From the NCBI RefSeq assembly GCF_000227115.2, contig NC_016483.1:682001-746000 (forward strand): a DNA stretch of 64,000 nt, in the 5' to 3' direction. Position numbers and translations under genes: made by a program. Shown piece by piece: positions 1 to 64,000 of the stretch. A model generated the notes under the pieces. The model had not been told where the DNA came from. It was given only the letters and a program-made list of their open reading frames with translations, and did not search any database. Source of the DNA: Naumovozyma dairenensis CBS 421. Its lineage: Eukaryota; Ascomycota; Saccharomycetes; Saccharomycetales; Saccharomycetaceae. Each line of letters starts with the position of its first letter. Position 1 is the stretch's first letter.

Positions 1-1
1 A

Positions 2-1513
2 AGACATATTATTATGCATTTGGGACCTACTAATTCAGGAAAGACATATAAGGCGTTACAAAAGTTGAAAACATCTGAAAGTGGATATTATGCTGGCCCT
101 TTGAGATTGTTAGCTAGAGAAGTGTATGATACTTTTAAATCCCAAGGGATTAGATGTAATTTATTGACTGGCGAGGAAATTATTAAAGATTTAGATTCCA
201 TGGGGAACTCAGCCAAATTAACTTCTGGAACTGTGGAAATGATTCCTTTGAATAAAAAATTTGATGTTATCGTGCTAGATGAAATTCAAATGATGAATGA
301 TGAAGACAGAGGTTGGGCCTGGACAAATGCGTTGTTGGGCGTCCAGGCTCGTGAAGTCCATTTATGTGGTGAGAAAAGTGCCTTACCCTTGATATCTAAA
401 ATTATTAAATTGACGGGTGATAGACTGACTATTAATGAGTATGAAAGGTTAGGCGAATTAAAAGTTGAATCAGAAGTTTTAAAAAGAGGGCTTTACAGTC
501 TTCGTAAAGGTGATTGTATAGTAGCATTCTCTAAGAAGAAAATTTTAGATCTAAAGTTACAAATTGAAGCCAAGACTAACTTAAAAGTTGCAGTTATTTA
601 TGGTTCCTTGCCTCCAGAAACGAGAGTTCAACAGGCTCAATTATTTAATGAAGGAGAATGTCATGTCTTGGTTGCATCAGATGCTATTGGAATGGGACTA
701 AACCTTTCTATTGATAGAATTATTTTCACCACTGACTTGAAATATAATGGAAAAGAACTGATGAAGTTAACGAATTCAAATATTAAACAAATCGGAGGGA
801 GAGCTGGGAGATTTAAGTTCGAAGGTAATGGGCCTGCTATAGGTTCGATTTCCAGCTTGCATACCGAGGTATTGGATTCAGTAAAGGAAGGTATTGAAGC
901 ACCAATAGAATATCTAAAGAAAGCTGTCATATGGCCTACTGATAAGATATGTGAACAATTAATGATTAGATTTCCACCAGGAACAAAAGTCGGGGTATTA
1001 TTACAAACGTTATCAGATCAATTGGAAGCAGGGTCTAACAAATTATTCAAAGTTTCTGGTCTGGATAATAAATTTAATGTGATAAAACTGTTTGAAGATA
1101 TGGAAGATATTCCTTTTTTAGATAAATTAAAATTGAGCAATGCACCTGTTAAAAACCTACCGATGGTACAAGAGGCATTTTCACAATTTTGTTTGACTAT
1201 TTCCAAGAAGGAAACAAGAACTTTGCTATCGTATCCATTCCCATTCTATATATTGCAATACAAAAATATCACTAACGATGACTATGGATTAGAACGATAT
1301 GAGGCATTATATAATATCATCATGTTATTTTTTTGGTTAAGCAATAGATACCCAAATTATTTTGTTGATTTAGAATCTGCCACTGATCTGAAACATTTTT
1401 GTGAAATGATGATATTCGAGAAACTTAATAGATTAAGCAAGAATCCATACATTAGAAAGTTTCCTTCTATTCGTAACTCAAAAAACCCTAAAATGGTTAA
1501 GAATCGTCGTTAG
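2..1513 (+). CDS. SUV3: Mitochondrial RNA helicase Suv3, 5'-truncated by window edge
   Basis: ATP-dependent RNA helicase of the mitochondrial degradosome, which unwinds RNA for the exoribonuclease Dss1. The reading frame is open through base 2 and reads R-H-I-I before the first Met at 14, so that Met is internal and roughly the N-terminal third (targeting sequence and N-domain) lies outside the window; the S. cerevisiae protein is about 737 residues. Visible motifs are Walker A GPTNSGKT at the very start, Walker B DEIQ, the FSKKK segment of motif IV and QIGGRAGRF of motif VI, followed by the C-terminal Suv3 domain ending at a TAG. Adjacency to ERG10 matches YPL029W-YPL028W. Identity is secure; only the 5' end is missing. 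Confidence 0.95.
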   Translation, partial: RHIIMHLGPTNSGKTYKALQKLKTSESGYYAGPLRLLAREVYDTFKSQGIRCNLLTGEEIIKDLDSMGNSAKLTSGTVEMIPLNKKFDVIVLDEIQMMNDEDRGWAWTNALLGVQAREVHLCGEKSALPLISKIIKLTGDRLTINEYERLGELKVESEVLKRGLYSLRKGDCIVAFSKKKILDLKLQIEAKTNLKVAVIYGSLPPETRVQQAQLFNEGECHVLVASDAIGMGLNLSIDRIIFTTDLKYNGKELMKLTNSNIKQIGGRAGRFKFEGNGPAIGSISSLHTEVLDSVKEGIEAPIEYLKKAVIWPTDKICEQLMIRFPPGTKVGVLLQTLSDQLEAGSNKLFKVSGLDNKFNVIKLFEDMEDIPFLDKLKLSNAPVKNLPMVQEAFSQFCLTISKKETRTLLSYPFPFYILQYKNITNDDYGLERYEALYNIIMLFFWLSNRYPNYFVDLESATDLKHFCEMMIFEKLNRLSKNPYIRKFPSIRNSKNPKMVKNRR

Positions 1514-3254
<1,741 letters not shown>

Positions 3255-3867
3255 AATTGTTGATCAATTTCTTATTACTGTGAAAAAATACAAGAACAAA
3301 AAGATAAAAGGTTATATGTAGAAAACTAATATAAAAAAACCTAATTCAAGATCATGGCCGATCAGTACTTCCCCGGTAAGGAACCTCTTATCCAATCTCT
3401 ATGAATAGGATCATATGAGGAAAAACTCACTTGCCAGATGATTGTTTTTATATAAAAGTTATAAAAGATTCATAATATTTATTCATTTATTTTATTACAG
3501 TAGCATATTTCTTTTTCTAATGAAATTTGTGATATACGTATAAACTGTGGAAGGTTCAACGGCAACTTATTCCGGAATCTTTAAACCTACATAATTTTCA
3601 AACTTAGAAACTGTTCAAAACTTTCTATTTCGACGAAAAATTTTATTAATTATTTTTTATTGTTTTTTCTATAGTCTATAATCTATATATTATATATGTG
3701 TAATCTTGGTAGTATAAAAGTATATTATTCATTATGAGCTTGGAGTTATGTTGGGGTCATTAAAAAATTAAGTTGTTGTATATGTGTGTGAGAGGAATAC
3801 TATTATGGGAAGTGTCATTAAAAAAAGTAAAGTATTGTTCATTAGAATCAAAATGAGCGTCGTAATT
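3255..3867. other. Convergent intergenic region ERG10/SKS1, no gene seen
   Basis: 613 bp between convergent 3' ends. It is AT-rich with short open frames only. The S. cerevisiae gene SMA1 sits at this position, but I see no equivalent. Confidence 0.6.
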
Positions 3868-5317
3868 TCAGTAATTAGGTAACCATCTTTCTGATTGGTA
3901 TTGTTCTTCTTCATATCGAAGTTCATTTGATGTGTTTGCTAGAGCGTTTGTAGAGCATGCTGTTATTGATGATAAAGCTTTTTCAAGGTCATAGTTATTA
4001 TTAGAAACCATATCTTGTTGATTTAGATATGCTGCAATAGTATTATTTGTATGATGTTTTATCGTTGAATCATCAACTTCGGATTGATATGGTGTATCTT
4101 CTAAAGATGAGCTGAATATGCTTCCATTTTCTATTATTTTCTTCATTTGGGTCATCTGCGTAATCGTTGATGAGTTCATTCAAAGATAACGAGTTATTGT
4201 TATTTGGTTGAGTAACAGCATTGATATTATAATAATTGTTGTTATCATAGATTGGTATTAGTTGTGGCACAGAAGATAATGGACCATCGACGGTAAATGA
4301 TGCCAAATTCTCCACGTTTTGAATCAAACTATTGATAGTTAATCTTTCAAATGGATTTATCTTTAAAATATTAGATAGTAATTGGAAAAATTCATTAGAG
4401 ATTGGTAATATTTTTTGTAATATTGTATTATCTTTAGCGAAATGATGATATGTGTTATCTTCCAATTGATGAGCTTTCAACCATGGATTTCTTATACATG
4501 TTAAATTGATCAATATTATACCTAATGACCAAATATCTCCTGAAATAGTTGGGAAACTAGAACAAACATTTTGGTCATTACAAATGCCGTTATTATCGTT
4601 GTTATTACCATTACCATTACCATTACAGAATACTCTTTCTGGAGCCATGTAGTAAGAACTACCCACACATGTATTTGGAGCTAAATATGAAGAATAAGTA
4701 GCCAACCCGAAATCACAAAGATGAATATTATCGAATCTATCTAATAGTATATTTTCTGGCTTGATATCACAATGATAGATGTTTTGTTGATGACAATAAT
4801 TTAAAGCTGAACAAAGTTGTAAAAAGACTTTCTTAACTAACAAACCATCATTTGAGAAATGTTTATGTTCTACTATTGAAGAGAATAAATCGATGGGGTA
4901 ATAATCCATTACTATAAAGGTAGCAATTTGAGATTCTAAGATTTGGTGGATGGTAACTATATTAGCATGATCATGAACTTTTAAATGGAAATTAATTTCC
5001 TTATAATGCGGTATGCAATATAATTGTTGTTCAGTCAAGTTTTTTATTGATTCTAAATCAACGGATGGCAAATATATTCTATTTTGATGTTCTTTAAAAT
5101 AGTGATATAATTTATCTTGTAATATTGTGCTTTTCTTAATTTGTTTCTTTTCGTCATTAGTTGAATTGTTCGAGTCATTCGGCGAAGTCTTTAATACAGC
5201 TTTTATAGCGTATTCCTGTTGTGACACGATATCTATAGCATGGAAAACTAAACCAAAGGCGCCAGAACCGACTTGTGATCTCAGAACAAGATTATTGATC
5301 TGACAATTAGTCAACAT
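3868..5317 (-). CDS. SKS1: Ser/Thr protein kinase Sks1/Vhs1 family, C-terminal frame break
   Basis: Kinase of the SKS1/VHS1 pair, which in S. cerevisiae affects glucose responses and filamentation. Kinase motifs run through residues 1-330: glycine loop GSGAFG, HCDIKPENILL catalytic loop, DFGLA, APER and the family segment TCIRNPWLKAHQ. The main frame from the ATG at 5317 stops at 4073 after 414 residues, with an unnatural basic tail beyond residue 393. The +1 frame in the same place encodes an acidic tail containing TPYQSEVDD and ending WLPNY at 3868, which resembles the end of S. cerevisiae Sks1 as I recall it. Joining the frames near 4137 gives about 482 residues, against 502 for SKS1 and 461 for VHS1. 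I read this as one gene with a single extra base in an A-run (sequencing error or real mutation). Position next to ERG10 supports SKS1 over VHS1. Confidence 0.9.
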
Positions 5318-6022
5318 TTGCGGTTATATGTTTTGTTATATTGTTAAGGACTTTTGTTCTTCCTTTGTTGTAGCAAATCGCGACTGAAAGAGAGTTATTA
5401 CACTGGTGTTCTAATCATAAGTAACCGACGAAATGAGTGAAAACAACAACAACAACAACAACAACAATAAAGTAAAGAATATATGACCAATAGATATTAT
5501 ATAAGAAATCAAATGAAGGAATCTAAGCAAACAAGTGTTAAAACATGCTTACTACTTTGACAGTTATGTGCTTACGAATTTGTTCATGTCAAATTAAGTT
5601 ACAAGTTGCATGAATGCTAAAGAAACCATGTACAAAGAAAAGGGACTGACCTTTGTTCGGAAAAACTCCCTTCGGATCATTCTTGCGGCCGACCAACCAC
5701 GAAGCCTTCTTCCTCGAGGGGGGATTTTTGGTGTAAGTAATACGCACGCTTGTTTGTACCTAGGGACTTATATAAGAACGGACGGAAGTAATTAATTAAT
5801 TAAGTAACTTTTAACTGTTTATCTTCTTGCATTGAAATTTCAGTTTTTCAAACAATCCGGTCCGTTTTTTTTTTGTTACCACCCTGCGTCCTTTCCTTAA
5901 ATGAAAATGTAGCCAGCATGCCATGCGTGTGTTTCCATGTTTGCCTCCTACGTGAGTTTTCTTTTTTGTTTTCCTGTGACATTATTTTTTCCCCTCAAAG
6001 GCTGCCGTCAAGCATGGTCGTG

Positions 6023-6055
6023 GACTGTGATCTGACTGTGATCTGACTGTGATCA
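6023..6055. repeat. 11-bp tandem repeat, three copies
   Basis: The unit GACTGTGATCT occurs at 6023-6033 and 6034-6044, and a third copy with one change occupies 6045-6055. It lies in the SKS1/RMI1 intergenic region. Confidence 0.95.
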
Positions 6056-6192
6056 CAACTCTGGTAAAGAATCTCTAAATCCGGAGGCAGAATTGCAGAG
6101 TTCCGAAAAAAGTTGAAAGAACCACGGTCTACCCTCTACGGTCTTCTCTCGGTAGTTTGGAAGCGAGAAATAATGGAAATGGGAATACGGGG

Positions 6193-6230
6193 CAAAACAA
6201 AAACAAAAACAAAAACAAAAACGAAAACAA
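6193..6230. repeat. CAAAAA hexamer-like simple repeat
   Basis: About six imperfect copies of a CAAAA(A) unit in the SKS1 upstream region. Confidence 0.9.
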
Positions 6231-7571
6231 CAAAGTGTTTTCCTGCAATGTTCTAATAGAAACCACGCATATTAGCTGCTAGAAAAAACACATCCATCTA
6301 TCTACCTTACCTTATCGTGCCATGCGTCCGTGCGTGTGTCCGTCCTTACCGTCACGAGCCCGGCGTCCAGTTTAGTTTTTCCGGAGTCTCTTTCCTTATT
6401 CGGTTTGGTTGGTTTGATTTCCCTAAAGGAAACACCAAAAGTCTCAGAAAGAACAGTGCTCGCTACCAGAACAAAAAAAAAGAAAGAAAAGAAAAGAAAA
6501 GAAAAAAAAGAATCAATACCCGCGGGGAGAATGCTCCGTGGAAATAAAACAAAAACGGGTTTATTTCCACATGATTTAATTATAATCATTTCATTTCGTT
6601 ATGTGATTCACCAATAGTTTTTGTGGTAGGTAAATTGTAGCAAAGATGGATTGGGGCGGTCTCATGTATATTTACTAAGTACTACGTACGTACGTTTACT
6701 GCAGAAAGGCAAAATTCCGATTAAAAATTTGTTGGTGGATTTTTGATGTTTTTCCGAACAACAGATGCTCCATTATTCTTCTTCAATCCATTGCCAATTT
6801 TCCTCAAGTCAATCCAATTCAAAAAACTTTAAAAGTTCATGGGCCTTAGTTCGGAAGAACTGAACGTATATTTGAAAACAACTTAACGTTAACATAACCT
6901 TTATAATGTTTTTTCAAGGTCTCAATTTTTGTGTGGGCAACCATTGCATTCCGGTTAGTAGCCCTTTCTCTCTTACTTGATCTTTACTCGAATCTATACG
7001 TATGTAATTGATTTTAATTGAGGCAAACAATACTAATAACAACACACTAATATATCAATCTGCAATAGAAATATAAGCTCATTCCGGGAAAAATCTGGGC
7101 TCGATTGATAGTCACCACTATATATGTGAGAAGATATTCCATGTCATCAAAAATTCCTCATAAGTTACAGGTACAGATGCTAATGTTAGTCTAGCATCAC
7201 TTGAAATTATACTAACAATACTGTATCCTGACCTCCACTCGTAGCCTTCCTTCACCAATATCATATACCTACTCTGATCTATGCAAGTTCGTTTGTATCT
7301 ACGTACGTACGTATTTTTCCTTGTCACTAACTAACTTTGACTACTTCCTTTTTTACAGACGATCCCTTTTGAAAACCCATTGACGGGCATTAACTGGATA
7401 AAAAATGCTCACTCGAGAACACTGAATTCAACAGATGTCATTGAAAAGAATGAAGAGTCAATGTAAACCCGTCATTTCAATTCAAAATCGTAGACTATAA
7501 CAGTAGTACTACCTGGAAAGCATACTGATCTTTTTTTACTTTTCATTTTCATAGAAGTAATCATACTTGCA

Positions 7572-8339
7572 ATGTCCCTCCCAACATCCATCATTTCACA
7601 AGATATCACAGGAACATTTGATCTCCCGACAAACATATCCTCCTTAGGATCGCGAGAACAATTGATCATCAGAGCATATCAAAATGAACCATGGTTCCCT
7701 AATGAATCTACTACAGCAATCCTAGAAAAGAAACTTTGTAAAGTTAATAGGGAATTACTCTTCCAAATTTTAATGGTGGAAAATATATCAAAATCAAAAT
7801 TGGCTCAAGTGGATGATATTAAAGTGAAATTAGACCCTAAGAATCAGAAAGTTGATAGACTCCGATCGGGGCAACTGAAGGCCCCTCCTACATATAAAGT
7901 TGTCACACAAGTTGATGTAGATGCAGATGATAATATAGATAGAACTGGGATTGACAATATTGCAAGTACCAATAATTACAACAACAACAACAATAATAAT
8001 AATAATAGTAATAATAGTACTACGAAAGCAGTGTTTAAATTAACGTTACAATCCAAGAATGGAGATATATTTTTCGCGATAAATTCTACTCCATTACCAT
8101 GGATATCTTGTATGTTAGGCTCTAAAATAGTTATTAAACCTGGAACAATTTTTAATAAAGGTGTCTTCATTATAAGTGATACCAAAGTCGTCTTCTTGGG
8201 GGGTATTAATAGAGTGTGGAATGAGAATAGGGACCACAAAATGTCTGCATACCTAGAAGCTAAGTTAGATCGCGAAAAAGAAACTTCCAAAGGCAATAAA
8301 CAACAGAACAAAAGGAAGAGAAAGGCTCCTGGTAGTTGA
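7572..8339 (+). CDS. RMI1: RecQ-mediated genome instability protein Rmi1
   Basis: Subunit of the Sgs1-Top3-Rmi1 complex, which dissolves double Holliday junctions; Rmi1 stimulates Top3 through an OB-fold. The product has 255 residues, against 241 in S. cerevisiae. Identity rests mainly on position (YPL024W lies between SKS1 and MET12) and size, and on an N-terminal region typical of the family followed by the GxRVW-like segment FLGGINRVWNENR. An Asn run at about residues 136-150 interrupts the OB-fold region as a low-complexity insertion and probably accounts for the extra length. The C-terminus is Lys-rich and could serve nuclear import. The start ATG at 7572 follows a short AT-rich leader. 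Confidence 0.8.
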   Translation: MSLPTSIISQDITGTFDLPTNISSLGSREQLIIRAYQNEPWFPNESTTAILEKKLCKVNRELLFQILMVENISKSKLAQVDDIKVKLDPKNQKVDRLRSGQLKAPPTYKVVTQVDVDADDNIDRTGIDNIASTNNYNNNNNNNNNSNNSTTKAVFKLTLQSKNGDIFFAINSTPLPWISCMLGSKIVIKPGTIFNKGVFIISDTKVVFLGGINRVWNENRDHKMSAYLEAKLDREKETSKGNKQQNKRKRKAPGS

Positions 8340-8551
8340 AACAAAAACGAACCAATCGATCTCACTCTTGAAGAAGCACCCCTCAGAACGGTGAACTGTA
8401 TATTTATACATACCAGTCTATGCATTTAGTTTCCTATTAAACGAAAAAAAAAATATAGTAGAATACTGTTATTAACAGTATAAGGATATTTATACTATGT
8501 AAAATATATATACTATATATATTATAATGAGTCCTCACATCAATTATTCTA

Positions 8552-10618
<2,067 letters not shown>

Positions 10619-10863
10619 TTATTCTTTCCCAGACTTGTTTTATAAAGTTCTTAATTCCTTCAGCACTTTTCATACTATGAATTCATCGATTCTTTGGAAA
10701 GTTTTTTTTTCTTGTCATCGCATAGACGAGCATCGCATAATGGGAAAATTCAGATATATAGCAAGACGATCTAAATTAGATAAGGGAAACAACAATACAT
10801 GAAGTTCAAAAGACCAGAGTTAGAGTCGTCAAGTCGTGATAACGTTGACTATCCCAATGTGCT

Positions 10864-13800
10864 ATGTCGCAACTATTTGTACAAGATGAATCTGATGAAG
10901 AAGAACTACAATTAGAGCTTTCCAAACAAGTGAACGCTGAGCAAGCAGGAAGATTAAGGGAACATGATTTGGATTTGCCAAAACAGCCACCCAACCATGA
11001 CATTGAGGAGTCTCAGGCTGATGCTAAATCCGCTGAACCAGTTCTGTATCCACTAATACCTAATCAAGAGGAAGGAGATCAAAATTATAAACCTAATATA
11101 GAGGATATTAGAGCTGTAGATGTCCAGTTGACATTACCATTGGTGTTCCAGCAACAAGTCGTAGAGAATGTCCTCGTTACAGAGAATCCACTGGTAATAA
11201 TGGGTAAGGGACTTGGGATGATAAATATTATAGCGAACTTATTGCATGTGCTGTCAGTTCCAACGAAAATTGAGGGCCGTTTGAAGAGATCATTAGTGAT
11301 AGTTCTTAACGCCAGTTCTCGTGATAACGAACGAATACAAGAAGAACTACAAGAGTTATCCTGGGTTTCCGTGGAGGATTCTGGGATTGAAGCCAATGAT
11401 CTGGATGATGATGGAATGTCACCTTTTGAAAGAACATTCAGTATAGTTACTGCAGAATCATCTAGCGTAGAAAAGAGAAGAAAACTTTATTTGACCGGTG
11501 GTATAGTTAGTGTCACATCAAGAATCTTAATTGTGGATTTGTTATCGGGAATTCTCCATCCAAATAGAGTAACAGGTATGGTCGTATTGAACGCAGAAAA
11601 TTTGAAGACACACTCAAACGTATCTTTTATTTTAGAAATTTACAGATCTAAATATCAATGGGGATTTATACAGGCCTTTTCAGAATCACCAGAATCCTTT
11701 GTCATGGAGTTTTCCCCATTATTTACTAAAATGAAGGAACTAGGATTGAAAAATGTCTTACTTTGGCCACGGTTCCGTGTAGAAATCTCATCATGTTTGA
11801 ATGCATTATCTAAAAGTGGCTCTAACAACACTAATTCGGTCATTGAAGTAAAGGTTTCATTGACCAATTCCATGTCACAAATCCAATTCGGTTTAATAGA
11901 ATGTCTTAAAAAGTGTATTGAAGAATTAAACAGAAAAAATCCAGAATTATCGTTGGAATGGTGGAACATTGATAATGCTCTTGACATCAAGTTTTTAAGG
12001 TCCATCGATTTTATCATGATTCCCAATTGGCATCGGATATCATTTGAATCAAAACAATTAGTGAAAGATATCAAATTCTTAAAAAATCTTTTAAGGACTT
12101 TTTTTAACGCTGATGCAGTAGATTTCTACGAGAATATTCAATTAAGTTTAGAGGCAAATAAACCTTCCGTATCCAGGAAATATACAGAATCCCCCTGGTT
12201 AATGGCAAATGAATCGCAATTAGTTATATCATATGCCAAAAAGAGGGTCGTTGACAATAACGAATATTCATTGGAAGAAATGCCCAAGTGGGAACAACTA
12301 ATAAATATTCTAGATGATATTGCACATGAAAGAACAACAAGAGATGTCCAAGGCACAACTTTGATCGTGTGTTCTGATACTAGTACGTGCATACAGCTTT
12401 CAAGAATCCTATTCAACTCAGATAGGAAAAATGGTATAAGAAAGTTCATGCTGGGTAAATTAAATCGTTATAAGTCATTAAGAGAAGAACGTAAGGCAAT
12501 AATGCTGGAAGCGCAATCAAAAGATAATAAAACGAATGCCGAGTTAAATGTCAGTGCAGCTTTTGCGAAAGAAGATATTATTACCAAGAGAAGGAGAACG
12601 AGAGGCGCTTCAGTTGTAGCAGCTGTCGAGCGCTTAAGGACCGCTGGTACTGGCGAGGACATTGAAACTAAAATTGAAGATTATGACTTAGAACAGGAAT
12701 TAACTAAAATACATGGTACAGAGTATGATGTAGATCTTGATGAAGAAAACCTTGATGAAATAAAAATTGATGATATAGACTCAGAATTTGCTGTTCTGCC
12801 CTCCAAGAAAGAAGAGGAAATCCTTCCTGCTGCTCATGATGGTGTAACTGAAGAGTTATGGAAAGAGAGAATGGAGAATTTTGAATACATCAATCGAAAT
12901 AAGCAAATTATTATTGAGAAATTCAGTAATCTTAATGATGATGCCTCTCTTGAAGAAATCATGCCATCTTATATCATCTTATTCGAACCTGACCTATCAT
13001 TTGTTAGAAGAGTGGAAATTCACCGTGCTATCCACATGAACTTGCCACCCAAAGTATACTTCATGTACTATGGAGATAGTATCGAAGAAAAGATACACCT
13101 GACTGCCATAAAGAAGGAGAAAGATGCATTCACAAGGCTAATCAGGGAAAACGCGAACTTAGCTCAACATTTTGAAACATTAGAAGATTTGTCCCATTAC
13201 AAAAACCTCGCTGCAAGAAAGTCGAAACTAAACAGACTAAAAAGATCATCAACAAGAAACGCTGGTGGCCAATCCGCATTACATGAAAGCACACACGATG
13301 TCGTCATTGTGGATACCCGTGAATTTAACGCATCATTGCCAGGGCTATTGTTTAGATATGGTGTTCGGGTCATTCCATGTATGCTAACAGTGGGCGATTA
13401 TATAATAACCCCTGATATATGCATTGAAAGAAAATCTATTGAAGATTTAATAGGGTCGTTACAAAACCATAGGTTAGAATTGCAATGTAAAAAAATGCTG
13501 AAATATTATAAGTACCCTACTTTATTGATTGAATTTGATGAAGGCCAATCCTTCTCCTTAGAACCATTCAGTGAGAAAAGGCGTTATAAACTTAAGGAAT
13601 CATCTACAATTCATCCTATATCTAGTAAACTGACCCAAGAAGAAATTCAAAGTAAATTAGCAAAACTAGTTATGAAATTCCCAACTTTGAAAATTATATG
13701 GTCATCTTCACCTCTTCAAACAGTAAACATCATACTAGAGTTGAAATTGGGTCGTGAACAACCCGATCCCACACTTTCAGTTGGGATGGGAGGTACAACC

Positions 13801-14139
13801 AGGAAAACAAAGGTGAACACGAATGTTGCTACAAATAAGAAGCCAGTTAGTGACGCTAACCTCTTTACCAAGATCTTAGGCATACCAGGTATCTCTAAAG
13901 TCGACTATTTTAATATTCGTAGGCATTTTAAGAATTATGATGTATTGAGTAACCTGGCTTTAGAAGATATTTACAATGCTCTGGATGATGAGGAGTTAGC
14001 AACGAAGTTATATTCATTTTTCCAGTATGAACAATTAGAGAATGAAGGTACCGATAAAGACGATGATGTAGAAGATGGTAATGAGAATATGGAGGATTTT
14101 GATGACGATGACGATGATCATCTAGAACAACTTATGTAA
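10864..14139 (+). CDS. RAD1: XPF-family structure-specific endonuclease subunit Rad1
   Basis: Catalytic subunit of Rad1-Rad10, which cuts 5' of lesions in nucleotide excision repair and trims single-strand flaps in recombination. It has 1091 residues against 1100 in S. cerevisiae. The N-terminal half is a degenerate SF2 helicase fold. The ERCC4 nuclease domain starts near VVIVDTREF (about residue 813), with GDYIITPDICIERK placing the catalytic ERK at residues 855-857. A helix-hairpin-helix region near residues 1000-1030 (LGIPGISKVDYF) should bind Rad10. Termini are acidic. The start ATG at 10864 is the first in frame after about 300 bp of intergenic DNA shared with MET12. Confidence 0.97.
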   Translation: MSQLFVQDESDEEELQLELSKQVNAEQAGRLREHDLDLPKQPPNHDIEESQADAKSAEPVLYPLIPNQEEGDQNYKPNIEDIRAVDVQLTLPLVFQQQVVENVLVTENPLVIMGKGLGMINIIANLLHVLSVPTKIEGRLKRSLVIVLNASSRDNERIQEELQELSWVSVEDSGIEANDLDDDGMSPFERTFSIVTAESSSVEKRRKLYLTGGIVSVTSRILIVDLLSGILHPNRVTGMVVLNAENLKTHSNVSFILEIYRSKYQWGFIQAFSESPESFVMEFSPLFTKMKELGLKNVLLWPRFRVEISSCLNALSKSGSNNTNSVIEVKVSLTNSMSQIQFGLIECLKKCIEELNRKNPELSLEWWNIDNALDIKFLRSIDFIMIPNWHRISFESKQLVKDIKFLKNLLRTFFNADAVDFYENIQLSLEANKPSVSRKYTESPWLMANESQLVISYAKKRVVDNNEYSLEEMPKWEQLINILDDIAHERTTRDVQGTTLIVCSDTSTCIQLSRILFNSDRKNGIRKFMLGKLNRYKSLREERKAIMLEAQSKDNKTNAELNVSAAFAKEDIITKRRRTRGASVVAAVERLRTAGTGEDIETKIEDYDLEQELTKIHGTEYDVDLDEENLDEIKIDDIDSEFAVLPSKKEEEILPAAHDGVTEELWKERMENFEYINRNKQIIIEKFSNLNDDASLEEIMPSYIILFEPDLSFVRRVEIHRAIHMNLPPKVYFMYYGDSIEEKIHLTAIKKEKDAFTRLIRENANLAQHFETLEDLSHYKNLAARKSKLNRLKRSSTRNAGGQSALHESTHDVVIVDTREFNASLPGLLFRYGVRVIPCMLTVGDYIITPDICIERKSIEDLIGSLQNHRLELQCKKMLKYYKYPTLLIEFDEGQSFSLEPFSEKRRYKLKESSTIHPISSKLTQEEIQSKLAKLVMKFPTLKIIWSSSPLQTVNIILELKLGREQPDPTLSVGMGGTTRKTKVNTNVATNKKPVSDANLFTKILGIPGISKVDYFNIRRHFKNYDVLSNLALEDIYNALDDEELATKLYSFFQYEQLENEGTDKDDDVEDGNENMEDFDDDDDDHLEQLM

Positions 14140-14277
14140 AACTGTATGTAATTATAGATAACAACAAAAGGACTACTATTAGTGTGATATTTATATTATT
14201 AATGTTACAAAAAATTAAAAACTATTGATTTTATTATTCTTTTAGGTATTTTCATGACCTAGTTGAATAAGATTTTT

Positions 14278-17200
14278 CTAGACAGTGGTGCATTTAGATA
14301 AAATCCTTTTAGTTAAATGGTAGAGTATCCTTGTTTGTTTAACTAAACGCTCGTCTATCAATGGATTGGACACTATCATGAAGAAGTCCGACTCTTTAGG
14401 CAGTAAATTATTAATTGTGAGCAATTCATTGTTTATGTTCTCATTTAAAGATGTATTGCTTTGTGATAGTTGAATACTTCTCTCAATCAATGTTCGTAAC
14501 AGTTCTATGCATCTTGCACTCAACATTGGTAAAAACTCCTGTAGATGAAGCAGATTAAATTCTTGCGCGTTGAGAGAAACGGTGTTAATGAAATCACTTA
14601 ACCTTCTCAAATGCAGACCGATATTTTCATTTGACTTTAGCCATATAAGTGGTAAATTCTTCTTCATTGAATTTGATGACTCGTCATCAAACCTCAGTAC
14701 CTCTAATAAGGAAAGCAAGGTCTGAGAAATCGTGGGAAGTTCTGCTTCAAATATCGTTGGATTTGAGTTCAATTGTTGGAACGGTATAACTGAGAATAAG
14801 AAGGAGAATAAATCGTTGCGAAGTTTAAACTCATCGCCGCTATTATAATTATTTATTAATGACTTAACAATCTGGGTATCTCTGTGGTATTTCCCAAATT
14901 CATTGGTATCAAATTCGTCTAGTAAAATAGCTTTAAAAAACAAACGATTTGGTTTGTTCAATGATAAGAATTTGGCCAAGATATCAACACCAAATGAGTT
15001 ATATCTACCCCAATTCAATGAATATTCTGAATAAGATAATTGATCTGACGATATGTCATTCTTTCTCAGCTTTTTGGGTTCACCAAAGCTAAACATTAAC
15101 ATTAAAAATAAGAAGGAATCAATTGGCGAATCTAGTTCAAACAAGTGAGCAATGTTGGTAAAAATTATGAGTATATCTTTCTTGAAGTTTAAACATTTCC
15201 TATGAAATAAGAAAAGTTCGGGTTCAGAAAATACTATCCACAACATATCCGATATATATCTTTTTAAGAATTGATTTTTCGCTAGTAATTTAGAGTTCGA
15301 TTCTGAGAATGATAAATTTCTTAAAATCATAGAAATCATGGATAACTGATCATTAATTAGAACTCTTATATTTTCTGCACCTCTTGTTGTAGCTTTTGTA
15401 AAAATTGTATCCAATTCATCCCTCACGTTTCTTAATGACGTTAAATATGATGGTACATTCAGGTTATGTGGCTTATTTCCACGATATTTTGGTGACGTTG
15501 GGACTAATTTTACTAGTGTGCTCTTCTTTGATTGTTTTGTTTCATCTACAATTTCTATATCATTCCCATCATGATTTTCGGTAATACTTACGTTTTCCCA
15601 AGGTTTCTTAGGTTGTGTTCCGTCTTGAACAGGGGTGTGTGCTGGAGTCGGCATGACGGGGATTTGTTCTAGATCCTGCCCTGTTAATGAATCAACTTTG
15701 ATTTTAAATACCTTTTCTATCTCTGATTGATTCTTATCTTCCTCCTTATCATTATCCTGAAGCTGTTTTAAATATTGTTCGAATATTTCATCTACTCGTT
15801 GGTTGTTTCTTGAATACGAGCTTGTCTTTGAACTTATAAATGATTTAACATCATATTCATCAAGGTAGTTATCTGTAAAAGTTGTCTTTTTACGTATTTC
15901 TTTTGCATCTTTCCCATCCCTAATGGATCCTAAATCATACATTAAATTTATGCCCAATAAACATATTGAATTAAGTAATTCAGGATATTGATCTAACGAG
16001 ATTTGCAGAAGAGAATCTGCACTTACTACAAGTAATGTGTTCAACGCGGTATTAACCTCACTTAAATTATTTGATTGTAACGATAGATTTAAAGCTTCTA
16101 CTCGTATCGTACCTAATTCTGGAGCGAAAAGAAAAATGGGCTTATTTGACTCAATTTTTTCACCTATTTGGGAAATATAATTAATATCATACCCATTAAA
16201 ATGTTCAATTATTTTACTTGCCGGTTCATAGTTCCTTATTAATGTTCTTTTATACTTTTTAGGCAATTTAGCAAGTTTAGCCTTGTATTCTTCTTTGAAT
16301 TTTTTTTCCAATAATGAATATTGTAGTCGTTGTTTTTCTTCAAGTTGTTTTTTCTGCTGTTTTTCTTGATCAGCTTTTTCTTTACGTTCTAGCTCTAATT
16401 CTTTCTTTGTTTTCTTCTTCTGAGCTGGTTTTCTTGGTTTCTTGGTGACTTTTTTGGAGGTTGGTCTACTTGCTTGTGGTATTGGAGTAGCAATACCTTG
16501 GATATTATTAACATCATAAGGTTGTTGCTGTGGTTCCTGAGGAGCCATATTATTTGTCATAGTATTAGGTTGAATGGGTGATGTAGCCGGTGGGAATTGC
16601 GGTTGCGGTTGCGGTTGCGGTTGCGGTTGTTGTCGCAGCAGCTGTTGTTGTTGTTGTTGTTGTTGTTGGCCAACTTTTCTTAACAATTCTTGCAAAAACT
16701 GTTGGATAAATATTCTTTTAGCCTGAGTCTCTTTCATACCGCCTTTCGAGATCAAATATTGTTCATAAGGTAATAAATATTTGTAGTAAATTAATTCTAA
16801 TTGTTGGGCATCACCAAGTTGCAGTTTGGATGTAATTGCTGGCCACTGTTGATTTCTTGTTATTTGTTCACCACCACCAAATCTTTGGACTAACAAATAC
16901 AGAAAAAATAAATTTACTCTTTTCCCATTTATTTCCGGAATTGCTTGTATAGGCATATTTCTTCTTTTACAATTTTCAAGTAAAGATTTCATGAATAATT
17001 CATATTGTTTATTGCTTAATTCTGTTGAAATTCTTTGTTGTAATACAGGATCTAGGTTTTGCAGTAACGCTCTCTGTTGTTGCTGTTGAAGTTGTAATCG
17101 TTGCTGTTGTTGTTGTTGAAGCTGTTGCTGCTGTTGCTGCTGCTGCTGGAGTTGTGGATTAAACTGTCCAGAAGCAAATTGTTGATTCGTTTGTGCCTGT

Positions 17201-17539
17201 GTTTGTTGTTGTTGCTGTTGCAACCGATGAGCTTGTTGTAATTGTTGTCGGATATTTTGAATTTTTGATGGGAAATTCTGTGGTTCATTGGTTGATCTAG
17301 GCACTTGCTGTTGTTGTTGCTGCTGTTGTATCAATTGTTGTGAAGTAAGACTTGGGCTTCCATTTAATGATGGGGATTCTAGGGAAGCTGGAGGTTGCTG
17401 CAAACGTGATTCTTGATTTTGCCGTTGTTGCTGTAACATTTTTTGTTGCAGAGCAAAAAATCTCTCTTGTTGCCTTTTCTTCATTTGTAGTATTTGCATT
17501 TGATCATATTGGCCAGAAAATGGGGAACCAGAGTTAGGC

Positions 17540-17585
<46 letters not shown>

Positions 17586-18273
17586 GCTGCTGCCTCTGGG
17601 CTTGAATAGCTGCCATCATGGCTGTACGGTCGTTGTATTGGTTATTGGAGATATTATTTGTTTGGATATTACTATTATTGTCATTATTGTTCTGCATCAT
17701 ACCTAAATTCATATTGCCATTTTCAGCTGTATTGTTAAAATTGATATCATTTGTGGTAATATTTCCATTATCATTTGATTTAGTCATGGGATCATTAAAC
17801 CCAGTATTTAAAGGTGATTGGGACATATTAGCATTGGCATTAGCACTAACATTGTCATTTAACGATAGTAATTGTTGGGGTGTTGCAGCTGCAGAAGTCG
17901 AAACCAATCCGTTTGTTGATATCATATTATTACTCATAGGAGAGTATATTTGTTGTTGCGATGAAATGGGTAACTGATTTGGGTCGATAATTGAATTTCT
18001 TGCTAATATAGCTTGCGGTGACAGACTACCACTTGGATTTAAATTCATATTAGTTGAAGTAGGAGGATCAAATGGTGAACCAGCACCCATTGAAGGAGAC
18101 ATATTAGGCATCAACCCATTTCCGCCAGAGAACTTATTGTTATTGTTGCCATTAAAATCTATATTGAGATTGTTTTCATTTGAATTAGGATCAAATGATT
18201 GTGTATCTAAAAAGTTCTCAAAATCGTCAGACCCATTATTATTATTTTCATTTGTTGATGTGAAAAAATCCAT
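14278..18273 (-). CDS. SWI1: SWI/SNF chromatin remodelling subunit Swi1
   Basis: ARID subunit of SWI/SNF. I choose the ATG at 18273 (MDFF start, as in S. cerevisiae Swi1), giving 1331 residues against 1314; the frame extends 20 hydrophobic residues further, which look non-coding. The N-terminus has MDFF and the conserved SLSPQAILARNSIIDP. Residues from about 220 to 410 are dominated by Gln runs. The ARID follows (about 410-530: ELSNKQYELFMKSLLENCKRRNMP to KETQAKRIFIQQFLQELL), then a Lys-rich region and the conserved C-terminal Swi1 domain. S. cerevisiae Swi1 is a prion protein with an Asn-rich N-terminus; here Gln predominates. The gene is convergent with RAD1. Confidence 0.96.
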
Positions 18274-18880
18274 TATAACCTTGAACGTAATAAATATAAC
18301 AGCAATAAAATGGAAAAATAAGAACCAAAACAAAAAATATTAATAGTATAAAGGCTTTTTATTCTGGACCAAAACGAGCCGACGAGCCAAAAAGTTGAAT
18401 AGTGAATGGTATGGCGTTTCGTAAAGTCAGCCTCGATGAGCCAATTTGCGTATTACGTGATTCAATGTACTTGCGGCCGGTGTCAATAGTTAATGTGAAT
18501 AAACGCCGGAATGTTAGGAAGTTCCTTTGTGATCTATTTAATTGAATGTAATGAGACGATCTGCAAAGGGTGACAGATTAAACTGAATGGCTATTATGAG
18601 ATTAAGGGAGAGACAGGATACAAAAATCTGGTACGTAACCACGGGAAGATACAGCCAGGGTACGTGAATGTGGAGTATTCAGTTTATCAATATTATGCTC
18701 TTGCTACTTCTTCTTTGCGTAACTCCTTCAACTGTTACGTTCGTACGTGCACATACGGAGGAACCGTACCTGATGAAACAAAACAAAAGAAGCAAAAAAT
18801 GTCTCTTTTTTTTTTTCGAATTTTCTTTCTTCCGTTTTCTCTCTTTCTGAAGTTCTCACATGTTTTTTTTTAACCTTTTT

Positions 18881-19017
18881 GGGGTCGCAGGTCTGGGGGT
18901 TTGGGTGTCCCCCAGAAAACTCCAGAGAGGGCTTTGAGATTGTCAAAAGTACCAGGGTTTTCTACCAAAACCCTAGACAGGCTCGACCCCCACACCCTTG
19001 TGAGACACCTTAGGTGT
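18881..19017. other. Nested inverted repeats, possible structured RNA
   Basis: An outer perfect pair GGGGTCG (18881-18887)/CGACCCC (18984-18990) encloses two perfect hairpins: CTGGGGG/CCCCCAG (18893-18899, 18909-18915) and AGGGTTTT/AAAACCCT (18954-18961, 18967-18974). A third, ACACCT/AGGTGT with a one-base centre, follows at 19005-19017. The nesting is seen directly; that it forms a functional RNA is inference. The top strand between the first arms is G-rich. Confidence 0.45.
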
Positions 19018-19518
19018 TATCCCTTGACAGTTTTTATATCGAAAACAAATGGGGGATATTAATTGTGAGCAATATGTTGCTCTTTCTACTTCCAAAAAGG
19101 ATAACCGGAAACAAATGCCATGATTAATAGTAACAACATAGATTTGCTGTTTGGTTCCAGTTGCTATATCTTTGTTCAAGTATGCTAATACAATTTCTTA
19201 CTCATCTTTTCGAAATGCTTTTGTCTCTGTAGCAATTGTAATCCTCTTTTTCCTATTACTTAGATTTAGGTCCAGCGTGCAATAACCATTATACGTGAAT
19301 TTCAATATCAGAGTATTGTAAATTCTGCGTTTTTCTATATATTTATAATCTCATCGCCTAAATTATCTGGGCTTTGTTTATTAGGTTTGCTGTTAGTTTG
19401 CCATTACGAAGAAGAGAATATATATAAATCGAGGAAAACGGCAAGGTAACTATTTAGCCGCCGACGTTTCCATATACAGTTAATGCCCCCTTTACTTTTA
19501 AAATAAAGCCAGTAAAAT

Positions 19519-19543
19519 ATAATATATATATATATATATATAT
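19519..19543. repeat. TA dinucleotide microsatellite
   Basis: A run of alternating TA in the region downstream of CWC2. Confidence 0.9.
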
Positions 19544-19735
19544 CCATAAACTTACCGCGAGGAGTAATGCAATATGCAGTATTAAAAATATTTAAAACGT
19601 CCTTATTAGATAAGTATAATTATTTGATAAGGATGGTTACTACTGTGGTCAAGACATCTTCGTATGCGTTTCTAACACTGTGATTTAAGGTCATAGTTGG
19701 ATCCTACGTTTTATCTAATGTCTGAATCAGACATT

Positions 19736-20689
19736 CTAACGAGTAATTTTGCCTGAAGATGGCCTCACTACTGGGTCCCTGCGTTTTCTCTGCATCTTTG
19801 CCTGTACTTGTCTCAAAATATCTTTGGTGAAAATTAAACCTTCATCTTCGTTTGTTATAGCCAAACTTGTATTAGAATGCATTCTTTCTCCCTTCGCTTG
19901 AATATTTTGTTTCATTTCGTGGTTCTCTACTAGCTCTGTCATCATTTTCAATGTTTCCCTTTTTTGATTTTCTGCTTCTCTTCTCCTTGCTTCTGGATCG
20001 GGATCATCATTGGCCCATTTCACTAATAAGCCTGCACCTTCCTTCCTACTATCCCATTCCTTGTCATTGGGTAATAATAATGTCTGATTACTCATAACTT
20101 CCTTGGCAAATTCTGCATTACATTGATATTTATACTTTACAAATCCACAATTTTTAGCTTCAATATATCGAATACTTTCAATATCTCCCAAACGACCAAA
20201 TACAAACCGTATCCTACTTTCTATTTGACTAGGTTTCAATTCTTTATTATTAAAGGCACCACTGAGACCACCGATATATAAAGTCCTATTTCGTTTCCTA
20301 AATGAGCCGACACCACCCATATCATCTCTATATTCACCAAATTTTTCTCTTCCAAAACAGTCTAAAATATCACTTTTCAAAGAAAGTTTCCTATAATCTT
20401 CCTCATCTGGTATATGGTGCAAATATGTACATTTCTTACCTAAACAACACATCCCCTTTGCAAAATAAAGGCAAAAAAAGCAATTGTCCTCTTTGTCTCC
20501 CAATGTTCTACCACTATGAACGTTAGGCTCTAATCTGTAAGGGTTGACAAACCGATCGTGGCCATTGGAGGTACCTTGTGACCATTTATTATACCACACG
20601 TTAAAAGTTAACCCATTTTGAAGTGGGATAGATGATGGTAAATCTGATTCTTTTACTTGTATCTTGGCTGATCTATTTTTCCATGACAT
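19736..20689 (-). CDS. CWC2: Pre-mRNA splicing factor Cwc2
   Basis: Component of the Prp19 (NineTeen) complex that contacts U6 snRNA and the pre-mRNA near the spliceosome active site. It has 317 residues against 339 in S. cerevisiae. The N-terminal Torus region contains a CCCH zinc finger with spacing C73-X7-C81-X5-C87-X3-H91, followed by an RRM from about residue 135 (RTLYIGGLSG as RNP2, NCGFVKYKY as RNP1). The C-terminus is charged. The start at MSWKN is the only sensible ATG. It is divergent from GLE1; S. cerevisiae has NHP2 between the two genes, but here only about 310 bp separate them. Confidence 0.96.
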   Translation of the reverse strand: MSWKNRSAKIQVKESDLPSSIPLQNGLTFNVWYNKWSQGTSNGHDRFVNPYRLEPNVHSGRTLGDKEDNCFFCLYFAKGMCCLGKKCTYLHHIPDEEDYRKLSLKSDILDCFGREKFGEYRDDMGGVGSFRKRNRTLYIGGLSGAFNNKELKPSQIESRIRFVFGRLGDIESIRYIEAKNCGFVKYKYQCNAEFAKEVMSNQTLLLPNDKEWDSRKEGAGLLVKWANDDPDPEARRREAENQKRETLKMMTELVENHEMKQNIQAKGERMHSNTSLAITNEDEGLIFTKDILRQVQAKMQRKRRDPVVRPSSGKITR

Positions 20690-21000
20690 CTTTTCCTCTT
20701 CCTTGAAAGCTTGTTCTTAGTTTTAGATTAATTATACGTTTCTGATATCAAAGATTATTTTATCACAATACTGTATCACAACCGTTACTTGTCCAGATAT
20801 AGTGGTTTCGAATCTTGGTTCATTGGAAAGGCTAATTATAATTTTTCAGTAATTAGAAATTCTTTGTTATCAAGAAAAATAAAGATCTTGAAAATTTACT
20901 TAGATATATACAACTGTACTAGCAACGAACAAATAGTAACATAAAGCAAAAAAAATAACAGAGATATCAAGCAAGCAAGAATACTCGTACTCAACATCCA
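20690..21000. promoter_or_regulatory. Shared CWC2/GLE1 divergent promoter
   Basis: 311 bp between divergent starts, AT-rich. NHP2, which separates these genes in S. cerevisiae, is absent. Confidence 0.6.
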
Positions 21001-22662
21001 ATGAAATTCAGTTTTGATGATCTCGTGGATCAATTTGACTTAAACTCAGATATCGAGTCACAAGACCATCAACTCGCAACTTCACCAAATTCATCAATCA
21101 TCTCTGAAGATAATTCACTATTCCCAAGCTTTTCATTGCTAAAAACCAAGAACCAAAATGTGGACCAAGTACAAGCAGAAAAGCAATTAAAATTGGATGA
21201 TAAAATCTTAGATATGCTTTCATCTCTTGATTTTAAAGATAAATTGGTTGATCCATTAGCTTATGAACCATTTAGTGTCTCCTTTAAGAATAAGAGATCA
21301 CAACAACCTTACATTTTTGAAAATGAACCGTTGGATGAAGCTGATGATTATAATGAAAAGCATGTGACGAAGGCTTTACAAGATTCTATTGATTCTAGAT
21401 GGAAGAAATTAGAAATAGCGAATTTGAAACAGATCAATACGATTAAAGAAGAGAAACGACGAATTGAAGAGGAACGATTAAGATTAGAAAGAGAACGACG
21501 TGCACGTGAAGAAGAGGAAGCTAGAAGGAAAGCTGCTGAAGAAGAGGAACGCAAGAGACGATTACAACTTGAAGAAGAGGAAAGAATAAGGAAACAAAAG
21601 GAGGAAGAAGAAGCAAAACGGAAAGCTGCTCAGGAGGAGGAAGCTAGACTTAAGAGGATAGAAGAAGAGGCAAAACGTAAAGAAGAAGAAAATAAACAAA
21701 AGAAAGAAGCTGAAGCAAAGGCAGAAGCTCAATTGTTAGAAGAACAAGAGAGGAAAAAAATTCAACAAAACAAAACTGATTTCAAATCTATTGAAAAGAC
21801 GTTCTGGAAGTATAAGGAAAGAATCGCTATCATCAAGAAAGATATTGTCGAACCGATGAAAAATGCCAATAAAGAATTAAGAAATATAATATCACGTCAT
21901 AAGAGGAAAATCAATCCAAAATTCGGTCAATTAACTAATAGCAATCAACAATTAATTAGTATCCAAACAGAATTAATAGAACTAATAAATGAGACGAAGT
22001 CAGATCAATTGGCATATCAATGGATTTTAAATTTCATAGCAAAGGCAATTGTCCATCAAGCTGAAACCGAAGTAAGGGTGAAACCTGAATCAGCAATACC
22101 ATTAGGTAAACTAACTCTTACATTATTAGTTCGTTTCCCAGAATTAAAGACACTATTAGTGGCAAGATTTGTTAAAAAATGTCCATATGTAATTGGTTTC
22201 ACTTGTGAAATTGATACAGAAAAAGGTCGTGAAAACATGGGATGGAAAAGGAATTCTGAACAAAAATGGGAAGATGATACTAGTTACGATGAAAGAATGG
22301 CAGGTATGACTACATTATTCTTTGTAATTACAAGATTACCATTATCACAAGATTTAATAACATCATTTAGTCATCCTCTTCCAATCATTTATTCATGGCA
22401 ATTCTTAGCAAGAATGGCTAACACGCCAATTGATTTGCTAACAAATACTCATTTCGTTGTCATTGGAGCTTGGTGGGATGCTGCAGCTGCACAATTTTTA
22501 CAAGCATACAGTAACCAAAGTACGAAGTTACTGCAGCTGATAGCGAGAGATTTGACGGATGCTGTAGCAAGTAAAAAATTTGTCGGTGCCGCCAGATTAA
22601 GAATCCTTCTAGAAGAATGGGAAATGGGTCAAATGAAATCATTCCCAGAAATGACAGCGTGA
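21001..22662 (+). CDS. GLE1: mRNA export factor Gle1
   Basis: Cytoplasmic nuclear-pore protein that, with inositol hexakisphosphate, activates the DEAD-box ATPase Dbp5 to release mRNPs; it also acts in translation. It has 553 residues against 538 in S. cerevisiae. After an acidic N-terminus there is a long uninterrupted helix rich in Glu/Arg/Lys (about residues 130-260), a coiled coil typical of Gle1, then the all-helical C-terminal Gle1 domain, with FKSIEKTFWKYKERI at its start and KFVGAARLRILLEEWE near its end. The ATG at 21001 is the first in frame. Neighbours fit YDL209C and YDL206W. Confidence 0.97.
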   Translation: MKFSFDDLVDQFDLNSDIESQDHQLATSPNSSIISEDNSLFPSFSLLKTKNQNVDQVQAEKQLKLDDKILDMLSSLDFKDKLVDPLAYEPFSVSFKNKRSQQPYIFENEPLDEADDYNEKHVTKALQDSIDSRWKKLEIANLKQINTIKEEKRRIEEERLRLERERRAREEEEARRKAAEEEERKRRLQLEEEERIRKQKEEEEAKRKAAQEEEARLKRIEEEAKRKEEENKQKKEAEAKAEAQLLEEQERKKIQQNKTDFKSIEKTFWKYKERIAIIKKDIVEPMKNANKELRNIISRHKRKINPKFGQLTNSNQQLISIQTELIELINETKSDQLAYQWILNFIAKAIVHQAETEVRVKPESAIPLGKLTLTLLVRFPELKTLLVARFVKKCPYVIGFTCEIDTEKGRENMGWKRNSEQKWEDDTSYDERMAGMTTLFFVITRLPLSQDLITSFSHPLPIIYSWQFLARMANTPIDLLTNTHFVVIGAWWDAAAAQFLQAYSNQSTKLLQLIARDLTDAVASKKFVGAARLRILLEEWEMGQMKSFPEMTA

Positions 22663-23244
22663 AAAATGACATAAATATGTTAAGAAGGCATGTTATGTTA
22701 TGTTATATTATAGAGTATATATATATGAGTACTACAAATTATTATTTATAGCACCCAGCCATGATCGATCCTGGTGGTATAATTAATTAGTATACCTTTG
22801 CGGTGTCATAGTATCTTCCCTTTTGCCATTGTGTTAATGTCTTTTCCTTCGCCACGATTTTTTCATTTTTTGACGGCGACGTTAACGCCTTATGTGGTGA
22901 AATTTGACATAAATAGTCAAGGGCTCATTAATTAATGATATTTATGGTTGGTCATATTGAAGATAGGCTATAGGGGGGAAACTGAAGAGGTCAGTTTAGC
23001 AATCAACTGTTAAGTATCTAGTTCATCAATAAACATTCAATTAATCATATAAAAATACTGAGTCATACCTATTATGAAGATTGAACAAGACATAGTCTGA
23101 CTTGATTTTTTATTGACACATTTGATCTTTTGTCTCTCTGATATTCCAAAAAAAACCGTTTAAAGAGTTTGATATCAACAGAGGGAATTCATAATTGAGG
23201 AAAATAACCTCTCTTTGCTCTAATCTTATTTGCATAATTTTTTG
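22663..23244. other. GLE1-YDL206W intergenic region, no gene seen
   Basis: 582 bp between tandem genes. It is AT-rich with no open frame worth noting; it should hold the GLE1 terminator and the exchanger promoter. Confidence 0.55.
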
Positions 23245-25539
23245 ATGATAAATCTGAAAAGATGGCTTGTTCTATTAGTATTTTATACAGCCAATGTATT
23301 GATATTCATCCTATCATGGAATGATCAAAGTAATTCCAATATATGGAAATATTACATAGATCCAATAATACTAATAAGTTATTTCATTACCTTAGCATTA
23401 ATCACTACAGATTGTCTAACGCCATCCTTATCATATGTTTCCAAAGAAATATTATATATATCTGATAGAGTCTCTGGTATGACTTTATTAGCGTTAGGTA
23501 ATGCTATCCCGGATATTACATCTACTTATCAATCAATGAATTCGGGTGTTCCATCGTTAGCATTTGGAGAACTTATTGGTGGTATTTTCTTTTTAGTCAC
23601 AGTTGTTATTGGTTTAATGGGTATCACTGGTGATATACATTTGATGCCAAAAAATATCGGAAATCAAGAAAATGATATTGAAGTAGGACAAGAGGTTGAT
23701 TCTTGTTGGGAAAATGATAGCACCCTTGTTTATGAACGTGATATGTATATTCAAGATACATTGACATTTTCAATAATGATTTTTTTATCTGGAATATTTC
23801 TTTCTAATGGTGAATTGAAATTGTGGGAATGTGTTCTTATGGTAATGTTATATTGTGGATATATTTGTAAGTTGATTTTTTTCAATTATAAATACTGTTC
23901 CAATGTGGAATTGTGGTCTTCTTCTTCGTTGTCGTCGTCATTATCATCGTCGTTATCTGTTGGTTCTCCCTCCTATTTCCCACAACCGTTGGAGACTTCA
24001 AGTAGCCTACATTTAGATACGATGAATAATAATAATTTAGAAACATTTAGATGTGATACTGAAGATTTGGCTCAAAGTATACATGATCATGAAATTGATA
24101 ATATTGCAAAATTCAATGAAGGTATTGCATCAAGAAGAGAGCAAATAAAGAAAAGGATAAGAAAATATCTTAGATCTAATTACCATGGATGGGTGAAAAT
24201 GTCATTAGATGATTGTTTAAATATTTGGGAAAATCAACGATTATTTGAGAATGAAGTATCCTTATTAGAAAAAAAATTTGAAAATGAAGATGGTGAACTC
24301 AGTTCATTGCTTCAGAAGAGAAGAACTGTTTCATTCCAAGAAATGTCGTTAAATACAAAAGTATCACCTGTTCTAACTACTCGATATCAAACCCAGAATA
24401 ATGAAAACAATCGCAGTATTCACGGTATTGAGCAAGAAAATGCTATGGACAATGTAGCTTCCAACCCTAACCCTGATTTATTGAAACTTCCTGTTGCAAA
24501 AACTCAATGCAAATTCTTAAGCTGTGATCATATACCTATTACTATGTCTAATGATTATAATACTATGACTAATGATGAACATTCATTATTTTTCCATCCA
24601 TCAGATTCCAAGATATCATTCACTCATGAAACCATTGGATTAATTCCAAATGTCTCACGGAGTGTCAAATTATTAAACTATTTAAATGATGCCCCATTTT
24701 CATGTAGTATTTCAAGATCAGAATTCTCCACTTTATTGATTACGACACCAATATCGTTAATATTGGCATTACTAATTCCATCATTATATAATAAAGATAA
24801 AAATGTTGATGGTGGTACGAAAATCAATCAGATTGCTGGTTTTCAATTAATTCGATTGTCATTATCACCTATCATTGGGAAATTCTTACTTACAGAAACG
24901 TTAGAGTGGCAAGATTTGAAAATTTTAATTCCAATGAGTGTGATATTGTTTGGCTTGTTATTATTAATCTTTTGCAAGTATAACGGTGATGATGAAGAGA
25001 GGAGGAGAAAAGTTGATGGTAAAATTATATCTATACTTGGATTTATTTTATCGATACTAATGATATCTTTCATTGTGCGTCGTGTCGTGGAACTATTGAT
25101 TAAATGGATGGAAACTTTCCAAATATCCGAAACTATATTAGGTCTGACCATATTTGCGTGGGGTAATTCTGTTGGGGATCTTGTATCTAATATCACTTTT
25201 ATTAAAATTGGTGTTGTAGATATTGCATTAGGTGCATGTTTTGGCAGTCCACTTTTATACTTTCTTTTTGGGGTAGGTATTGACGGAATTTTGATTATGA
25301 TAAAGAAACAAGACAAAGTTGGAGATGAAATCATGAGAAATTTTTGGATGAATTCGATTCTTTTCGAAGTTGATTTTAATTTAATTTTAAGTTGTGTTGG
25401 TATTTTAATTTCGTTTTTCGTATTCATTGTTATAGTTCCATTAAATCATTGGAAAATTGATAAAAGTGTTGGTTGCGTTTTATTACTTATTTATTTCATG
25501 GTAATGGGTGCGAATATTTATTTTGAGGGAAGAAGCTAA
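23245..25539 (+). CDS. Putative Na+/Ca2+-exchanger-family transporter (YDL206W orthologue)
   Basis: Polytopic membrane protein of the cation/Ca2+ exchanger superfamily. I use the ATG at 23245 (764 residues; 762 in S. cerevisiae); a longer frame would start with TTG. Two clusters of hydrophobic helices flank a hydrophilic loop of about 300 residues. Both alpha-repeat signatures are visible: GNAIPDITSTYQS at about residues 85-97 and GNSVGDLVSNITF at about 640-652, each with the ion-coordinating Asn and Asp. The central loop contains a Ser run and a basic helix (RREQIKKRIRKYLRS). Synteny between GLE1 and HEM3 matches YDL206W. As far as I know the S. cerevisiae protein is uncharacterised, so the substrate cannot be stated. 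Confidence 0.93.
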   Translation: MINLKRWLVLLVFYTANVLIFILSWNDQSNSNIWKYYIDPIILISYFITLALITTDCLTPSLSYVSKEILYISDRVSGMTLLALGNAIPDITSTYQSMNSGVPSLAFGELIGGIFFLVTVVIGLMGITGDIHLMPKNIGNQENDIEVGQEVDSCWENDSTLVYERDMYIQDTLTFSIMIFLSGIFLSNGELKLWECVLMVMLYCGYICKLIFFNYKYCSNVELWSSSSLSSSLSSSLSVGSPSYFPQPLETSSSLHLDTMNNNNLETFRCDTEDLAQSIHDHEIDNIAKFNEGIASRREQIKKRIRKYLRSNYHGWVKMSLDDCLNIWENQRLFENEVSLLEKKFENEDGELSSLLQKRRTVSFQEMSLNTKVSPVLTTRYQTQNNENNRSIHGIEQENAMDNVASNPNPDLLKLPVAKTQCKFLSCDHIPITMSNDYNTMTNDEHSLFFHPSDSKISFTHETIGLIPNVSRSVKLLNYLNDAPFSCSISRSEFSTLLITTPISLILALLIPSLYNKDKNVDGGTKINQIAGFQLIRLSLSPIIGKFLLTETLEWQDLKILIPMSVILFGLLLLIFCKYNGDDEERRRKVDGKIISILGFILSILMISFIVRRVVELLIKWMETFQISETILGLTIFAWGNSVGDLVSNITFIKIGVVDIALGACFGSPLLYFLFGVGIDGILIMIKKQDKVGDEIMRNFWMNSILFEVDFNLILSCVGILISFFVFIVIVPLNHWKIDKSVGCVLLLIYFMVMGANIYFEGRS

Positions 25540-25581
25540 CAGTCAGATAAAATGATATCTTAAGTACAAAAAGACTTTTGG

Positions 25582-25601
25582 NNNNNNNNNNNNNNNNNNN
25601 N
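25582..25601. other. Assembly gap, 20 N
   Basis: Twenty N followed directly by a TA microsatellite (25602-25619), in the convergent region between the YDL206W orthologue and HEM3. The gap probably reflects that simple repeat. Confidence 0.98.
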
Positions 25602-25902
25602 TATATATATATATATATAACAGCCATATCTATTATATAGATAAATTACACAGAAACATTTTTAAAAATAGTAAAGAAATAGCATTAGTGGTATGAAAAT
25701 GAGTGTGTGAGTGACTCTGTGTGTGTGTGTGAAGAGTATAGATATACAGATGGAGTAGAAATATTTTTATTAATTATGCGGTAAGAGATGTATGATTACA
25801 TTTAAATATAGGTTATGATATTATCATTATGATTGAATGAGATAAATTATGCAATTATATGTACAGGCGATAATGGAAAAGGCATAACCATATGACAATA
25901 AT

Positions 25903-26919
25903 CTATTGAATAACTCTATCCAGATTAATTTCATCTAAAATTTTCTTTGCACCATTATGGATCATTTTTTCAGCTAAAATTTTCCCACATTCAATGGTAT
26001 CCCTTTCAACATCATTAATAACCATTTGATGAGAATCTTCCACTGCAGTTTTACCTTCTACATCAATTACTATTCCTTTCAATATCAATAATTTAGAATC
26101 TTTGTCATAATTTGATTCCACTCCAATTGGGACAGAACAACCACCTTCCAAAGTTCTCATCAAACTTCTTTCAGCAAGACAACAAACGGTAGTTTCCAAA
26201 TGAGAAATTTCCTTCAGTATTCCCATCATCCTATCATCATTTTTCCTAATTTCAATACCCAACGCACCTTGCCCAACAGCATGATACATTGTTTCTGAAT
26301 CAAATTTCTGAGTAATCCTATGACTCAACCCCATTCTAATCAATCCAGCAGCAGCCAATATGATACATTGAAATTCATTCTGTGGATCATCCAATTTATC
26401 CAACCTAGTATGAATATTCCCTCTAATACTCTTATACACCAAAGTTGGGAATTTCCTTTTCAATTGAGCAGATCTCCTCACAGATGAAGTACCCACTATA
26501 GCCCCATCAGGCAAATCATTCAAAGAGTTATATGGAGACCCTAGGGGCATTACTAGGCAATCTTGTGGATCAGATCTTTCAGTGATACAACCTAATTGGA
26601 ACCCGTCGGGTAATAAAGTTGGCATATCTTTTAAAGAATGGACTATTAAATCTAATCTTTCCTGGGGATCATCATGATATAGTTTGTCTTCTAGTTCTTT
26701 GGTCCAAAGGGCTTTACCACCGAAGGAGAATAATGGTTTGAATTGAATTTGATCACCTAGTGTTTGAGTGGAGAAGATTGGACATTCTGCGTCGGGGAAT
26801 TTTGAGAGAATTAGTTTTTGGATTGTTTCAGATTGTGCAACCGCTAGTTTGGATCTTCTACCACCGATCTTGATGGATAGTTGTTTGGGTTTGGGTACAG
26901 TAGTGGAGGAGGAGCTCAT
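25903..26919 (-). CDS. HEM3: Porphobilinogen deaminase (hydroxymethylbilane synthase)
   Basis: Third step of haem synthesis in the cytosol: polymerises four porphobilinogens into hydroxymethylbilane. It has 338 residues against 327 in S. cerevisiae, with a slightly longer Ser-rich N-terminus. Family signatures are [14 protein letters not shown] at the start, HSLKDMP (residues 94-100), [11 protein letters not shown] (143-153), [11 protein letters not shown] (166-176), GQGALGIE and [11 protein letters not shown], in which Cys261 should carry the dipyrromethane cofactor. The ATG at 26919 is the first in frame. It sits between the exchanger and the reticulon gene as in YDL206W-YDL205C-YDL204W. 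Confidence 0.98.
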
Positions 26920-27601
26920 TGCGTGCCTGGGACTGGCCCTTTTGTAATGGATTGAAGTAGTATTTTTGGATGTGCAACCTCAGGCCTTAAGTAATAATAC
27001 GACACTAGAGTGTAGAGTATTGGTGAACCAGTATCAGTTATATTGTACGGAAGCTGTTGTTTTTCAAACAATCACGTATTCATCACCACTTTAAGATACA
27101 TATAATACATATATACGTACAGAGACCAATGCTAATACATTCACCATTCATGTGTCTCTGTGTGTGCTTTGTCGAAGGCTTATTCGGTCAGTCTCCGTCG
27201 GACCGAGGGACGGTTCTTTCTTCCTTTCTTCCTTCCTTTAAACGATGAACAAGGTAAGAGATTCCGGTCACGTGCAGTCTGGAGGGACAGAGCACGGCAG
27301 TTTCTGGCTTGACATCCGGGTAATAGGAAGGGCTTTCACCTCTCTCGCTCCCTGCTCCCCGCTCCCCTAATTTGGTATGGTTGTCCATTCCCCGCGGAAA
27401 AGACGGAGAAGAATAGCCGTTTAATTGGTCCTTCTTCCATTCACTTAGGGCTTTGCTGGAGGTACCGTCGTTGTTTGTTCTTATCTTACATCGGTGATCT
27501 ATCTATTCATATATCATATATCCACCAGACCACATTTTGTTAAAGTAGAGATTAGTGAATTTTTTTTGCTTTTCGATTACTGTTAAGTTATTTAATTATT
27601 T

Positions 27602-27602
27602 T

Positions 27603-27649
<47 letters not shown>

Positions 27650-27653
27650 TTTG
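27602..27653. repeat. TTTA microsatellite, about 13 copies
   Basis: Perfect TTTA tetranucleotide run upstream of the 102-N gap. Confidence 0.95.
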
Positions 27654-27705
27654 ATGAGATGTGAGCTACTTCTTATTAATACCTCAGACTTATTCACTTA
27701 TTTAT

Positions 27706-27807
27706 NNNNNNNNNNNNNNNNNNNNNNNNNNNNNNNNNNNNNNNNNNNNNNNNNNNNNNNNNNNNNNNNNNNNNNNNNNNNNNNNNNNNNNNNNNNNNNN
27801 NNNNNNN
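27706..27807. other. Assembly gap, 102 N
   Basis: A run of 102 N in the HEM3/reticulon intergenic region. Any open frame bridging it is meaningless. Confidence 0.98.
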
Positions 27808-27945
27808 GGTGTGTCACAGATGCGGGTAATACACCTTATTAGGATCCTCGTTATACTTGATCAGGGTATAAGTAGTATCAAGCTCATACTGCCCCATCCT
27901 TAAGTCTGTTAACTCAGGTAAGGTTTAGAGCAACTAAACTAACCT
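27808..27945. other. Inverted-repeat-rich segment next to the gap
   Basis: Immediately after the N run there are three inverted repeats: GGTGT (27808-27812) with ACACC (27831-27835), CTTGAT/ATCAAG (27856-27861, 27877-27882), and GTTTAG/CTAAAC with a five-base loop (27923-27928, 27934-27939) extended by AGGT/ACCT. It may be the edge of a repeat or transposon remnant that broke the assembly, or a structured RNA. No protein frame is evident. Confidence 0.3.
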
Positions 27946-28584
27946 CACACTGGCATGTCTGCCATATGTAATCTAATCTATGGCAGCCCCTCCTCACTTT
28001 CTATCTATATACATACATATGTAGTGAGGACATTGGTTCATCCCCATCGCCTCTGGAAAGGGAAAGGGGATCTGACGTTCTTGTGTTGGTGGTGCGACAA
28101 CAAAAAACAGTCGCCCAAAACGGCTGGAAAAGACACCCCTACGACTGTAAGGTAATTCTTCATGAAGTTGCATTTCTACTATTGCTATTACTATCACTAT
28201 TACTTCTTGGATGAATGGAGTCTCCTATACATAAAGCTCTTACATATCATATTCGACCACATCATACATCATACATCCTACTATATTTGTCCTTAAGAAA
28301 GTTTATCACTCGTCACAATGGACACAGAAAAAGGGATCAAATGGTAATTTTTCACATTGTTTTCAATAGATCCTATTCGTCTCCTGATCTTTATTCAGAA
28401 ACGTAACTAATCCATATGCTCTACATAGAATCTATATATAAAGTAAGATTCTTAATATATGATATGTGTTCTCTTAGTATCTGAAACGTCTACCTTTCAA
28501 AGTTATTTTGTAAATCAACTCTCGACTCTCACTTCAGCAAAAACAACAAACGAACGCTAGAAGTGTACTCAGTATTACAACAAG

Positions 28585-29532
28585 ATGGATCAATCTCATT
28601 CACTTTTAAATAGAGGACCTCAAGATACTCGCCCTCCTAATTTTAGAACAAACAATAGGGAAAATAGTAACATTGTTGATTCTCCTCATATAATTCAGAA
28701 TTTAGTGTATTGGAAAAATCCAAAAAATACATTAAAAGTATTCTCTTCAATTCTATTCTCCTTAATCATATTTAAACTTTTCAATTTCTTTACACTTTCC
28801 CTAAGAGTAATTTATTCAATCTTATTCATATCATCATTAGCTGAATTCATTACAAAATTAACCTTAGGAAGAGGCCTAGTAACAAGCATTTCACCATTAA
28901 GAGAAATAAAGTCCAAAAATGAAGCTGTCTCAACATTACATTCAGAAAACTCTAAATTAGAAAAATATTTTAAATTCATTTGGGATTCAAATATCCTTCC
29001 TGAATGTCAATTATACATGACATCAATCATATTCGCTAAATCACCAAGGAAAACTTTCGCATTTGCATTAAGTTTCTACATCTTACATAAAATTGCTAAA
29101 TTAGTCTCCATTTGGTGGTGTATCTTCATTTCAGTTTGGTCTATATTTACTGTCCCCTTCATCTTTTCTAAATTCCAAAGAGAAATTGATCAAACTATTG
29201 AAAAGGGATTGAATTATACTAAATCAAAGGGAAAGGCAATCGTTGGTGAAACTCAAGAAATTCCAAGAACTTATATGGAGAAAGTTGATAATAAATTGAA
29301 TGAATTAGTTCAAGAGAATGGTAATGGTAATGGTAAGGGCAATGGTAAGGGCAATGGTAAGGGCAATGGTAAGGGCACCGAACAACACAAGGAGAATCCT
29401 ACTCATGGGTTGATGAATTCTGAATTGGCTTCTGAATTAGAAACTCGTCCTTTTGCGAAAGAACCTGTCTTTGAAAAAGAAGTTGTCTTTGAAAAAGAAC
29501 CTGCTTTTGAAAGATATGGAGTAAGGGATTAA
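28585..29532 (+). CDS. Reticulon-family ER membrane protein (RTN1/RTN2 type)
   Basis: ER tubule-shaping protein whose paired hydrophobic hairpins wedge into the outer leaflet. It has 315 residues. The reticulon domain spans about residues 45-215: it opens with NLVYWKNPKNTLKVFSS, has hydrophobic hairpins at about 55-95 and 165-205, and includes the conserved IFAKSPRKTFAFALSFY. After it come a hydrophilic tail with a glycine/asparagine/lysine repeat (GNGK about four times, near residues 248-264) and a degenerate repeat F-E-K-E near the end. The position corresponds to YDL204W (RTN2), but RTN1 and RTN2 are ohnologues and this could be a single pre-duplication-type copy, so I do not fix the symbol. 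Confidence 0.92.
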   Translation: MDQSHSLLNRGPQDTRPPNFRTNNRENSNIVDSPHIIQNLVYWKNPKNTLKVFSSILFSLIIFKLFNFFTLSLRVIYSILFISSLAEFITKLTLGRGLVTSISPLREIKSKNEAVSTLHSENSKLEKYFKFIWDSNILPECQLYMTSIIFAKSPRKTFAFALSFYILHKIAKLVSIWWCIFISVWSIFTVPFIFSKFQREIDQTIEKGLNYTKSKGKAIVGETQEIPRTYMEKVDNKLNELVQENGNGNGKGNGKGNGKGNGKGTEQHKENPTHGLMNSELASELETRPFAKEPVFEKEVVFEKEPAFERYGVRD

Positions 29533-29672
29533 CCGCAGTTCTTAGAATTTTTTTATTATTATCAACTGTCTCTTCTTTTATTTTATATATATAAATATAT
29601 ATATATGCTTAAGGTTACATAGCTTGGTGTTTTTTTTTAATATTTTTTGTTTGAAAAAACAAACGATAACTA

Positions 29673-31471
29673 TTACATCATATTTAGATTATGAAGGAAT
29701 TCAATGGCTTTCAAGAAACCTTTGTCAGCTGCGTTCTTCAAATGAATTAAACCTGATTGTTTATCTTCATTACAACCAATACCATTAAATAAATAATAAC
29801 CCAGTAAGAATTCATTCCTAGTAATTTTTTCCCATCATTTAATTGGTAACTTTTATAAATCCAATTAAATGATTCATTGAAATTAGGTAAAAGTACGCCC
29901 TCAGCACCCGTTAGGTACCAACCTGCCAATGCAATCATAGCCATTGAATTTGGTTTAACTTTATTAGTCGCAGCTTTATAATACCATGCTATTGATTTTT
30001 TAGAATCAATTGAACAATTCAATTCACCAAATTCATAACAATGTCCTAATTTCCATTGAGCTAATGGGTAATTAAACCCATTCATCGATTCATCCTGAGC
30101 ACACTTACTATAATAATACAAAGCCTTCTTATAATCTTGTCGTATTTTCCTCTTCGTATCATCCTCATGCTGGTCTGACATTAATTCTTGACGAATTTGA
30201 ATAGGTAATGAATCAAATTCATAAATCTTCCCCAATTCATAACATGATTGTGAAGTTGAGGCTTTTTCAAACCAATATATGGCTTTATTTATATCCAATG
30301 GAACCACAAGAACATTATTATTTAATCCATAAAGATACGCCAGTCCTAATTTATATTTACATGATGATAAATTTAAATCCTGTGCACCATGAAGATAATA
30401 TTTGAATGATAAATCTAATGATTCTTCTATTAGCATATCGTTAGGTGTACCCTTTTGGAATTCATAACATATTGCTGTTCTATATGTAGCTTCCGCGTGG
30501 TTCAAATTGGATGCTTTGATATAATAATCTAATGCCTTTGCATCATTTTTCGTTATTATTGATTTTAAATTGGATTTGATTTCAATTAGATATGGTTGAT
30601 GAGAATATAATGTGGCCATTAGATAGATTGCCTGTGCATGTTTCAATTGGATCAGTTTCGTTAGTAATTTGAAGGCATGTTCTAGAATTATTTTCTTGTT
30701 TGTTAGGATTTCTTCTGGTTTTAATACTCTTGTAAATTTCTGAGCATTAATGTTATAATTCGATACGAAATCATCTTTGAAGGCATATATTAGTAATGTT
30801 TCACACCATTTCATTTGAAGATTCGGAATGAAATTCAAGGAATCTTGTATTATTTGTTTATGAAGATTAAAGAAATATTTAGCATCTTCAGAGTATTCAT
30901 CAGGCGGAGAAGATGGACATTCTTCTTTTCGTTTAATGTTCGTAGCATTATTAATATTTGCATTTTTTGTATCAAGTGTTTGTGATGGTCTAGAATTAGC
31001 ATTGGTGTCAACGAATGGTAAATTCATTCGCTGACTATTACTTGTGGATGTAGCATTGCCGTTATTATTATTATTATTGTTGTTGTCCAAGGTCAAGTTA
31101 TTTAATTGCAAAGACAGTGATGAAGCTGACGCAGAAAAATTTGATTGAAGTGTTACAGGAGGATTAGGTTTCATTATTTCATTCATTATAGGGTCATTGA
31201 TTGGATTCGAGTCCAATCTTACCATTCTCGGTTGTTGTTGTGGTTGTCGCTGTGGTTCCAAAGTTGGATAAGGCGCCCTTTTCGGCTGTAATTGTTCTGA
31301 ATTATCAGTAGATGATATTTGGAGTTGAATTCTCTGAGGGGTTTGCTCCTGCTGCATTTGTTGCTGTTGACGAGGATACAGGTTTATGTGTTTCTGATAG
31401 GGATCTTGGCCCAGCTGTTCACCATCTTGCCCTTGTCGAGATTTTGGAAGGTTATAGGAAGTCTGATACAT
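29673..31471 (-). CDS. ACK1: Sel1-repeat protein, ACK1 orthologue, 3' frame break
   Basis: Sel1/TPR-like scaffold; S. cerevisiae Ack1 is linked to Pkc1 cell-wall signalling. The N-terminal 190 residues are Gln/Asn-rich and disordered, then Sel1-like repeats follow from about residue 195 (for example SCKYKLGLAYLYG, QWKLGHCYEFGE, IALAGWYLTGAEG). The frame from 31471 ends at 29747 after 574 residues with a tail unlike a Sel1 repeat. The next frame continues with a good repeat (YYLFNGIGCNED, HLKNAADKGFLKA) to a TAA at 29673. The switch lies at a run of six A (29825-29830 on the + strand as T); seven A would give about 599 residues, against 623 in S. cerevisiae. A missed base in a homopolymer is the simplest explanation. 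Position matches YDL203C. Confidence 0.88.
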
Positions 31472-32002
31472 TATTTTTTTTATTTTTGCAGCGTAGTTTA
31501 AAAATGATAAATGTTAAATTCAATTTAATGCTCTTTCTCTAGTACACATCCAATCCAATGGCAATTATGGTGTCTGGTTCCTGGTCCTTCGTTGACTTTT
31601 ATGTTATACTATCAAAAGAAAAAAAACAAACCAACCTCTAGATATGGTATATTTATTTGATGGTTTCACCTAACCTATCTCAGTGCACAGCGACTAAACT
31701 TTCAATGCGTTAATGGACCTTTGCTCTTTAATTCATCCCAGCATTCAATTTATTTCACTTAATATCATTTCATAGTCTATTGTATTTTCATTTGGAAAAT
31801 CATGCTTAAATCTTTCATCGGACGAAACTATTCAAGCAAACGCGTACCCGCTCCGTTTAATTGTTTAAACATTTATATACTATATATTATATTTCATAAG
31901 GTCTATTCAACAACAAAGCACCAGTAGAATAGGCTGTAGTCAAAAGGTTATCGACGACGCAGATTTGAGAATAGTCATAGCACATCAAAAAGATAATCCA
32001 TC
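31472..32002. promoter_or_regulatory. Divergent ACK1/MRPL11 intergenic region
   Basis: 531 bp between divergent starts. It is AT-rich and I see no gene or distinctive motif. Confidence 0.55.
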
Positions 32003-32830
32003 ATGAGTATATTGTCCATACCAGGACTAAGTGTGATTCACAAGAATTCCATGACGATGGCTCCTCTTGCCCTGTCCCCGATATCATCACTACTTCTATT
32101 TAAATCTGGATCAGGTCCCACAGGTAGTAAATCCTATGCTACTACCACCACTCAAGATGTTACGAAAAATATAAAGGGTAAGAAGAAATTTAAGAAAGAA
32201 AGTAAACAACAAAGAGTTACAGTGAAACCTTTGAATTCAAGGAAAACGTTCTTAATTGATTATTACAAACATTTAATGGAGTCTAATTCCGTCATACTAT
32301 TTCTTCATTATAATAACTTGCTAAAACAAGAAGATCATTTCTTCAGAGCTCAAGTGAAACAAACAGGTGGGACCTTAACTAAAATAAGAAATAGATTATT
32401 TCAAGTATATTTGAAAAATTCTAAACGTGAAGATCCTTGTGCTCCATTGAATGGGGACAAATGTCAACTTCTTACAAACCATCCCTTATTACCCATATTC
32501 AAGGGCCCCACAGCAGCAATCACTTTCAAAGAATCCATTCCTGTAAATATATTAAAATTATCAAAAGTTTTAGAAAAGGCAAAATCACAAGATAAATTGT
32601 TTATAATTGGAGCACAAATTGATGGACAAACATTTACATTGAAAGACATTAAAGATTACCAAATGTTACCATCTAAGGAACAGTTGAATGTACAATTGGT
32701 ACAAATATTACAATCATTATCAGGTGTTTCATTAGTTCAATTATTACAATCTGCGCCGGTAGGGTTGGTGTCAAACCTAGAATCTCATGTTAACAACAAA
32801 CCCTCGTCTTCGTCGGAAGGGAAACCCTAA
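32003..32830 (+). CDS. MRPL11: Mitochondrial large-subunit ribosomal protein uL10m
   Basis: uL10-family protein of the mitochondrial large ribosomal subunit, forming the base of the stalk. It has 275 residues against 249 in S. cerevisiae. The N-terminus is rich in Ser/Thr/Leu with few acidic residues, as expected for a mitochondrial presequence, followed by a Lys-rich stretch and the L10-like domain from about residue 75 (RKTFLIDYYKHLMESNSVILFLHYNNL). The order ACK1-MRPL11-TRM8 matches YDL203C-YDL202W-YDL201W. The ATG at 32003 is used; a second Met at residue 14 also precedes a plausible presequence. Confidence 0.9.
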   Translation: MSILSIPGLSVIHKNSMTMAPLALSPISSLLLFKSGSGPTGSKSYATTTTQDVTKNIKGKKKFKKESKQQRVTVKPLNSRKTFLIDYYKHLMESNSVILFLHYNNLLKQEDHFFRAQVKQTGGTLTKIRNRLFQVYLKNSKREDPCAPLNGDKCQLLTNHPLLPIFKGPTAAITFKESIPVNILKLSKVLEKAKSQDKLFIIGAQIDGQTFTLKDIKDYQMLPSKEQLNVQLVQILQSLSGVSLVQLLQSAPVGLVSNLESHVNNKPSSSSEGKP

Positions 32831-33038
32831 AAGTTGAGTGAAAAATTTTTAGTGAAAAAAAACAAAAACAAATTCGATGAGATGACAAGTTTGACAATTT
32901 GGCACAACTAGTAATTTATTATGCTTGGGATTGTCTATTGACCAATTAAGCTCATCGTAATGTATTGTTAATAAATTAATTATTATACTTTCCTAATATT
33001 TATTATATATATATATACATATATTCATCTGTAAATAG

Positions 33039-33953
<915 letters not shown>

Positions 33954-34051
33954 TATCTAAACTATACATTGTGTGTACTATATTCTTTTAATGAGCTAAA
34001 ATGATGTCATGTCATATTATTTAGAACTACTACGTACATACATGTATGTTA

Positions 34052-34618
34052 TCATAGAGATCTATAATTAGCTTCTTTAGCTAACAATCTCTTTTTAAGT
34101 ACAATAGACCATCGATATCCAGTAAGTTTACCAGAACTACCGATTACTCGATGACAAGGAACAATAAGAGCAATTTTATTAAACCCACAACCTCTCCCTA
34201 CAGCTCTCGAAGCTTTTGGTTTATTTATCTTCTTGGCAATTTCACCGTAACTTATCGTCATGCCAGGTTTTATCTTTCGCATCTCATCCCATATCTGTCT
34301 TTGTAAAGTAGTTCCAAATAAGTATTCAATCTCAAGTTTATCAAATTCATAACTTCCAAGATTTTCCATGAAATCAGTATATTCTTCTCTCAAAGGTTCC
34401 AACCATATCCATTCTTTTTCACCTTCTGTGCATTCATCTAAGAGATATTTCACTTTTGTTATCTTGGAAAGTGTTTCAAAATCTTGTTCAGCGATCTTAA
34501 GTAAAACATCTTTCTGGGAACCCAATGACGCATAGACTAGTTTTTGGGATTGTTCACGAAATATTATTAACGCATTAGTTAAAGCTGTTTCAACAAACGT
34601 ATAAAGTAGTTTGCTCAT
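34052..34618 (-). CDS. MGT1: O6-methylguanine-DNA methyltransferase
   Basis: Suicide repair enzyme that transfers the alkyl group from O6-alkylguanine to its own cysteine. I start at the ATG at 34618 (MSKLLYTFVET), giving 188 residues, identical to the S. cerevisiae length; an in-frame upstream start at 34651 adds 11 residues of little merit. Motifs are ISYGEIAKKI, the arginine-finger region SRAVGRGCG, the active site VPCHRV with Cys155, and GKLTGYRW. The neighbour TRM8 matches YDL201W-YDL200C. Confidence 0.96.
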   Translation of the reverse strand: MSKLLYTFVETALTNALIIFREQSQKLVYASLGSQKDVLLKIAEQDFETLSKITKVKYLLDECTEGEKEWIWLEPLREEYTDFMENLGSYEFDKLEIEYLFGTTLQRQIWDEMRKIKPGMTISYGEIAKKINKPKASRAVGRGCGFNKIALIVPCHRVIGSSGKLTGYRWSIVLKKRLLAKEANYRSL

Positions 34619-34915
34619 TTTTAACTGTGTAATAGTGTATATATTATCCACAGTTTTTCAATAATCTGTGATCCAAACCCCTTATGAATAAAATGTATAG
34701 AGCAGGAATGTTATCTTTTTTTTTTTCAATGCATTTAAATTCGATAATATCCTTTTTAGAGTATTAAATCTATGGGACTTTTATTACATAAGAATATACT
34801 GAAGTCAAATATGATAGCGCCGCAGTATTTATAAAATTTTGACAGTATAAAACATTACTCTATATATTTTACAATATATTATTCAAAGACTAAAAAATGC
34901 CGAGTAAGGGTCTCT

Positions 34916-35425
34916 TCATAATAACATTGATAGAAATCCCACAATAGTGGCAGCAAAGGCACCTTTGAAACAATCACCTCTCACACCTTCATTAGCAGAC
35001 TCAGAGGAAGCCTTACTGGCACTACTTGCACTCTTGGCACTTATTGAAGATGAAGTTAACCATGATTCATACTGAGAATGTTTTGATGCAACTGATGGGT
35101 CAGTGGAATGAGCTGCCCAATATGAAGAAGCTGATGCAGCATGTGCTGAATCATGAGTGTGACCCACCCAACCACCAGATGTCGAGGAAGAAACTGCCTT
35201 CTTAACAGAAGCTGCGCTTGCCGAGGAATAACTTAACCATGATTCATACTTCGAATGTTTAGCAGCAACTGATGGGTCAGTTGAATGAGCTGCCCAATAG
35301 GAGGAAGCTGATGCAGCGTGAGCGGAATCATGAGTGTGTCCCACCCAACCTCCTGATGTCGAGTCAGCTGCGGAAATGGATCCCATTAAAATTGATGAAG
35401 ATAATAATATCGTTGAAACTTTCAT
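34916..35425 (-). CDS. Small secreted Ser/Ala-rich protein with two 59-residue repeats
   Basis: I do not recognise this gene. The 169-residue product starts with a clear signal peptide (about residues 1-20, basic then hydrophobic, ending SISAA). Two tandem copies of a 59-residue unit follow (residues 23-81 and 82-140); the first 42 residues of the copies differ at only two positions. Each contains SGGWVGHTHDSAHAAS, SSYWAAHSTDP and YESWL. The end is a Ser/Ala linker, NEGVRGDC and a hydrophobic tail (GAFAATIVGFLSMLL), which could be a GPI-attachment signal, so a cell-wall or plasma-membrane protein is plausible. Repeats rich in His and Trp are unusual. In S. cerevisiae the position between MGT1 and GGC1 is held by the transporter YDL199C. 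Confidence 0.8.
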   Translation of the reverse strand: MKVSTILLSSSILMGSISAADSTSGGWVGHTHDSAHAASASSYWAAHSTDPSVAAKHSKYESWLSYSSASAASVKKAVSSSTSGGWVGHTHDSAHAASASSYWAAHSTDPSVASKHSQYESWLTSSSISAKSASSASKASSESANEGVRGDCFKGAFAATIVGFLSMLL

Positions 35426-36582
35426 TGTAGCACTCGACTTGGATGAATGAATGAATGTTTGTTTGTCTTTTTTGGATGTTATACTATTTCTAGTTGAGTG
35501 AAGGAAACGGAATTACAAAGTGTGACATGAGAAAAATCTGAGTAAATATATCATCTTATTTATACTACATTGTACTTGGATATTTATTACCAACTTTGAG
35601 AGGATATTTCGGGGTATAAATAATAACTATTTTAGTAAATATGAGGTGCAAAAATAGCTAATGAATCTATATCTGTCATTGCACCTGGTGTAGCTTTAGC
35701 TTAATAGTTTTCTGCTGTCTTACCCAGAGCGCGTCTGTCTGTCCGTAGTTTGTTATGTGTGTCTTATTTTAAAGGAAGGAGCAAAACGAGGATGGAGGTG
35801 CAACGATTCAATCTGAAAAGACTCGACGTAGAAATGAAAATATACGTTATACACTATGAAACTTAGTACAATCTAAAATCAAGAAGTTTTACATAGCGTT
35901 GAAGGTTAACACTGAGAGGGAATACACTTACATACTTTGGGATCGAGAGTTCACTTTGTGCGTAGACTTTATTGCTTAGAGTACGTAGTTGCATATAATG
36001 TCAATGAACCAGAGGAACATTTATTAGCCACTTTAATCATTAAATGAAATTAGTTGCTAACAGGTGAAAGATACATTTGTATGGGTTCGCCAAAAAAATA
36101 AAACGAAACGGAACGGAACGGAACAAACGGTAAACGTAAAAGAGAGAACTTTGTTAAATATTATCCACAAATTCAATTTTTCTTGTACAAAGCAGACATT
36201 ATTTTCTGACCAATAGTCACTCGTGGAGACCTTTCCAGAATCCTCTTGACCTATCTCCATAAAATGTTTATAGCTTCATTGTTCTTTCTTCTTGTTTTAA
36301 AGTACAACATTATTCTGTAAGTATATGATAATATGTTCTGTCACCCCACTATTACACTACATCCGTGCATCACATACTCTCTTTAAATATGAAAAATTAA
36401 TGTAACCTTTCAGTTTACTTTAACAGAAAGAGCTCGAAAAGATAATGAAGAAGTAAGTAAGTTTAAGAGGCTCTTCGACAGTCGTAAAATTAGATAAGAA
36501 TAATCACTAAGATCACACATATTACCTATATACTTATAGAAGTTAACACAGAAACACAACACAGGAAAACCAAGAACGAAAA
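35426..36582. other. Divergent intergenic region before LSM5, no gene seen
   Basis: 1.16 kb between the secreted-protein gene and LSM5. AT-rich with a short CGGAA tandem near 36110; no supportable gene. Its length suits a regulated promoter for the secreted protein. Confidence 0.5.
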
Positions 36583-36849
36583 ATGAGTCTACTACCTGAT
36601 GTGCTACCTTTAGAAGTTATAGATAAGACAATAAACCAACCAGTATGGATTATATTACAATCCCAAAGAGAATTTACTGGTACCCTAATTGGATTTGATG
36701 ATTTCGTTAATGTTATCATTGAAGATGCTGTGGAATGGGTTTTGAATGAAGAAGGTGAAGATGAAATGATAATGACGCATCATGGTAGAATGCTTTTAAG
36801 TGGGAATACTATCGCTATGTTAGTACCAGGTGGGAAGAAAAATGCTTAA
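36583..36849 (+). CDS. LSM5: U6 snRNA-associated Sm-like protein LSm5
   Basis: Subunit of the nuclear Lsm2-8 ring that binds U6 snRNA and of the cytoplasmic Lsm1-7 decapping activator. It has 88 residues against 93 in S. cerevisiae. The Sm1 motif is visible (VWIILQSQREFTGTLIGFDDFVNVIIEDAVE), as is Sm2 (LLSGNTIAMLVPGG). The start at MSLLPDVLPLEVIDKTI is typical of LSm5. It is followed by SCC4 and SPT15 as in YER146W-YER148W. Confidence 0.96.
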   Translation: MSLLPDVLPLEVIDKTINQPVWIILQSQREFTGTLIGFDDFVNVIIEDAVEWVLNEEGEDEMIMTHHGRMLLSGNTIAMLVPGGKKNA

Positions 36850-37110
36850 ATTTAATATTAGCACAATGCTACACACAACAATTATATGCATATTTTTTTT
36901 ATTTATATTTAACAAGTATAAAACACTTAAACTATGGAAACGACTACTTTAAAGTTTAATTGTAGTTTTCCATCCAAGAATACAAATTGTCGTGCAAAAG
37001 AAATTGTTACTGATATCGATTTTATATATGATTGGAATATGCAATGCTCCAGAAAATTGGGTTTTAACTTATCATTTTTTCATAGTTAAATTTAACACAA
37101 TAATGTGATT

Positions 37111-39042
37111 TTATGAATTTTTCTGTAATTTAGCAACAATATTTTCTAATTTGGCTTTCGTTAAAGTCGCTTCTTTAGCATTCATGGCAATTGTACTATT
37201 CATCAAATGCCACAATCCCATTACATATCTAATGGAAGCCATAGGTTGTTTTTTGGAGATATGAAACAATGTTGATGAAATTGAACAAATTGTTTGTAAA
37301 TCTGTTTCAAACAATCTACCTCCGATATAATTTAATAATATTTGTAATAGTAAACTCTTCTTCAATTTAAACTGTGTTCGATTTGGATTTTCCAACGTCT
37401 CATCATTATTATCACTATTATTCGGGATAATTTTATTTGAATTATAATATTGTTTTAAAATTGTTAGATATGCGTTACGCTGTTCCTCTGTGGAAGGAAG
37501 AGGAGTTCCAGTAAATGGTTCAAGATGACACATGATCCATAATATGGTTAATGTACAATGCCATATTGGATTGAATTTTAAATCAGTTTGGGCAAACAAA
37601 TTTTCCATCTTTTCAGTTATTAAATTCGAACGTTCAATATTCTCTTGAACGGATATATTTTTACTTACTAATGAAGTTAAAATCGCATAAGAATTTAATA
37701 AAGCAAACATTTTAATTTCATTTTTGGTCGTTTTTTTATTTATAATTTCTTGATATTGGGCTAACGTCGAGGTCATGTTATTATCTTTCGTGTCAAGGTG
37801 ATTACAGATAGAATTCAAAAGTAAACTGTTTTCAATCCCCATTTCGTCGTTCTGTTCTTGTTTTGTCAAGATCGAATTCATTAAATCTGTAGGATTCAAT
37901 ATTAAAGTCTCCCAGTTTTGGAAAAAACTGCACATCTTTAGAATATCATTTTGCCACTTATAACTTTCATTTAGATCATTGATTGATAGCGAAGTAGATC
38001 CCTTCATTAACGATTTTATTATTCTTTCAGTTGTTTTGGCCACTTTAGGCAAGAATATTTTTGAAAAATTGGCTTTCTCATCGTAACAATTAATTAAGTA
38101 ACTTACACTTTGTAATAACAGTAAAACATTTTTAATGTTCTTATAATCAAAGACAGACGGTAAATCAATCAATAGTCTTAAATCCGGATTAACTGTCATT
38201 TCTAATGTATCAGAAAATGTTAGTTGTGTCTTATTTTTCTTGAAAAAATCACCGATTTCATTAAGTTTATTTGTGATGTTTTCATCCCTATATATTAATA
38301 CGATTAAACCTAATACCAAGTTCCATGCATATAGTCGATAATCCACGCCAGACCACCACGTACTATCATTTTCATCTTGTAGAATGCCATCGGGTAAATC
38401 TGCTCTTTTAACCAGAAGATAATTGGCATAGGACAATCTAACAAACGCTTCCCAATCTTTCGTAACCCCCTCCATAATGGCTATATTCAAATCCAAAGAA
38501 TTATTTACCTTCTTAGATTTAACTTTACAAAGCAATGTCCATTGGATAAACTCAAACAGACATTGCCAAGCTGAAGTAGAATAAGTTGCAGCTTGTAATT
38601 GTTTCAAATATAAGCACAGCTCTCTACAATTCTTCAATGCAATCTTATAATGTAATTTGACATCTTTCTTAAACGGCACCAAATAGATTAAAACAAATTG
38701 ACACCTTAACTTCCATTCCAGCGTCTCTGTACCACCATTATAATTTTGTAATTTCTTCAACATGGATTGCGCATATGTCTCCACAAGGTCTAAATTATTC
38801 GTATCATTATATAAAACATCAATTAATTTGAACGTCGCATGGATATCTTGTTCAATTGTTATAGTGGGATTCTTCTTCAAAAGTTGTAAACAATAGATCC
38901 CCATTTGGACCAAAGTATAGTATTCATTCAGTGCTGTCTCTGATTGTATGGCGCCAGATTGAAGTAATTGTGTGGCGTTGCCAAAATACTCCTGTGATAA
39001 GGTATAGACTTCATTAGGTGGCAAAGAAGTGAGTGACGACAT
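37111..39042 (-). CDS. SCC4: Cohesin loader subunit Scc4
   Basis: Partner of Scc2 in the cohesin-loading complex; Scc4 binds the Scc2 N-terminus and targets it to centromeres. It has 643 residues against 624 in S. cerevisiae. The whole protein is predicted helical (TPR-like superhelix) without catalytic motifs, so identity rests on length, all-helical composition and position between LSM5 and SPT15, exactly as YER147C. The C-terminus, NNSIAMNAKEATLTKAKLENIVAKL-like in character, is basic. The ATG at 39042 is the first in frame. Confidence 0.85.
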   Translation of the reverse strand: MSSLTSLPPNEVYTLSQEYFGNATQLLQSGAIQSETALNEYYTLVQMGIYCLQLLKKNPTITIEQDIHATFKLIDVLYNDTNNLDLVETYAQSMLKKLQNYNGGTETLEWKLRCQFVLIYLVPFKKDVKLHYKIALKNCRELCLYLKQLQAATYSTSAWQCLFEFIQWTLLCKVKSKKVNNSLDLNIAIMEGVTKDWEAFVRLSYANYLLVKRADLPDGILQDENDSTWWSGVDYRLYAWNLVLGLIVLIYRDENITNKLNEIGDFFKKNKTQLTFSDTLEMTVNPDLRLLIDLPSVFDYKNIKNVLLLLQSVSYLINCYDEKANFSKIFLPKVAKTTERIIKSLMKGSTSLSINDLNESYKWQNDILKMCSFFQNWETLILNPTDLMNSILTKQEQNDEMGIENSLLLNSICNHLDTKDNNMTSTLAQYQEIINKKTTKNEIKMFALLNSYAILTSLVSKNISVQENIERSNLITEKMENLFAQTDLKFNPIWHCTLTILWIMCHLEPFTGTPLPSTEEQRNAYLTILKQYYNSNKIIPNNSDNNDETLENPNRTQFKLKKSLLLQILLNYIGGRLFETDLQTICSISSTLFHISKKQPMASIRYVMGLWHLMNSTIAMNAKEATLTKAKLENIVAKLQKNS

Positions 39043-39442
39043 ATGGTGGTAAACGCATCAACCGTATCATTAAAACCACCATCACTCGAGAGTGGACTAT
39101 ATGAGACATTGAACCATTGATAGACCCAAACTGTGATGAATAGATCCCATGTAGAAAAGTATATAAAATGTATAAAATCTCGAAGATTGTGATCGATGGC
39201 CCGTATATAACGATAAACAGAGTGAAAGTGAAATTTTTCAGAAACAAAAGAAATAAACAGAAGAAAGTATTAAAGGAATACACAGAGAAGAGATATCATG
39301 TAGATAAAGTGAATTGAATTAGCAGTTAAGCCTTAACAAACAATCCGAGTTTGGAACCTAGCTTGCTTACACGGGTCAGGCTAATTGTATATTATTTAAA
39401 TAAAAAAGAACCGGTTGCTTTAGATAAAAAGTACCATACCAT
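39043..39442. promoter_or_regulatory. Shared SCC4/SPT15 divergent promoter
   Basis: 400 bp between divergent starts. An AT-rich element (39387-39406) lies about 40-60 bp before the SPT15 start. Nothing else is distinctive. Confidence 0.5.
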
Positions 39443-40237
39443 ATGTCTGAACAAGGAGATCGTCTAAAGGAATTTCAAGATGCAAACAAAATTGTATTCG
39501 ATCCAAATACCAGACAAGTATGGGAGAACCAAAATAATAATACTGGCACGATAAATGACACTAACGGTGGAATAGCGAGTAATACTACTGCCAAGATAGA
39601 GGGACCCGAACCAGGGTCCATGGAAGAAGCGCAACAACAGCAACTAGCGAAGCAAGAACAAGAGCAAGAGGAAGAGGACGATAATTCAGCTACATCCGGG
39701 ATAGTACCAACATTACAAAATATAGTTGCCACAGTTAATTTAGGATGTCGATTAGATTTGAAAACAGTAGCATTGCATGCTCGTAATGCAGAATATAATC
39801 CAAAACGTTTTGCAGCCGTCATTATGCGTATTAGAGAACCTAAAACCACAGCTTTGATTTTTGCATCAGGTAAAATGGTCGTTACTGGTGCCAAAAGTGA
39901 AGATGATTCCAAATTAGCAAGTAGGAAATATGCACGAATTATTCAAAAGATTGGGTTTGCGGCAAAATTCACAGATTTCAAAATTCAAAATATTGTCGGG
40001 TCTTGTGATGTTAAATTCCCAATACGTTTAGAAGGGCTGGCGTTTAGTCACGGAACCTTCTCATCGTATGAACCAGAATTGTTTCCAGGTTTAATTTATA
40101 GAATGGTGAAACCAAAGATCGTGTTGTTAATCTTCGTATCGGGGAAGATTGTTCTAACTGGGGCTAAACAAAGAGAAGAAATTTATCAAGCGTTTGAAGC
40201 TATTTATCCTGTGCTGAGTGAATTTAGGAAAATGTAA
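39443..40237 (+). CDS. SPT15: TATA-binding protein
   Basis: General transcription factor that nucleates pre-initiation complexes for all three RNA polymerases. It has 264 residues against 240 in S. cerevisiae. The conserved saddle spans residues 85-264 and consists of two direct pseudo-repeats, [31 protein letters not shown] and [22 protein letters not shown]; the segments [15 protein letters not shown] and [16 protein letters not shown] are the matching second halves. The N-terminal 84 residues are a variable Asn/Gln/Glu-rich arm, longer than in S. cerevisiae and accounting for the extra length. The end is FRKM as expected. Confidence 0.99.
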
Positions 40238-40784
40238 GTATATTTATGTATCGAACTGTCAATGTAATCTATTCAATATTAAATTAATAAAAAAATACAG
40301 GAAAAATAAACGATCGTCATGAGAACAAAACTGAAACAAATACCATGAATCCTCCAGTGCGTTTTTCTACGGGATATTTTGTAAGCATTCAATTTAGAAC
40401 AGCTTTCGTTTACTTGAATGAAGGAGATGTTAAATTAGTATCAAATTGTTATGGACTTTCAAATTTACATTTTTGAATTCCGCCGTTGAAGAGTGTGTCA
40501 CGGATCGGGAACTTTCTGTAAGTAACAAGTTTTATATAATACATAATAAGAAAAATAGGCAACAAAATACACAGAAATGACAGAAAGAAGCTGATGGAAA
40601 TAATATGAACTCTCATACAATTTCATAAAACACCACTCACTTCCTCTAAACATATATTTAACTAACCTTTATTTACAATATGGTATATTATATACATACA
40701 TTACATATTACTTTTACAATTCCTTTATCATGTTATTTGTCAAAAAACTTCTGAAGTTTTACTTCCAATTATTCAACAGAATGT
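40238..40784. other. Convergent SPT15/GGC1 intergenic region, no gene seen
   Basis: 547 bp between convergent 3' ends, AT-rich, without an open frame or motif of note. Confidence 0.6.
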
Positions 40785-41687
40785 TTATTTGCTTAGTAAT
40801 TGATCGAACTTTGGAATTAAAGATTGTGCTAAGGCAAACGAAAAGACTAATTTTGGACCAGTTGTTAGTAACTTTGGTGTCAAACCTTTGAAAAATGCTG
40901 TAAAACCTTCATTCTTAAATGTGTTCTTGACAATCTTTAATCCGCTCTCTGGATTATCAAAACTTCTATTTTGAATTCTTGTCTTAATAACATCCAATGG
41001 GGCTGAAACAATCAAAGAAGAACTTGCCCCAACAATAGAAGAAATAAAATTTTGTGTCCATGTTGCTTCAGAATAATCTTTCAATCCTAAAATATATTCT
41101 TTGGCAAATGCATTACCACCAAATAGGGCGAACGAACCTGGTGCATTTCTAGCAGCAGTCCAACCCCAACCTCTGTACAGATTAAACAAACCCTCATCTT
41201 TCAAAATCTTGACAAACCCTCTGCCTTTAAAAGCTTCTGGGTTTGTTTGTCTCTTGATCTTAAGAACATCTAATGGTAACAATATAATCTCACCAATACC
41301 AATAATAGAACCAGCAGTGGCAGATCTTAAAGCTTTACCCGTCTTTTCTCCAAATGCATTATCAAAATCTTTCTTATAATGTTTGTTCAAAAATTCGTTA
41401 GCAAACGGTTGACCCCCATACTTGTAAACTCTTTGTAACACCTTGTAAGAGGCAGCATAACCTAACCCTGGGAACAAAGTAAATAATCTCTTTCCTAATG
41501 GTTCACTGAAATGATCACGGAAGATAACTTTGTTTAATTCTTTACCGGAGACAATCTTGGTATGATTTGACATCAATCTCTTAGAAATAGTATCCACCGG
41601 GTGGAAAACACCAATTTCTAAAATCCCTGCTGAGGCTGAACCCAATAGACGGGCTACACCGGATTGTTTCTTATCGTTTGATGACAT
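40785..41687 (-). CDS. GGC1: Mitochondrial GTP/GDP carrier Ggc1
   Basis: Inner-membrane carrier that imports GTP and exports GDP and influences mitochondrial iron. I start at the ATG at 41687 (MSSNDKKQSGVARLLGSASAG), giving 300 residues, the S. cerevisiae length; a longer frame from 41777 adds 30 residues that I take as leader. Carrier repeats show PVDTISKRL, PLDVLKIKR and PLDVIKTRI (the PX[DE]XX[KR] signatures) and six hydrophobic helices. Position matches YDL198C. The sequence is very close to S. cerevisiae over its whole length. Confidence 0.97.
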   Translation of the reverse strand: MSSNDKKQSGVARLLGSASAGILEIGVFHPVDTISKRLMSNHTKIVSGKELNKVIFRDHFSEPLGKRLFTLFPGLGYAASYKVLQRVYKYGGQPFANEFLNKHYKKDFDNAFGEKTGKALRSATAGSIIGIGEIILLPLDVLKIKRQTNPEAFKGRGFVKILKDEGLFNLYRGWGWTAARNAPGSFALFGGNAFAKEYILGLKDYSEATWTQNFISSIVGASSSLIVSAPLDVIKTRIQNRSFDNPESGLKIVKNTFKNEGFTAFFKGLTPKLLTTGPKLVFSFALAQSLIPKFDQLLSK

Positions 41688-42038
41688 TATTAAGTCTACT
41701 GTTCTTAAATTCTGTTGCGATCGGTTAACACTTATACAGTGAAGAGATCTATCTTTTGAATCGTTCGAATACAACAATATATATATTTAGATATATAATG
41801 GATATAAAAAATCACCTACTGTCCCATATTTGACTAAATAGTCAACTTGCTTACGTCAATAAGGTACGCTAACTTTAAAAATAAAGATTGCACGTAGTCA
41901 TCGATCGATCAATCAATCAATCACAATTTCGTTTTTTTCTGAAACTTTTCAATTCCTCGAAAAAAAAAAAAACTTTTCGCGTTGCAATGGCGTCAGCTAT
42001 CCGCTATGTATTGTACGGGTATTTTTATTGTATGTCCC
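41688..42038. promoter_or_regulatory. GGC1 upstream region
   Basis: 351 bp between tandem minus-strand genes. It contains repeated ATCGATCGATCAATCAATCAATC near 41899-41921 in short tandem form. No gene. Confidence 0.5.
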
Positions 42039-45000
42039 TTATAATGAATGTTCTTTATCATTAGACCCTGGTGTTGATTCTTTTTGGTGTGGCACAGGTG
42101 TCATTATAATAGAAGGGTTGAGCTTAATCATTCTTTCAGTAGATGTGTTTTTATCAGTCTTTGTTTGTTGATTATTTTCTTCCAAAGCTTGCCCTTTTAC
42201 AGTTGAGGGTGTATCTTTTGATGAGCTTCCTGTATTTTCAGTAGACTTTGATTCAGTCGATTTAGCAGTAGGTTCTACACCTTGATCCTCTTTGATTGGT
42301 TCAGGTGTCATTATGATGGAGGGATTATGTCGAACTATTTCTTCCATGTCTTCGTTTGGGCGCTGTTGACCATTGTTTCTTGATTTGTTTTCATCTTCAT
42401 TCAAGATTTCCGATAATGATAACGATGTTGTCCTTGTTGGCTTATTTCCAGGTAAAGTACTGTCCTTACTGGTATCTTTCTTGCTCGTATTATCCAAAGA
42501 TATATTTCTAAACTTTTCCCCGGTTAAAGGGATGAACCTTGCTTTAGTAGTATTCTTGTTCTGCTTTGGTGGCTTGAATTCATGCAGGCGCTGCAGGCGA
42601 CCGGAAGACTGCGAACTTTTCTTTATTACTTGCTGGAATGGATTTTGATGGTTAGACAAATTGTTATTGTACAGATTAAATGTATCTCTATCTTTAAACG
42701 TTGTTGAAAGCTTGTTGTTATTTTGCTGCGTATGTAGAGAAAAAGAAGCTCCATTTGTTAGGTTGGATTTATTACCGCTACCGCTAATACCCTTTAACCT
42801 AGAATCTTGAGATGAGTGTCCATCGATAGTATCCTTATTGTATGGTGTGGCAGGATCAACGTTATTTTTATTCGGAGACACTTTCTGGGTCCATTTTGCC
42901 AGTACTTCCGTTGGAATTGTTATTACCGCATCGTTATCTTGGGGTTGACCTATTAATTCGCTCCCATTTAAATCAGTATTTTTACTTACATCTGGAGGTA
43001 AAGTTGAGTTAGTCAAATTTTGGGGATGTGCTTGTGCGGAGTGAGGTTCCGATAGCGATCTTGATGATGCAATATTTGCATTTGTAATGACTGGTATGCT
43101 GTGAGACGGTATATTCGGAAGTTGTACAACATGAATATGTTCAATATTATACTTGAGGAATGTCAATGCTTTCCGATATTTTTGTTGATTTCTATTATTC
43201 GACGTGGCCTCAAACACTTGAAACTTTTTTTCTATGTTTGATATTAATTTCGACTTGATGAACGATTCAATCTTTCTCATTGTTTCTAGACTTTGCTTTA
43301 CAAGCAAATGTTTATAATTTTCCTTAAATTTCTTATTATCATGCGTGATCTTTTTCTTAAGTAATTCAACTTGCTTCTTTATTTCATCATTATTTGGCTC
43401 GAGGGTCCTTTGTTTCAGATCCATGATTTCTTCTCGTTGCTTATTAATCGTGTCTTGACTTATGGTCCATCCGTATCGCGTCATTTCCAATTCCTTCTTA
43501 AGGGCATCAATCTGGTATACTTGTGCCTGATTGGTCTGAATAGCAGTTCTATATCCGTTAATAACCTGGTATAAAGTTTCACCTAACTCTTCCTTTGAGT
43601 AATGCGCTGTGTTGATTGTAATAGGATCATTGGATAGAAGTATCTGCCCCGAGTAGGGAAGATTTGATTGTTTGATTCCTTGACTTTCCAGCGTTTGATC
43701 CCCATGTAGTTGCTGGGGTTGTTGTACAGGTGGAGTATTATTATGAATCCAGTCAGTATGTTGTGGGAGTTGTCTATTAGTAAGTTGAGTTTGTTGAGTT
43801 TGTTGAAATGTTGGAATAACATGTTGGCCTGATTGGGTTTGATTGGAGGATATTGATGTAGGTAATGTCTGCACCTGGTTTGTTTGGGGTCGCTGTTGTT
43901 CTTGCAGTTCGTTTACTTTCTGTAGTGATAGTCCCTTGTTTGATTGTATTGATTGAATATCAACATGCGGTACTTGAGTTTGTGGTAATTGTTGATTGTT
44001 CCCAGGCTGTGGTAAGAACTGATTATTACCTTGCAGTATTTCAATTCCTTGTTTTGCTGGAGTTTGGATCTTTTCAGGCTCCTGAAGTTGAACTAGTTGA
44101 TTCTGTTCCAGTAACTGTTGTTGTTGTTGTTGTTGCTGCTGCTGCTGTTGTTGTTGTTGTTGCTGCGATTGCTGTTGTTTCATGGCATCCAATTTTTGTT
44201 GTTGCTCTTTAATTGTTGTCTTATATTGGCCAAGGATAACGTTACATTTGGCCACATAGTCTTGACATTTCTTCAAATATTTTTCCGAATCATCTAATTG
44301 TTTAGTCAAATCATGTGATGTTTTCTTTTCTTTATTTATTAATAGTTTAAAATTGTCTAAATCAGTTTGTCTTGCTAGTCTTATTTCACGCAATTCCTCA
44401 TTTAATAATGTAAGTTTATTTCTGACTCTTTTCATTAGTGGATTTTCTTCCATTATAGTGAGATTTTTAACAACATCATATTTATTGACTTCATCCAATG
44501 TGGATTGTAATGATTCTTGTTGAAATTCAGAATCTCTTAATTTATCAAGAAGTTCTTGTTTTAATTCTAATAGCTTGTTCTTTATGTTGATATCTGTTTC
44601 TTCTGGTTTTGATTCTAGTTCAGCAATTCTAGTCCGTAGGGATAATATTAACTTTTTATCTTCTGCGGCTGTTATTCGACGATGTTCCTTAGCTGAAGTT
44701 TCGTCGACGGATTCTTCTTCTGATTCAGTTACATCTGTCACATCTGTGGCATTTTGTGACTCCGCTTCAGGTGAGAAAACTTCATTTGTTAAATCGATGC
44801 TTTCGGCATTGCCTACTTCTTTTACCATCGTTTGATGCATTTGATTATCATTCTCATCGTCATTCTCATCGTCATCACTAGTTATTGATGCCTCGTGCAA
44901 AAGCTGTAAATTTCGTACTTTCCTATTCTCATTACTGATATCATTAAACAAGAAATCTTGTAAAGTGACAAGGTCAAAATTCTGATCTTTCAATTGTTTC

Positions 45001-45341
45001 ACTTTCCCAAACAAAGAGGCCAATCTAATCTGGTCATTAATCAATTGATCAGATAAATCATTGACATGATTCTTCAAAAAAATCTCATTCTTCTCAAAAT
45101 GAATCAATTTCAATTCCATTTGTGATATCAATTTCTTGTAGTTCGTCTCTAGAGTCTCCCAATGATGCATATATTTTTTCAATTTTTTCTTACTAGATTT
45201 GGAACGTTTTTTGCTGATTGTGATGCCATTTTCTTCTGCTCCTACTCCAGCAGCACCGCCACCACTTTTGCTATCATCATCACTGCTATCATAGTAGAGA
45301 TCTTCATTTCTTTTCCTTTTCGTTGCTTTTTTGCTGTCCAT
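42039..45341 (-). CDS. Large coiled-coil, Gln-rich protein of unknown identity
   Basis: I do not recognise this 1100-residue protein. Residues 1-60 carry an acidic patch and a strong basic cluster (KKRSKSSKKKLKK) that could be a nuclear signal. Heptad-rich helices occupy about residues 60-135 and 225-390, followed by a Gln run (about 390-412) and a Gln-rich segment to about 560, then another helical stretch (about 590-720) and a Ser/Asn/Thr-rich C-terminal third. The sequence NPSIIMTP occurs twice near the end (coding about 42312 and 42108 on the + strand), each a minimal S/T-P site. Its strand and position next to GGC1 match ASF2 (YDL197C), the ohnologue of SIR4, but I see no similarity to the Sir4 C-terminal domain as I remember it. 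Structural, chromatin or spindle-pole roles are open. Confidence 0.85.
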   Translation of the reverse strand: MDSKKATKRKRNEDLYYDSSDDDSKSGGGAAGVGAEENGITISKKRSKSSKKKLKKYMHHWETLETNYKKLISQMELKLIHFEKNEIFLKNHVNDLSDQLINDQIRLASLFGKVKQLKDQNFDLVTLQDFLFNDISNENRKVRNLQLLHEASITSDDDENDDENDNQMHQTMVKEVGNAESIDLTNEVFSPEAESQNATDVTDVTESEEESVDETSAKEHRRITAAEDKKLILSLRTRIAELESKPEETDINIKNKLLELKQELLDKLRDSEFQQESLQSTLDEVNKYDVVKNLTIMEENPLMKRVRNKLTLLNEELREIRLARQTDLDNFKLLINKEKKTSHDLTKQLDDSEKYLKKCQDYVAKCNVILGQYKTTIKEQQQKLDAMKQQQSQQQQQQQQQQQQQQQQQLLEQNQLVQLQEPEKIQTPAKQGIEILQGNNQFLPQPGNNQQLPQTQVPHVDIQSIQSNKGLSLQKVNELQEQQRPQTNQVQTLPTSISSNQTQSGQHVIPTFQQTQQTQLTNRQLPQHTDWIHNNTPPVQQPQQLHGDQTLESQGIKQSNLPYSGQILLSNDPITINTAHYSKEELGETLYQVINGYRTAIQTNQAQVYQIDALKKELEMTRYGWTISQDTINKQREEIMDLKQRTLEPNNDEIKKQVELLKKKITHDNKKFKENYKHLLVKQSLETMRKIESFIKSKLISNIEKKFQVFEATSNNRNQQKYRKALTFLKYNIEHIHVVQLPNIPSHSIPVITNANIASSRSLSEPHSAQAHPQNLTNSTLPPDVSKNTDLNGSELIGQPQDNDAVITIPTEVLAKWTQKVSPNKNNVDPATPYNKDTIDGHSSQDSRLKGISGSGNKSNLTNGASFSLHTQQNNNKLSTTFKDRDTFNLYNNNLSNHQNPFQQVIKKSSQSSGRLQRLHEFKPPKQNKNTTKARFIPLTGEKFRNISLDNTSKKDTSKDSTLPGNKPTRTTSLSLSEILNEDENKSRNNGQQRPNEDMEEIVRHNPSIIMTPEPIKEDQGVEPTAKSTESKSTENTGSSSKDTPSTVKGQALEENNQQTKTDKNTSTERMIKLNPSIIMTPVPHQKESTPGSNDKEHSL

Positions 45342-45871
45342 CGTTCTTCAAATGAGGGACTAAAGGAGATCAGGGCTATGAAAAGAAAGTTTTACCCTCA
45401 AATCACTTGTTAATGTTGTAAGGTGATGTGAGAGAATTAATGATTATTAGAATGTTTTGTTTTGATTGTTTTGAAAGAAGGAATTGAGGTTATAAAAATT
45501 GGCGTCCTTCTTTTGTTATTTTTTCGCGGATCGTCTTTGTAAACGTTTTTATCATCAGCTCTGTTGAATAGGAAGTACGTACAATAATTCGAACAAAAAG
45601 AGTGATGTGGATGATGTGTTAGACGATATATCTATAGCACGTACGTATGTGGACTGCTAAAGAATATATATATATATGTAGAGCACGGGGGAGTTTTATA
45701 AATAAGATCTGGGGCCGAATTAGTCTTTAAGGCAATTGGCAAACTTCGAGTTAGATATATCTGTGTATGCATATAAGGTAATAATTAAAATACGACAGTT
45801 AATGCTTTTAATGCGGTAAATAGTATAAATATATAAGATATTGGGAAAATGCATGCAAGAAAAAAAAGGGA
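45342..45871. other. Intergenic region upstream of the coiled-coil gene
   Basis: 530 bp. I looked here for pol remnants and for a 3' LTR of a Ty-like element, because of the adjacent Gag-like gene, and saw neither. Confidence 0.5.
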
Positions 45872-47833
45872 TCATATATAATACTCAGTTGATGGGGAAG
45901 TTTCACTTTTAGGAGACGTGTTTACATTATTATTATTGTTGTTGTTATTTCCCTCGTATGAAGTTGTTTGTCTATTTACATTTTTCAAGTTCATATCGGA
46001 ATTATGCACTGGTGTACTTGGAATACTATGAGAATAAGCATTCGTGTTTATCAATGAATTGGAACGTTTGGTTGGTGAATCGCCAATTGATCTAGTAATA
46101 GAATTATGATTTGGGTCTCGTATTTTGTTTTGAATTTGATTAGTATAACTTATCAAATCAATTCTTTGAATGACTTTATCTAATGGAGTCCCCACATTCC
46201 TATATTGTCTTGACCACTCACGATATTTTCCTTGATAATATTCTTCAAATGAATTTAGTAATTCCCTTTTGATGATTTCGTTTGGGATTGGTGGCTTTCT
46301 TTCAAATTGATTAAATGCATTAATTTTATTAATCCATGTTCTAATATGGGTTTCTCTTGTCCAAGAATTCAATTTAAAGTCATGCAATATAGTCTGTAAA
46401 ACTATGGGAACGTTAATTTTAACGAATGTCTTTTTAACGAGTTCCCAATTGACATATGCTGGTAATGACATGTCCACTATGTCGGGGAAAAGACTCTTCA
46501 AGATAATTGTTAAGAATATATTTTCAGCTTCATATAATGGAATATTTTTCATTGTCTTTTTCATTGAATTATTGAATGATTTTAAAGTTAATAATTGATT
46601 TAATTTCAATTCTTCAAAACTATTTTCAAAATCAGCAGCAAACATGATAAAACTTGTTGCTCTATTTGGAGATATATCTTTCAATTGATCAATCCAAATT
46701 TGCGTTTGATCGATCCAAAAGTTTGTCATATCGAGAAGATATTTTTCCATATCAAAAGTTGATATGTAATCTAGATTCTCCATATTTGTAATTGTTAATG
46801 TTGTTAATTTAGACCAATAAATATTGGCATTACAATCTGCTGATGGGGCTGGCCATTTATTATTATCAATTAACCATAATTTTTCTTGATAAATAATTTG
46901 TTTATCATTACCAATCACGGCTTTAGATGCGTTTGGTTTTGCTTTTGTATCTGTATCTGTATCTGTATCTGTATTTGTACTTGTAGTTGCAGTTGTAGTT
47001 ACAGCCGTGGATGTATGTACTGAGGGAGCGGTTCCATTTATTTTATTACTGTCATTATTGTTATTAGTAATATTATTATTCTTAGTGTTCGTGTCAGTAT
47101 TATGAGTTGAAGCTGTACTAATGTTGGTTGATGGTGTTTCGATGGTTTGTTGATGTTTATTTGTTTCTTGTTTCTTAGTTGTAGTTTGAGTAGGAGTTGA
47201 AGTTGTAGTTGTAGTTGTAGTTTTAGCAGCAGCTGTGGTTGTAGTTTCCATAACTGCTGAGGTGTTGACTCTAGTAGTGTTTGTACTTACTATAGGTTCG
47301 TGCTGCTGTATAGCTTCCTGCTGCCGCGGTATTGGTTGTGGTTGTTCAGGTATTTGTTCATTGGGCTGTTGCTTTTGTAATTCAGATTCCTTTGTAATAT
47401 CTTTCGTTATAGTTGGCTCCTGTATTGATGGTTCCTTTTGAGGAGTATTGTCTGCATTAATTTTTGTTGTAGTTTTAGGTTCTGGTGCAGCATTAGTCTC
47501 CAGTACTTGCTGTTGCACGGGTTTTTCCTTCTGTATTTCTTGCTGTACTTCCTGCTGTATTTCTTGTTCATGCTCCTGTTCCGGTTCCTGTTCTTGTTCA
47601 GTGTCATTAGTTGCATCTTGGAACATTGTTAATAATTCAGTGAGACTTATTGCATAATTTTGCCAATTTGGAAACACTTTTGTCAAAATATAAAGATCTT
47701 CTCTTTTGAAAAATAAAGTGACTGGATTTTCAATTTCTTGATCTTCATCACTCATTGGATTAATTGGTCTAATTGACCTCAGTTGGTCTAGTGTATTAGC
47801 ATCCAATTTTGTGGTAGCATCAGTTTGTGACAT
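45872..47833 (-). CDS. Stand-alone Gag-like protein, candidate domesticated Ty1/copia capsid gene
   Basis: 653 residues, intact ATG-to-stop frame. Residues 1-75 form a short ordered segment (LFFKREDLYILTKVFPNWQNY). Residues about 80-305 are Gln/Glu- then Thr/Asn-rich and disordered. Residues about 330-570 are a mostly helical, Trp-rich region whose order of elements recalls Ty1 Gag capsid: a W-rich entry (FWIDQTQIWIDQLKDI), a helix pair ending in LFPDIVDMSLPAYV, a middle helix (WELVKKTFVKINVPIVLQTI), then THIRTWINKINAFNQFERKPPIPNEI-like helices with LLNSFEEYYQGKYREW, and LDKVIQRIDLIS at the exit. A basic then Asn-rich tail follows. No CCHC knuckle, protease, integrase or reverse transcriptase is present, and no flanking LTR is visible. 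The Gag relationship is my reading from recalled family architecture, not a search result; it could instead be an unrelated fast-evolving protein. Confidence 0.6.
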   Translation of the reverse strand: MSQTDATTKLDANTLDQLRSIRPINPMSDEDQEIENPVTLFFKREDLYILTKVFPNWQNYAISLTELLTMFQDATNDTEQEQEPEQEHEQEIQQEVQQEIQKEKPVQQQVLETNAAPEPKTTTKINADNTPQKEPSIQEPTITKDITKESELQKQQPNEQIPEQPQPIPRQQEAIQQHEPIVSTNTTRVNTSAVMETTTTAAAKTTTTTTTSTPTQTTTKKQETNKHQQTIETPSTNISTASTHNTDTNTKNNNITNNNNDSNKINGTAPSVHTSTAVTTTATTSTNTDTDTDTDTKAKPNASKAVIGNDKQIIYQEKLWLIDNNKWPAPSADCNANIYWSKLTTLTITNMENLDYISTFDMEKYLLDMTNFWIDQTQIWIDQLKDISPNRATSFIMFAADFENSFEELKLNQLLTLKSFNNSMKKTMKNIPLYEAENIFLTIILKSLFPDIVDMSLPAYVNWELVKKTFVKINVPIVLQTILHDFKLNSWTRETHIRTWINKINAFNQFERKPPIPNEIIKRELLNSFEEYYQGKYREWSRQYRNVGTPLDKVIQRIDLISYTNQIQNKIRDPNHNSITRSIGDSPTKRSNSLINTNAYSHSIPSTPVHNSDMNLKNVNRQTTSYEGNNNNNNNNVNTSPKSETSPSTEYYI

Positions 47834-48167
47834 GGTGCTGGTGGTGATGATGCTTCCTTGCCTTTGCTTCTCGGTTACTCTAATCTAGTTTTTAGATAAA
47901 AAAAATACTACAAGTGCACGGCCTTAGTGAGATATATTATTGACAGGGAATGATATAATACAGGTGATCCACAAATAGATATCTTCTTCTATTGCTGTAC
48001 TCCGAGCTTGTTTTCTGTCTGTCTGTCTGTCTGTCCATATTTACCGTCTGGTCGGTATTGCATATGAATTTACTTACATAATCTACTACCATATATCATT
48101 TATTCTATTCAAAACTAGACGTCCCAGTGAAATGTTTCAAAAAATGGCTTTTCACGGCTACCCGGTC

Positions 48168-48327
48168 GTAGGGTTGAGTTTTGACCAATTCCTCCAGAAC
48201 GTTAGGGCACTGGCATCAAACCCTACACCACTACCATGGTGTTTTGCCTTTATATATAACCCTAAAATAAACTCTGTACACCCGCACCCCACACTGATCA
48301 AGAAAGGGCGAAGAGTGTTGTTGCGGG
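48168..48327. other. Inverted-repeat-rich block upstream of MSC3
   Basis: A perfect 8-bp pair GTAGGGTT (48168-48175)/AACCCTAC (48219-48226) is overlapped by a hairpin ACACCA/TGGTGT (48225-48230, 48237-48242). Further on, CCCGCA (48281-48286) pairs with TGCGGG (48322-48327), continued inward by ACACT/AGTGT. These are directly visible; function is unknown. Possibilities are a structured leader, a small RNA or a decayed element. Confidence 0.4.
48278..48290 (+). promoter_or_regulatory. Rap1-like binding site
   Basis: ACACCCGCACCCC resembles the yeast Rap1 consensus ACACCCRYACAYM (one strong deviation near the end). It lies about 450 bp upstream of MSC3. Confidence 0.4.
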
Positions 48328-48473
48328 GGTAAGGGGGACCCTCAGTGCACCACACCTTGCCGACCCAAATCAAAACTACCCGCCCGGCCCCACACGAGTA
48401 CATTCGCGCCAACAACAGCGCAAATCAGACCTCTCAGTCAGTCAATCGAACTATCTTTAGTTACCGATCTATC

Positions 48474-48509
48474 AACACTAACAACACTAACAACACTAAC
48501 AACACTAAC
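48474..48509. repeat. 9-bp tandem repeat, four copies
   Basis: Four perfect copies of AACACTAAC in the MSC3 upstream region. Confidence 0.95.
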
Positions 48510-48600
48510 AATAATAACAACTCTATATATGTTTATCCGCCGGTGCTTCATATATATAGTCAATAGTCCTGTATATATAAGGGGCCAATTCAATATATTA

Positions 48601-48630
48601 TACTATACTATACTATACTATACTATACTA
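48601..48630. repeat. TACTA pentanucleotide repeat, six copies
   Basis: Six perfect copies of TACTA about 110-140 bp before the MSC3 start. Confidence 0.95.
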
Positions 48631-48737
48631 TATTACACCACTATACCTACCTACCAACCTCTGTTTCAACATCTCTTATAGCCATATCCTTCTCAATCAA
48701 CCAAGACAATTTCCGCCGATAAACTCCTCCCTTTACA

Positions 48738-50559
48738 ATGGTATTCGGTCTCACAAGAAAGGAAAATAGAGTACCAGATCTATCTAGGTATGACTATTAT
48801 TATCAAAATAAACAAGATTATAACAAAAGCTCACAATTATCTGCAGACGCTGCCTATGCGGCAAGTTCAGCACAATCATCTCCTCCTCCTCCGATAGCAT
48901 ACACTAATTCAAATCAATTAAGATCCTCAACACCGTCTACCGTTAACCGTCGTTCTCGTAGGAATACTGTCATCAATAATAATAATAATAATAATAGGAA
49001 CAGTAACATTACCAGCCGAAACAATGTAAGGAAAGCTAATTCAATGGTAAATTACTCTTCAAATCCTTTAAGAAAACAACAACAACTACAACAACAGCCG
49101 CAACTTCCACATTCAAATTCAACAAGATCTGTAAGAAATAGTGCAATACCAAACACGAAAAGGATAACGAACGTCAATCCAGTCTCAAAAACACCTCAAA
49201 AAAGACAATCCGTTAGAAAAAACTCTACAACAAGGAAAATATCATCTAATAATAATACTACAACAAACGCTGTAACAAACAGAAACTCTAATAAAACATA
49301 TTCTTTAAAATCACAAATAAGTTTCGACTCTCCAAGGACGAAGAAAAACATTAATACTAATACTGATACTGATACTGATACTGATACTAATACTAATAAT
49401 ATTCCAACAAAAAAAATAATTAACAATAATACCCGTAGAATAAACTCATTAACAACTGCAACAACATCTCAAAAACAACTACAAAATAATCATCAAAGAA
49501 GAACAAACTCATTAACATTATCGAAAAAACAACAAGAAAATAACTCATCATCAAGAACAAATTCAATAACTATAAAGACTACAAAAGTATTAGATCCATC
49601 AGGTAGAACTAAATCAATAACGAAAAAGACAATAAAGAAAATAGACGGTAATGAATATATAATTGAAACTACTACAACTACCACTACTACTACAAAGAAA
49701 AAGAAGAAACCAAATAATAATTATCATTTCGATCATTTTAGTGATAATTTTGTAGATGATTATAATGAAGACCTTATTGAAGAATTGAATAATAATAATT
49801 CAAATCAACTCGATGATGAGGACGATATCGATCAATCATTTCTGGATCCCAGGATTGAAAATATTATCTTAGCTAATGATTCTACTTCTCCTCAGATCCA
49901 AGAAATTCCTGAAGAAGATGAAGATGAAGATATAATAGAATTATCGGAAAATAATAATGATCAGGAATATTATGATGATTATGTCGAAAATGAAGATCAT
50001 GATGATGAAAGTGAAGTTGACTACATTGAGGAAGAAGAAAATCCGGAAGAACAAGTAGAACAAATTGATAACAAAATTGACGAATTCGTTTCAAATAATT
50101 TCACATACGATTATGATAACCCTTATCTGGATGATATTAATGAATCCCCCACCTTAACACCATCCGAAAGTACCAACCCAGCCCAATTTGAATGGAAGAT
50201 TCAAACTCCCTATTCTGAGTTACAAACCCCTAAACGAATTAAAACGTCGGGTTCATTGGTAAAATTAGATGAAACAAGTAGCATGTCTAAATTCGATGAC
50301 GCTTTGGATTATATCCCAACGAAATCTATAACCACAACAAAGGATCAACATCCTACTTCACCAATGGAAAAATTGACATCTCCAAATAGATTCAAAGCAA
50401 CGAAGATTATTTCCACACCAACCAAAATAAGTAATACTACTACTGTCGAAGGTTATAACAATAATAACAAAAATAATAATGTTGATTATCCCTTAAATAA
50501 AAGAAAAAGTAAAGGAATAAATAAGGAGAAAACAACGGTTATAAATACGCCAACAGCAA

Positions 50560-50590
<31 letters not shown>

Positions 50591-52013
50591 ACAAGCCTCG
50601 TTAACTGCACATATGAAAAATAAAACTCCACGTTCAGCTTCCTTTTCTATTCCTAAGGCTCCTTCGAGTCAAAATTCTAATCAAAAGACAAAACAACCTC
50701 TTACAGAAGAAGAAATGTATGCACATGCTTTGAAAGCTGCTGAAAAAATTGTCTACAAAGATAGAATAGCATCTCCTATATCACAACAAAGTGGTAAGGG
50801 GAAAACTAGTAATATGGGTCAAAGAATGACGTTAAGAAGCCCTTCTGACAACAACAATAACACAAATACAAATAATCAAGCTCTAATGGACATTATGAAT
50901 TCTCCTCCTCATCCATCACAACCACCACCTAAAAATAAACTGGCTGCTTTATTTCACAAGACTAAGTCTCATTCCAGAAATTCTTCCATTGATCAACCTA
51001 CTATAGTGACCACACAACCTCCAGTTGTAGTACAATCTCACACATCTCCTCGTACATCAAATAATTCTATGCAAAGAAATATACCATCCGTAAATACGAC
51101 CTCTGAGGAAACTAACAACAAAACAATGAAGAAGAAAAAGAAACCATTATCTGATGAAGAAATGTATGCCCAAGCTTTGAAAATTACAAGAAAAAGATAC
51201 CTTGATTCACATGGAATTGTTGAACCAGACCAAGATAATGGATCCTCCCATGAGGATAATATTTCACACTCAAATAAAACTATTGCAAGAGGAAATGTTC
51301 CAGAACAATCTTCCACGATAACACATGGAATCATTACTGCATCAAGACCAAATGAACCCGAATTTGAAGAAACTACTTCAAGCACAATAATGGAACAACC
51401 TCAACCAATTACTCCACCAACAACATCATCTAACTCAGCAACCCCTCCCACAACTGCAGCGGTGCTTCCTCAATCAACTACTTCAAAGCCATCTACCAAA
51501 AATAAATCAAAATTTCATGATCTCATGGATAAAGTAGTTCAATTCTCCGTAGAAAATAGTGGCTATCAACCACCAAGAGAAGAGAAATTGAAAATGAAAC
51601 AATCAGAAAGACAAAATGAGGAACAACTAATTCATGATCAAGTTATATCATCAATTCAAAATCCCACAATACCAACTCAGAAAGTAAATTCAATTAATAA
51701 TACAATTGGCCCCGCAGATGGACATGAACAGCCCCAACAAGGAGGAATAAATGAGGAAGAACTTGGAAATACAATAATGCCACTTAATGTCCCATTAACA
51801 AACCCTGCCGCTACAGATAGTGTTTCATCTTTCCAAAAGACGAAAAGTGAATCAAAGAGTATGTTTACAATGAATTCAAAAAAATCAAACAAAAAATCAA
51901 ATAATAATGATATCGCAATTGATGATACTACTAAAATTATTAAAGTTAATACTGATGGTAGTAATGGTACTATTAAGAAGAAAAGTGTATTCAAGAAATT
52001 ATTTAATCGACAT
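48738..52013 (+). CDS. MSC3: Cell-periphery protein Msc3
   Basis: Orthologue of S. cerevisiae Msc3 (YLR219W), a peripheral protein named from a meiotic sister-chromatid recombination screen and of unclear function. It has 1091-1092 residues against about 728, inflated by Asn/Thr/Ser low complexity. Conserved blocks are the N-terminal VFGLTRKENRVPDLSRYDYYYQN, the KTTKVLDPSGRTKSITKKT/ETTTTT region (about residues 280-320), and two copies of a short motif, LTEEEMYAHALKAAEK (about 655) and LSDEEMYAQALKITRKRY (about 803). A basic KKKSVFKKLFNRH C-terminus could contact membrane lipids. A polyproline stretch of about nine residues lies near 612. RSA3 and UTP13 downstream match YLR221C-YLR222C; CCC1 is missing between them. 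Confidence 0.93.
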
Positions 52014-52437
52014 TAAGTTTTTTCCGTTTGTTTTTTCCTTTTTTCATTCAACATTTTAGTTACGTTTTTTTAAATACCTGTTCTAATTTTAATATTTTTT
52101 CTCTAATTATTTAATTTAATTTCTTTAATTTTATCTAATATACTTTACTAATAACAACGAATTATATAAATTTTGTAGTTATGGATATAAAGCTGTCTGA
52201 ACAAACGGGACCTTACCCCAAAACTACCAGTACAGATTATATTATATACTTTGTTCCGTCTATAATAATTGTCGCATACAACGTTTATCTAAGTGCAATT
52301 CGAATTTTTCAATGGATTGTATCAGTGCTTTTATTGAGGGATAAATACACTAGTATTTATTATAATAATGAGAAAAGATAATATACAAAGGAAGAAAGAT
52401 GCATTAGAAATATGGCTTTTTTTATTATGTTTTAGTT
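52014..52437. other. Convergent MSC3/RSA3 intergenic region
   Basis: 424 bp where S. cerevisiae has CCC1. A 66-codon frame at 52181-52381 (+) has one hydrophobic stretch, but it shows no similarity I recognise to Ccc1 and I do not call it as a gene. Confidence 0.5.
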
Positions 52438-53079
52438 CTATTTAGACTCAAGAATAGTCTGTAATGTATTCACATCAAACATTCCTGAACCTTCCTTTAA
52501 AACATTTGCCAGAAGAGTCAATGATTTGGTAGTAAAATCAGGAGCAGTCCTCAATTCATTAATATCATCACCATAATTTTCAAATAATAAACCAAGATAT
52601 TGATTCTTCAAATCATTTTCAATCTTTTCTGCATTAGTATTATTACCATTAATTGTAGATTTTCTTTCATTAATCGCATCGGAAAATTTCAATTTTGCAT
52701 CATTAATAGCTTCTTCCACTTTCTGTAAATCAACTTGAGTACCTTCTTGATTTCGTTGACCATTCGATCTCTGAGTTAAATCTGTAGTAGTAAATGGAAT
52801 ATTATTTAATCTATCCTTCGTTTCATCATCTAAAAATTCTGCAGCCTTTTCAGACTTCATTGGGACAGACGATTCATTGTCAGATAATTCAACATCGGAT
52901 ACGATCACATCTTTATTTTCAACATTATCATCATTCGTTATAATTTCTTCATTATCAGAAGATGAGGAAGATGAAGAAGAATCAGAATCAGAGGAAACAT
53001 CAGCAGTTCTTCTCTTCTTTCTTCTTCTTGATTTTTTATTATTGTTCTTTTTTATCACGTTAATATCACCTGCAGACAT
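52438..53079 (-). CDS. RSA3: Ribosome assembly factor Rsa3
   Basis: Nucleolar protein of pre-60S particles. I place the start at the ATG at 53079 (MSAGDINVIKK), giving 213 residues against 220 in S. cerevisiae; a frame beginning 16 residues upstream adds a hydrophobic stretch unlike the family. The N-terminus is a bipartite basic signal (KKSRRRKKRRTADVSSDSD) followed by a Ser/Asp/Glu-rich acidic region; the C-terminal helical part contains LKNQYLGLLFENYGDDINELR and DVNTLQTILESK. A PAC element lies about 110 bp upstream, as expected for a ribosome-biogenesis gene. Position matches YLR221C. Confidence 0.94.
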   Translation of the reverse strand: MSAGDINVIKKNNNKKSRRRKKRRTADVSSDSDSSSSSSSSDNEEIITNDDNVENKDVIVSDVELSDNESSVPMKSEKAAEFLDDETKDRLNNIPFTTTDLTQRSNGQRNQEGTQVDLQKVEEAINDAKLKFSDAINERKSTINGNNTNAEKIENDLKNQYLGLLFENYGDDINELRTAPDFTTKSLTLLANVLKEGSGMFDVNTLQTILESK

Positions 53080-53468
53080 GATTGGGAGAATGGGTATATT
53101 GATGAAGGTTAGTTCTATCTGCTCCACATATATATTGGATACGCTATATATAAATATTTACTAACCTGTTTGTTCTCTTTTTTTTTATCTCATCGCAGAC
53201 TTACAGTTTGAATTTTTTTCCCATTTTTCATTTTTCCTATTTTCCTGCGCTTAACAATAATATTTCAGACAAAAAATTCAAGCAAACAGTAATGCTTTCA
53301 TGAAGTGAAAACACAAATGGATAAGGAGAAAGGTACCACTTAGGTTCGGTAATATACTTGATTACATTTGATTACTTTTCTTTCTATTATACAACGAGTA
53401 TATATGCTTAATTGAAAATTATTTTTTTTGTATATTTTTATGTGCAGTTATATTTTTTTTTTACCCCT
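53080..53468. promoter_or_regulatory. RSA3 promoter region
   Basis: 389 bp between tandem minus-strand genes, holding a PAC element at 53189-53196 and long T runs. Confidence 0.6.
53189..53196 (-). promoter_or_regulatory. PAC element (GCGATGAG) upstream of RSA3
   Basis: CTCATCGC on the + strand is GCGATGAG on the coding strand, the PAC motif bound by Dot6/Tod6 in ribosome-biogenesis promoters, about 110 bp before the RSA3 start. Confidence 0.75.
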
Positions 53469-56042
53469 CTAAAACAATTTATCCATCTCCACTAAGGCAT
53501 AGTCGAGAACATAACTTTGTTCCACCAAATTATCAACTCTATCGAAATGTCTTTGAGTGTACGGTATGATGCTTTCAATTATTTGAACTAATCCAGGTAT
53601 CTCACTTAACTGCACGATGTTATATTGCAACAGTATACATCTAATTGTACGTTGAGCGATAGTATGCGTACGAGCATTTGTATTCCAATCTCTACATCTC
53701 TTTAATAATAATATTAGTTGATCATTTGATAGTTTACCAATGATTTTATCTAATTCTTTATTGAAAATTATTATTTTCCCATCTGCACCTTCTTCTTGTT
53801 CTTGTAACGAAAGTAAAGATTGTTTCAAAACATTGAAAAGTCTCATTGGATGATCTAATGTTAACGCTAATAAGAATGCATTGGTCCAATCTTCATTCAA
53901 AAGGAAATTTTTTAAAGATTGTTCATTCTCCACTTTTTCCTTTTCATTCTCCAAATTTTGAAGTATTTCTAATTCTGTACAATCATTCCAAAATTGTAAA
54001 ACACCATCTGCATCCGCACTGACAATTAATTCACCATCATTCCATGTAGTCAATGCCCAAATTCTATTATCATGACCATCCAAAGTCTTTAAACAATCCC
54101 CAGTAGTACAATCCCAAATCTTAATTAACCCATCGGCACCACTACTAACTAATTGCTTTTGTTTATTAATGAATGTACATCTCTGGACTGCATTCGTATG
54201 ACCTGCAAATGTTTTCAAAACGGCAAATGTATCTAATGACCAAAGTTTGATAGTCTTATCACCAGAACAAGTGGCAATTAATTTATCAAATTGACAAAAT
54301 GAAACATCCCATATACCACGTTTATGATTATTTAAAGTTGCTACCAATTCACCTGAATCTAAATTCCATAGTTTACACGATTTATCATATGAACCCGTGG
54401 CAATCAATGAATCGTTTGGTGAGATGGAAATGGAATTTATATCCTTGTCATGAGCATGACGTGTATATTCAGACACTTTAATTATATGAGTTTTATCTTT
54501 TGATTCATCATCGCTTCTTTCTTTAGATGGCGTTGGTATTTTCCATTTCTTTATAGTTAAATCATTGGATGCAGTTATTAAAAATTCAGGATATCCTCTT
54601 AACAGTACGTTTGGTAACCCGACTGCAGTTACCGAGGATGAATGACCAATAAATTTCGCATAGGCGAAGAATCTTGAAGTTTCACTACTGTACTTCCAAA
54701 GGATCGAAGTATGATCTTTAGAAGCTGTGGCTAACCATTGGCCATCTTCTGTGGCTGCTAACGAATTCAAAAGATCAGTGTGACCTTCATATGTTTCCAT
54801 ATTTATTGGTAAATCTGCACTGTTATCTTGGGTATTAGGATCTGCAGCTTCCTTCATAGTGGATGGTACTGGAATAATTCTTAAAGTTGGTGAATTTGTA
54901 GCTAAAGCTAGTTTGTTTAAATCTTGACCAACAAATTTCATATCAGCAATGGTACCATGGTTACCTGCTATACAAGATTCAATCTCGATAATTGGATTCG
55001 ACAATTCAGTAGGTGACAATGCTTTTGTTAGATTAATCATTTGTAAAGTTTGATCTGACATGACAATGTATGAATTCAGATCGTTGTTCGTGGCTGTGAA
55101 TGGCAAAGTTCCTATAATAAACAATTCTTCAGTTGGTTTAACAGTTCGCTTGATAACGGAGCCTTTCGATAACGAAATCAATTGGAATATAGCTTCACCA
55201 CCTGCAGTATAAATAATATCTTGTAGTTCATTATCATGATCGTGAATGAAACCACATGATTCTACTTGTTGATTAACAGGTAAAGTTTTCAGTAGTTTAC
55301 ACAATTTCCTTAAATTAAATTCCCAGAGATTAACAATATTATCTCTACTACCAGATAATAATTGTAAAACGACATTATCATTTTCCTTACTCACGGATCT
55401 AACATCTAACCCTCTCACTGCGGAGTTATGTTCTTGTAAAGTATGTATACATGATCTTTTGACAAGATCCCAAATCTTCACCATACCGTTAGTGTCACCT
55501 GAACATAATAACCAACAATTAGTATCATTGTTCCCGTAAAACTTCACACTAGAGATGGTCCCCCCATGCCCCTTAAATGAATGAGTAATAAATCCATTCT
55601 CAATATCCACTACTATAATGGAACCGTCAGTCCCTCCTACAGCTACTAAAGTTGAAGTGGAATCGCAATCCATTATATATGAAGGTGAAGATAATTTCAA
55701 AGTTTTAATTGGCTGCAAGGACTGCTGTTTAGTGTTCATCGTTGTTTCACCCTCGATGGCTGTCAAATTGTAAATCTTTAACGCTTGTGATTGTAAAGCG
55801 ATTGAGATCAGAAATTTCCCATCGGGAGTCAATTTCAAACATGTAATTTCTTGTTCATCATTGTTCGTGATTGTAGTTAATCGTTCTTGGAGAGGAGATA
55901 ATTTTATTATTTCGATGTCATCCAGTACTGGTGTCGCTAGGATTGAACCATCTTGAGAAATTGTAGCGATGGCGCTTGTACCTGCGTAGATTGGACGTAA
56001 CGTTTGATTTGAATAACTCGTCTTCAAATCCTTATTTTCCAT
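53469..56042 (-). CDS. UTP13: U3 snoRNP / SSU-processome WD40 protein Utp13
   Basis: UtpB subcomplex component required for 18S rRNA processing in the nucleolus. It has 857 residues against 817 in S. cerevisiae. Two WD40 propellers cover about residues 15-690, with clear repeats such as VKIWDLVKRSCIHTLQEH, TGSYDKSCKLWNLDSGELV, CSGDKTIKLWSLDTFAVLK and GLIKIWDCTTGDCLKTLDGH. The C-terminal Utp13 helical domain follows (about 700-850, starting LLNEDWTNAFLLALTLDHPMRLFNVL). RRPE- and PAC-like elements lie upstream. Position next to RSA3 matches YLR222C. Confidence 0.97.
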   Translation of the reverse strand: MENKDLKTSYSNQTLRPIYAGTSAIATISQDGSILATPVLDDIEIIKLSPLQERLTTITNNDEQEITCLKLTPDGKFLISIALQSQALKIYNLTAIEGETTMNTKQQSLQPIKTLKLSSPSYIMDCDSTSTLVAVGGTDGSIIVVDIENGFITHSFKGHGGTISSVKFYGNNDTNCWLLCSGDTNGMVKIWDLVKRSCIHTLQEHNSAVRGLDVRSVSKENDNVVLQLLSGSRDNIVNLWEFNLRKLCKLLKTLPVNQQVESCGFIHDHDNELQDIIYTAGGEAIFQLISLSKGSVIKRTVKPTEELFIIGTLPFTATNNDLNSYIVMSDQTLQMINLTKALSPTELSNPIIEIESCIAGNHGTIADMKFVGQDLNKLALATNSPTLRIIPVPSTMKEAADPNTQDNSADLPINMETYEGHTDLLNSLAATEDGQWLATASKDHTSILWKYSSETSRFFAYAKFIGHSSSVTAVGLPNVLLRGYPEFLITASNDLTIKKWKIPTPSKERSDDESKDKTHIIKVSEYTRHAHDKDINSISISPNDSLIATGSYDKSCKLWNLDSGELVATLNNHKRGIWDVSFCQFDKLIATCSGDKTIKLWSLDTFAVLKTFAGHTNAVQRCTFINKQKQLVSSGADGLIKIWDCTTGDCLKTLDGHDNRIWALTTWNDGELIVSADADGVLQFWNDCTELEILQNLENEKEKVENEQSLKNFLLNEDWTNAFLLALTLDHPMRLFNVLKQSLLSLQEQEEGADGKIIIFNKELDKIIGKLSNDQLILLLKRCRDWNTNARTHTIAQRTIRCILLQYNIVQLSEIPGLVQIIESIIPYTQRHFDRVDNLVEQSYVLDYALVEMDKLF

Positions 56043-56186
56043 GACTTCCTATTGCAATATTGATATTTTTCTTTGGATATATCTGGAATGAAATACGAAG
56101 AATAGCTTGATTTTCGCTGAAAAGAGTGTTACGAGGTACTTACAGGGTTCAGCATAGTCTAACAACTAGTTTTATTTAAGATGATA

Positions 56187-56211
56187 TGAGATGAGATGAG
56201 ATGAGATGAGC
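56187..56211. repeat. ATGAG pentamer x5 containing PAC-like GATGAG cores
   Basis: Five tandem ATGAG units about 150 bp upstream of UTP13. Each junction recreates GATGAG, the core of the PAC motif, though on the strand opposite to UTP13 transcription. Confidence 0.7.
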
Positions 56212-56251
56212 TTATTTCGTTTCATATTTTCCCAGTATTAGTTTTTTCGTT

Positions 56252-56261
56252 AAATTTTTCA
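56252..56261 (-). promoter_or_regulatory. RRPE-like element upstream of UTP13
   Basis: TGAAAAATTT on the minus strand fits the rRNA-processing element (TGAAAAATTTT) bound by Stb3, about 210 bp before the UTP13 start. Confidence 0.65.
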
Positions 56262-56324
56262 CTCGTTATATACGGAATATTTATGTAAGACACCCGTACT
56301 TCCAGAGAGGGCAGTTCGGCGGCT

Positions 56325-56333
56325 TTTGCCACC
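56325..56333 (-). promoter_or_regulatory. PACE-like (Rpn4) site
   Basis: GGTGGCAAA on the minus strand matches the Rpn4 proteasome-associated control element. Whether it serves UTP13 or MSS4 is unclear, and it may be chance. Confidence 0.35.
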
Positions 56334-56972
56334 AGGAATATCCATTCACATTCACATTATAAGAGAATTGCTACAATGGGCATGTTTTCTTTCATATGAG
56401 CCATCGATATCTTTTTAATGAGGACTTTACAAGGTCATACTTCGCAATCAAAGTTATCTATTTAACGCTTAACATAGTATGTTTTTCTATTTTCGAAGCG
56501 GGTGTATAAACAAGCTTATCCATATGTCTCTCTGATTGACATAAACACTATATAGTATGAAACTCTGGGCTATATCCTCGAGGCTCGAGGCTCTAGGTTC
56601 CACTACTGTAAACTGCTTATATAGATTCATATGGACGTATTATACTGGTCGATTTGACTCTCTCTTGTAACGTTATATTCCTCTACAGATAGTCCGAGTT
56701 TTTGTATTTTACGTTTGCTAAAAATATCGCTGGTAGGTACAGCACGGTTTCAGATATATGCGTGGAATCAACACTATAGCGTGTTATTACCTAAAATATA
56801 TGTAATGGATAAGGGAGGCTGCTGTACGTTATATAGGTAATGTAAAATTGTAAGGTACATAACTGAAAGCATATCCTAAATAAGACAAGCACCTACAATC
56901 GTATCGTCCTTTCAAATTGCAGATTATAAGCTTCTGAACAACGTGTAAACTAAGCCAAGTTTTATCGTTGGA

Positions 56973-59057
56973 ATGCATATAATTCCCTCGAATAAATCCA
57001 ACGATTTGACATTGAACTTAAAATTAACTAACAAAGGTAACTTACCTCAATCGACGATAGATGATATCAAAGATAATAATAATAACACTAAAACGAACAT
57101 TGCTATTTATAGCAACGTTAAAGCTCACTTGGATGACGAGTGTAGAAATAGACTTCATATTCCATCCTATATGACACAGACTAACACAAGAACTAGTTGC
57201 TCGACTACATTAGATTTTGATCCAAACAATTTAGATTCGTTATCAATAACTATATCAAAACACCAAAAAGATGAACCTAAAAATTTGAAGATTTTTCAAA
57301 AAGGAGTAATTAAGAATGCTATGCCGAAGAAGAAAATAAATGACCCTTCATTGTCATCTTTTATATCTTCTTCCCCTTCTTCATCATCGTCATCGTCATC
57401 ATCATCATCGAACTCTGAAAAATCTACGAAGAATCTATTATCTCATGTGAAGAATCTTTCTAAAATAAAGACAACGGAACCATTCCGTAGTAAAACTAAG
57501 CAACTACCTGCAATGCGAAGATCTTCGTTACAACAGGTTCAAACGCATAATCCTCAAGAACAAAAGAAAGTTGTACATCGACGCTCATTACCTCCTCGAA
57601 GAAACACTCAAGAATCAATAGCTACAACAATTCCATTTTTTGCTTTACGACATTCCCAAATTTTCCCTTTAACAGATGATGAGATAAATCATTCATTGCA
57701 GCACCACCAGAACCACGATACTGATGAACTATTATCTGCTGTAACAAGTAACGTCTCTTCATCGATGGTGTCGACGACTACTACTAATACTACTAACTCG
57801 GAGGAGAGATATCCTTTATCAACAGATCCAGAAGATAGATATCAACAAAACCCTTCCCATTCGCATGACTCTCCAAGTGGTGGGAAGATTGATAACCGTA
57901 ATTCAAAAATGCGTATGTTAGGTAAGAAAGTGAGCCAAGGTCATGTGAATTTCCAAATAGTTTATGATATGTTACTAGGTATAAGAGTGGCACTGAACTC
58001 TTTATCTCCAAATTCCTCATCCGTACTCTCATCACGAAAATATAAGAAATTCATTTTCGATTCAAACTATGAAATAATTGAGCCAATACAGGATAATTAT
58101 ACATATTCCTTTAAATTTAAAGATTACTACCCGACAATTTTCCAAAAACTACGAAATGAAAACTTTCAATTGAATGATGCAGATTATTTAGATTCATTGA
58201 CCTCCAAATACATATTAAACGAATTCAACTCACCAGGTAAAAGTGGTTCATTTTTCTATTTCTCAAGGGATTATAAATATATCATCAAGACAATCCATCA
58301 TGATGAACATATCCATCTTCGGAATACATTACTACGATATTATAATCATCTCAAATCCAATCCTAACACCCTGATTTGTCAATTTTACGGATTATATAGA
58401 ATTAAATTCCCGAAAAGGTTCTTTAGGAAAAGGAAAATTTATTTCTTGGTGATGAATAACGTTTTCCCTCCTGATTTAGCAATGAATGTAACTTTCGATT
58501 TGAAGGGATCCACTTGGGGCAGATTCTCTCAAACTCCACTCCAAAGTATGCCTCAGAACGATATTGAAAGTAGTAATAACGATAACGATGATGACGATAA
58601 TAATAAGATGATTTCCATCGTTTTGAAAGATTTAAATTGGCTGAAGAATCAAAATAGGCTGGATTTTGGATCCCATGAAAAGAATGAAGCAATATTGAAA
58701 CAATTAAAAACCGATGTGGAATTATTGATTGATATGAACACTATGGATTATTCTTTATTGATTGGTATCCATTTCCTTGAATCAGATCGTACAGATGACA
58801 AAGAGGAAGATACTAACGATGGAGGCAATCGTGCCACCTTTAAATACAATGTTGGGGACCATGAGAAACGGAAATGTGTTATTTGTTACATTGGAATCAT
58901 AGATTGTCTGACAAATTATTCAATGGTTAAGAAATTAGAGACTATTTGGAGAAGTTTGAATCATGATTATAAGACAGTTAGTGCAGTTCCGCCAAGGTTC
59001 TATGGTAATCGATTTTACAAGTATGTGGAGGAATCCATTGGACATATAGATGTGTAA
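56973..59057 (+). CDS. MSS4: Phosphatidylinositol-4-phosphate 5-kinase Mss4
   Basis: Makes PI(4,5)P2 at the plasma membrane for actin organisation and cell-wall signalling. It has 694 residues against 779 in S. cerevisiae, the difference lying in the disordered N-terminal 320 residues, which hold Ser runs and a basic patch (RRSLPPRR). The PIPK domain begins near residue 325 with VSQGHVNFQIVYDMLLGIR and shows the G-loop region SPGKSGSFFYFS, the catalytic lysine in YIIKTIH, FDLKGSTWGR, DMNTMDYSLLIGIH with the catalytic Asp, the YIGIIDCLTNYSM metal-binding loop and the specificity (activation) loop to AVPPRFYGNRFYKYV. All key residues are present. The position relative to UPC2 recalls YDR208W-YDR213W. 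Confidence 0.96.
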   Translation: MHIIPSNKSNDLTLNLKLTNKGNLPQSTIDDIKDNNNNTKTNIAIYSNVKAHLDDECRNRLHIPSYMTQTNTRTSCSTTLDFDPNNLDSLSITISKHQKDEPKNLKIFQKGVIKNAMPKKKINDPSLSSFISSSPSSSSSSSSSSSNSEKSTKNLLSHVKNLSKIKTTEPFRSKTKQLPAMRRSSLQQVQTHNPQEQKKVVHRRSLPPRRNTQESIATTIPFFALRHSQIFPLTDDEINHSLQHHQNHDTDELLSAVTSNVSSSMVSTTTTNTTNSEERYPLSTDPEDRYQQNPSHSHDSPSGGKIDNRNSKMRMLGKKVSQGHVNFQIVYDMLLGIRVALNSLSPNSSSVLSSRKYKKFIFDSNYEIIEPIQDNYTYSFKFKDYYPTIFQKLRNENFQLNDADYLDSLTSKYILNEFNSPGKSGSFFYFSRDYKYIIKTIHHDEHIHLRNTLLRYYNHLKSNPNTLICQFYGLYRIKFPKRFFRKRKIYFLVMNNVFPPDLAMNVTFDLKGSTWGRFSQTPLQSMPQNDIESSNNDNDDDDNNKMISIVLKDLNWLKNQNRLDFGSHEKNEAILKQLKTDVELLIDMNTMDYSLLIGIHFLESDRTDDKEEDTNDGGNRATFKYNVGDHEKRKCVICYIGIIDCLTNYSMVKKLETIWRSLNHDYKTVSAVPPRFYGNRFYKYVEESIGHIDV

Positions 59058-59298
59058 ATCACATATAATAATTTTTTTATAGTTAAAAATAGTTATATTT
59101 CCAAGGAATAATATAACTGAAGTTCGATGGTTCGACATCTATGTATATCTCAAATATTCAAGTATACATAATTTACTTCCAAACTTGTGGCAACTTTATT
59201 CAAAATATATAGTAGTTCGTAATACGATTGACAGTGAAGAGGAAAAATCTATTTCGGGCGAACAAAATATTCTTTAAGAAAACAAACTTTCAGAAAAT

Positions 59299-59440
59299 GC
59301 TCGTGTAGCTCAGTGGTTAGAGCTTCGTGCTTATAGGAACATTCGGATTATCCGAAGTTATCTGTACAAATACAGTCTTTCAAACCAGACCATATTTAAA
59401 AGCAACGCGACCGTCATGGGTTCAATCCCCATCTCGAGCA
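59299..59440 (+). tRNA. tI(UAU): tRNA-Ile(UAU) with 69-nt intron
   Basis: Exon 1 is 59299-59335 (GCTCGTGTAGCTCAGTGG... to CTTATA) and exon 2 is 59405-59440 (ACGCGACC... to GAGCA). The anticodon TAT is at 59332-59334. The anticodon stem TCGTG/CGCGA closes a seven-base loop after removal of 59336-59404. The B box GGTTCAATCCC is at 59419-59429. The acceptor stem has one T-T mismatch, as I recall in the S. cerevisiae gene. This tRNA decodes AUA. In S. cerevisiae copies lie near both UPC2 and ECM22, so its location here is conserved. Confidence 0.96.
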
Positions 59441-59450
59441 CTTTCCATTC

Positions 59451-59457
59451 TTTTTTT
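59451..59457 (+). terminator. RNA polymerase III T-run terminator
   Basis: Seven T ten bases after the tRNA-Ile 3' end. Confidence 0.85.
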
Positions 59458-60143
59458 AAAAAAACTTTTTCCCTCAAAATATCCGCCCCTTACATGCGAG
59501 TAGATTTCCTTTTTGTCTTATACGAAAATCTTAAAAAATTGTGTTGGTTTACGAACAAAGAGCCTGTTTATTTACTACGGCTGTTCCTTGCTCGTAAAAG
59601 TGACAAGTATTCTATTTAAACGAACCTGGATGCAGAAACGAGGTGCATAAACGAAATACTTAACGTGAAGAAAAGATGCAACAAAGCATTTGTTGATGTT
59701 GTAGAACGGTTCAAAAAAAAGCCAAGATAATACTGACGTTGGTCTTCGATTCGTTGCTATACGTAAGAAACCCCCGTATTAAATCATTTCGAATTCCCAA
59801 CTTCCCCCGACTTTCACTTGAATCAAACAGGAAGGAAACAAAGTAAAACCACTCAACTGTCCAAGATTCTTCATCGGAAAAGGTCACATTTCCTTTATTA
59901 TTTCAAATTCCTGGCCATTATAGACTCTTACATCAAGGTGGCTTGTACTTCCGAATATATACAAACGTTTCTATATATACTCCACCTCCTAAAATATCTC
60001 GTTTTGCCGAGGTAAGAGAATCAAACAGCAACTCATTGATCAATCCATTTCGAGCATTTGTATATCAATATAATAACGGTAGATATTCGATCTTAATTTT
60101 GTTTTATCAGACCTCCCAATATTACTTGAACAATCGAATAACA
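59458..60143 (+). promoter_or_regulatory. UPC2 promoter region
   Basis: 686 bp between the tRNA gene and UPC2. It contains a TATACGA heptamer at 59519-59525. Upstream in-frame codons from 59943 extend the UPC2 frame but look like leader. Confidence 0.55.
59519..59525 (+). promoter_or_regulatory. Sterol-response-element-like heptamer (TATACGA)
   Basis: TATACGA is the core bound by Upc2/Ecm22. It is about 620 bp upstream of the UPC2 start, suggesting autoregulation as in S. cerevisiae. A 7-mer can occur by chance in AT-rich DNA. Confidence 0.4.
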
Positions 60144-60621
60144 ATGATAAAAAGTGAATCAACTACAATGTCACTGAATGAATCTACACTGACTGCTACT
60201 TCCGGTAACTCAATTACAAAACCGAAACCAAAGAGAAGAGAAAAGAATATCGAGTTGATTGAAGTTGGGGGTAAAAAGGTTAGCAAAACTTCTACAGGTA
60301 AAAGAAAATTTCATAATAAATCCAAGAATGGTTGTGACAACTGTAAAAGAAGAAGGGTGAAATGTGATGAATCAAAACCACATTGCCAAAAATGTGTCAA
60401 TATGCAATTACATTGTGTTTATACACCACCTCAACCAAGGAGATCTAAAGGGAGAAATGATACTACTCGTAAAACTAAGAGTATGTCTGGAATGAGCGAT
60501 AGTATAATGACATCAACGGATGATAATGAAGACGAATCAGCCACATCTCCTCGTTCGGTTACAAGAACCAGTTCATTTTCAATGAATAGCAACGATAATA
60601 ATAATGATAATAATAATAATG

Positions 60622-60656
<35 letters not shown>

Positions 60657-62993
60657 CTCAATAACAACCAATCCTCCGACCAATTTGTCGATGAAAATGA
60701 TGCAATTTTGACCGTGGCGGAAATCCAACGGCAAACTATTGCTAAACTACAGAAACAACAAGAGGAGCAACAGAAGCAGCTACAACAACAATTGCAACAG
60801 TTGCAACAGCTACAGCATCTGCAGCAATTAGGTGTTCAAACCACACACTCTACTAGCCGTGCATCCAATAGTATTTCTTCTTCCAGCTTCCCATTACCAG
60901 GATCACCGGAAAGACAACAAGCTGAACTTCTATCTAATAACAACAACGTCCATACTGCTCTAAATGGTCCGCCTTTGTCTAATACTAATAAAACAAGTAA
61001 TAGTCTGGATGGATTATTACTACCGCCCTTAATGGCTGGTTTATCAAATTCTACAGTCCAATCGCAACAAAATAGCTTGGCTACAAGGCAAGCTTCATCG
61101 AATAATAATATACCATTTGATTTCGCTAACAGCCCAGGTTTTTCTGGTATGAATTTATCAACTAGTATAAACAATATATTGAGTCCAAACAAATTTAACC
61201 AACAGCAACAACAACAGCAGCAGCAGCAACAGCAAACATCCTCCTCGAATCCATTATCAGCTTTGTTTTCCAACGGAAATCTTCCAACGGATGCTTTATC
61301 TCAATTGTCAAAAATGGGTTTGAATTTAAAATCTTTCAATATGAATTCCACTTCAGCTTTGGCTTCTTTAGCGTCCATAGCAAATCCAGCAATGATTTCT
61401 TCTTTGGCAAACCTAACGAATCTAACCTCAAATACTTCCAATACTAACTCTGCAGGGTTTTTTGATTTTAATGATTTGTTATCAAATAAATATAATAACA
61501 GCCCTATCGCCCAGAACAATACCAGTGGTAATAATAGAGCTATGAAAGCATCCACTGCAGAAGAAGTACTAGCAAGTATGCAAGAGCATCAAGAACGTTT
61601 AACAAAAAATACAGAAGAGAAATCCAATAGCAATGATGGTGTCAATAAAAATGACGCAAATGATGCGTCCAATTCAAATATTCCGATGACAACAGATAGC
61701 AACAACAATGCTAATAGTATTAACAATAACAATAATGGTAATACTAGTGCAAATAGCGTAACTCCTATCTTATCAAGCAATCCATTAATGATGCCATTGA
61801 ATTCTATGAGCCCAATGACAAAGACGAATTCCCTAGATTTACCACCAATTAAACAATTAGATTCTAATTTAAATAATGATCCTGCTATCATAACGTCAAT
61901 GGATTCTCAAAGAAATACAGGGTTACATACATCTAACGATTCAGTATCGTCGAACTCGTCCTCTTCATCATCATCTGTATCGTCAACTGCTGAAAAATCT
62001 TCATCTATTTCGAAAGCTGATTCCACAGAAACTGCCCTGATACCAAAATTACTGCAATTATCTCCAAAAGTTAACTTAAATCTAATAGACTTGAAATTGT
62101 TTCACCATTATTGTACAAAAGTGTGGCCAACAATCATATCGGCAGGTATATCGGGCCCCGATGTTTGGAGCACATATATCCCAGAATTAGCCTTTGATTA
62201 TCCATTCTTAATGCATTCTCTCCTAGCTTTCAGTGCAACGCATCTTTCTAGAACGGAAACAGGCTTAGATAATTATGTTTCATCTCATCGTTTGGATGCA
62301 TTGAAATTATTAAGGGAGGCAGTCCTAAATATATCAGATGACAACATTGATGCTCTCGTTGCATCAGCATTAATTTTGATTATGGATTCATTAGCCAATG
62401 CTTCATCGTCAAGTCCAACAAATGTGAATACTATGTCCCCTTCAGCTTGGATTTTTCATGTAAAAGGTGCAGTTACTATCCTAACTGCAGTATGGCCATT
62501 ACCTGAAAATTCAAGATTTTTTAATTTGATTAATGTCGATTTAAGTGATTTGGGTGATGTTATTAATCAAGAAAATGGGACGATTTCAGAATTAATATGT
62601 TTTGATGAAACAATTGCAGATTTATATCCAGTAGAAATTGATTCTCCATATTTGATCACTTTGGCGTATTTGGATAAATTACATAGAGAGAAGAATCAAT
62701 TAGACTTTATCTTGAGAGTTTTTGCATTCCCTGCTTTATTAGATAAAACTTTCTTAGCATTACTGATGACAGGAGATTTAGGGGCAATGAGAATAATGAG
62801 AAGTTACTATAAATTGTTAAGAAGTTTTACAACAGAAATTAAAGATAAAGTTTGGTTCCTTGAAGGTGTGTCGCAAGTCTTGCCAATGGATGTTGATGAT
62901 TACAGTAATGGAGGAGGTATGCACATGATGCTAGATTTCTTGGGTGGTGGGCTGCCCTCTATGACTACAACGAATTTCTCAGAATTTATGTAA
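60144..62993 (+). CDS. UPC2: Sterol-sensing Zn2Cys6 transcription factor Upc2/Ecm22
   Basis: Activator of ergosterol and anaerobic genes; its C-terminal domain binds ergosterol and holds it in the cytosol until sterol falls. I start at the ATG at 60144 (MIKSESTT), giving 949 residues against 913 (Upc2) and 814 (Ecm22); the frame extends 67 codons upstream but without family character. The Zn2Cys6 cluster is C64-X2-C-X6-C-X6-C-X2-C-X6-C91, preceded by the basic [12 protein letters not shown] very long Asn/Gln/Ser linker (about 110-600) follows. The ligand-binding domain begins near residue 640 ([25 protein letters not shown]) and ends in the glycine-rich [19 protein letters not shown], where the upc2-1 gain-of-function change maps in S. 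cerevisiae. Synteny cannot separate UPC2 from ECM22. Confidence 0.93.
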
Positions 62994-63330
62994 CAATATA
63001 ATGATAATTTATTTTAGCTTATCTTTCAGCTATATACGATAAATTTCAGGCTGAACGATTATAGAATTCTTCAAGAAAATACGCAAGCGTTTTACTTTTA
63101 TAAAGGGTAGTCTATAAATCCTAAATTCTCTAAAACTGTAGTTGGTGCACGCATTTTTAAAAGCTAAAGCTGCCATTATGCTGAAGATTAACGACTGGAT
63201 AAGATGACGCGAAAACTTGTGTCACTAAATTAATGTAGACGATTCAAAAGAAAAGCTCAAGGTGCAAGAAGAAATATATTAAACGAAAGTAGATGGTAAT
63301 CAGACGAAACAGCGCAAGGATATTATTACG
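62994..63330 (+). promoter_or_regulatory. UPC2-ADY4 intergenic region
   Basis: 337 bp, AT-rich. A second TATACGA heptamer occurs at 63033-63039, just after the UPC2 stop; probably chance. No gene seen. Confidence 0.5.
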
Positions 63331-64000
63331 ATGCCAGTTCCAATACAACCCCATATTAGCAAGAAAGATCCCATCCAATACCGTATTTTAGTATGTTCTT
63401 TCACGGAGGAAATACGAACCCTTATTTCTAGACTGAAGAAGAACGATAGATATGACCAAACATTATATATGGAATTGCTTACTCCAGTTTTATTGATGTA
63501 TCCAATGGAGGTGATCCAATGCATTTTTAATAATAAAAGTTATAGAAACAAAATAGTGAAATGCTTGGGAAATGAAATAAATAAATATCCAGAACTTGAT
63601 TTAAGGATGGGACCACGTCGTATTTCCAAGACTATCGGGAAAGACATAAATTCAAACGTGAAAAGCAATCACAAGTTTTTAATTACTAAAATCAATTTAA
63701 TTTTGATTATGAAAGGAATTGAAAGTTTCATATTATTTTTTCATCAGGAATATCTAGAAAGTTTAAGTTCCTTTCGTTGGTGCTTACAATTTATCTCTTA
63801 TATTAAGCGCCTTCCATTTAATGAAACTGAACATCAATACTTCCTTAAGAATTGCAATATTTCATTTGCCATGTATTGTTCCCAATGCCAGATATCAGAT
63901 AGTAAGAGAAATGGGACCCAATGGCCTATCAGTAACTATTTGAATACACCATTGAATGAAAGTGGAATTTTACAAAGTTTATTATACATAATTTTGGAGA
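63331..64000 (+). CDS. ADY4: Meiotic spindle-pole-body outer plaque protein Ady4, 3'-truncated
   Basis: The frame opens at the ATG at 63331 and stays open to the window edge (223 codons seen; S. cerevisiae Ady4 is about 493 residues). Ady4 is part of the meiotic outer plaque that nucleates the prospore membrane. The visible part is helical and Leu/Ile/Lys-rich, with the segments LRMGPRRISKTIGKD and SSFRWCLQFISYIKR, which resemble what I recall of S. cerevisiae Ady4. It lies directly downstream of UPC2/ECM22 on the same strand, as ADY4 (YLR227C) does relative to ECM22 (YLR228C). Divergence is high, so identity rests on both arguments together. Confidence 0.8.
   Translation, partial: MPVPIQPHISKKDPIQYRILVCSFTEEIRTLISRLKKNDRYDQTLYMELLTPVLLMYPMEVIQCIFNNKSYRNKIVKCLGNEINKYPELDLRMGPRRISKTIGKDINSNVKSNHKFLITKINLILIMKGIESFILFFHQEYLESLSSFRWCLQFISYIKRLPFNETEHQYFLKNCNISFAMYCSQCQISDSKRNGTQWPISNYLNTPLNESGILQSLLYIILE

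What the first reader, a model, noticed from the sequence alone, without database searches (positions are those of the whole stretch)
45872..47833. Intact stand-alone Gag-like gene, a candidate domesticated Ty1/copia capsid
A 653-codon uninterrupted frame ends in a Trp-rich helical region (about residues 330-570) whose element order recalls the Ty1/copia capsid domain, flanked by low-complexity Gln/Thr/Asn sequence. There is no protease, integrase, RT or RNase H frame downstream, no zinc knuckle, and no LTR pair by eye. A long intact gag without pol between ordinary genes suggests co-option, possibly for RNA binding, capsid-like particles or restriction of Ty elements. The Gag link is an inference from recalled architecture.
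Basis: partly seen in the sequence, partly recalled or inferred. Interest (0 to 1): 0.75.

Follow-up and report, generated by a model that had tools for sequence, protein, structure and literature searches.

The report
Domesticated retrotransposon capsid gene in yeast
A yeast (Naumovozyma dairenensis) carries an unbroken, single-copy gene whose capsid part matches the broken gag genes of a jumping element in the same genome; the host has likely taken it over, and part of it is predicted to fold like the domain with which bakers' yeast blocks such elements.

The parts
45872..47833 (-). Stand-alone gag-derived gene, 653 codons plus stop
   Evidence: ORF; homology to family X gag in own genome; single copy
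47600..47833 (-). N-terminal segment, residues 1-78; similarity to the X gag N-terminus not above chance
   Evidence: local score 24; 1282 and 1246 of 5000 shuffles reach it
46901..47599 (-). Low-complexity T/Q/N-rich linker, residues 79-311, with short tandem repeats
   Evidence: composition; tandem repeats at 46944-46985, 47176-47246 and 47531-47566
46418..46888 (-). Capsid N-terminal-domain region, residues 316-472, homologous to X gag (shared KWPAP motif); fold not resolved
   Evidence: capsid part: score 163, highest of 2000 shuffles 76; model confidence low here
46133..46417 (-). Predicted Ty1/copia-type capsid C-terminal domain, residues 473-567
45875..46108 (-). C-terminal tail, residues 576-653, net charge +1; no basic nucleocapsid-like region
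   Evidence: 43 residues of the X gag tail on C6 have net charge +10

Best explanation
This is a stand-alone gene homologous to the gag of an LTR-retrotransposon family (X) of the same genome, likely co-opted by the host as a capsid-domain protein that would interfere in trans with the Gag assembly of related elements, as Drt2 does in bakers' yeast. Shown: the frame is intact and single-copy, the capsid region is homologous to X gag, and LTRs, pol and the basic tail are absent. Predicted: the C-terminal half of the capsid folds like the Ty1/Drt2 CA-CTD, the domain through which p22 and Drt2 pair with Gag and halt particle assembly. Inferred: after insertion, LTRs and pol were lost, the frame was kept by selection, the linker grew by repeat expansion, and the protein dimerises through its CTD and poisons shells of a Gag with a matching interface, probably of the gene's own founder lineage rather than of today's X relics.
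Against: Restriction by p18/Drt2 is narrowly specific: three interface residues are the main determinants between Ty1 and Ty1' (PMC12530519), whereas this protein is only 26-28% identical to X gag, and the model helix at about the place of the Dimer-1 helix has 1 of 13 residues identical to X (approximate mapping). Some X LTRs are up to 96% identical to the C10 one, which points to fairly recent X activity, so X was not fully blocked. The model is of low confidence overall (mean pLDDT 58.3; three of five models at 40-42), its Foldseek E-values are 0.56 or worse, and a second model (pLDDT 47.6) ranks the Ty1 CTD among, not above, unrelated folds. The viral structure library shows no capsid in 50 rows. 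6 of 24 host genes score no higher on codons than the best X piece. No orthologue was found, so long-term conservation is not shown. No expression data.
Confidence: 0.45

Rival explanations
1. A domesticated gag that serves the cell by its own assembly: the capsid region would self-assemble, with the long T/Q/N-rich linker, into capsid-like particles or a scaffold that has nothing to do with transposon control (compare Arc and PNMA2, recalled).
Against: The basic tail is lost, so RNA cargo is less likely. Nothing here tests assembly or localisation.
Confidence: 0.3
2. A passive relic: a gag of an old element that has stayed open by chance, or was domesticated and is now released, with no present function.
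For: No orthologue found; long low-complexity linker; a single strain examined; no expression data.
Against: Neutral simulations leave no stop in 9.2% of runs at 0.02 substitutions per site, 0.3% at 0.05 and 0 of 1000 at 0.08 or 0.10, indels not counted; LTRs are gone here but still readable at X relics that are already broken; host-like synonymous codons.
Confidence: 0.15
3. The gag of a non-autonomous or still mobile gag-only element, moved by the enzymes of another Ty.
For: X gag relics also lack a recognisable pol beside them, so gag-only elements of this lineage are conceivable.
Against: No flanking direct repeats, no copy of the X primer-binding-like motif in the window, no second copy of gene or flanks.
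Confidence: 0.03
4. An unrelated helical yeast protein whose Gag likeness is chance.
For: No Pfam, PDB-sequence or TYA match; BFVD gives no capsid among the 50 rows shown.
Against: Sequence homology to X gag over about 270 residues, seen with pieces of three relics, and the Ty1 CTD fold ranking.
Confidence: 0.03

Closest known systems
Drt2 (domesticated Ty1' GAG, Saccharomyces cerevisiae; PMC10951436, PMC12530519; PDB 9rxy)
   Different: Drt2 sits in a recognisable Ty1' relic within one species; this gene has no LTR left, is 26-28% identical to its nearest known transposon relative, keeps homology over both capsid halves, and has a 233-residue low-complexity linker. Restriction is shown for Drt2, untested here.
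Ty1 p22/p18 self-encoded restriction factor (PDB 7nlg, 7nlh, 7nli)
   Different: p22 is made from inside Ty1 and lacks the capsid N-terminal domain (PMC10951436, introduction); this is a separate host locus.
Family X gag (this genome; P0002 = NDAI_0J03070 is one broken copy)
   Same: Homologous over residues 312-584.
   Different: X gag copies are all broken in this assembly, those on C10, C2:1275k and C6 still with LTR sequence, and X has a basic tail; the window gene is intact and has neither LTR nor basic tail.
Drosophila Copia capsid (PDB 8vvw)
   Different: Part of a retrotransposon; no sequence match to PDB chains at E<=10 apart from one unrelated chain.
Arc, PNMA2, Fv1 and other co-opted gag genes of animals
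   Same: Gag capsid turned host gene.

Membership tests
Ty1/copia (Pseudoviridae) Gag protein | Capsid region homologous to the gag of an LTR retrotransposon | tested here: met
   homology to family X gag, whose start lies inside a ~316-bp LTR
Ty1/copia (Pseudoviridae) Gag protein | Ty1/copia-type CA-CTD fold | tested here: met
Ty1/copia (Pseudoviridae) Gag protein | CA-NTD fold | tested here: inconclusive
   Sequence homology to X there, but both models are of low confidence in this part
Ty1/copia (Pseudoviridae) Gag protein | Basic nucleic-acid-binding region after the capsid | tested here: not met
   net charge +1 in 78 residues; X has +10 in 43
Ty1/copia (Pseudoviridae) Gag protein | Match to the TYA capsid family (PF01021) of Ty1/Ty2 | tested here: not met
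   no Pfam family at E<=1; no profile match to Ty1-like gags of this genome; PF01021 does find Ty1-like gags elsewhere in the genome
Mobile LTR retrotransposon (autonomous or not) | Flanking LTRs and primer-binding site | tested here: not met
Mobile LTR retrotransposon (autonomous or not) | Pol (protease, integrase, RT, RNase H) downstream | tested here: not met
Domesticated gag gene | Intact, single-copy gag frame outside any element | tested here: met
Domesticated gag gene | Purifying selection and syntenic orthologues across species | not testable with these tools
   No other yeast genome to compare; protein searches found no orthologue, but they need shared 5-residue words and similar length
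Domesticated gag gene | Expression | not testable with these tools
   No transcript or proteome data held
CA-CTD restriction factor (p22/Drt2 type) | CA-CTD present | tested here: met
   Predicted fold
CA-CTD restriction factor (p22/Drt2 type) | Dimer-1 interface compatible with a target Gag | tested here: inconclusive
   1 of 13 residues identical to X at about the place of the Dimer-1 helix; mapping approximate and no founder Gag is known
CA-CTD restriction factor (p22/Drt2 type) | Lowers retromobility in trans | not testable with these tools
   Needs an experiment

The most novel reading that the evidence does not exclude
An old, independent domestication of a Ty1/copia-type capsid outside Saccharomyces: a host gene that keeps both capsid halves, has shed LTRs, pol and the RNA-binding tail, and works as a built-in capsid-interfering antitransposon factor or as an endogenous capsid, from a retrotransposon family that none of my literature searches turned up.
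Probability: 0.4. Interest if true: 0.75.

Novelty: new member of a known kind. Interest (0 to 1): 0.56.

Why it matters
In the papers I opened, Drt2 is the only stand-alone domesticated Ty gag of a yeast, and its students raise the possibility that other capsid-based restriction factors remain unidentified (PMC12530519, Discussion). A second, seemingly older and independent case would suggest that yeasts repeatedly turn transposon capsids into host genes, and would give a system to ask what a capsid is kept for once LTRs, pol and RNA binding are gone. The gene is single-copy in a single-celled yeast, so deletion and mobility tests are conceivable.

Tried and rejected
Sequence-only routes to a known Gag family gave nothing: Pfam, PDB sequences with the protein (one unrelated chain at E 0.69) and with alignment A1, profile comparison with the Ty1-like gags and the Ty4-like gag of this genome, the protein database with the whole protein (only the 7976 candidates sharing most words were scored), the capsid part and alignment A1 (which found only P0002, the X copy NDAI_0J03070). 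Homology of the N-terminal 78 residues to X was considered and rejected as chance. A protease-like stretch after X gag, seen by eye, was dropped as unsupported (no Pfam match; no significant match to five local Pol frames). A primer-binding reading of TGGTGCGAATTC after the X LTR (complement of the tRNA-Phe 3' end, recalled) could not be confirmed: two recalled tRNA-Phe patterns found no gene. An X pol was sought and not found; the C10 copy runs into the contig end. A C11 reverse-transcriptase fragment could not be tied to X. A second structure model with a trimmed alignment was worse. The viral structure library gave no capsid among the 50 rows shown. A DUF1033 match of the X tail (E 4.4e-4, under its cut-off) was taken as chance. 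Literature searches listed no paper whose title or abstract start told of a gag-derived gene in Naumovozyma; supplements were not searched; the most relevant survey (Wang and Han 2021, known from a passage and a reference list) is not held. Passages of PMC10085805 tell of domesticated transposases, not gag genes, in fission yeasts.

Full report
What is there. The frame 45872-47833 (minus strand) is an ATG-to-stop ORF of 653 codons, far beyond chance. The window is C5:682001-746000 of an 11-contig, 13.5-Mb genome. The protein encoded near the end of contig C10 (782,356 bases) is named NDAI_0J03070 of Naumovozyma dairenensis CBS 421 in the protein database, so the genome is that yeast. Neighbours include a TBP, a mitochondrial carrier, an Rsa3-domain protein and a Utp13-domain protein: ordinary chromosomal genes. 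The gene is divergent from the ORF at 48738 (904 bp between their starts), and 530 bp separate its stop from the start of the next minus-strand ORF (42039-45341).

Where it comes from. The protein has no Pfam match at E<=1, and searches of the protein database with it return only itself. The own genome gives the answer. The protein matches two other places, C10:781694 (1.6e-9, 26%) and C6:133942 (3.6e-6, 28%), both with stops inside. With the capsid part alone the C10 match is 7.4e-13 and the C6 match 1.3e-6. The C10 piece searched back gives eleven matches, the window gene among them (1.3e-11), and a C6 piece also finds it (1.8e-6). In a direct comparison the capsid part scores 163 against the C10 piece, with a maximum of 76 in 2000 shuffles; the C6 piece carries the homology to residue 584. 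The N-terminal 78 residues show no significant similarity (1282 and 1246 of 5000 shuffles reach the score).

What the relatives are. The broken frames are gag relics of one LTR retrotransposon family, called X here. A query of 951 bases from the C10 copy gave 43 matches (40 of 60 candidates scored, so a lower bound); 41 of the 43 lie in the same ~316-base stretch, and 38 of these 41 do not run on into the gag part. Identity to the C10 stretch is 68-96%. I read it as the LTR: gag begins inside it and it is directly followed by TGGTGCGAATTC, a primer-binding-like sequence (the tRNA-Phe reading is recalled, and two pattern searches for that tRNA gene found none). Gag relics lie on C10, C6 and C2 (two), with a short fragment on C1; each is broken by stops or frame breaks, and the C10 copy runs into the contig end. 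None of 9 reverse-transcriptase places or 26 integrase-core places lies within 10 kb of an X gag relic (the nearest is 16 kb off on C6); one LTR-only X match on C4 lies 2-4 kb from the Pol frame of a Ty1-like element. Five Pol frames of Ty1-, Ty4- and Ty5-like elements of this genome find nothing in the stretches fetched around X gag at E<=1e-3. So X has no recognisable pol beside its gag in this assembly. X gag shows no sequence link to the Ty1-like gags or the Ty4-like gag; its placing in Ty1/copia rests on the predicted fold of the window protein.

Why it looks domesticated. (1) The capsid region is down to 26-28% amino-acid identity with X, yet 653 codons are open, while X relics, which differ from one another by 14-22% in three of six pairs and 29-37% in the three pairs with the C2:767k copy (the C1 fragment was left out), are broken. 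Simulated neutral substitution leaves this gene without a stop in 9.2%, 0.3%, 0% and 0% of 1000 runs at 0.02, 0.05, 0.08 and 0.10 substitutions per site, indels not counted. Part of the divergence may date from before capture, when the lineage was still an element, so this bounds the age only roughly. (2) None of the 43 X matches lies in the window, the flanks show no convincing X LTR (best E 0.20), no flanking direct repeats exist, and 45300-48740 has no second copy in the genome apart from a 46-bp stretch. (3) Synonymous codon choice, scored as host genes against intergenic sequence, is 0.096 in the capsid part and 0.062 over the gene; the 24 other window genes average 0.075 (0.003 to 0.184); five transposon pieces score 0.031 and -0.013 (X), 0.010 (Ty4-like), -0.048 (Ty1-like) and -0.009 (Ty5-like). 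The ranges overlap: 6 of 24 host genes score no higher than the best X piece, so this is supportive, not decisive. (4) Parts that a transposon needs are gone: pol, LTRs, and the basic tail (net +1 in 78 residues here, +10 in 43 in X). In Ty1 the region after the capsid is the nucleic-acid chaperone required for RNA dimerization and packaging (PMC10951436, introduction).

How it probably works. In bakers' yeast the minimal inhibitory part of p22/p18 and of Drt2 is the CA-CTD, which halts particle assembly by pairing with Gag through the Dimer-1 surface (PMC12530519). A protein that keeps this domain and has lost RNA packaging and pol is what such a factor could look like, and no intact X gag was found in this assembly. 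Against a present action on X: restriction is specific to a few interface residues, and the model helix at about that place has 1 of 13 residues identical to X, against 6 of 17, 4 of 15, 2 of 8 and 6 of 22 in the other CTD helices (approximate mapping, small numbers). So the likely target, if any, is a closer and perhaps vanished relative. The main rival is a self-assembling capsid protein with a cellular role. My estimates: gag origin 0.95; selected host gene 0.8; trans-acting interference with Gag assembly about 0.45; own assembly role 0.3.

What could not be done. No other yeast genome was available, so no orthologue, synteny or dN/dS test; the protein searches cover public databases but need shared five-residue words and a length between 0.55 and 1.75 of the query. 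No expression data are held. Novelty in print was checked only in the open full-text library; beyond the two papers named above I saw passages only, of PMC13269885, PMC10799480, PMC3248453 and PMC11739139 and PMC10085805.

Noticed in passing
G000 C10:781.2-782.3k, C6:133.8-135.3k, C2:1274.7-1276.4k, C2:766.6-767.3k, C1:174.3k (L046, L042, L043, L044, L045): A retrotransposon family (X) seen in this assembly only as LTR matches and broken gag copies without any recognisable pol beside them; possibly a gag-only, non-autonomous family.
   Followed up: partly
L033:7164-7286 (G000 C7 about 133.7k): A Ty1-like gag frame of 401 residues carries, in frame near its start, a stretch matching the C-terminus of Vps35 (E 7.6e-11): an element inserted in, or fused to, a VPS35 gene or fragment.
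   Followed up: no
window 27808-27945: A stretch 85% identical to one on C6 (L042:3192-3330) and partly to sequence beside the Ty5-like element (L032): probably a solo LTR of another family.
   Followed up: no
window 35053-35186 and 35230-35363: Direct repeat of 134 bp, 89% identical, inside a small, probably secreted protein gene (34916-35425): a duplicated HTHDSAHAAS module.
   Followed up: no
window 50685-50748 and 51132-51195: Repeated module of 64 nt (73% identical) in the ORF at 48738-52016, encoding PLTEEEMYAHALK and PLSDEEMYAQALK.
   Followed up: no
G000 C11:254881-255150 (L047): Decayed Ty1/copia-type integrase/RT fragment that none of five local Pol frames finds at E<=1e-3; its family is unknown and it might belong to X.
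   Followed up: partly
L034, L035, L037, L038: Stretches read as N inside Ty1-like element copies, so counts of intact elements there are uncertain.
   Followed up: no
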